From Spinellus fusiger (Eukaryota > Mucoromycota > Mucoromycetes > Mucorales > Phycomycetaceae): a stretch of 64,000 bases of DNA. Location: positions 248,001 through 312,000 of the forward strand of contig JALLLS010000002.1 in the NCBI GenBank assembly GCA_025094145.1, read 5' to 3'. Under the pieces are notes generated by a model, which was not told the origin of the DNA, made no database searches, and saw only the letters and a program-made list of their open reading frames with translations. Every line of letters begins with the position of its first letter. Position 1 is the first letter of the stretch. This document shows, piece after piece, positions 1 to 64,000 of the stretch. The position numbers and the translations under genes were made by a program.

Positions 1-13220: not shown

Positions 13221-14144
13221 CTAATGGGTGGTTGGTTGATTGGCAGGAATAAGCTTAACACAAAGAATAATAACAATGATAATAAGAATAAGCATAAAGA
13301 TACCAAAACAGATCCACTTCTTCTTGCGAGTTGCCTTTGCTGAAGTGATGGCTCCTGTCAAATGCCGATCTCCCTTTTCCAGATCCTGCACAACTTGCTC
13401 TGAGCTTACTTCTATCTGTGAGAGAACCTGTGCTTGATTCTCGAGCAAATACTGCATCTCTTGGAATAAATCAGACAATTCTTGCACACTCTTTGCTAAG
13501 CGTCGAATATCATTATGACGCTCCTGAACAGCATCGAATGTCTCCTGTGCATCATAGCGTCTCTGTTCATTGTTCATGCTCTGCATCAGCTGTTGAGCAA
13601 ACACAGCAGGTCTTCCCTCTTCTGCCTGTGCAATCGCCTGCTCAATACTCTCAGGTGTAGCGTTGGGATTAGCAATCTTAATTTGACGCTCCATTTGGCG
13701 AGACTCTGCTCTTTGGAATTCAACAGCCACTGAACGGTGGCGCTCAATGGCTTCCATAAATGACTTGGTGACACTGGCAAACTGGTTCTTACGCACCATA
13801 AGGTCTGTACTGCGACTGTTGGGTTCAATTTCTTTGATTTTCTGCTTTACATGGGTCATGATACGCTGGGTGTCTGTCGTGAGGTCTTCCACAGCACTGC
13901 GACTTCGGTGGAGTTCTGCTGCATCGGCTGTCTGGAGCATACCTGACTGGTGGGTCTGGATGTTCTGGACATTGGAGTTGATTGTGCGAATACTGTCCTG
14001 GATATGGGATATCTCGGCCAAGTAGGCTTCCATGGAGTTGGGGTTGGAGGGTGTGGACAAAAGAGGACGCATTTCATAGCGACCGCCTTGTGTAGGAGGG
14101 TTTTGTGTGGTACGAGACAGTTCAGCGAGTCTATCTACACTCAT
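13221..14144 (-). CDS. Plasma-membrane-type syntaxin (Qa-SNARE, Sso1/2-like)
   Basis: A single exon encodes 307 residues. I chose the ATG at 14144 because the protein from there starts like fungal syntaxins; an in-frame extension to 14252 is hydrophobic and atypical. An N-terminal Habc-type helical region (about residues 40-150) is followed by a linker and a t-SNARE helix at about 195-258. The zero-layer glutamine is in LFQEMQ. A basic KKKW motif precedes a single C-terminal membrane anchor (about 282-302) with a short tail. Expected role: target-membrane SNARE for exocytosis at the plasma membrane, pairing with Sec9 and Snc type SNAREs and controlled by Sec1. The gene converges on the bHLH gene. 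Confidence 0.9.
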   Translation of the reverse strand: MSVDRLAELSRTTQNPPTQGGRYEMRPLLSTPSNPNSMEAYLAEISHIQDSIRTINSNVQNIQTHQSGMLQTADAAELHRSRSAVEDLTTDTQRIMTHVKQKIKEIEPNSRSTDLMVRKNQFASVTKSFMEAIERHRSVAVEFQRAESRQMERQIKIANPNATPESIEQAIAQAEEGRPAVFAQQLMQSMNNEQRRYDAQETFDAVQERHNDIRRLAKSVQELSDLFQEMQYLLENQAQVLSQIEVSSEQVVQDLEKGDRHLTGAITSAKATRKKKWICFGIFMLILIIIVIILCVKLIPANQPTTH

Positions 14145-14311
14145 GATGACTATGTAGAAGAAGAGGAAGAGAAAAGGAATACTATTTTTATACCAACGGA
14201 AAAGAGAGGTCGTGGTTAGGCTGAGCCAAGAATCGAACAATGGGCGCACCAAAAAGCCACTCTGCAGCGATAAGGTATTTTAGACATACTTGTGGATAGA
14301 ACAGAGGCAGA

Positions 14312-14396
14312 ATAGGGACAAAATAGACAAAATAGAAACAAAATAGAAACAAAATAGAAACAAAATAGAAACAAAATAGAAACAAAATAGAAACAC
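14312..14396. repeat. 11-bp tandem repeat (AAAATAGAAAC)n
   Basis: About seven near-identical copies of AAAATAGAAAC lie roughly 170-250 bp upstream of the syntaxin start codon. The period is not a multiple of three, so all frames stay open on the minus strand. The resulting Phe/Tyr/Leu-rich frames are artefacts of the repeat. Confidence 0.9.
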
Positions 14397-14716
14397 TCCA
14401 AGGTCTCCAAGTATTTTAGGTATTCCAAGAACTAGGGTCCTATCATTTGTGTATCCATTCATAATATAGGTATCTGTCTATAGCTACATTATCCTAATAA
14501 GGTAGTGTTAGGATGAAATTGCCTCAATAGAAAGGATGGTCATTTTTAGTACCATGTGGATTCATACCAAAAGATGATAAAAAGAGACCTTTTTGATAGA
14601 GTGGATCGGCTGATTCCCAATTCAGTAAAAGATAATAACATCAAAAGAACCCATAAAAATAAGAATTCCTGCAAAAGCAGCTGAATCGAATAATAGGCCA
14701 TGAATTACTTTTTATT

Positions 14717-14782
14717 AGTGGTGGTGGTAGTGGTGGTAATGGTGGTAGTGGTGGTAATGGTGGTAGTGGTGGTAGTGGCAGT
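14717..14782 (+). repeat. GGT-rich minisatellite
   Basis: Units of GGTGGTAGT and GGTGGTAAT are repeated about seven times. The + strand is markedly G-rich in an otherwise AT-rich region. G runs are only two bases long, so at best a weak two-layer quadruplex could form. Confidence 0.85.
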
Positions 14783-15203
14783 ACTGTTATCATTACCACC
14801 ACCCTTCATGCTTGGGGTGCTTCTCTCTTCTATAGTAAATCATACTTCACATCATCTTTCATCGCTATAACACTATAGCACTGATCTATATTTATTTATA
14901 TAGTATTTATTGACTCATTCCAACCCAATACTAACAGATATAGAAAACCAAATTAGATGCTTCAATGACTATTTTCCGTTATTCTATAGGCAGACAAGGA
15001 CAGTTTTAAATTGCCATAGTTATAAATAGATTCAGTCATAGATCCATTCTTATTCGATGCATTAATGCAAACATGCCTTGTACTTTTTGTTTTTTGTTTA
15101 TATGAATAGAATAGAATAGAAACATCACCCGAGAAAGAAAAAGAGAAAGAAAAACACACTCAAATAACATTTGTCTTTTTTCTTTCATTCACCCATGATT
15201 TTA

Positions 15204-16390
15204 CTACCATGCTGTGGCATAGCATTCTCCTGTCTCTAATAAACTCACAGCCAAACGAAGGGCACTTTCCAAACGAGCACCAAGAATACCTTGTGCTCTC
15301 TCTTCCTCTTCCTCTTCTGTACCGAGTTGACGCTGACTGTGTTTGTCTTTTGATTCTACATTGATCATAATGGGTAGTTGTAGGAGTATCTTGCACATTG
15401 TAATCGACAGCTGCATACGACGCCATACACTGAAATACGACAGCCCACGCAGTTCATGTTGTAGTTCATACAGACGCATGAGTTCAAACTGGACTACCTT
15501 GTAGTATTGGTGGGTGGCTAAAAAGACAGCATTAGTGAATGCCTGTATTCCCATCGAGTCGAGGACTTGCACAAGAATAATTCGCGCATTTTACAAAAGG
15601 CCAGTTCAATCTGCTGAATCACATCTTCGCTGATATGCATGCCAGGATTTGTTTCATTGAGAGCATCTAACCATAGAGATGATGGAGAGATGATGGAGAG
15701 AGAGAGAGAGAAGTGCACAGTAGCATTGAATGAGCATTGAATGGGTGTGGAAGGGTGACTTACAGATAAAAGTACGCATGGTTTGAAATTCACCCTCCAT
15801 CATTTCAATGAATAGCTAGAATTTCCTTTTTCAGTCGAAACTTCATACAAAGAAGTGGTGTTTTACCTGATGAAGGACTCTTTGCAGGGTGTCGTTGGAG
15901 TGCTCTTCTTCTGTAGATACAAATGTAGAAGGACCCTTTTGTTTTGATAAGTCATACATTAATCGAGTGGAGGGATTGCTAAGTGTCTCGTAGGCCATGG
16001 ACAAGACTATTATTTTGTTATTTTGTTATTTTGTTATTTTGTTATTTTGTTTGTTAGCTGTAGAAAGACATATCAATCGCACTTGAACTCACTTTGGAAA
16101 CTCTCTGTGGCTCGTGGGTAGGCAGGCACAAACTTATCAGGGTGGCAGACTCGACTTCTCTATAATAAACATAAGAAAGAAAGAAAGAAAAAAGGTGGCA
16201 GTGGCAGACACTTTACTCGAATGTAGGCTCGTCGCATCTCTTCTGTGGTGGCGTCTCTTGTTACTCCCAGTACTTTGTAGCAGTCAGGCGCAGTTAGAAT
16301 ATGCTCTACATAATGGTACTTGTCTTCATGACCAAAGGAGGGTTCTTTGACTTGGAAGAAAGGCATGGGTAGAGGGTTAATAAATAGCAT
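15204..16390 (-). CDS. J-domain (DnaJ) protein with an unrecognised C-terminal domain
   Basis: Six exons (16390-16217, 16159-16093, 16006-15867, 15815-15764, 15666-15595, 15517-15204) join to 272 residues. The fifth intron is 77 nt, with CACTAAT and TGTCTTTTTAG as branch and acceptor. Reading straight through that intron gives a stop in the required frame. The J domain occupies about residues 28-95, with HPD at 64-66, the motif that stimulates Hsp70 ATPase activity. The rest (about 115-272) is helical and ends with a Glu-rich loop and an amphipathic segment. There is no Gly/Phe region, zinc finger or membrane span, so it is a class C J protein. It is probably a cytosolic co-chaperone; its client is unknown. 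Confidence 0.75.
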
Positions 16391-16639
16391 AAGGGTGGAG
16401 TGTTTCTTTTTCTAGAGGACTAAGCACCAAGTAAAAAGGAGGAAAAGAGAGAACAAAAGAGAGAGAGAGCGAAAGAGAAAGAGGAGAAAAGGGGGTGAGT
16501 GAAGGCTTGTTTCAAAGAGAAACAGAATTTGCATGTGAAATGTACATCCCAGCAGGAAAAGAAGAGAATTGAATTGAAATAGTAGTGAGTGAGAATTTGA
16601 CTTAATTTCCCTCTTTTCCTCACCAACAGCCCATGAATA

Positions 16640-16765
16640 TGTACAAGAGGGTGTAAGAAGTGTAAGAAGTGTAGGGTGTAAGGTGTAGGGTATAAGAGGT
16701 GTAAGGTGTAGGGCATAAACTGTAAGGTGTAGAGCATAAACTGTAAGGTGTAGGGCATAAGAGAG
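16640..16765. repeat. ~20-bp imperfect tandem repeat (GTAAGGTGTAGGGCATAA-type)
   Basis: Units based on CTGTAAGGTGTAGGGCATAA and shorter GTGTAAGAAGTG units are repeated about six times upstream of the J-protein gene. On the minus strand they mimic peptides rich in YTLQFM, which are not genuine coding sequence. Confidence 0.8.
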
Positions 16766-18347
16766 CATGATATTAACTAAACACTACATCTCACCCTACA
16801 ATCTAATAGACATTCTCTCCCTATACCTCCATAAATTCCATAACTCAATCATCAGCGGAAATTACAAGACACTACTCCATGTCTTTTATTGTCTCTTGGC
16901 ACAACACACCAAGAGAAGACTGTGCAGAGACTACAGCACAGGCCTACTCAAACTACAACACCAGCAATAGTAGCAGGATGGGATTCTAGAGTCAGAACTC
17001 ATTAGGTAACATAGCAAATAGGGCAGAAGAGAGTCATTACTACAGTACTACCCAACAAGACACCTTTTCCTCCCTCCCCGCGTCAACTCTACTGACAAGG
17101 AAACGCCATTCCACTTGTTTCTGTACAACACTACAGGGTCAAGGGCATGGAATTATAGTTGGGATTCAGCAAGAAAACGGTCTTCTTTATCGTCTCCAAT
17201 AGGCACGCTATGAATTACCGAAAATTATTTTTCAGAGACACCATCACGGTAGAACAAAAAACATAAGCAGGGTTTTTTTTTTTTTTTTTTGGCCCACACT
17301 CACTCCGGAAGTTCCGAACTGAATTTCCCTCTCCTCATTTACTTACTTATATTGCTAGGACGGTCAGATCCGCTATTTTTTTTTCTTTCTTTCTTCTTTT
17401 CTTTCCGTACACTGTATTTGAAGACATGTAGTACTCGAGTAACCTATAGCAATAGAAAGAACAAGAAATACTGTCTAGAGCCTTATTAATCTCCTCCCTC
17501 GGAGCATTCCAGTGTACATAAAGCAAGAAAGAACGAGGGCTGTTATTGGTAGAAAGAAAAAAAAAAGACAGCAGTGGGTGTCTTGGTAGATGCTATGCTT
17601 ATCTGAGTGGAATCCAGGTGCATGTTCTGTCCACTCAGCTTTGTATTGATTTTCTAGACTATTATCTCAACAACCTACTGTTTTTGTTTACTTTATAGAT
17701 GTGTAAATAACAATGGATATATACTAGGGAATGTTATTGTCTGTGGAGTGAGATGTTTGTTTAAAGAGAGTCTGTTCTGTAGAGAGTAGAAAGTAGAGAG
17801 TAGAAAGTAGAGTGTATGCAGTGCCATTCTAAACTTGTGCCCAACATTCACTTGTCCTTGGCATTGAAGTTGGGTTCTTTCGCTCCCTCTCTCTCTCTGA
17901 TAATAACAATAATAACAAGGCATGGCGTGGATAGACACCCTTGTTTCTTTTTGATCTTGACGTGGACTCAGAGTAAGAAGGGCTGGGCATGATAGTACAT
18001 GTCGGAAGATTGTGAGCTATGACGAATAGCACTTTGAAGCCAATAGCGATGGAATAGCCCTTACTCAAGGATGAATGAGTTGCGACATTAGAAGAGTGAA
18101 AGGCCTTGGTGGATCGATCCACTGCAGTTTATGCAGATAGACGAGTGACAGAGTAAGTTGTTTGTGGCTCCTTGGCTATTTCCAGAAACACCGATGTGTT
18201 CATAGAGAAGATCTCATCCTACACATCCACACTATGTATAGGAGTGAATGATAAATACAGCTGCCTTTTTTACTCTCTGGTGAGAAATGAATAGGATCAG
18301 AATGCATTAGAATAAAGAATAGACTGTTTATTGCCACTCAACTACGA
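16766..18347. other. Intergenic region, no confident gene
   Basis: Contains an 18-base T run near 17272-17290, a short (GAGAGTAGAAAGTA)n patch near 17780, and open frames at 16767-16970 (+) and 17829-18122 (-). The minus frame continues upstream to an ATG near 18210, interrupted by one TAA. I recognise no family in it and could not find a convincing intron to remove the stop. A small unidentified gene cannot be excluded. Confidence 0.35.
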
Positions 18348-18883
18348 CTAATCACTGCTCTGGTAAGAAATAACACTCAGCAGGGGCTCTTCTAAATGAC
18401 GTGCTAGTGCCTGAGCCTTTGCTCTGAGCATGCCTAAATCCACTGTGGCTTCTCCTACCAGGCACAGAAGCATGGTGCTGATAGACATGACAAACACTGT
18501 CCCCTCCTATCCCACCAAGAAAGACAAGACAAGACAAAACAAACAAAACAAAACAAAACAAAACAATACATCTGAGTCAAGGGTTCTGTTAGTGCAGTCC
18601 TACCTCGCACTGGATAATCACAGAGTTCAGTCCTGAGGAATCTCCAGCGAGAAATGTGTCTGAAGAACAGTGCTGTTTGTAGGTGCTCCACACATTAGCA
18701 GCAATAGCAGCAATGATCTTTGCTCTTCGGCCATTGTCCGCTGCAAATGCTAACAAAGACCCTTCCCTGGTCATAAGTCTGTAGTCATTAGTGACAGTAA
18801 TAGCTCATGACGCACAAGGATGCCTTGACTCCATCACGGGTTGCTTGTCGAAGGACTTGAGAAACGATCTTTGGTTTAAGCAT
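18348..18883 (-). CDS. LAMTOR2: LAMTOR2 / p14 Ragulator subunit (roadblock fold)
   Basis: Three exons (18883-18816, 18778-18604, 18506-18348) encode 133 residues; animal LAMTOR2 has 125. Conserved stretches are visible: an N-terminal MLKPKIVSQVLRQA, the EGSLLAF strand, the IIAAIAANVW helix, and a C-terminal GMLRAKAQALARHLEEPL helix. The family forms a roadblock heterodimer with LAMTOR3 on the lysosome or vacuole. There it helps tether Rag GTPases and so TORC1, and in the fission-yeast lineage the EGO/Ragulator complex. The first intron is only 37 nt, with a CACTAATG branch region. The gene starts 82 bp downstream of the MPP-alpha stop on the same strand, so the two may have overlapping transcripts. 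Confidence 0.85.
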
Positions 18884-18889
18884 AACAAG

Positions 18890-18935
18890 AAAGAAAGAAA
18901 GAAAGAGAAAGCAAGAAAGAAAGAGAGCAACAGGG
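18890..18935. repeat. AAAG-type purine tract
   Basis: Repeated GAAA/AAAG units fill the 82-bp gap between the MPP-alpha stop and the LAMTOR2 start. This is probably the pyrimidine-rich (on the gene strand) core promoter or leader of LAMTOR2. Confidence 0.7.
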
Positions 18936-18965
18936 CAAGAAGCACGTGACTGTGTTTGAATGAGT

Positions 18966-20746
18966 TTAATGACCCAGTCCGTAGTTGGCTATGACTCTGG
19001 AAACATCCTTGACACTACGCAGATTTCCTCTAATGACCAGTGTGGGTTTTCCACTGCCACCACTCGTCTTGCTGACCTCACCACGCACCACACGAGAAGC
19101 CACTCGATGCAATTCATGAAGATCCACTTGTTCTACGCGGTACAGCATCTCATCAATGCTTGTTTTCTTGCCGTGAACCTGGATCTGTCGACCCAAATCC
19201 TCCAATTGCACCATGCGACTCTCCAGGTTAATCAAAAGAGAGCTCTTGAGCTGGTTCTTGGCTCTATCCAGCTGTCCTTGCGTCACAATGTTCTTGTTGG
19301 CGCTATCTATGCGGGCAATGGTGTCAAACTCACGACAGATCACATCAACAAGTGCATTGGCATACTCGGGCTGACATGAGCCAGCAATACCAAACAAACC
19401 AGAGTCTGTGTAGCAGTGATTAAAGGCCTGGCATGATTCTACCCAGTGGGACTGGTTCAATACATTGCTGAACAGGCGAGAGTACATTCCCTTGCCGGGG
19501 CCTCCTGCAGAAAAGGAGCCACCCCCTCCCAGCAGTATCTGTAGTGTGGCCAGTGCATACAGATCGTTATCATCAATCGAGACACCTTCAAAGGCAATAT
19601 AGACATGCGTAAAGGGTGCATCAGGCACATCGATCAGCTGGGTGCCGCCTGTATAGTAGGCAGGCTGGGTGGCTATAGAATAGGCATCGCTTGCCTTTGC
19701 TCCAAACAGAGACTTCATTAAGGAAGGTTTATTCTCCCCACTCTGCTGTCTTATCAGTGCTGTTTTGTGGGTCTCTACAGAATCCATGGAGGTCTCTGAG
19801 ACTGGAAGATGGCCAAAGTGCTTCATGGCCAAATCCACTATCCGCTCATGCTCTATACCACAGGCAGCAAGGACCATTCTCTCTGGTCTGTACCATGTCT
19901 TTTTGTAGTTTTGAATAAGATCCGATGTCATTGTCTCTAGGCTTTCAGGAGGACACAGCAGTGGATTGCCAAGAGTGTTGTTTGCATAGGCCACAGTATG
20001 AAGGATTTCTGGCAAGATCATTTCTGGCTTTGACCAAATCTCCTCAATTTCATAAAGAGCAGTTTGTTGCTGCTCCATGACTTCTATAGGATCAATGTTG
20101 GGTCTGCACACAACATCAGAAAACAGAGATACTACCCGCTCAATATCCTGCGAGAACACAGCAGACTGGTACATGATCGACTCACGAGAAGAAGAACACA
20201 TCACATTGCCACCCAAGGACTCTACTTCTGCTAATATTTCATCGGCGGATTTGTTGGCTGTGCTCTAGAAAGAGGTTAAGAGAGGAAAGAGTGTCCTTTA
20301 TACATATACACCCACCCACATATCTATGTATCTATGTATCTATCTACCTATATAGATATAGCTTGTTACCTTGAAGGCAAGACGGTCAAGAATATGGCTT
20401 ACACCGCGTGTGGTGCTGGTTTCATAGCGACTGCCTGCATCTACATACACACCTGCTGCAGTAAAGTGCCAGGGAATATTTTCAGAGGCCACACGAATGC
20501 CATTGGGAAGCGTAGTCACTTTGCTGAGACCTGGCGATGACTTTGAATACTCTTGCACAGCTGTGGGCAGGGGTGTAGACTGGTGGAGACAAGTCAGTAG
20601 GTCAATATACTCAGCAGGTCATGTGTGTTCTTGGTCATTACTTGGGTGTGGAGAGTTGCAACACTCTTTCCAACCAAGGCCCTTCTTAGCAGAGGAAAGG
20701 CGCTAGTGGGGCTCTTGGAGGCCGCTTGTACAATACGAGACGCCAT
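18966..20746 (-). CDS. MAS2: Mitochondrial processing peptidase alpha subunit
   Basis: Three exons (20746-20642, 20579-20370, 20264-18966) encode 537 residues. The first 35 residues form an Arg/Ser/Ala-rich presequence with no acidic residues, typical of matrix import. The M16-like N-domain follows, with GVSHILDRLAFKS where the beta subunit has the zinc-binding HxxEH. The missing motif identifies the non-catalytic alpha subunit. The glycine-rich loop that binds presequences is present (GGGGSFSAGGPGKG). The product acts in the mitochondrial matrix with MPP-beta to remove targeting presequences. It is transcribed away from EMP24, with 353 bp between the start codons. Confidence 0.95.
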
Positions 20747-21099
20747 GGAGGAGAACCGAAAACAGGTCCAAAGGGAGTTATTATTGATCCTTGTGCAGTC
20801 ACAGATAGTGACTTGTTATCCTCATACCCTGTTTCTCTTTCTGTTGATGGATCTAGTTGTATTCCAAATGAGAGAAAGAAACAAGCCTCTATCCAACAGA
20901 GCCAAGCTACTTCCAAAGATCTGTCCATGTGTCCATGTGTCCATGTGTCTGTCTGTCTATTCGTCGTTGTCTCTGTTGACATGAGTCAAGGCAAGCAGGC
21001 AGACCGACCGACAGTGACTTGCTCTTCTTTCCTTTTTTGTCCTGTTCTAATTTCCCTTGGATCTCCGCTTAAGATACGGAGAGGAAACAAACAAGCGAG
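20747..21099. promoter_or_regulatory. Shared divergent promoter of MAS2 and EMP24
   Basis: These 353 bp separate the start codons of two divergently transcribed housekeeping genes. A CCATGTGT triplet repeat lies near 20925-20950 and CT-rich stretches are present. No TATA box is obvious, and no regulator binding site can be assigned from sequence alone. Confidence 0.5.
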
Positions 21100-22006
21100 A
21101 TGAGGTTGACCATGAACAGAATTGGATTTGTTGCTGTTGCCATTGTGTGCTTTTTGCAAGCTATTTATGCTTCTTTTATTGTGCTTCCACACGATCGAGT
21201 GGCCTGTTTCTATGAAATAATCAAACAGGGCGACCAGATGACACTATCTTACGAGGTAAACATAGCCAACAGGCGTTTCTTTTCTCTTTCTCTTCTTTAT
21301 ACTTATGCTTTTGGCTGTATTTCCTAGGTGGCCGACAGTATTCATTATGACATTGACTTTAGTGTAAGTGCATGTGGAAAGCAAGGGCACTCACTATGTT
21401 TAGATTACGGACCCCAATGGTGTATTGATAAAGAACGAAAAAAGCTCACCCGAAGGCTACCATTCTATTACTGCTTTGTCTGATGGCAAATACAGTTACT
21501 GCTTCAATAACAAGATGGAGTCTCATTCCGAGAAAACTGTTTACTTTAATGTGTTTGATTTAGAAAAGGAAAAGACCTCGTCCAAGGGTAAGAAAGAAAG
21601 AGAAAAGGAGAAAAGGACGCGCCATTGCACTGTATTGCACTGTATTGCACTGTATTGCATTGTGTTGCATTGTATTGCACTGTATTGATCGTGTTTTATA
21701 CACACACAGAACATGTGGATCCTATTGCACATGAAATCAAGGTGTTGGGAGAGAGCATTTACTTTATTAAGGCTGAACAAGAGTACATTGTTGCCCGTGA
21801 AAAACAACACAGAGACAGTAAGTGAATAATAAAATGAATAAATAAAACATGCCTATTGATCGAGACTGTGTTATGATATAGCTGCTGAGAGTACCAATGC
21901 TCGTGTCAAGTGGTGGTCCTTGGGCCAAATCTTTATGTTGGCCTCTGTTTGTATGTGGCAGGTGTATTACCTTAAGCGTTTCTTTGAAGTCAAGCGTGTG
22001 GTATAA
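21100..22006 (+). CDS. EMP24: p24-beta family cargo receptor Emp24/TMED2
   Basis: Five exons (21100-21255, 21328-21363, 21404-21587, 21710-21817, 21882-22006) encode 202 residues. There is a signal peptide (about 1-24), then a GOLD domain starting SFIVLPHDRVACFYE, a luminal coiled coil (about 130-165), one membrane span, and the cytosolic tail YYLKRFFEVKRVV. That tail is diagnostic of the p24-beta branch: its FF pair binds COPII and the basic end binds COPI. The protein cycles between ER and Golgi in p24 heteromers and helps sort GPI-anchored and other cargo. A second in-frame Met at residue 5 could also serve as start. The third intron carries a 10-bp tandem repeat. Confidence 0.93.
21622..21690 (+). 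repeat. 10-bp tandem repeat inside EMP24 intron 3
   Basis: Six to seven copies of TTGCACTGTA or TTGCATTGTA lie between the donor at 21588 and the acceptor ending at 21709. The units are spliced out with the intron. Confidence 0.9.
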
Positions 22007-23469
22007 TAATAAGAAATATCTGACTGTTTTTAATATGAATAAAAGGATGGTATTTCTGTGATGTAATTGCAATGGAAAACTGTACTGTTTATTAGAGGAT
22101 AGTGTCTATGAGGGTGCAGCAGTCACTAGTGTAGTGTATTGACTCATCACAGTGCATTAGACTGGAGTGTTGGTGGTTGATGTCTAGGAGTCTGCACCGT
22201 AAAGATGTACAGAGCAGGAATATGATTGGATTATCTACAGTCAATAGGCTTGATGTGCGTAGCCTACATTCATTGGTAAAGTAGGGCATAAAACTTGTAT
22301 GGCTTAGTGGCGATGTTACACGGACTATAGAATAGGGGCAGAGGAGAAAGAATGAAAGCAAAATAAAGTCAATGGAGGAGAAAAAGAAGGCACAAAAGAG
22401 GGGGGGGAAAGTGAGTTATGGATGTAATCATAGCAACCAAACTTAATTTAAACTTTTGTAGTTGCTATGGCATTCTGTATTTTGAGACTGACAAGAATAA
22501 AGAAAGGTAACGATTGCCCACTTTGCCCAATTGCATAGATCCGAGGGCAGTGCTTTTCGTTGTTTTGCTGGTGTTTTGCTGGTATAATTCTTTGTTAACA
22601 AACTATATTGGCACTACAGACTGTGCCATTTGTTGATAAACACATAGTTATATTTTGGCATGTGATTCGTTGGTCACAGTAAAGGAAAGAAGGGATCCTA
22701 TTTTACTAAATATCTGATAGTGCGTGATTATTTAAAGTTAATAAACAAAAATGTAAACAATTATAACTACAGGAAATGTGTTGATGAGTAAGATAATAAT
22801 AATAAAATAATAAGAGAAATGATTCTTTTTATTACACTAAAATATATTTGTAGTTGGATTTGCAGAATCAAAAACAGACCGTGTCTCTTTAGAAATCAAT
22901 AATAAACAGCTGAGAAGAATTCTTATCTACAGCAATAAGAATCCTATTTAATATATTCATGTCAATAACAAGTAATAGACCACTTAATAGTCTTATTAAT
23001 AGAGCGAAAAGATACATATTAAGTAAAAAAGTAAAAAGAAGAGTCGAGTAACTAATAAGCATGCTTGCACAAGGACCCTAGTGTTTGTAAAAGTAGATAA
23101 TTAGAACATGGCAAGTCCGCTTTATCCGACAGAAAAAAAAGAAGAAAAAAAGAGATGGTATGTTGATGCAATGCAGATATAACTTACTTTAATAAAGGTA
23201 AATAAAGTTGTACTAGAATCTAAAGGTTAATTAAGTTGCACTAGAATCTAAAGGGAAATCATAAAGAATAAACAAGAGAGAAGATAGTATAGTGTAAGAA
23301 ACATTGTCCACAAGAGACTGACCTAAGAGGCAAGTACACAGACCGTTTTTTCTGAGTGCATGCATGGCAAGTAGGTCATGAAGCGGATCGCCGCCAGCCG
23401 ATAAATAACCAACAGGCTACAAACCTCATTCTGCTACCTTACTTCTTCTTCTTTCTTTCTTTCTTCATA
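22007..23469. other. Intergenic region between EMP24 and the kinase
   Basis: About 1.46 kb of AT-rich DNA. It includes a duplicated 25-bp stretch near 23195-23250 (GTACTAGAATCTAAAGG and GCACTAGAATCTAAAGG) and a CT-rich leader just before the kinase start. No gene is recognised. Confidence 0.5.
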
Positions 23470-24826
23470 ATGCATCCCACTTGTCTACATAATCAAAAAA
23501 TAGACCCTCAGCTATTGCTTGACACTTATATTGATAACAATACCATCAAAATCATCAAAATCATTGGAAAAGGTGCCTATGGTGTTGTATTTCTTGGTCA
23601 AAGCACTATTGATCAGCAAGTGTATGCTGTCAAATGGGCCCCAATTACAAAGGCAACAGAGAATGAAATCACAATACATTTACAAATGTCCAGCCATCCC
23701 AACATAATTGCTCCAATTCAAGTGATAAAGGAACCTACAGGAGTCTTTATTGTTTTTGAATATGCTTCTGAAGGGGATTTGTTTGCTGCTATCACCAAGA
23801 CACATAGGCTTGTTGGTAACAACCATGCTATCCGACACGTATTTCTTCAGATACTAAGTGCTGTACAACATTGTCACCAAAACGGAGTCTTTCATCGTGA
23901 TCTGAAGCCGGAAAACATCCTGCTATTTCCGAACCTCCATGTCAAACTAGCTGACTTTGGACTCGCTACCACACAGGCCGTTTCCGCTGATTTTGATTGT
24001 GGGTCTACTTTCTACTTTTCACCAGGTAAAATAAAGATGAAATAGAATAGACTCCAAGCATACTAAATAAATTAAATTCTTAGAGTGCCAAAGGAAAATG
24101 CTGAATAAAGAACAAAAGACCAAAGGCTATAGATGTCAACAGAGCGATATTTGGAGTCTAGGCATTATTCTTATCAACCTGGTAGTTGGAAAGAACCCTT
24201 GGAATGAAGCTAATTTGACGGATCCAACGTTCAAATCTTATGTCGAACAACCACACTATTTCTTTCAATACATTCTCCCAATCATATCAAATGAATTAGA
24301 CGATATCTTGAGTCGTATTTTCTGCATTGATCCCGTGAGCCGAATCTCATTACCTGAGCTCCAGCATCTCATTTCCCGCTGTGCTACATTCTTCCACATC
24401 GACACTGTCTCTAACGCTGCTGTACCTCATTTGCTCCCTATAGCAGCTACAACTATGGAGACACCACCCGTAACTTACACAGACTCCTTTAGACGCACAA
24501 TGTTAGATTATATTGGGACATTTACTGATGAAGAGACACAAAACCATACTGCATCAACCTGCATTGCTAAACAACAGAAAGTAGTACGCGTCTTTGCTGA
24601 TCCTCCACCTCCACCTCCCACTTTCAACCCACCTCCTCTCCCCAAAAAACACACCATGACCTCTTCCAATTGGTCTTCAGGTTCTTCTGATTCCATGTAC
24701 TCAAGTGAATGCTCCTTTGCACTCCAAGCTACGGATATTTTTAATGAGGCTATGCTTAAAAAACCAGACTGTACACAACTTAACCTACGTTCTATTTCTT
24801 CACTACTATCCCTAACATCACTATAG
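23470..24826 (+). CDS. Ran1/Sks1-type serine/threonine protein kinase
   Basis: Two exons (23470-24025, 24084-24826) encode 432 residues. I chose the ATG at 23470, directly after a CT-rich leader; an in-frame ATG at 23356 adds a hydrophobic run that looks like leader DNA. Kinase landmarks are the Gly loop GKGAYG (33-38), Lys55, HRDLKPEN with catalytic Asp144, DFG at 162-164, and CGSTFYFSPE in the activation loop. The CGST-SPE form and the GDLF and FLQIL stretches match the fungal Ran1/Sks1/Vhs1 branch, which links nutrient signals to growth or meiosis. The C-terminal tail (about 300-432) is Ser/Pro-rich with a PPPPPP run and is probably disordered and regulatory. Confidence 0.88.
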
Positions 24827-27800
24827 ATATAACTAGACATATTTGGCATAATCTTTCATTCTTTCATTGTTCAGACTGTCTATCCTCCTAACATGCAACA
24901 GTTTCTGACAAGATACCTGTTCTTTCATTCAAACGCAATGGTATTCAAGCAATACTTTTGTATATTCACATATTACTCCATTTCTCATTGGATCTATTCT
25001 TCTGTATTATAGCTTTCTCTTATCCTCATATCTATATAGTCAACATTAATAATAAATAAAGTGTACAATTTGTGAGGTTAATAAATCGAAAAAGCAAAAG
25101 CACCTCAAGTATCTAAAGATTTTTCCGAGGTGATCCCATTCCCACTACCAAGTAATTACCAAGTACTACCATTCGCAGGATCAGGAAGTTCAAAAAATCC
25201 AATGAGAATGACAGAATGAAGCATATGGAGCCAATAGGAATATCTAAAGCGTTTTTTTTATAAAATAAAATAAAAATAAAAAGATGGATAGAGCCTTGAG
25301 AGTATCATCGAGTCAGTCCTCGGATACTCACGGAACACAAATGAAAATAAATAAGGGAAAGGCCATCTTTGACTCTAAATAGCTCAGAAAGTTTGAGTGA
25401 ACTGTAAATGACCTACAAAAGAAGTTATCTAATAAAGAATCAACTTTTTTTTTACTCAGAGTACCTAGACTACCCTTTTTTTCTTAGTATACCTATAGAA
25501 ACAAAACAAAAACAAACTTAAAAGCAACCACAATAGGCTCTTTAGCTGTTCATGCCTTATGCAATAATTTGATCATAGTACAAGAATGGTATAGCAGACT
25601 TTGATAATGTCCTGGCATGACAATGGGATTTAAATGAGAGTGCATGATATAAACTAACTTCTAGGAAATACTATAAAAAAGCATTCTATTATTTATTGTA
25701 AATCTGACTGATTGTGGTAGATTTTTACTGTTGAATAAGACATGTCGATGAAAGCTCATCCACAAGGCCTTTCATTAGTACTCTTATAAATTAATCTGTG
25801 TTCATAAGTATTTTCCTTATAATCCTTATTATTCTTTCTTGTAAATATAAGCATGGTTTATTAATAATTATCATGGAGTGACTGAGTAACACTGCAAAAA
25901 GGGAAGAATAATGTATCGACAATAAAATTCTTCCGCTTTGACAAGAAAGGTAACAGCAATATCTTATTTAGTCATTTTCTGGGTTTTGAATGGATTGAGA
26001 TCATGTATTTCTCCTTTTTTAATATAGATCAATGAGATGCATACTGTGAACTGAGTTTTGTATTGTTTGGCCTGTGGATGTTTTTTATTTTGTCTATGGT
26101 ACCTTATCTTTCTCAACTTCTATAACAGTGATCATATGACAGCATATTCTATGACTGTATAAACCAGCTATTCTTAGTGCCATTAAGATAATATTTAGTG
26201 CATAAAAGTATAAACCACACTCCACGTGTTAAGGGTCACTATATAGTCTTTTTCTTGTTTTGTTTTGTTTTGTTTTGCTTTGTTTTGATTTGATTTGATT
26301 TGATTTGATTTTTTTTAAAAAAAAAAAAACTTTATCATTTGAAATCTTGACATAATAGAAGCTTTACAAGAACAAATGTTTATAGGTCGTTCTATTACAT
26401 ATTGTCTTTATTTTATTTTATAATTTATAGAGTGAGATCATAGAGAGAGAGAAAGCTATGTCATAAAGAAAAATATCGGTTGGTGTGGTTGTTGTTTTTA
26501 AAATGTTCAATCACTATGACTATGAAATGACTTTTTAGAAAACTTTAATCTGCTCAGATCATTGCTAATCTCACCAAAAACAAAAGGCTCACTTTTACTC
26601 TCTTTTTTTTATAATACAGTCATAAAAACTTTGCTGCACGATCCTCTATAATGTGTAAAAAAAATCATAGATATATCTAAAAAACTATATCATTTTGGTT
26701 CAAAGCTGGCCTTTTTTATATAAATTTATTTATAATAAGATGGGATATAAAATGATTATCAAAGGGGGAGAGAGAAAAGCGTTAGATTAGACACGACTTT
26801 ATAATAGTTGAAAAGTGAAAGTCACTATTGACATGAATGTATTCTAGAATCTATAGATGAACCCTCCTTGTTATGAGCACACTTATTTTGTGCACATGGT
26901 CTTTTTGGGGCACAAGAAAAAATCCAACATTCTGAAACAATTTTTCAATCGTACAATACAAGCTATAGATACTTCTTGAGTAATGAAAGATACGTTTAAC
27001 AAGTGACTTGTGCACATTTTATTTCTTGTATTAATTGTAGTGCACACTGTCTTTTTATTGTTTTAAGGTTTACGTCTTTGCAACCAAAATTTTGTCCCTG
27101 TGCTTGGTAGATACTGAGTCTTTTCTTTTTGTCTTACTAAAGACTATCTGTTGTATTTATTAATGTTATATAGAATATAAATTTTGTCAAGTTAAATGTT
27201 ACATAATATCTTACAGCAAATGACTAGAATTCTATAATGAACTAGTGTGATTAGTGCATGCTTTAGTCGTTCAAGATATATCAGCATCTTTACTATTTGG
27301 CTTATCAGTTAGAGTAACCTATACTTTATTTCTCCTGTTATTTAATATAATGAACTGTTTTTCTAACTTCATTTAACAGTAGATAATGTAAAGGGGTTCA
27401 TAAGCAGGTTCATGTTATTTCTACTTGATCTGAATCCTTTATTAATAACATACTGACTTGTAGCTTGTAGGACTTTGGTTAGTATCTATCGGCTTATTAT
27501 AGCATATGATTTTTACAGAGTATGATTGTTTTGACTTAATAAATATGTGTATTCTCTCTTTCTTAGACAATCCTTGTCAAATATATAAGAAATACACGAA
27601 TCTTCCATGAAAAACTTAGCATAAATGAACAACAATGACAACAACAATAATTGAATAAACATTGCAAAATTCTAAACTTTAAACTAGGAATATTTGAATA
27701 GAATTAATAATAGAATATGTATAACTGATAGTTTCTTACATTCATTATGCGTTCTATCTCTGTCTTACCTGTCCAGGTAAAAATATACCCCCTTCACAGC

Positions 27801-29133
27801 TTGATTTCAGTTAGAATAATAGTAAAAAGCTTCTTTTTTTTCCCATTATATACTTTACTTAATATTTATGTAAATAGTAGGTAGGTACAAATGAAAGGTA
27901 CTGTATTGTGCTTGGGAAAGAAAATAATAATAATAAAAGGGACACATGACACGAAGAAGGCAAATCTCACACTAGATTGATTGTCGAAAATCACAAGGGT
28001 AATTATACTAGATGTTCTAAGCTACGATATATCTGTATTTGATGATGATAAATGAGATACTTGGCTGAACTACTCTTATAAAGTGCTCACCAAAAGTAGT
28101 CATCAGAATCTACAATCAAAGGTCACTGTTTTAAAATCAACTTCTTCACAATTAACAGTTTTTTATTTTATTTGTATAAAAAATAAATAGGAGAATAAGC
28201 AGGGTGGCATGTAAAAACAGTGGTCCCAATTCAATTTCAAGTTTTTCTTAATACTATAATACAACTTAATATTGTTGATAATTTAAGGGTATACTTGATA
28301 AAATCTAAAAGCCCTCTATCGATGATTTGAGGAGTGTTTTCTACAATTAAAATAGATTATGCTTAGTTGAATCTCCCATATAATCTTAATTGAGCTTTCC
28401 ACCCATATATGGTCATATAATTATCCATTAATATTTCACCCGTGTTCAAACAACATCCATATTCAGTAATATCTGTGCTCTATATAACAGTGCAAGATAT
28501 CCCGGAGAAATCCCAAAGCTTAGTAGAATAGAAGATGCTCCAATTTATTTGGGATCTTCTGCTGGTTTTGAATATCTTAAACTTATATTACCTGCATAGT
28601 AATGCTAATAAGCATTCATAAACCAGTCACTTACTTGCCATAAGCTTGTAATCTCTTTTTGAATACTCCTTGTTTAACACATCTATTTTACCATAATGTA
28701 TTATGCTTAATATGTGAATGATACGAAAAATATCTGTAAATAAAATACTTTCAGCTCTATTGCGGTGTGTCATATGTAAAACTTCAAACTTAATTGTCTA
28801 TTTCAGAGTAGCCTAATTACTATTATATGGAAAGTTTAACCAAGAATATCACACCTCTTATGGTTGCCTTTGATTATTCACTATGAAGGCCCCTTCTATC
28901 TTTGTCTCTAATCGGTATATGATGCTTCTATCCAACTAAGTCTAAACTAAATCAATTAAGTTGGTTTTTGATCTTTAAAATATCTAGTTTGATTCAATAT
29001 CAACACTTTTATATTTCTAGATATAAATATAAGTACAATGTATTTTTCTTCAGTTAAAAATAATAAGATAAGAAATAGGTTTAGCAGAAGATGGGAGATA
29101 TCAGACTACTAATTCATTCAATAGAACACTATA
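24827..29133. other. 4.3-kb AT-rich gene desert
   Basis: No coding region or recognisable element was found. A small imperfect palindrome (GAGTATC...GATACTC) lies near 25298-25332. The sequence resembles the 1-10 kb region and may be decayed repeat DNA. Confidence 0.5.
26252..26332 (+). repeat. TTTTG/ATTTG pentanucleotide repeat with T and A runs
   Basis: About six TTTTG units are followed by four GATTT units, then a T run next to an A run. It could be the decayed tail of a retroposed sequence, but no body is recognised next to it. Confidence 0.75.
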
Positions 29134-30479
29134 AAGTGATGAGGAAAAGAAGTTGGACCTTTTAAACACATTTCATTTATTTAGTTGCACACTTTATATT
29201 AATGATGTTATAAATCCATGAATTTATTAGATAAAGACATGAAACTTTCAATAAACAAAAGAAAGAGTGTTCAAAATAAAAGGTGTTTATAGTGTAGGTT
29301 AATTAACTAACCACTATGGCCACCCTTGTCATCAATGACTGTCTGGCATCTCCGCCTCATGCTGGAAATAATGTTGTCTATCTCTCTCTCTTTTTTCTTT
29401 CTTTCTTTCTTTCTTTCTTTCAATATTCTACTTCATTCCAGCATCAGGACAGTCTCTGACTTTTATTTGGTGGAATACATTTTCCTATTGATATTTATTA
29501 TATGGGCACACATATACTTAGTTGAATTGAAATCGGGACATTGTGATGGCAATTAAAAAGTCATCACTATACCATTTTCTATCTTCCAATTGAGTTGTCT
29601 TACTTTTATGGGATCTAACAGTGTCCTCCTGTAGGTGGTAACTGACTTCAGTGTTTTTGAGAAAGAAAAGTTCAAGTCTGGGGCAGTAAGCCTATCCAAA
29701 AACATTAATGTACTTGCTGGAGTTTATCTTATACTCCACTATAATTTATCTTTCAACACTCTTTACATTGAAGCAGCTCATACCATCACTCTATTACTAC
29801 CAAGTTTCTTTGTATCAAAGACTTTACCATATATGAAGGCTGTATCATTTTTTCTGATGACTTTGACACCCCTGTCAAAGCTTACCAACTCCACCCTAGA
29901 CTTATCTGACCACACTATCTCTTACTATTGTTCATAAACCCAGTCTACGTGTTCTTAGTCCCACTGGAGCCTTACCCCCATGTTTTTCTTTATTAAAAAA
30001 AACAAACACTGAACTAGGTTAATGGAGGCCCATTCCATCAAGGTATTTCTTCAGAGTTGATATTGATACTTTAATAGCCATGATCGCCATGATGACTCTT
30101 TTGTTTGTTTGTTGAGGATCATTTATGACTGTTCTCCTCAGCCATGGAAGGGCTCCGTCTTTGAGCCTTCAATTCCTGATACTTTTTGGTAAAGGAGCCA
30201 CTAAGTCTGTCTCCTTGAAGTACGTCACAATGTTTCTTACAGTTAAAGAGGGCACGTTGAATAAGTTATATACCCCGGCCAAGTTAGAATTCAGGTTCAA
30301 CACCTGGTGTAGAATATCTGAACAAGTCTCAATGCTAATATATTCTATATATATCTCAGTAGTTTTAAATATTTTTTTTGTAGTGTTGAATAGCACAGAC
30401 ACTTTTTTATAAGTATTTTAAAAGGAAGATGAGAATAACGCGAATTTTAAAAGGCCTACCTTATCTTGCTCTATCACTT
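29134..30479 (-). mobile_element. Tc1/mariner family D, full-length decayed copy
   Basis: This is the reverse complement of family D (40870-42227) along its whole length, including both termini (AAGTGA at the left, TCACTT at the right) and flanking TA dinucleotides at 29132-29133 and 30480-30481. Matching landmarks include the transposase end near 29320-29400, the QEDN region near 29620, and the start near 30300-30400. Frames are broken throughout. An expanded CTTT run at 29388-29420 interrupts the transposase. Confidence 0.8.
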
Positions 30480-30481
30480 TA

Positions 30482-31528
30482 ATTATCCTAAAGAATATGA
30501 TTTTTGATCTACGTTTACATTTGCATTTTATTAATGACAACCTCCAACTTTAAAATATATAGAAATTTCATTAATATATATGAAATTTTATAGTTATCCA
30601 TGACACTATTCTAGCGTAAATATTTCTTTGATATGATATCTGAGGTGTTGTAGGCAACAATATCCTAAGGCACTAAATTAAGAAATATAAAAATCCAAAT
30701 CAATAGGAGTGCTTTAAGGTATAAATGCTACTTTAAAAATCAGTATTAATCATTTCAAATCTTGATCTATCATGACATGGTATAGCATAATTAAGCATCA
30801 GAACCCGAATAATAACCGTGTTATTTGACTTCATATTTTATTTTACCAAAAAAGTTGTTAGAGCATCTGCAGAAGAACGAGCAAACATGAACACCAGTCT
30901 AATAATGTTTAACCTTTTAACTCCCCCCCCATGATTATAAAAATACACTAAACTAGTCTCTAGACATTGGATCAACCTTCTGATCATAATATAAAGTTGT
31001 GTATTTATCATGTGTTCCATATCAGCGATGAATTTTTTGTTTATACTGAGATTATGCATACTGATAAAACGAGTTTAGATACTGGTATATTTTTGATTTA
31101 TCATAAGGTTTCTAATATTTATAAAAAGATATAGAAAAAATAAAAATATCTTAACCTATAGTCTTGACAGTTCATTAACAGTTTGAAAAACAACTGTATT
31201 GCTCTTTGGTATTACTTGTATTCTAGGAAGTGATTTGTAATACATTTTTCTATTATGTTAGGGAAGAAAAAACATTACTCAAAATTCAACATATTTACAA
31301 GCTGTGACATGGTACAAAGCCTAAACTCTAATATTAGCCTAATCTTTTTTCTGTTACAGATCAGACTTTTATATTTATATATCTATACTTTTTAAATGAA
31401 TATATAAAAAGCCTCCTGTGATCTAAATTCAGAAGCACTCAAACAAAAACTAAGATATTTTCCTATTTAGTTGAAAACACAATAAAGCTAAGTAATGTCT
31501 CATTACAAAAAGATATAAGGCATAAATA
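30482..31528. other. AT-rich intergenic DNA
   Basis: No gene is seen. An eight-base C run lies near 30923. An open frame of 73 codons at 30838-31059 (-) has no family signature. Confidence 0.5.
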
Positions 31529-31612
31529 AAGTGACCCTCAATAAGTAACCGGGATTTTTCACATTCCGAGATATTTTATACCAAAAATAGTATACACTAT
31601 CTCTTTTTTTCA
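31529..31612 (+). mobile_element. Tc1/mariner family D, left-end relic
   Basis: TA followed by AAGTGACCC and a diverged version of the D leader (TTCCGAGATATTTTATACCAAAAATAG). It stops about 20 bp before the RT-element terminus at 31631. Confidence 0.6.
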
Positions 31613-31630
31613 TAATTTTTTCTTCATATA

Positions 31631-32961
31631 CAGTTCAAAGTATTTTTATTTTTGGGTGTTGGTTGCTATTCGCGCATTGGGCATTTTAGCCACCCTATGA
31701 GATCATTTGAAAAAAAAAGAATAAACATTGAAACACTTCAAATACATAAGTGAAAAAAATAATGCAAAGAGAGAAGAGACGGAAAGAAAAGAGAATATAA
31801 AACCTCAATGAGGGAAAAATGATGGAAAATGAGTGGAAATGATGGTAAAATGAGAATTATGAATAGACATCCAAAAGGCCATAAAGTCAGCAAGGAAACC
31901 AGGACACCAAAAAGATAACCGTCATCCTGTGGCAATTCGAAATCCAACGAGGGATACTTAGAGCAACTCGGACAATCCTGAGGACACAAATACAGCAACT
32001 ACACTAGCAGCTTCTGGCTTTGCTAAACGGGTTAAGAATGGGTGGTAGAGGAGAGATCGGAGGAGAAGTGAGGATACAGCGTCTGTTGCTGCAGGAGTCT
32101 TTGCACTCTATGGCGGCTTTGGCGTTCCCGCTCAACACACCCATCAGCAGCCTCAATGAGCAAGCTACCAGCTGATGGCTCTACCTTAAAGTCTCGAGTA
32201 GACGTGGCTCGATCAATGGCTTGCAGCAGTATTAACAAACTGGGCCAAAGATCTTGCCATTTAACAAAAGACTTAACCGTGCGCGGCAGAAGATTTAGAC
32301 AATATTCAATTGGATGAACGTCTTGTGGTGGTGCAGGAACTAAGAAGAACAAGAACGTGGAGCGTTCATGGTCAACGAATGTGCAAGTGAGAGAGTGGTC
32401 CCGATTGGCAGATGGGTGGCCACATTGGCAAGGAACTGAAGGTGTTGGTGGTAACCAAGCAATCCTCCATTTTAGTAGACGATGTCTTTCTTTGCGCGTG
32501 CACGGTAGTAGAAGAATTGGATCCCAAACAGGTCTACATAGTCCACGGGCTACTGTCACCAGCGGATTCTTGCCACGTACTAGACTAGTAATTTCACTTT
32601 GAAGACGTTCAAGATAAGCTACTTTTAATGGATATTTAGGAGGGTTGTGAGCCCGTCCTATTCTTTGAGCATTTTGCCAGAGTACATTGCCATGTAGCCT
32701 AATCCATCTGGCTTTACTCTGGGGTGCTTCAAGCTGTGGGACAAGGCACCAGAGGAGGGTGTCTTCAGGAAGGGTAGCTGCGCGCTCAACAAATTTGGCT
32801 TGCAGATAAAGAAAACGAGAGTATATGTTAGGGAGGGCAGCTAATTGGGCAACCTGGATCGTTCCAAACCTAGCAGTAGCAGATCTAGCAAGACAAAGTC
32901 TCAGACAAGCAGACTGACAGATTTGTAGCGGGCGGATGCCTAGTCTATTGTTTGTCCTATG
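31631..32961 (-). mobile_element. RT-carrying element with CAGT terminus, 5' part lost
   Basis: The outer end at 31631 (TA then CAGTTCAAAGTATTTTT) matches the termini of 1-397 and 38904-39701. About 400 bp of untranslated 3' sequence is followed on the minus strand by the RT-derived reading frame. The upstream part ends abruptly at TA 32962-32963, where Tc1 element A begins. No continuation is visible beyond elements A and B. See the CDS entry for the protein. Confidence 0.75.
32032..32961 (-). pseudogene. Truncated non-LTR reverse transcriptase C-terminal region
   Basis: About 310 codons remain open to the stop at 32032. The preserved part lacks the RT catalytic YxDD motif and resembles the region after the RT domain of fungal LINE proteins. 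It has an RHRLLKWRIAWLP-type Arg/Trp block followed by a zinc-knuckle-like C-x-CGH-x6-DHSLTC pattern. The N-terminal two thirds are absent because transposon A starts at 32964. The first codons of the longer open frame, up to 33012, come from the transposon A end and are not native. The frame is intact, so truncation is relatively recent, or a full-length copy elsewhere mobilised it. Confidence 0.65.
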
Positions 32962-32963
32962 TA

Positions 32964-34280
32964 CAGTGGGGTAGCAAAAAAATTGGCTTTTTTTTTTAGA
33001 GATCCGATACATTTCATATCTTACATAAGAGACACTTGTAGCAGTTTTCTTCCTTTCTTCTTAATAAAATTATATCTATATTTAATTTATAATGCAACTA
33101 AAAGACGATCAAAAACTTACCATTGTTAATTTTCGACAAGCAAATATGAAAGTAAAGGAAATAGCTGAAAGAACTGGAGTAAAGCTGCGAACAATCTACA
33201 ATGTTCTAAATCAACAAAAGACAAGAGGGTTCGGGAAGACCCAAAATATTCAATAAAAGAGGAATACGACACCTTTTGAGCGTTGTTGGCAAGAGCAGAC
33301 GATTGAATTTAAGTGAGATAATTACAGCAATACCCGAAGAATGCAGCAAGCACACTGTTAGACGTGTACGGCATGAAGGGGGTATATTTAGCCGAGTGGC
33401 AAAGAAGAAACCTTTTTTGAATGAGACACATCAAGAAAAAAGACTCAAGTTTGCCAAAGAATATCTCCACTGGACCATTGACGCGTGGAAAAAAGTTATA
33501 TAGACTGACGAAAGTAGTTTCGAACTTGGCAAGAACAGTCGAGTGGTTCACGTTTGGCATAAGGATGGAGAAGCTTACAAAAAAGATTGTCTTGATCCCA
33601 CATTCAAAAGCGGAAGATCCTCAGTTATGGTCTGGGGAGTCATTCGTCACGGTGAGAAGTCGGAACTAGTGATGCTTGAGAAGGATGAACAAAAGGCTGT
33701 TGATTGTGTCAAGAAAGTCTATGAAGAGTCATTGCTACGTTTATGGGGTCTAGAGTGCCACTTGATATTGATGGAAGATGGAGCACCCACTCACAAAAGT
33801 ATTGTAGCAAGTGATTGGAAAAGGGAGAGAGGAATTGATAGTTTGGAGTGGCCTGATCAATCATCTGATCTGAACCCCATTGAAAACCTTTGGATGCAAA
33901 TGAAAGACAAAGTCCAAGAGAGATTCAATAGTACTGTTAATATAGACAAGTTCAAAACTATTATACAAGAAGCCTGGGATTCTCTTGAGCCAAAAACATG
34001 GAATTCTTTGATTGAGACAATGCCAGCACGAATGCAAGAAGTCATCAAGAACAAGGGTGGGAGTACCCATTATTAAAGCTACATTTGTAATAATTTTTTA
34101 TACGTAAATGTAAAAATAAATTACATATAAGTATTCTAGAGCCTTTTTTTTAACATAATATGAGCTTTATTAAAGTAGAAAATACGTTATATTCCTTTTG
34201 ATACAGGAAAAACACAATATTGATAATATGAAATCTATCGATTTTTTTTTAAAATGGCCAATTTTTTTGCTACCCCACTG
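32964..34280 (+). mobile_element. Tc1/mariner element A, complete with inverted repeats
   Basis: A perfect 24-bp terminal inverted repeat starting CAGTGGGGTAGCAAAAA bounds 1317 bp, with TA on both sides (32962-32963 and 34281-34282). It contains a transposase gene with two visible lesions. It inserted next to, and now truncates, the RT element. Its right TA is also the left TA of element B. Confidence 0.92.
33092..34076 (+). pseudogene. Tc1/mariner A transposase, disabled
   Basis: It starts with a paired-like HTH (IAERTGVKLRTIYNVL) at 33092. A frameshift and stop occur near 33255, then the frame continues from about 33276. A TAG near 33501 sits where the conserved Trp of the W-[ST]-DES motif belongs. 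All three acidic catalytic positions can still be seen: TDES, MEDGAPTH and DLNPIENLW (DD34E type). With only a few lesions this copy is young but not autonomous. Confidence 0.85.
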
Positions 34281-34282
34281 TA

Positions 34283-35658
34283 CAGTCCCATGTAATAAGT
34301 GACTAGACAAAAGATAAGTTTCTATTTTTTATTCTTCAAAAATAAAATAGAGGTCTTTTTCTTCTCTCTTATAACTTATTCAAAAAATGACACCAAGCAA
34401 TAAAAATCAGCCAACTGTTAGCCAATAATATAAAGATAATCCTACCAAAAGAAGAGAGCGTGATATGTTTATTAGAGGCCAAATCATAGGACAATGGAAA
34501 AGATATGCTACTTATCAAGAGATTTCTGACGATCTTGACATCCCAAAGAGCACAGTGGGAAAGATCGTTCAATTGTATAAAAAAGAAGGCACACATCAAC
34601 TCAAAATGCATACAGGAAGACTTGAAAAGGCGTCATCTACTTCAAAACTGGCTATCGTTTTGTGCATTCGCAGAAACCCTATAGAAACAATTGCATATCA
34701 TTTAAAAAAAATTAATGATACAGGCGTGGATATTTTCCATAGCACATTTTAAAAATACATGAATAAACTCGGGGTTTTTTCATGCTCACCATCAAGACAA
34801 CCTACTATGACACTTACTCACAAGCAAAGACGATTAGAATAGTCTAAAAAATGTTGATTGGCCAGTGGAGAGGTGGAGTAACGTCGTTTGGTCTGATGAG
34901 TCCCGTTTTACAGTTGTGGGCAATGATGAAGGGACTAGAGTGATCAGGGAGAAAGGTGAAAGGTATGAGGAGCATCATACGCAAAGAACATACAAGTATG
35001 GCAAGACTTCATTCATGGTGTGGGGTTGCTTTTGGCGTGGAGGTGTAGGACCTCTTGTACTCTTGGAGGGATCAGTTAATCAAGACAAGTATGTCAATTT
35101 AATTACTAAATACTTTCTTCCCTGGTTTCAAAAATTGCAAGAGAACCTCAATAAGACCATGCTTTTTCAAGAAGACGGTGTTCCTTACCACACAGTAACA
35201 TATAGTAGATGGTACAAACAAGAGAGATGTATGATCATAGAGTTTTGATTTTTGGCCTGCACAAAGTCTAGATCTTAACCCAATTGAGCATGTCTGAACT
35301 TATCTTGAAAAAAAGATCAATTCGAATCGAACAAGCATAGCCAATGCACAACAGCTTGAACAATGCTTGCATAGTGAATGGGAAAAGATCCCAAATGAAT
35401 TTCGGGGAATTTTAATGGATAGCATGCCAAAGAGGTGTTCCGCTGTAATGAAGAATAAAGGCTTTTCTACAAAGTACTGAGTAATATATTTATGATGAGG
35501 ATTTAAACAATCATCTAAAGATCAACTTTTTCAAATCTTGTATTATTCCATGAATATTTTATTATGAACATCTTAGACTGATAGATATGCCTTTAATTTT
35601 CAAAAAAAAAAAATTCAAAAGATTGATTTTTTGTCTAGTTACTTATTACTTGGGACTG
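34283..35658 (+). mobile_element. Tc1/mariner element B with inverted repeats
   Basis: The termini CAGTCCCATGTAATAAGTGA (left) and the complement of TTACTTATTACTTGGGACTG (right) are inverted repeats of about 30 bp with two or three mismatches, flanked by TA. Length is 1376 bp. It directly abuts element A, sharing one TA. A shorter relative with the same ends lies at 54335-55038. Confidence 0.88.
34387..35480 (+). pseudogene. Tc1/mariner B transposase, heavily broken
   Basis: Fragments in order: an HTH with YQEISDDLDIPKSTVGKIVQ (34465-34752), the first catalytic Asp in VVWSDESRF (about 34885), LFQEDGVPYH with the second Asp (about 35170), and NPIEHV with the third acidic residue (about 35280). 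At least five stops or shifts separate them. Confidence 0.82.
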
Positions 35659-35660
35659 TA

Positions 35661-36260
35661 TATCGTCTTATTTGTATGCTGTTTAAATTGGAGTATACAA
35701 GATCAATATAATGAGAAACACTGTATTTTTTTATTCATTGTGATAAATATTACCCTTAGTTCTACAATACAATGTTACCTCACAGTTAAACTTGCAACAT
35801 CAATATCCCATTGATCTCATAGTATTTTTTTTTCATATGTAGTTATAATATGTTTTATTTACTTTATACTTTTATTTTTGATCAAGCGATGATTTCAATA
35901 ACATGTTGAAATAGTTAGCCTGTGTTTGGATGGAGTAGAATTCAAAGACAAAAATGATACAGCAACAAAAAAAATGTCAACACTCATTTAATTTTTTCTT
36001 CTGTCTTTTCTATTTTTCGGGCATTATTGATACACTTTGATATCGTTTTTTTCTCATAGGAGATCTAAATAGAGCAAAGTTTTTAATAGAGCTCTATGAC
36101 GGCCATAGTTTCTATTTAAAAGCTATAGCTTCTGTCATGCCTTTTCTATAAAATCTTTATATAAACAATCCAATGGAAATCTTATTTTCTCTATTCTCTC
36201 TACTATTTTTATGCATTCTAAAAATCTTCCTTTTACTTGGTCTTACCATGCCTTATAACT
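35661..36260. other. AT-rich spacer upstream of the truncated fucosyltransferase-like gene
   Basis: Contains a TATATAAA-like stretch near 36158 that could be the promoter of the gene fragment at 36261. No other feature is seen. Confidence 0.45.
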
Positions 36261-36777
36261 ATGATATTAGCAGCATGGATGATAATAACACTAGTTCGGT
36301 ACTTGCCTTGGTTACCCAAAAGTTATCAATCACTAGCAAGGCAGTATACTAAGACTGAAGTGAATAAAAAATATATCAGCTATTTACCCCACTCAGGCTT
36401 CCATAATCAGATTATTTCTCTTATCAATGCGCTTGTATTAGCAAAGGCACTGAATCTCACCCTTATTATGCCTGAACTTAACATTGGATGGGCTAACCAT
36501 TGGAGACTCTTGCTTGAGAGTTGCTTTTATGGCTATAGATGCTTTGAATTCCCGCAAAAGTATGGCGGATTTACACAACGTCTTTCCCTGTCTCTTTACG
36601 CTCAATAATTTTTCAGATGAAATTTCTCACATCAAGACTGAATCGATGCTTCCCCTTATTGATGTAGATATTGCTAGTCATGATTCTTTCTTTTTAGGCA
36701 CCACTAGTAATACATTTTCAAAGTACATTCATTACCGCCATGATCGATTGACATCCTATTACTCAAACCTCTCATAA
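36261..36777 (+). pseudogene. N-terminal fragment of an O-fucosyltransferase-like glycosyltransferase
   Basis: A membrane anchor (MILAAWMIITLV) is followed by YLPHSGFHNQIISLINAL and AKALNLTLIMP. This is the nucleotide-sugar-binding start typical of fungal GDP-fucose O-fucosyltransferase-like proteins, which are usually 400-500 residues long. Here only about 159 codons exist before a stop at 36777. Joining the two halves needs either a frameshift or a 37-nt intron (36580-36616) with a weak GTCTTT donor and TTTTTCAG acceptor. The later catalytic part is missing, and Tc1 element C starts 118 bp downstream, so the remainder was lost or displaced. Confidence 0.6.
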
Positions 36778-36895
36778 CCCATTTTTCTTCTCTTCTTCAT
36801 AGGCATGCTTTTATTTAGTTTTATATTCATATCTTGCTTGATATATATTTATAAAATTCTATGTAAATTATTAAAATAAATAAATAGGCATACTA

Positions 36896-38122
36896 CAGTT
36901 ACGCACCATTGAATTTAATACTTGCCTAAATTTTAATAGAAAAAAACTTTTTTTTTGCATAAAACTCTTCTTCTTTCCAAATATTATTAAACCAACACAA
37001 CATGTCAAATACATTTTCAGAAACATACACTCGTGGAGAATATGATAAAGCAGAAGATAAAAAGCTACAGGGCATTTATTACCTGTTTAAGGCTGGATTA
37101 AAATTGACTATCATTGCAAACGTGGTTGAGATGAAAAAGCCCACAGTTCAAAATATTATCAGAAATATCAAAGAACGTGGGTCACCATTGCGTTTAAAGA
37201 GTCATGGAAAACCTAAGAAAACCAGTGAGAGGGACCTCAGACACCTGGAAAAGGTCATTAGAGAGGACCCATTTGCCTTATATAATCAGCTGAAATTGGA
37301 AATGTCGAAGATTCAGGTTGATGTATCTAGAAACACCATTATCCGTTACTGTAAGCAGTTAGGGTTCTGATCTTTTTCTCCAGATCACAAGCCAGCCTTA
37401 ACTGAAAAACACAGAGAGAAACGGCTTCGTTGGGCTAAAAAACATGTCAATTGGACGAACGACCAGTGGAAAAGCGTTGTCTGGTCTGATGAGTCCAGGT
37501 ACACCGTGAAAGGGAATGATGGAGGTGCCCACGTCATCAGAAAAGCTGGAGAAAGGTATGATCCTAATCATATTGTTCCAATAACAAAGTTTGGTGGCGG
37601 AGGGGTCATGCTTTGGAGCTGTTTTTGGGCGGGCGGATTTGGCCCATTAGTCTTTGTTGATGGCACTGTAAACCAAGACGAATATATCAAGACTTTGGCT
37701 GGTGAGTTCCATCCTTGGTTCATGGAATTGCATCAGAAAGAGGATAGGGAGTTTCTGTTACAAGAAGATGGTGCTAGCTGTCATATTGGGGCCTATGCTA
37801 GATGGTGGAAAGAGACGCATTAGATTCGAGGCTTTGATTACTATCACACACAATGTCTTGACTTGAACCCAATTGAACACGTCTGGTGGGCCTTGGAAAG
37901 ACGAATTGAGGAAAGAAGGGTATCTATTACCAATATAGAAATTTTAAAGGCTCTACTTGGAGAAGAGTGGAAGAGGGTTGGTATTGAACTTGCACAACGA
38001 CTAGTTCTGAGTATGACAGATAGATGCCAGGCTGTAATTGATGCCAAAGGAGGCCATACGAAATATTAATTATATTATTATTTTATTTTCTATAATTAAA
38101 GATATTAAGCCTTGGTGTGTGA
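36896..38122 (+). mobile_element. Tc1/mariner element C, youngest copy, right end replaced by an inverted copy
   Basis: The left terminus CAGTTACGCACCATTG follows TA at 36894-36895. The transposase spans 37002-38069. The expected right inverted repeat is not present after the gene. Instead the sequence turns back into an inverted copy (38123 onwards), whose far end at about 38880 supplies a diverged complementary terminus. The whole 36896-38880 block therefore has a foldback structure. Confidence 0.85.
37002..38069 (+). pseudogene. Tc1/mariner C transposase, two in-frame stops
   Basis: The frame is continuous from 37002 to 38069 except for TGA at about 37368 and TAG at about 37821. It has an N-terminal HTH (VVEMKKPTVQNIIRNIKERG), a second HTH, then VVWSDESRYTV, LLQEDGASCH and CLDLNPIEHVW, which carry the DD34E triad. 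Total length is about 355 residues, usual for Tc1. Intact spacing and triad make this the most recently active copy in the window. Confidence 0.88.
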
Positions 38123-38343
38123 AAGTTCAATACCAACCCTCTTCCACTCTTCTCCAAGTAGAGCCTTTAAAATTTCTATATTGGTAATAGATACCCTTCT
38201 TTCCTCAATTCGTCTTTCCAAGGCCCACCAGACGTGTTCAATTGGGTTCAAGTCAAGACATTGTGTGTGATAGTAATCAAAGCCTCGAATCTAATGTGTC
38301 TCTTTCCACCATCTAGCATAGGCCCCAATATGACAGCTAGCAC
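37771..38343. repeat. 221-bp inverted duplication of Tc1-C transposase with 131-bp loop
   Basis: Arm 1 is 37771-37991 and arm 2 is 38123-38343. Comparing them base by base I find only one clear mismatch (GACGCATT versus GACACATT). The loop is 37992-38122. The sequence just outside arm 2 is strongly diverged from element C, so the near-identity stops sharply. Confidence 0.92.
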
Positions 38344-38880
38344 ACTTGCTCAGTTAATTCATTTCTCTTTGTATTCTAAAGTTAAGGCCAAAGTGTGATT
38401 TACATAAAAAGATCCAAACACTAACTGATTACAGTAGTTAATAAGGGTGTTCCTACATACATCTACTTAGAACTTTAGCATATCCAATTCTAGTTGATTA
38501 TATGGGGCAAATGGACCCTTTCTAATGACCTTTTCCAAGTGTCTGAGGTCCTTCTCACTGGCTTTTTATGTTTTACATGACTCCTTAAACGTAATCGTGA
38601 CCCACGTTCTTTGATGTTTCTAATAATATTTTGAACTGTGGGCTTTTTCATCTCAACTACACTTGTAATGACAGTCAATTTTAACCCAGTTTTCAACAGG
38701 CAACAAATGCCCTGTAGCTTTTTATCTTCTTTATTATATTCTCCACGAGTGTGAGTTGATAAAAATGTATATGACATGTTGTGTTGGTCTAACACTATTT
38801 GGAAAGAAAAAGAGTTTTATGCAAAAATAATAGTATTGTTTTATGAAGTTTTTGGTAATTATTAAATTCAATTGGGCGTA
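38344..38880 (-). mobile_element. Degenerate, internally deleted Tc1-C copy in inverted orientation
   Basis: The minus strand matches the first half of element C with many substitutions, including an open N-terminal HTH region at 38490-38795. It shares with 422-1428 the same internal deletion, joining the segment ending near GAGCAAGTG to GCTAGCTGTCAT. Its left terminus (minus strand) lies near 38880. Confidence 0.82.
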
Positions 38881-38903
38881 GATTATTTATTCAAAGATTG
38901 ATA

Positions 38904-39701
38904 CAGTTCAAAGTATTTTTAATTTTGGGTGTAAATGTTATTTGCGCATTGAGCATATTAGCTACCTTATCATAGCTTTTGAGCAATTAAGATATACATA
39001 TAAACACTATAGATAAAAAAATGAGGGAAGAATAAATTAAAGAAAAAAGAAACAGAAGGACAGGCAAATATAAAACCTCAAATAAGGGACAAATGATGAG
39101 AAATGAGTAGAAATAACAGTAGATGCTAAGTTAAGAATAGACATCTAAAAAGGCCATAATGTCAGCAAGGAAACCAGGACACCAAAAAAAAGATAACCAT
39201 CATCCTATGGTAATCCGAAAACCAACGAGGGATACTTAGAGCAACTCGGACAATCCTGAGAACACAACTACAACAGCTACACTTGCAGCTTCTGGCTTTG
39301 CTAAACGGGTTATGAATGGGTGGTAGAGAAGTCTTTGCACTCTATGATAGTGTTGGTATTCCTACTCAACACACCTATCAGCAGCCTCAGCGAGTAAGCT
39401 ACCAGATGGTGGATCTATTTAGGGTACATCATTGCTCTTCACTTTGGCTCAAGCATTGTCACACCCCGTCTATCCACCATTGCCTTTGAGAATCTTGTGG
39501 AGTCAAGCCCAAACTAATGTCTATTCTTCATTGTTATTTCTATACATTTCTACTTAATTTTCATTATCTTTTCACTTTTGTATTTGTAGTGTTTATATGT
39601 ATATCTTAATTGTTCAAAAGCTATGATAAAGTGGCTACTATGCTCAATGCGCAAATAGCATTTACACCTAAAATAATAATAAAATAATATACTCTGGACT
39701 G
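38904..39701. mobile_element. Non-autonomous derivative of the RT element with ~110-bp inverted termini
   Basis: TA and CAGTTCAAAGTATTTTT open the element at 38904. The complementary end (...CTCTGGACTG then TA) closes it at 39701. About 110 bp at each end pair imperfectly, sharing blocks such as TTTGCGCATTGAGCATA. Inside are 3' untranslated sequence and a short piece of the RT gene (about 39300-39415), followed by about 130 bp not found in the other copies. Confidence 0.78.
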
Positions 39702-39815
39702 TATGTTATGTCTTGATATGAAAACAGTTCGGAATTTGAAATATCCGAGGTTGCTTTCTGTTTACTTTATTTACACCGGAGCGCAGCTATATCAATTCTC
39801 TACCTTTATTACTCA

Positions 39816-40793
39816 ATGTCTATTTCATTCATTGAAGAAGCAATTGACATTAAAAAAGCCTTCACGAATGAAGAAGCAACCGTGACTGAACAACCAACCA
39901 ACACAGAGAAAACGGACACCAATAAACAGAATTTTAGTGATGAAGATACCCATAAGACTCGTAAAAAGAGGAAATATGTTGATGAAGACATGCGTAAAAC
40001 TATTGTACATGAACACAAGGTCAATGGACTCACTCAAAGGAAGATAGCTGCCATGTTGGGCACTAGCAAAACATCTGTTTGTAAAATATTGAATGAACAT
40101 ACACTTAGTACTGGAATTCCCCATAAGACTCGTAAAAAGGGGAAACGTGTTGATGAAGACATGCGCAAAACCATCGTACATGAGTACAAGGTCAATGGAC
40201 TCACTCAAGAAAAGATAGCTGCCATAGTGGGCACCAGTACATGTACTATCAGTAAAATATTGAATGAACATACACTTAGTACTGGAATTCCCCATAAGAC
40301 TCGTAAAAAGGGGAAACGTGTTGATGAAGATATGCGCAAAACCATCGTACATGAACACAAGGTCAATGGACTCACTCAAAAGAAGATAGCTGACATGGTT
40401 GGCATTCACATAACATCTGTTTGTAAAATATTGAATGAACATACACTTAGTACTGGAATTCCCCATAAGACTCGTAAAAAGGGGAAACGTGTTGATGAAG
40501 ACATGCGCAAAACCATCGTACATGAGTACAAGGTCAATGGACTCACTCAAAAAAAGATAGCTGCCATGGTTGGCATTGGTTTATCGACTGTTTACAATAT
40601 ATTGAAGGCATCCAGGAAGAATGAAAGTCTTGAACCTACAAAAGATATCGAGGCCAAGTCCATAATTACCAATGAAGTTGAGCCAAACTCACAAGTGGAA
40701 TCACAGCTCACTACAGACAATGAAGAGATTAAGCAGGAGCATGATCAATCCAGCTGTACAGTCCACCTTTTACAGGCCAATGATGAGACTTGA
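39816..40793 (+). CDS. Protein with four tandem helix-turn-helix repeats
   Basis: A single intact 325-codon frame. Residues 1-45 are acidic and polar. Four units of 57 residues (171 bp exactly) begin at about 46, 103, 160 and 217; the last is cut after its third helix. Each unit has a basic linker (HKTRKKGKR), VDEDMRKTIVHE, KVNGLTQKKIAAMVG and a third helix ending in KILNEH. This is the layout of a homeodomain-like HTH as in Tc1 transposase N-termini. The tail (about 266-325) is acidic and Gln/Ser-rich. No catalytic domain is present, so it should bind DNA rather than cut it. Differences between units cluster in the turn and third helix: TSKTSV, TSTCTI, IHITSV and IGLSTV. The gene is squeezed between transposons, with 114 bp upstream and 76 bp downstream. 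Function unknown; probably a domesticated transposase DNA-binding domain that multiplied. Confidence 0.8.
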   Translation: MSISFIEEAIDIKKAFTNEEATVTEQPTNTEKTDTNKQNFSDEDTHKTRKKRKYVDEDMRKTIVHEHKVNGLTQRKIAAMLGTSKTSVCKILNEHTLSTGIPHKTRKKGKRVDEDMRKTIVHEYKVNGLTQEKIAAIVGTSTCTISKILNEHTLSTGIPHKTRKKGKRVDEDMRKTIVHEHKVNGLTQKKIADMVGIHITSVCKILNEHTLSTGIPHKTRKKGKRVDEDMRKTIVHEYKVNGLTQKKIAAMVGIGLSTVYNILKASRKNESLEPTKDIEAKSIITNEVEPNSQVESQLTTDNEEIKQEHDQSSCTVHLLQANDET

Positions 40794-40869
40794 ACTTATC
40801 CTATAAATAATTGTGTTTGATCTTATCTTTATTGGTGAATATGAATATTAAACTGTACTCTACTATCTA

Positions 40870-42227
40870 AAGTGACCCGACAAATGTAATCGATGGTTTC
40901 AAATTCCGGACTATTTTTATACCAAAAATAATAAATATCATTCTTTTCTTTAATAACAATTCTTTTTCTCTCTAATGTCTGACTCATCCAACACCGTGAA
41001 CATCTTCACCAAGACCCCCGAGATGTATGGGAAATAGATAAGCCTTGAGACTTGTTCAGCCATTCTCCATAAGGTGCTGAACATGAACAACACTCTGGCC
41101 AAGACATCTCTCATGTTTAATGTTCCTCCCACCACTGTAGGGGACATTGTGAGACATTTCAAGAAGACAGGCTTAGTATTGCTTTCTCCCAAAACTGGCC
41201 GATGAATAAAGTTGGACGACATGGCCCTCTGGTGGTTGAGAAGAACAGTAGTCAGTGATTCTCACCAGACCAAAGAGGCCATTAGGGTAAGCATGGCCAT
41301 CAAGGTATCAGACAAGACTCTGAAGAGGTACCTTGATGAAATGGGCTTTTACTCTTTCAGTCTAGTGGCGATGCCTCTTCTCACCAAGAAACATATGGAG
41401 GCAAGGCTCCAGTGGGCCCATAAGCACGTTGGTTGGACCCATGAGCAGTGGCAAGGGGTTGTCTGGTCCGATGAGTCTAGAGTGGAACTGATGAGCTATG
41501 AAAGGGGCGCAAAAGTCATCAGACAGCCTGGCACGGCCTTTGAGCTTAAGAATGTCCTAGAAATCGGGAAGTTTGGAGGAGGTGGAGTGATAGTATGGGG
41601 CTGTTTCAGTGAGGAGGGTGTTGGGAGATGGATCGTAGTGGAGGGTGGGATACACTCCAACAAGTACATCAATGTCTTGGGAGAAGTCTACTGTCATGAA
41701 CTCAAGTAATTCTCTTTCCTAAATCCTGGAGTTAGTTACCGCCTACAGGAGGACAATGCTAGACCCCATATGAGCAAGGAAACTTGTGAATAGAAGGCAA
41801 CAAAGAGTGTGGGAACTCTTCCTTACTGGCCTTCACAATACTGATCTCAATCCAATTGAGCATCTGTGGACCCACCTCAAGAAGGTTATTAGGAAGAAAA
41901 GGATGGTATATACCACCAAGGAGAAGTTGGAGGCAGCCCTGATGCTAGAATGGGGTAGAATATTTAAAGAATTGACAGACACCCTCATTGCCAGCATAGG
42001 GTGGGGATGCCAGGCTGTCATTGATGCCAAAGAATAATAGTGGTTATTAATTAACCTTCTAATAAAACCTTCTTCTTGTCTTATAAACACTCTTCTATGT
42101 ATCTATTGAAAGTTTTATATCTTTAGCTAATGAATTCATAAGGTTATAACACTATTAAGATAAAGTATGAATCCAAAAAAAAGGAAATATGCATTTAAAA
42201 CCATCGATTACATTTGTCGGGTCACTT
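40870..42227 (+). mobile_element. Tc1/mariner element D with inverted repeats
   Basis: The termini AAGTGACCCGACAAATGTAA and its complement form an inverted repeat of about 33 bp, with TA at 40868-40869 and 42228-42229. Length is 1358 bp. Relatives in the window: a full-length relic (29134-30479) and fragments at 5440-5605 and 31529-31612. Confidence 0.9.
40975..42037 (+). pseudogene. Tc1/mariner D transposase, broken
   Basis: It starts at 40975, then TAG near 41035 and TGA near 41204. The longest intact part is 41212-41709, with the first catalytic Asp in VVWSDESRVEL and GGGGVIVWGCF. After a stop near 41707, QEDNARPH (about 41750) and DLNPIEHLW (about 41845) carry the other acidic residues. 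It ends DAKE at 42037. The catalytic triad is recognisable, but at least four lesions are present. Confidence 0.87.
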
Positions 42228-42229
42228 TA

Positions 42230-42669
42230 TTATATTATAAATTTATAAAATATATATATATATATATATTATATTATAAATGAAATCATATTCATGCATA
42301 AACAAGGGGAAAAAAGAAAGAGAAAAGAATTTCAATAGTCCATAGATCAGTAGAAAGTGGTAACTAATTATGAGATTAAAGAATGTGTTTCTTATTATGA
42401 GTATTCATTCTCTTACAAATACAATAGACAGGCATAAGGGCGTAGAATGCAATAAAGGGAAAGAGTGGAATTGTAAAGAGAGCCTAGTGTCGAGTGTTTT
42501 GATATTGTCTTGTTTTATCAATAAGACATTTCATCTTCAGAAGACTATTAAAAGTGTGAGTAAAACTTATCTAGAAAACATTAGTGGTGTTTACCTCTGA
42601 TATATGTCTATTTGGAAGACAGTTTTAGATGAGTCAATGCTTATATTCATGCTGATGCTTATTTACAAC
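42230..42669. other. AT-rich spacer between element D and the INO4-like gene
   Basis: Begins with a TA dinucleotide run and palindromic TTATATTATAAAT sequence. An open frame at 42370-42600 (+) has no recognised motif. Confidence 0.4.
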
Positions 42670-43225
42670 TTACTGGTCTCCTAACTGGTCTTGGAGAGTG
42701 TATACCTGACTCTTGAGATTGTTCTTCATATAGATAAGCTGTTGAATGTACTCAATAGCTATCACAATAAGTAAACCATGCCTTTGGAATCTCCTTACAT
42801 TTCTGCAGAACAAGGGCCTCACTTCGATTCCCATGGTGCAATGTAGGAACACTGTCAATCAGCTGATCAAATCCAAGTCGAATGTTGTGTCGACGCTTCT
42901 GTTCAGAGGCAATATGATTAGCCTTTTTCTCGGCTTCCGTCAGTAACTCATGAGGTAGTTTTCTGTATCTTTGTTTGCGTGGTTTTGTCTTATCATGAGA
43001 GGTTATTCCTTCCAGCCTTTGTTTCTTCTTTGAAGAAGTGTCACAAGAAGAATCAGACTTTGACCATTGAGCCATTTCACAGGAAGAATGGACTGCGGAT
43101 ACATTATTAATAAAAGCAATTGAGTCTATAGGAAGCTTAGAATCCATTTCAAGAGAGAAGTAGCTGTATAAGTCTATGCCAAGTGAACTCGTAAAGTCGA
43201 GATAAAATGCCCTGTTGCTTAACAT
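42670..43225 (-). CDS. INO4: bHLH transcription factor, INO4-like
   Basis: Two exons (43225-42799 and 42758-42670) joined across a 40-nt intron encode 171 residues. The N-terminal half is Ser-rich with a KKKQR patch. The bHLH fills about residues 100-160, with basic-region H104, E108 and R112. The loop carries GNRSEALVLQK, matching the SRSE block typical of yeast Ino4 and its filamentous-fungal relatives. A short leucine-containing coiled end follows. Ino4 dimerises with Ino2 on the inositol-choline element of phospholipid genes in budding yeast. Whether that role holds here is inference. The neighbour on the other side is a GCIP-family gene transcribed divergently. Confidence 0.75.
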
Positions 43226-43371
43226 GTGAAAGAATGGAATCTTTATTTCATCTGATTTTCACGTGGCTATTGTCAAATCCATCTCATTTATTAGCACTTG
43301 TTTAATAAGGGTATTATGAGATAGAAAAAAAAAGGATGTCTTTATTTGGAGGGGAACTTTATTCTTCATTG

Positions 43372-44019
43372 TTAGTGTAGCTTCTCTTCTGGGAAGTGTC
43401 TAGAGTGAACAATGACTGTGGCACGAAAGGAAAGATCGGAGTAGACAATAGCAATGACAATAATCAATACTGTTTTTAAGCCCATCTTTCCTTTCAAATG
43501 TCCAGCATTGAATAGTATCCCAGTAGAGTAAAGCATTTTATAAGCACAAATGATGATAATAGATAATAAAGATAATAGATAATAGATAATAGATAACGTA
43601 TAACGTATAACGTATAATGTATAATGTATAACGTATAATGTATAATGTATAATGTATAATGTATAATGTATAATGTATAATGTATAATGTATAATGTATA
43701 ATGTATAATGTATAATATATAATAAACAATAGACAATAGACAATAGACAATAGATAATAGACAATAAACAATAGACAATAGATAATAGACAATAAACAAT
43801 AGACAATAGATAATAGACAATAAACAATAGACAATAGATAATAGACAATAAACAATAGACAATAGATAATAGACAATAAACAATAGATAATAGATAATAG
43901 ACAATAGATAATAGATAATAAACAAGTAAAGTTAAGGTGGAGACGTCAAATACAAAAGCATAAAAGTCAGCATTACTGCTCTTGCTTCTCACTACAGTAG
44001 TCATGTGATTTGTCCTCAA
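43372..44019 (-). CDS. Doubtful: open frame running through a 7-bp minisatellite
   Basis: A 215-codon frame is open from 44019 to 43372. Its centre is wholly encoded by the 7-bp repeat and reads YIIHYTL and YCLLSIV units. Outside the repeat, the start (MTTVVRSKSSNADFYAFVFDV) and the end (GLKTVLIIVIAIVYSDLSF...) look less random, and the end resembles a membrane segment. A small gene whose intron contains the repeat is possible, but I could not place convincing splice sites. I recognise no family. Confidence 0.2.
   Translation of the reverse strand: MRTNHMTTVVRSKSSNADFYAFVFDVSTLTLLVYYLLSIVYYLLSIVYCLLSIVYCLLSIIYCLLFIVYYLLSIVYCLLSIVYCLLSIIYCLLSIVYCLLYIIHYTLYIIHYTLYIIHYTLYIIHYTLYVIHYTLYVIRYTLSIIYYLLSLLSIIIICAYKMLYSTGILFNAGHLKGKMGLKTVLIIVIAIVYSDLSFRATVIVHSRHFPEEKLH
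43565..43921. repeat. 7-bp minisatellite block (ATAATGT and ACAATAG/ATAATAG units)
   Basis: About 50 heptamers lie in two arrays: a GTATAAT/GTATAAC array (about 43595-43720) and an AGACAAT/AGATAAT/AAACAAT array (about 43720-43921). In the second array the variants alternate in a higher-order pattern of about 35 bp. It sits between the divergent INO4-like and GCIP-like genes. Confidence 0.93.
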
Positions 44020-44074
44020 GTGTATTTTCTCTGAGACTGAAATAGAGCAGCAAGCCTTTGTTTACTCTTGTACT

Positions 44075-45245
44075 ATGGCCACTGAACAAGACGTACAAAG
44101 TAATATTCAACAACAATAGCTTATAGAAAGTAGACGATAGACACCCCACAGTGACTGTGTATTGATTTTCTCACAAGTGTATACTCTTAGACAGGCTCAA
44201 TGCATGCTGTACTCTATGTATTGCGTACCTGAAGGACCTCAAAGAGCCTCACCAGGTGGATTCGCCCGAGTTTGATCCCGAGCAGTTCAAAGACACTATG
44301 GGAAAAATAGGACAAGTTCTCTCTCATGACGCCACAAAGCTCAGTCTAGCCTGTAAGCCTCCTCGTAAGGTAGAGGATGCTATTCAAATGGTCCAAGGTA
44401 AGAAGTCCCAATCACAAAGACAGACGCAGAGAGCGAGGATATGTAGAAAGAGAGGCTAACAAGGTGTGCATAGAACTGTGTAATACACTCTACCGTCTGT
44501 TGGGATTCTACCATACCATTCCTACTGCCTCAGGAAATGCCTATCGTACAGCCTACAGCAATCTTGTGCGTGATATTCTTCAGGGTGCTCATACTCTATG
44601 CACTACTTTTAAAGGGGAGTCTCCTACTTTTATGGTGCCTACTGCTATTTTATGGGAGAGTTGTACTGCCCTTGGAAAAAGTCCCAAGAACAATGAAGCA
44701 GCTATCCGAATTCAGTGGGACATATTGCAAGAGACATTAAAAGACGCAAAATCAGAAGTGCATAGTATTCTAGAAGAGGAGGAGGAGGAAGAGGAGAAAG
44801 AGAAAGAGGAGACATCCACACCCAAAACCCAAGAATCTATTGAACAACAGAAAGCCTTGACTCTGAAATGCACACAACTTGTTGATTTGACAGTACTTAT
44901 TTATAAAAAGATCCAACTTCGCTGTTTAGTGGGAGATGGCAGTGTTGAGTGGCTAGACACACTCCACCAACATGCCATTACAGTGGTAGATGAAACAGAC
45001 GTACTTGTATCACAACTCTATGAGGAGGATGCTGAGTCCATGCCACAACATATCTGTGCCTATGTCGGTCATTGTCTTGCACTTGTACAGATAGCCCAAC
45101 AGGTGGCTAAGGATGAAAACCTCAAATGGTTTGAAGTAAGTGCACTCTTCTCTTTCCTTACTATTCTTATGAAGAAAACTCATGTGCACCCTTTTCTCTT
45201 TTCTAGATGTGTGCGGCCAAATTGGAATCCTTAGCCAAAGCATAA
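44075..45245 (+). CDS. CCNDBP1: GCIP / cyclin-D1-binding protein 1 family
   Basis: Four exons (44075-44099, 44191-44397, 44447-45135, 45207-45245) encode 319 residues. Family marks include FKDTMGKIGQVLSHDATKLS followed by KPP, an all-helical body, an acidic Glu-rich loop at about 175-195 (also acidic in animal members), and a C-terminal helix ending in AKLESLAKA. Animal members (GCIP, Dip1, HHM) bind cyclin D and helix-loop-helix proteins and act as negative regulators in nucleus and cytoplasm. The fungal role is not established here. It is divergent from the INO4-like bHLH gene about 850 bp away and converges on LRG1 (178 bp between stops). The first exon is only 25 nt and is less certain. 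Confidence 0.75.
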
Positions 45246-45423
45246 AAAACAAGAAAACAAAACAAAATGTATAGAATAATAAAATAATAGCAAACAGTAA
45301 CAACAACAAAATAGAGACATAATCAATGGGTTTATAGATCATTATTTTTTTATAAACACATCTATAGAGATACAGTCAAAGCAAAAAAAAAAAAGTAAAA
45401 TATACAATAGAGGCTACCTATTA

Positions 45424-48095
45424 CTATGTCTGCTTTGTCTGATGGATCCAAGAGTTACGACGGCCATGCTGTGAAATAGGCATTGCTCCAGACATGGCAG
45501 TAGTAGGTGTTGATTCACTCGTCTTGGTGAGTGTCATGACTTGGTTGTATGTCTTTAAGAGATGGTGTGTTGATTCCTTGTACTGAATCTCCTGCAAATG
45601 ACTCTTCAAAGCAGAAGGCACCTAATATTTCCCTGATGAGCCAAACAAACAAACAAACAAGCAGTTGAATTACCATGCATAAGTCTTCTTGGTACTCAAT
45701 CAACAATTGAACTACTCGAATCTCTTCTTCCTGAGAAGCCAAAGGAATGTTGTCTTTAGCAGTATAGTACAGAATGTTGGGAGCTATCACACACGCCAGA
45801 TTATAACTGTCCATTCGGTTGAGTGTTTGGAATTGAGTCGTCCAGCTAAGAAAAACAAGGATGACCAGTAAAAGATCTCTGTTGGGCTTGGGCAATAGAC
45901 AGCAGGCAAGATGAAGAACAGTCTTTGTGTCTTCCTTGCACGCCATACCTAAACAAAGAAGTCTGTGCATGAATAATAATAATAATAATAATAAGAATAA
46001 GAATAAGAATAAGAATAAGAAGAATAACTCACTCAGACTCTTTAAAAACAACTTATAAAGTCTAAATGTTAATAAGGGCTCTGGCAATTCCCTCAAGAAC
46101 CGCTTCAACAGTGCTGCCAGTTGAATAGGATTTTCCTCTGTATAGAATCCAGGACATTCATCTTGTTTTTCATTGATAGCCTTGCACATGTCCGTGAGAT
46201 GTCGAATATTACCGTTCTTACGAAAGATCCCCTCCACACCCATGTCTTTGGAAAGCATGGCAAGGAGACACCACTGTATACAGTGTGGCACCTGCGCATT
46301 GGGATGAAAGACATCCCCACAGCCAGAAGCCAGCGGTATTATGGGCGTCACAGAAGGAGGGAGGGCTAGGATGTGCATGTCCAGACTTGACAGTGGCACG
46401 CCAAAAGTAGGTGTCACTACATTGGCATCGTGCTTGAGTGTGCCCACCCGCATGTGTGTCTTTAGCTTCCCCCATAAAGAGGGCTTCTTCACCTCCAGCA
46501 GTCCCGCCATGGCTTCTGTTGGCCAATCCAAGAGAACCATTAGCTTTCCAATGGCCCATTCCCTTAGTATCTTGTCCTTGTTGACCAAAGAGGTGAAAGA
46601 AGAGGAAGTGCCGGCCATGGGAAAGGGACGTCGTGTGCTGACACTATTGTGCCTTGCCATGGGAGTGCCATGGGGACGTGACTCCCGGACTGCTTTTGCT
46701 CTCCTAATCTGTCCTATTACCACCGAGGTAGAGGGCTGAGGGTTCTTCTCGAGACCAGGCAGACAAGGTAGAAGATGCTCGGGTAGTTTTGGGAATGTGT
46801 TTTCTGCCTCTGCACCCCACACACCCACACACACAAATGTAAAATGTAAAATGTAAAATAAAGGAGGGGAGGGGAGGGGAGGGAGGGGATTGAGAAGGTG
46901 TATATTAACACTCCTCAACCATCCATTCAATACTTACCATGAAAGGTTCTCTTTAACTGATCAAGGCTGGTATGAAGTGAAGGGGGTAGTGTAGAAGGAA
47001 TGTTGGTATCTAAGGGAGGGCTGAGGGCTTGAAGAAAGTGTTGAATAGTAGCAAGATGATCATAGCGATATTCCTACACTTATGAATACCGCTTAATATA
47101 AGATCCTTACCAGATCAAGTGCATCCACTAGACCCACACGCATCAGATCTTTCAGGACATGGGCCAAATGTGTCACAGCAGGGACCACTTCTCCTGTCCA
47201 TCCTGGCTGCTTTTTATTCATCAACTGACAAAGAAGATCAAAGAATAGACCGAGTTTGTTGCATAGATTCTCGCTGTGTTCTTGGTGGGAGGGCAGTTGG
47301 TGGCTCTGAAGAAGAGGCTCAAGGACATCAAGAGCACCCAAAAGTAGGAGAAGATGGCGAGTCAGCTGATGCGCCATGAGAATACTTTCAGAGTAGGCAC
47401 CTGCTGCCATGTGCATAAGAATATCACAGATGTAGGAAGCAGAAGAGGCCTCGTAGTCTGACATGCGAGCCCAAATGTAAGTGCACTGCTGTTCTGTTGC
47501 TTCCTGAAGTGCAAACAGGTTTCTTGGATCCAATGTGGATGTGTCTTTTCTAGTGAGTGTCTGTGGATACATCCTATGAATCCTACTTTGTTTCTGAATC
47601 TCCCCTACATGAATACGCCAATGCTATGAAAGAAAAAGAAGAGTGAGAGTTCCTCCCTTTGGTATAGGATTCTACCTTGTGGAGCATGTAGCACTCAGAA
47701 TGCCACCGCTGGTCCACCTTCTCCTTATGTTCTACAAATCGCCCGAGTACAGTGTGATGGCATCCCACACAGCAAGTGCCACGGAGTAATGAGTAGTGGT
47801 AGCGGCAATAGAGTCCTCCCTGGTAGTCATACCACTCTTCTTCAAAAGGCACTCGTTGATCTGTCGGCTGCATTCTACAGCCTACACACTGTAAACAGGC
47901 TGGGTGATAAACAGAACCATCTACTGCCTCATAGTGGCCGTATTGAACAGATCGGTGGCAATGAGCACACAATCCCCCGCTGTCTACTGGCACTCTCTTT
48001 CTATCACTGAGCTCGTCTTGGTAGACATAAGCTGGACGATGAGGGAAATCACTGTGTGAACGATAATGACTGGGTCGCTGTGGTGAGTTTTTCAT
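45424..48095 (-). CDS. LRG1: LIM-domain Rho GTPase-activating protein, Lrg1-like
   Basis: Six exons (48095-47676, 47623-47111, 47073-46938, 46809-46033, 45948-45674, 45621-45424) encode 772 residues. LIM zinc ligands are visible at C43, C46, H64, C67, C70, C73, C97 and H100. A second LIM half follows at C109, C112, H132 and C135, running into the HWRIHV segment found after the LIMs in fungal Lrg1/Rga proteins. A helical middle region (about 150-350) is followed by the RhoGAP domain (about 490-690). The arginine finger is R553 in GIFRKNG, and KRFLRELPEPLL completes the site. Expected role: switching off Rho1 at growth sites and so tuning glucan synthesis and polarity. Intron 4 carries an AATAAG/AAT microsatellite. 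Only 1.5 LIM modules are seen; an extra LIM exon further upstream was not found. Confidence 0.88.
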
Positions 48096-48272
48096 TTGGG
48101 ACTGGACTGCCCCTTTTTCCTTTCAAGCGTACGACAAACTGAAAGGGCGGAAACATAGAAAAAAAATTGACCAATTCAAGTCCCGAAAGGGTGGGAGGGC
48201 TGCCTGAACTTGAGCACGTCATCCAAAGTGTTTCCTCTCCTGACAAGAGCACAGGCCACATTCGGGTGGGTA
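48096..48272. promoter_or_regulatory. Upstream region of LRG1
   Basis: Only 177 bp separate the LRG1 start codon from the inverted-repeat element at 48273. Core promoter sequences probably lie here or inside the element end. No TATA box is obvious on the minus strand. Confidence 0.4.
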
Positions 48273-48497
48273 CAGGATAAAATCCTAAAATTAGACGACT
48301 GGAGATTGAAATGAAGGACCATCCGGATATGGAAATTAGACAATATAAGAGAGAAAAGCAGAATCAAGTATTATTTATGAATGAATCTGCCTGAGGTGTC
48401 TATAGTGTGGCCCTCTTCTGGAAATCCTTATTATTCTAGTGTGACTCTTTTTGATGTTTGGTTCTATAATAAAAGAGGATGGTAGGCAGTGGTGGTG

Positions 48498-48550
48498 TTA
48501 TTATTATTATTATTATTAGTAGTAGTATTAGTATTATCATTATTAGTGGT
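48498..48550. repeat. TTA/TAG microsatellite
   Basis: TTATTATTATTA-type trimers drift into TAGTAGTAGTATTAG. On the minus strand this reads as an Asn/Thr-rich run at the end of a 67-codon open frame. Confidence 0.85.
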
Positions 48551-49970
48551 GTTATTTATAAAATCAAAAAGGACTGATGAGAAATCGAGCTTTTGGATGA
48601 GTAAAAGAGAGGACACTTCATCTAATATAGGCTCATAGGTAAGGTCCATGGCTGCGTCTACTTTCATAGTAAATCAGAAATAAGCTATATCTTGTCTTGA
48701 TGATCTGTAGTTAAGAATGATTTCAATGGAAGAAAGACAGTGTATGCATATGGGTGGCTTATTCTACTCTCATTTTACTATGCTCTATGCTCTTTCTTCT
48801 TCCAAAGAGTGTCTTTTCTCTATCTACACACCAGGAGATTTCTCTGGCCTTTAAGCGCTGATATCTCCTTCCTTTTACATTACAAAAAAAGTTGCCTTTT
48901 ATGGATATGTATTTAAAATCAAAGGTTTGCAAGTATCCAAAATATTATTTCCTTTTGTGGAATACCTCAATATCAAATTGTATTATCAGTAAGAAATATT
49001 GTTTACGAACAAAATTGTTGATGGATAAAATTGTTTATTATAATAATATAGCTAATAATACTGTAGCTAATACTATACTATTACTATAGCTACTACTGTT
49101 CTAGGCGTATTCCTTCATAGCAATAGTAAATACACTCTAAAAGCCTTATGCTTTATTCTTGGGATATATATTACTATGCTTGGGAATACACCCTAAACAG
49201 TATTGATACTATAGAAGGAAGAAGACCACCTAAGGCTGACTTGAGAAGAGTCTTAACTTATCTAATAACAGAAAAGAGTGTATTAGTAATAATTCAATCA
49301 AGAGAGATAGTAAACCTACCTTGTACTTAGTGTTTGTCTTGAGAATAATAAGCCATATGTTATCTATTAGTAGAAGAATCGGTACTATGTCTTGTGGATT
49401 ACAATGAGCTCAAGCCCAGATGAAAAGCTCTTCTAACAGTTACTCTTATTTTTGTTCTCAAGATCTGCCACACTTATAACACAAATATCCTCACTGAGGT
49501 ATTAGTGAATTTCAACACTATCCGCGCTTGCCAAAGTTGCGGAATTGTTTAGAACAGAGATGTGAATGCATCAAAGGGTATCTATACAGTCACATAAGAA
49601 TAGATATTTGTATTCATATTTTACTATATCACCACATCGAAAGTGGTTTCCTTCGGGATTCAGATATTTACAGGTAAATTATAATAATAATCTTTATTTA
49701 AGAACTAACATGAATACATAATTTATTTTTGCTCCTTTTCAAATCCGTCATTTTTAAACAATTGTATTTCGACTATTTCCTTCTATATCCTAAAGACCTA
49801 CTGGTGTGTAAAGAAAGGCTCTACACACCCACACCTCAGATACTCTCTAATGAAAACCTTTTTTCCATGGTATGTGTTATGTTTGTCCAAGAAGACCCTA
49901 CGTATGACTTGCTATTTTCAATAAGAATAGGTCATTCTCTTTCTGTACCAAAAACATAACATAATACACT

Positions 49971-50062
49971 ACTTCCAAAAATTAATGTCGCGTTTCATAA
50001 ATATTTATAATACAATATATACGCAGATGTGACAAGTGAATGCGACATTACTTTTCGGAAAT
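49971..50062. repeat. Short inverted repeat (hairpin), 21-bp arms
   Basis: The left arm ACTTCCAAAAATTAATGTCGC and the complement of the right arm (GCGACATTACTTTTCGGAAAT) agree at most positions, with a 50-bp AT-rich loop. It could be a miniature transposon remnant or a structured transcript end. Confidence 0.75.
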
Positions 50063-50416
50063 GGTATATAACAAAACAAAAACAAAAAAAAGAAAGGGCA
50101 AGAGTTGATTGGCAGAAATCTCGTCCATAAATAATACTTGATTCTGCTTTTCTCTCTTACATTGTCTAATTTCCATATCCGGATGGCCCTTCATTTCAAT
50201 CTCCAGTCGTCTAATTTTAGGATAAAACACTGTAATGATAAACCCGGATTCAATGTCCGACAGATGCTTATTTTGATCTATCTATTTTTAGAGATGGATC
50301 TCTATCGAAACAAATATACAACTGATGACACCACTCTAAAGTCTTTTTTTTTGTATTGGTTTTTTTTTGTATTGGTTTTTTTTTTGGTGTTTGTATTTCA
50401 GAGTTAGCTAGAATAG

Positions 50417-52783
50417 CTACCTATTAGCTACACATACCTCATTCTCGAAACTCTTGGATTTTAGAATGGCAATCTGTTCTTCCTTGAGAGCCAAATAAGG
50501 TTGATAGCGTCTAGAACGTAGAGTGCGATTGCGTCCATGCCTGGGGTTTCTATAGTGACACATGGATTGGATGGCTGGTAGGTAGTCCAACTGCTCCATT
50601 GCATTGGATAGGAAGGAGGTACGTGTGGGTAGAATACGCTCAGACGCCTGCATCATGGCCTCTAGACGTAGTTTCCTAATCATCACAGCCATAGAAGAGT
50701 GAGTTGGAGGGTGGTTGCAGAGTAAAAGGCATTGTCCATGGATTACCGTGATGTGTTCAATGATTCCCAACTCCCTGCCCCCCGTGTATTCGTCACTCTC
50801 TGGTTAAAGGAGTGAAGAGTGGTTTGGATTTCCTGACTTATGGGGAACTCTGATGCCATATCATAGATAGTAGTGATGCCATGGATGGAATCTCTTATAG
50901 GTTCTATGGATTGATCTGCTGTATACATCTGACTCTGTCCATCAATCCAAGCATCTTGGAAGGAGGCAGTGTCCAGTCCTTTGAAAAGAAGAGAAAAGGA
51001 ATCCACCGAGGACTCTTCTTTTGCATACATCAACTCACAATACACTTTGCACAGTGCATATTTATCAATGGTTGTGTGTGGATTACACATGGCTGTAGGC
51101 TCCATTTCATAAGACATTAAGCCTACATAGGCCCCAAAGAGACCACGACAATCCCATACACCTTCTCCTTCCTTCTTCTCCTTCTTGGTTGGACGAGGAC
51201 ACCACATCTCGAGAGTGTTCAATATTTCACGCACATTTCCCAACCATGCCACAAAACAGATCAGATCCACGGGATGCACCCAATAGCCTTCTGAAAAACA
51301 CACTAACTGAAGCCATGGCAGCAGGACGTCAGTAGGAGGCGACCCAAGGGTCAGAACAGCATGAAAACGAAGATTATTCATAGGAATCGTACTAGGATCT
51401 TTACTTGTTGAGCATCGTCTTTCTATGTAGAACAGACTTACCATTACAGGTCAATACAATCGGTCGCTTGCTTTTTATCGAGAGTTCTTCTACGGCTGCC
51501 CAGAATCCCTTGTCTTCTTCAAACAGTATGTCCACTTGTTCAAGAAGAATAAGACTTTCTTTTGGCACTTGTTTTGTAGGAAGCACTTGTTCTGTGTCGG
51601 TCATGTCTGGGACTGCCTCTTCTATAGGAAGGTCCTCCTCTTTTTCATCCACTACTATGACTTGCTCTTCTTCCTGCTGTAATTCTTTTTTTACAGGATG
51701 AGGCACTCGTGTAAAATGCCACATAAGACTATTCATCGCTGGTTTTGGTTTCTCAATGATCTGTCGTTTACTGGGCAATACTGACACCGTAGGATGGGGT
51801 CTCTTACGACTTGACTTGGAAAAGGCCACCTGATGGCTCTCTGTCATGGCCCCTACAGCAGCAATCACATCCTTACCCGACCTTCTCATGCCTGGATGCA
51901 CTTCAAATACATCATAGCCGATTTCTTTGGCTGCAGCATACACGGCTGCCGTCTTTCCTATGCCAGTGGGTCCCACCATCAATACCAAAGAAGCCTCTCT
52001 TTCTTCCCTGTCTCTTTTCAACTTTTTTTTTGATACAGACGCTTCCTTGTCTTGGAAGGGGTTTCCCCACACCCGTTGGAATCCAGCATAAGTAATGTAG
52101 CCATGCTTGTCTACTTCATTTTCCAGCAGGGTCAAGTTCTCTAGTTCCAAGTCATCATGCACAGACCTAGGGCCATTGGCTACTTTTTTATAGCGTAGCC
52201 AGTCCCAGAGTAACTTGGCTTCATTTTTATTGCCCATCATTTCTTGGATAGACCCTGGACTGTATTTCTCTCTCCATGGCCGAGATTCTTTTGAGTGTGT
52301 GGCAGTGTGGATGTGTTGGCAGACGGTGTGTGTTTGCCAGTCAGGATAGAAGGTGTCCATAAGAGTATTTATTTCTGTTGTTATCCAGGAGCAAGAGAAG
52401 GGTTGCCAAGGAGGAGTTGACGGGGGTGGCGACATTGATAAGAGACACCGGCTGGGAACTAGTGTTGTTTCTGGTGTACGGCGCAGAGAGAATAAAGAGG
52501 AGGAAGAGGAAGGAAGAGTCTTGTCTGGAAGTGGAACATGACCTCCTCTGTAGACGTCTTTATCGGGCCACATTGCATCCAAACCAGCAGAGGCAAAAGA
52601 AGAAGAGGGTGGTGCAGGTACAAGTGCAGGCGCAGGTGTGGGTGTGGGTGTGGGTGTGGGTGTGGGTGCAGAGGCAGAGGCAGAGGCAGGCTGGACATCC
52701 TCCTTTGGGCTGGTTTGCGGAAGAACTGCAGGAGAAACAGTCTTGAAGAAAGAAAGAAGAGAATTGTTAGGTCGGTTGGCCAT
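50417..52783 (-). CDS. ELG1: Elg1/ATAD5-type AAA+ PCNA-unloading subunit
   Basis: Three exons (52783-51442, 51398-50747, 50675-50417) encode 750 residues; yeast Elg1 is about 790. I chose the ATG at 52783 because the protein then begins with NNSLLSFF (6-13), a PCNA-interacting-peptide-like motif with Asn in place of Gln. A Pro/Thr run at about 41-53 and a disordered region follow. The AAA+ core has Walker A GPTGIGKT at 271-278 and a Walker-B-like LILLEQVD at 411-418, with FEEDKGFW just after it. The helical C-terminal collar region follows. The family forms an RFC-like complex with Rfc2-5 and removes PCNA (including SUMO-PCNA) from DNA after replication. The Walker B glutamate position is Gln416 here. 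The last codons cross a possible GTATGT donor at about 50434, so the extreme C-terminus is uncertain. Confidence 0.83.
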
Positions 52784-54334
52784 AACAGCAGCCAAAGAAA
52801 AATACAAGAAAAGGACAGGTGAAAATAAGAAAGTGCTTTGTATGTCTGTAGGTATGGAAATAAACGCGCCAAATAGCACGCGCTTTTTCTTTATTTTCTT
52901 TATTTTTTGGACTGCGTTATCTCCCCCTCCAAGACGCGTTGAGAGCAAATGTTGTATGGTTCAGTAAACATCTCTAAGAAGGAAAGGGGTTTTTAGACTA
53001 ACAGACATGTATAAAAGTTTAGTATATAAAAATGGACTTAATTTTGTCTGCATGAAATAATACGAATACTAGTTCTTTGTGTATGGATTGTAGTGAAAAG
53101 ATCATGTAAAATATTTTCGGAAAGAACTACACGAGAAAAGTTTCTATCCAATGATAATGCTAAGAATAACTGTGATTGGATAAAAAGGTGAGAAATAATC
53201 AATGTGAGATGAATATATGAATAATATAGCATTACTTGTATAAAATAAAATAAAATAAAATAGCACTGTAATGTTCATAAAAGTAGGATATGTGTGTCGT
53301 GTCCTCAACTATTTAGACAAAGTTTCCAATATATCATCTATGTAGCAGCTGTGGATTTTTGATGTCTTGTTCTCAAAGGTAACTGTAGTCAAGGCGCTTT
53401 GACTTTCTCTTCTTTTCAAGGCCCATAAAATAAAATAAAAACATTCTTAATACTAAACATATTGCCTTTAGTTTTTACTTGATCTTTATCAAATATTTGA
53501 GACAAAAACTTCCCCACTAAAGGTACCTTTGATCTGTCTTATTATAATCCTCAATGCTCTATTTCTACTCTCTACAAAAGCCAAACATATGTTTGGATAG
53601 GCATCTTGGTGATTCAGATCAAAATCAACTTTTTACTCTTTGTTAGTCACCTCTTTTCTTTTTGTAATAGAAATGTATGCCTAGTAGATAGTTAACGGTT
53701 TGCAGATAGTTGGTGCCTTGATAAATTATAAGGTATCCAAAAAGTTAAATTAAGTATTTGGAGGCAGTGTCTCTATCTTCAACATGTAAACTACACTATT
53801 ATGCATTGATTTGATCAAGATATTCTTATTTATTATCTAATAGAGCAAATGTTTGAAAATAGAGCAAATGTACAGACTAATGTATCTTTGATAGCTTATC
53901 AGATATACCAACTATTCTATCAATTAATTGCAGTTCATACAAACAATACTGTGAGTGATACGATATTATACAGATAAAAATGTGATTTATAAGTATAATG
54001 ACTTCAAATATGTGTTAATATCATACTTGAAAGAAACTCATTAAATAGATTACATTATTCCAATGATCAAATATGCAGGTTATTGATACTAATAGTTTAT
54101 CTTAGTTAGTAATAAATACAAACAGTCAAAGTATTAACATTAACACTATTATCAATTATGTTTAGTATGATTATTTATTGCTAGTATTCACTATTGAGTA
54201 TTGTATTTGTGCTCTATGAAGTATCCATAGAATAGAATGCATTTTTAATTTAATAATCGTTTAGTCAAAATGCTATCCTAACCTATAGTGAGTCATATTA
54301 TTTCTTATCTCACTAAAAAAATATATAACTAATA
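52784..54334. other. AT-rich intergenic region downstream of the ELG1 promoter
   Basis: A GC-richer patch with GCGCCAAATAGCACGCGC near 52864-52882 and GACGCGTTGAGAG near 52934 lies just upstream of ELG1. ACGCGT near 52935 matches the MluI cell-cycle box bound by MBF in yeasts, plausible for a replication gene. The rest is AT-rich without genes. Confidence 0.45.
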
Positions 54335-55038
54335 CAGTCCCATGTAATAAGTGACTAAACAAAAAATCAATTTTTTTTTGAGAAATAAAGGTATATCTAT
54401 CAGTTTAAGATGTTCGTAATAAAAGATTCATGAAATAACACAAGATTTTTAATAGTTGTTCTTTAGATGTTTGTCTATATTCTTATTATAAAAATATTAC
54501 TCGGTGCTTTGTAATAGAGTCTTTATTTTTAATCACTCTAGTCCCTTTATCATTGCCCACAACTGTAAAGCGGGACTCATCAGACCAAACAACCTTGTTT
54601 TCACATCATTCATATCTCTTAAATGAAGTGTAATTATTTGCATAGGGTTTCTGCGAATAGACAAAACGATAGCCAGTTTTGAAGTAGATGGCACCTCTTC
54701 AAGTCTTTCTATATGCATTCTGGGTCAATTTATGCCTTTGTTTTTATACAATTGGACACTCTTGCCCACTGTGCTCTTTGGGATGTCAATACTGTCAGAA
54801 ATCTCTTGATAAGTAGCATGTCTTTTCCATTGTCCTATGATCTGACCTCTAATAAATATATCATGCTCTCTTCTTTTGATAAGACTATCTTCATGTTCTT
54901 GGCTAAGACTTGGCCAATTTTTATTGCTTAGAGTCATTTTTTGAATAAGTTATAAAAGAAAAAAAAGACCTCTATTTTATTTTTTGAATAATAACAAATA
55001 TAAATTTATCTTTTGTAGTCACTTATTATATGGGACTG
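54335..55038 (-). mobile_element. Tc1/mariner family B, 704-bp deletion derivative
   Basis: The termini CAGTCCCATGTAATAAGTGA and the complement of CACTTATTATATGGGACTG match element B at 34283-35658, with TA on each side. The minus strand keeps only the N-terminal HTH region of the transposase (54725-54937, and a shifted remnant at 54533-54718), with the catalytic domain mostly missing. Confidence 0.87.
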
Positions 55039-56901
55039 TAGATCATAATAGAAATGCCAATAAACTCATTCAACTAGTGATAAAAAAACATGTATCTCGA
55101 TAAACTTATCTACTACATTCTCACCTTACTAATAGTTTTATTTATTTATTTATTTAAAGAAAGAAATACTACTTTATCAAAATGCAAACTATATTTTTAT
55201 TATAGTCACTCTAGTTCAACATTAACACTTAATAAAACTATACCCATCAATATATACTTTGATTTGTTTACTCTCTCTCAATAACTACTCTCTCTCTATG
55301 GAAGGAACCGTTACACTTTGTATAGTTTTAAACATGTTCTAAACTACCAATGAACTCTCACCATGCATGTACATAAAGACTGTAGGTGACACCTAATAGC
55401 CATAATGTATGTTCTCCTCATACCCCTCCACATGATAAAGATACTCCGCAATATACAACACCCTTAGTTACTGATTATAGTGAATAAGGAGGCCATGGAG
55501 GTATGCATGTAGTGGTTTCTCTCTCTCTTTCCTTGGTTGTTGGTGATGAATGAAGGCATGGTAGTACATGTTTTGATACTGCAGTCACTCTAAATAATGC
55601 ATATTTTACTCTTTTGTGGACATAATCTAGATACAGTACATCAATTTTCTATTGTATTTGAGAATGAATACTGATTTTGGTAATAGAATAAATCTTCAGG
55701 TTCAATGTTTCCTAATTTCTTAGCACTACAACAGTATTGATTATACTGCACTTTGAGCAATCATAGACTTCATTAACTTGTTGAGGGTTAAATGGGTTTG
55801 TCTGATATAGAAAAAGTAAAGAGTATGGAGTCATCCCCCATTGACTCTTTCTTTTCTCAATTTAATATCTCCTTATCTGAACATACTGGAAAGAAATACT
55901 ATACTCATAAAGAAATATATTATGTGTAATCAGATAACTTTTAAGTGCCGTTTTCATAATGATACAATCTCCAAACAACTGGAGAAGACCCTGATTTTTA
56001 GTCTATAGATTAAAAGGGGCAATAGAAAAAAGTAACCAGTACCACGGAACTATAGGTTTTGTTTATCATTAAATCCATGGCTGTGTAGATTGTTATTATT
56101 ATTTATTTATTTATTTATTTAAAAAAAAAACTCCTATTCACTAAGGATAGTCTACAAGCCTTCAGAAATAGTCTATTGTGTCTTGCATTCTTCTACACTT
56201 GCATGCTTACACTTCAACTGAAAGATAATAATATTATGAATTTCAATAGTACTTGTAGTACTATACAAGCAGACTCAACACACGGAGACATGAGCTTAAT
56301 AGTGATGTTGTGTTGTGCTTTTCTTTCTTTCTTTCTGCACTGCGGATAGTAATGTTTATGAGTTTAGGGAGATGACTGTCCATAGTTACAAAGTAGCTGA
56401 CGTGTATATGGATTGATAAAGGGCTCATCTCCTTCAGCGAGAGACCAACGACGTGGCATAATACCTTTAATGTCAGACCAGTTACTATAGATGCAACTAC
56501 AATAAACATACAGAGCGTATGGCTGAGAGGAAGATACAACGGAAAGAATAATAGTAAATCTGCAGTTACTCCCACTTCAACTTCTCCTGCTCTTTCAAAT
56601 TCTCCTGCCTGTCTTACCTGTCTTTCTCCTACAATTTATTATTTCCCCTTCTCTATCTTTGTAACCCATTATCTCCTTAAGTGAAAATAGATGCAGAGGG
56701 ATAGAACACCAATAGAACACCAACAGAACACAGCTATCTTTTACTGCTACTGTTGATTTAATTGTTGACATTAATACTGTGTTATGTACTCTTCTCCTAT
56801 AGCATCTTTTTGGCAGCAGTAGCTTAGTATACTCTCTGAAGTCTAATATTTTAACATCTCCAAAACCTTTTCTCAGGAGACAAGAGACAGTAAGAAAATA
56901 G
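55039..56901. other. Intergenic region upstream of the secreted-peptide gene
   Basis: About 1.86 kb with no recognised gene. Contains TTTA tetramer runs near 55137-55156 and 56100-56120, and a TTCTTTCTTTC run near 56318. Open frames at 56261-56575 and 56595-56945 (minus) lack motifs. Confidence 0.45.
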
Positions 56902-56909
56902 TATAAAAG
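56902..56909 (+). promoter_or_regulatory. TATA box of the secreted-peptide gene
   Basis: TATAAAAG lies 57 bp before the start codon at 56966, leaving a leader of about 25-30 nt. This compact arrangement is typical of strongly transcribed fungal genes. Confidence 0.65.
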
Positions 56910-56965
56910 CAGAGAGAAATGAGACCAAGAGAAAAACATTATCAATACATCCTCAATACATCAAT

Positions 56966-57226
56966 ATGAAGGCCACTCTTATCTTTGCTACCATTGCTCT
57001 CTTCGCTGCCACCGTCTTTGCTCGCCCCGGTAGCTCTGCACAGTCCGCTGACAATGTTGGTAATGAAGGACCCGTATCTGGATTTGTAAGTATTACTTTT
57101 ACAGAAAGTGAAAAAGAATAGCATTATTGAGTGTCTTTTCTCTCTCTCCTTTAGGTCAACAACTTCGCCGAAGGTGGTTTGTTCAGCGATAACTCTGTCA
57201 AGAACAAGTTGGACCAGGGTGTTTAA
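56966..57226 (+). CDS. Small secreted peptide, 63 residues
   Basis: Two exons (56966-57085 and 57155-57226) join in phase 0. The first 19 residues (MKATLIFATIALFAATVFA) form a textbook signal peptide with an AxA-like cleavage site before RPG. The mature part of about 44 residues is hydrophilic, without cysteines: Ser/Asn-rich first, then GFVNNFAEGGLFSDNSVKNK. Codons are strikingly uniform and C-ending (GCC, CTC, ACC, AAC, AAG) in an AT-rich genome, which suggests high expression. A good TATA box precedes it and AATAAA follows at 57270. No family is recognised. The absence of cysteines argues against defensins and hydrophobins. It could be a signalling or surface peptide. Confidence 0.75.
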
Positions 57227-57669
57227 GAAAATACTTCATTTCAGTATATTTGTTGGATCATTTCTCCAATAAAGAGCATACAATCATTCATCTAATTATC
57301 TAAATCAACGTATGGGCTATTTCATATACAACTGTGACAAAGATAATCGTCATATCTTTATCAGACATCATTAGATCTATAGAGTAGTTATAAAAAATCA
57401 ACTTTGGAATCTCAAAGTTTATTTAGCTAGTTAATTTAATATATACACTATTATCAATGTATCTGTTATAAGAACAAATTCTCTATAGAGTCTGGACGCG
57501 TTTTCTTCGTGTTTACAGTGTGATTTTAATCTGGTAATAGAAGAAGGGGTGAGATAGCTTTTTATTTTTGATGTCAAGCTATATTGCTTCATGGTAAATA
57601 TTCATTTCTCAAATAATAAACAACGGAAACTATACATGTATAATGAAGAGGAATGAAGAATGAAGAATA
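57227..57669. other. Convergent spacer between the peptide gene and RPC1
   Basis: 443 bp holding the polyadenylation region of the secreted-peptide gene (AATAAA near 57270) and the 3' end of RPC1. No gene is seen. Confidence 0.5.
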
Positions 57670-63021
<5,352 letters not shown>

Positions 63022-63748
63022 TGTAGGTAGTCAATGGGCTTGTGACTAAAGAAGTATGTTAAAAAACAGTCATTTCCTATGAAGAAGGGAAAAAAAACAG
63101 TCCACGCCAAGTCTTCTTCTTTCTCTTTTTCTTTCTCTTTCTCTTTCTCTCTTCTTTTCTCTCTTCTTCTCTCTCTCTCTCTACGCACATGACACAGCAA
63201 TAACAATGCACAACTTCATGGTGCCTTTTTTTTTGCTTAACTGATAAATAGAAAAAAAATCGGACTTTTGATTTCAGTAGGCATGTCCTTAATACGATTA
63301 AAATTTTATGTTGTGGCAGTTTGTGTGCTGGTTATGAGTGAATCCATGTTAAATAATGGATAGTCAATAGACAGGAGTGGTGTGTTAGTTATTATAGAGT
63401 GGACAGTATAAGGTGTTATTTACTATTTACTATTTGTTAAATGGATAGCCTATATTATTTAGTATGAACTGTAAAGTGTTAATATTAAGCATTATCTATT
63501 CAATATAAAGTGTTATCTACTCAACATCACTTGCTAACTAAATATCAAGACATTGACCTGTAGAATAGACTCATCATCTGCTATAGTCTTTGAGCAAAAG
63601 CTTTCTATATTTCTGTCTTTCTATATTGCTTTCTTTCTTTCTTTCTTTATACAAGGGGGGGAAATGGGTAGGTATACAATTAGGTAGGTTCAATTAAGTT
63701 AGTCAATGAAGTTCGTCAATGAAAGAATATTTCCAGTCTAAGCCTGCT
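63022..63748. promoter_or_regulatory. RPC1 upstream region and spacer
   Basis: A 78-bp CT-rich tract (63105-63182) lies about 100 bp before the RPC1 start. Further out is AT-rich sequence with repeated TGTTATTTACTATTTACTA-type words and a CTTT run near 63627. No gene is seen. Confidence 0.5.
63105..63182. repeat. CT-rich tract upstream of RPC1
   Basis: TTCTTTCTC and CTCTCTTC units run for about 78 bp. On the RPC1 coding strand this is a GA-rich promoter element. Confidence 0.8.
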
Positions 63749-64000
63749 CTAAGCCTGCTTCAAATCCTCAAGCCTCTCCTTCAAACGCTCATAGGTGGTT
63801 GTGTCATCAAACACATCTCTTGTTTTGCCCATCAATCCCTTCACAATCAGCCGTGACTGATATTTCCAGTCTGAACAAACAGCAACTCCCTCTACCTTCT
63901 TCTCTCCCAGATTCTCATACATGTCCACAGTGTCCAAAGCCACATTGGCCACCTCCTCAAATCGCTTGGCATCTGTCTCTATTCTCACATCATGCATGAC
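63749..64000 (-). CDS. C-terminal part of an unrecognised protein
   Basis: About 83 codons are open from the window edge to the stop at 63749. The sequence is soluble, charged and helical (RIETDAKRFEEVANVAL ... YERLKERLEDLKQA), with balanced codon use unlike the surrounding AT-rich DNA. The Met at 63997 may be internal, so the gene probably continues beyond 64000. I do not recognise the family. Confidence 0.6.
   Translation of the reverse strand, partial: VMHDVRIETDAKRFEEVANVALDTVDMYENLGEKKVEGVAVCSDWKYQSRLIVKGLMGKTRDVFDDTTTYERLKERLEDLKQA

Follow-up and report, generated by a model that had tools for sequence, protein, structure and literature searches.

Zinc fingers and TALEs are well-documented cases in which tandem repeats recognise DNA in a modular way. 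Helix-turn-helix (HTH) motifs also occur in tandem, as in Myb and in Pipsqueak (Psq), a conserved factor with a fixed number of HTH copies in which we know of neither unit turnover nor a hypervariable helix 3. The arrays described here resemble Pipsqueak in carrying tandem HTH motifs of transposase origin that act as a DNA-binding array, a function that is predicted for the present proteins. With PRDM9 arrays, TALE repeats and the WD40 repeats of fungal HNWD genes they share a homogenised scaffold with diverse contact residues, although the folds differ; what the HNWD repeats recognise is presumably protein and not DNA. Because tandem HTHs are known from Pipsqueak and Myb, and also from the Cbp1 family of fission yeast, the initial annotation of the gene studied here, which knew of no described HTH array of its type, was too wide. 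Narrow full-text word searches, in which few subscription papers were covered, returned no description of an HTH array that combines unit turnover with a hypervariable helix 3.

The nearest fungal precedent found is the Cbp1 family, which like the present arrays is transposase-derived and carries N-terminal tandem HTHs, but which retains a DDE domain, a degenerate one in S. pombe, and has few members per species, as set out in the accessible part of PMC10085805. That account concerns pogo-related transposons and not Tc1 proper, and its accessible part makes no mention of variable unit arrays (PMC10085805). Psq-type factors are given a pogo origin in the available text of PMC10027918. In mouse KRAB zinc-finger genes, single contact-residue triplets as well as blocks of 2-7 are repeated, according to the accessible sections of PMC5363842. 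As KRAB zinc-finger proteins are portrayed in those sections, the arrays resemble them in forming an expanded family of tandem DNA-binding units with segmental duplication, in the tandem repetition of single units and blocks, in selection within the DNA-binding array (reported for KRAB), and in a transposable-element-biased neighbourhood (PMC5363842). They differ in their fold, which is HTH and not C2H2, in their origin from a Tc1 transposase, and in that no KRAB domain was seen among the listed Pfam matches.

The gene lies in the window, a stretch of 64,000 nucleotides of Spinellus fusiger DNA, as one open frame of 325 amino acids on the forward strand (39816..40793, ATG to TGA). It contains four HTH units of exactly 171 bp (57 codons), all starting in frame, at 39951..40121, 40122..40292, 40293..40463 and 40464..40634, as placed by unit alignment and the structural model; the last residues of the terminal unit form part of the tail. 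Tandem Repeats Finder reported the same period of 171 at 39949-40575 (3.7 copies, 89% matches, 0 indels, score 1016). In Pfam, the protein matched HTH_23 in four stretches (E 1.9e-25) and HTH_SB, the Sleeping Beauty HTH (E 6.8e-14), which identifies the unit as a PAI-type N-terminal HTH. No DDE catalytic domain, C2H2 finger, KRAB domain or HTH_psq was present among the 25 of 45 Pfam matches listed for this protein, and the frame stops after the tail. C2H2 fingers and KRAB domains were likewise missing among the matches listed for three relatives (25 each of 44, 33 and 49). HTH_psq did match the relative at L013 with 28.4 bits (cut-off 20.4), yet far below HTH_23 and HTH_SB. A second (RED) HTH is absent from the window protein, and the place that a second-HTH-like tail occupies in other members is taken by an acidic C-terminal tail (40620..40790, forward strand), which has low pLDDT and, from the aligned tails, is of a type common to many members.

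Differences between the units are concentrated in unit bases 100-129, which run from the end of helix 2 through the turn into the start of helix 3 and define variable segments on the forward strand at 40051..40080, 40222..40251, 40393..40422 and 40564..40593, the last three also placed by the model. Units 2 and 3 differ at 21 positions, 16 of the 30 in this segment and 5 of the 141 elsewhere (Fisher p 1.5e-10). The by-eye count of the initial annotation, 16 and about 5, was thus accurate, as was its exact 171-bp period with four units. Tests were made on the pairs 2/3, 1/2, 1/3 and 3/4, with 1/4 and 2/4 left out, and the excess was weaker in the other three: 12/30 versus 11/141 for units 1 and 2 (p 4e-5), 7/30 versus 8/141 for units 1 and 3 (p 0.006), and 8/30 versus 4/100 over the first 130 bases of units 3 and 4 (p 0.0009). 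Unit 4 also diverges past helix 3, owing to the different C-terminal tail that takes over there.

DNA and protein searches of the 38.1-Mb genome (197 contigs), followed by retrieval of the loci, placed this gene in a family of at least 58 loci and 59 genes (two in L048), each with 1-10 units, in a single genome; 12 of the loci lie on the window's contig (C110). Genes with one to ten units number 5, 12, 9, 16, 6, 3, 3, 2, 2 and 1, respectively; L034, for example, has a single unit and L016 has 8. The figure of 58 is a lower bound because only part of the first-look candidates was scored (40 of 70 and 72 of 624); array-like rows at C183 and C155 were left out of the count. Before counting, 14 frames were dropped, comprising Tc1 or weak single matches, all frames of L064 and L065, and pieces of broken copies at L014, L015 and L062. 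Three members of the set of 236 units, a Tc1 unit from L030 and two doubtful ones (one from L053, one from L060), are excluded from the 59-gene count. The further tandem copies of the 57-residue unit for which the initial annotation had looked to related genomes are therefore present, in different lengths, within the same genome, and no relatives were found in the outside collections searched.

Sequence comparison shows that the family stems from a Tc1 element: its source is the bipartite PAI-RED domain at the N-terminus of the transposase, with the PAI part multiplied and the catalytic part gone. This origin, already proposed for the window gene, is supported by two sets of matches and by Pfam. 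The last unit and tail of L055 matched L064 at 36% over 121 amino acids (E 2e-20, single comparison). L064 is a stop-free frame of 390 codons that Pfam identifies as a Tc1-type transposase (HTH_Tnp_Tc3_2 1.7e-13 at residues 117-184, DDE_3 5.5e-12 at 193-341, PAX 9.6e-5 at 51-108), and the match spans its residues 38-156, which take in the first HTH and reach into the beginning of the second-HTH domain. Residues ~480-606 of L042 matched a series of further loci at 31-41%, and 14 loci matching L042 (L065-L078) read as transposase N-termini. HTH_Tnp_Tc3_2 was not among the 25 Pfam matches listed for L055 or for L051. A second-HTH-like tail was recognised by eye in about ten members, for example L042, L051 and L055, and many others, the window gene included, have an acidic tail instead. 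The arrays thus share a PAI-type HTH unit with the PAIRED-like domain of Sleeping Beauty and Tc1, as described in the accessible part of PMC7827188, and some keep a RED-type HTH-like tail. Unlike those transposases, they have 1-10 PAI units in place of one, with no DDE domain seen and no transposon ends at a common place (PMC7827188, same part).

On balance, we regard it as probable that these genes encode Tc1-type DNA-binding domains in tandem, which unit turnover retargets, in a host-gene family with a predicted binding role. The surroundings of the arrays also bear on a different reading. Directly upstream of the window gene, and outside it, lies a miniature element, M1 (38901..39704), recognised by self and cross matches, with inverted ends of ~125-130 nt. 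M1 measures ~730-800 nt, stands directly upstream of subfamily-A arrays and is present as a single copy in the window. M1 copies of different loci match the copy at L021 at only about 68-95%.

M1-like sequence was found at 29 of the 58 loci (upstream 17, downstream 20, both sides 9). At L015 and L021, the gene is enclosed by inverted M1 copies of ~730 nt that are 99.6-99.7% identical, as if the arms had been homogenised or newly paired, and the homology of L017, L021 and L034 to other loci begins near the outer end of M1. A Tc1-like coding match was present within about 1.2 kb of 39 of the 58 array loci (50 of 116 flank pieces). All this would fit arrays that are selfish cargo of composite Tc1/MITE-type mobile units (M1-gene-M1), whose proteins bind element ends for the units' own movement, by helping or competing, and not for the host. 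We consider such an arrangement unlikely as the general explanation. Half of the loci are without M1 in the stretches examined, and L002, L011 and L014 share long flanks well past M1 on both sides, which indicates segmental duplication. Moreover, inverted repeats of at least 18 nt around the gene within about 700 nt were found at 13 of 58 loci (loci with too-short flanks being scored as without) and at no common place, so that terminal inverted repeats of their own, as in a Tc1 element, were not recognised in the arrays. Part of the array spread may nevertheless be due to M1 composites.

The inverted repeat that flanks the window gene (39713-39741 / 40897-40925) was rejected as a conserved element end because its right arm overlaps a secondary Tc1 insertion, which, among 40 loci compared, follows the gene at that place only in L001 and L029. 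This insertion is a decayed Tc1 element on the forward strand in the 3' untranslated region of the gene (40868..42229), with 37-nt inverted ends at 40868-40904 and 42193-42229 (97%) and a transposase fragment at 41212-41709 (HTH_Tnp_Tc3_2, E 6.9e-11). For the density of Tc1 matches near arrays, the reference was 5 of 45 chunks of 1.2 kb, a weak control drawn from the window only with the gene stretch left out, and proximity to Tc1 elements is only suggestive as a sign of transposon binding or repression. Other neighbours in the window look ordinary and were named from their translations: the largest subunit of RNA polymerase III and RhoGAP-like, LIM-like and replication-factor-like genes. A minisatellite at 43552-43925 has 7- and 21-bp units (GATAATA / AATAGAC), and its long reverse-strand frames look like repeat artefacts.

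The reading of the arrays as retargeted DNA-binding domains depends on where the units vary. An AlphaFold2 single-sequence model of the window protein consists of four three-helix domains joined by low-confidence basic linkers (mean pLDDT 64; domain cores mostly 80-90; unit 1 blocks 84-90 over residues 61-90). The helices of unit 1 span residues 57-68, 74-81 and 85-98 in the model, and the start of its helix 3 (residue 85) stands at column 39 of the unit alignment. Fold matches to the model, all weak, include the DNA-binding domains of Pax5, Pax6, Tc3, SETMAR and Tn3 resolvase. From the model, columns 39, 40, 43 and 44 are predicted to contact DNA. Columns 39, 40 and 43 probably correspond to residues reported as base contacts in Tc3, and columns 39, 43 and 44, with column 40 outside, presumably fall within the Sleeping Beauty PAI contact list. 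The contact residues of that domain are listed in the accessible part of PMC7827188.

Across 189 distinct near-full units, entropy peaked at columns 40 (3.22 bits) and 39 (3.16 bits), the first two residues of helix 3. The other exposed helix-3 columns reached 2.63 (column 44) and 2.43 bits (column 43), and the buried columns 41, 42, 45 and 46 were nearly fixed at 0.4-0.8 bits. Columns outside the exposed four were also high, namely linker column 8 (2.77 bits), 50 (2.59) and 48 (2.57), about like column 44; at 50 and 48 this is partly because the terminal unit ends differently. Among the 379 pairs of units taken from one and the same gene, the columns that differed most often were 40, 39 and 44, followed by 29, 48, 47 and 43, and column 27 likewise varied strongly. 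The within-gene total of columns 39/40/43/44 was reached by 6 of 100,000 random sets of four drawn from columns 9-48. Since both entropy and within-gene differences peak there, the unit is most variable where the predicted reading helix is exposed.

Part of this pattern is common to the HTH family, because the PAI domains of Tc1 transposases also vary at columns 39, 40 and 44. In a small control of 16 distinct Tc1 PAI domains from the same genome, column 39 was the most variable, column 40 ranked fourth and column 44 seventh, and column 43 was nearly fixed. Ordinary divergence of paralogues in a large, conventional family of HTH transcription factors, with no special array logic, could draw on this likeness, on the fast variation of helix 3 in Tc1 family B (70-92% from a scaffold difference of 0.2 on, as fast as arrays, from few pairs in a set that includes some family-C sequences caught by its seed), and on the existence of HTH arrays such as Pipsqueak and Myb. 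We nevertheless find it quite improbable, given the contrast at matched divergence. At a scaffold difference of 0-0.1, 71% of the four exposed positions differed between array units (344 pairs) versus 9% between Tc1 domains (11 pairs from the 16 distinct domains); the corresponding value for array pairs from the same gene, 48% (50 pairs), accompanies whole-unit copying within a gene. At 0.1-0.2, the values were 78% (1337 pairs) and 45% (5 pairs), and the gap narrows beyond. Helix 3 of Tc1 family A changes no faster than its scaffold, with 16% at 0.2-0.3 (23 pairs) versus 80% for arrays. When 16 sequences each were compared, mean entropy at columns 39/40/43/44 was 2.63/2.61/2.06/2.21 in arrays and 2.62/1.68/0.34/1.51 in Tc1. 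The concentration of change on the exposed helix-3 face, first noticed in the window gene, thus holds family-wide and exceeds that of same-genome Tc1 domains at equal scaffold divergence. None of the 122 array quartets at these four columns recurs among the helix-3 quartets of 15 Tc1 domains (8 distinct quartets) or among 3 further Tc1 quartets, and therefore there is no support for arrays copying the transposases' own code.

Loci whose leaders are still at least 90% identical show rapid turnover in how many units they have and in their internal cassettes, which also argues against ordinary paralogue divergence. Among 14 subfamily-A loci, 66 pairs had leaders at least 90% identical over at least 200 nt. 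The number of counted units differed in 55 of the 66, and out of 90 possible internal helix-3 cassettes the pairs had 8 in common. Subfamily-A units were counted only if the helix-3 segment was complete and in the kept frame, so that the broken copy at L014 is undercounted. L033 and L043 (matching stretches 97.1 and 99.5%) differ by one unit, as do L056 and L059 (97.8 and 93.6%), and L022 and L041 differ by two counted units, L041 being broken. Two-unit blocks are repeated inside L009 and L016, a repeated cassette is present in 17 array genes, and the cassette TSTCTISK, which has two nucleotide forms, is present at five loci, each time on a different scaffold. Judged from these alignments, the pattern is one of copying and loss of units, as in mouse KRAB zinc-finger genes, and the copying that had been invoked for the window gene finds support in the subfamily-A leaders and in the repeated blocks. 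The likeness to KRAB arrays thus extends to unit turnover with diversity focused on predicted DNA-contacting residues.

Constraint on the units was estimated in three ways. Over between-locus pairs with at least 80% nucleotide identity, the scaffold had a pN/pS of 0.48 (0.44-0.53 when loci were bootstrapped) and the four exposed helix-3 codons one of 1.09 (0.92-1.28; 172 of 1000 resamples at or below 1), and the difference was above zero in 1000 of 1000 resamples. A separate count on 80 internal units gave 1.04-1.45 for helix 3 versus 0.45-0.49 for the scaffold in four identity bins. A maximum-likelihood codon model on a tree of 199 units yielded omega values of 0.43 for the scaffold and 1.66 for exposed helix 3 without kappa (2 delta lnL 11.4 for the latter against omega 1), and of 0.54 and 2.24 with kappa (transition bias); the tree behind omega does not allow for the recombination that occurs between units, and only four codons enter. 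Together, these estimates are strong evidence that constraint differs between the scaffold and exposed helix 3. Diversifying selection on the exposed codons is suggestive only, because units recombine, only four codons are involved and the counting interval includes 1. Hence, of the contrast in dN/dS between helix 3 and scaffold that the initial annotation had in mind, the difference in constraint stood, and positive selection did not rise above a suggestion. pS was also raised in helix 3, which suggests that old cassettes being moved about would fit as well as new mutation.

All counted units lie in a single frame in 54 of the 59 array genes, and in the other 5 they are split between frames. 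A genome-wide query with a Tc1 transposase gave 3804 first-look candidates, and 5 of the 108 rows scored were without a stop, one of them a fragment of 39 codons. Because of this contrast, array frames seem to be kept while Tc1 frames decay, in a comparison of unlike sets, the Tc1 rows being aligned across stops and the array genes taken from stop-free frames. It is very improbable that the arrays are non-functional relics, that is, transposase fragments that were amplified as a coding minisatellite and made uniform by unequal exchange, their helix-3 differences dating back to old copies: the split genes, a further out-of-frame piece in L014 and L015 (both among the 54, the piece being dropped by the filter) and several shortened tails would suit such relics, but the low scaffold pN/pS, the nearly invariant buried helix-3 positions and the frame contrast between these differently collected sets all oppose them. 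The observations that the initial annotation had listed as adverse to its proposal, namely variation spread evenly over the unit, a disabled frame or a buried variable segment, come out mostly in its favour among the paralogues.

For the reading we prefer, tandem Tc1-type domains retargeted by unit turnover, the following course of events can be proposed. A Tc1 transposase would have given rise, through its N-terminal, DNA-binding half, to at least 59 host genes, its first (PAI-type) HTH having been multiplied into tandem arrays of 1-10 units and its catalytic domain lost. Gain, loss and copying of units within and between genes would keep the linker, helix 1 and helix 2 fairly uniform, with the exposed helix-3 residues free or favoured to differ. 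Because units turn over while these residues differ, each protein most likely binds a different composite DNA site, possibly by a modular code, with one stretch per unit and basic linkers between. Binding of a partner, or additional contacts, would be provided by the acidic tail or, in about ten members, by the second HTH. As to their role, the proteins would most likely bind in a sequence-specific manner to DNA that is repeated or changes fast, Tc1 elements for example, and probably repress it, and transposons are the likeliest driver of array retargeting.

A bolder version, which we put forward tentatively and hold to be possible but doubtful, is that the host has strung Tc1 reading heads into changeable arrays whose unit turnover follows escaping transposons, an HTH counterpart of the KRAB system and possibly a programmable scaffold. 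If true, transposase reading heads would have been turned into a changeable host repertoire, and the arms-race model would become testable outside vertebrates. Fast-changing, expanding HTH arrays would also add another, unrelated scaffold for modular DNA recognition. Comparisons could draw on about 59 natural arrays, in which the four exposed helix-3 residues occur in 122 natural combinations.

Two minor features concern individual loci. The two array genes of L048 stand back to back and diverge, with frames at 1869-2897 (reverse strand) and 3090-4703 (forward strand) ~0.2 kb apart. They share a leader, one having a second-HTH-like tail and the other an acidic tail that ends in a leucine-rich motif also present in L054. 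The leaders of L056 and L059 hold a short tandem peptide repeat, NNEQTL, whose copy number differs between these near-identical genes.
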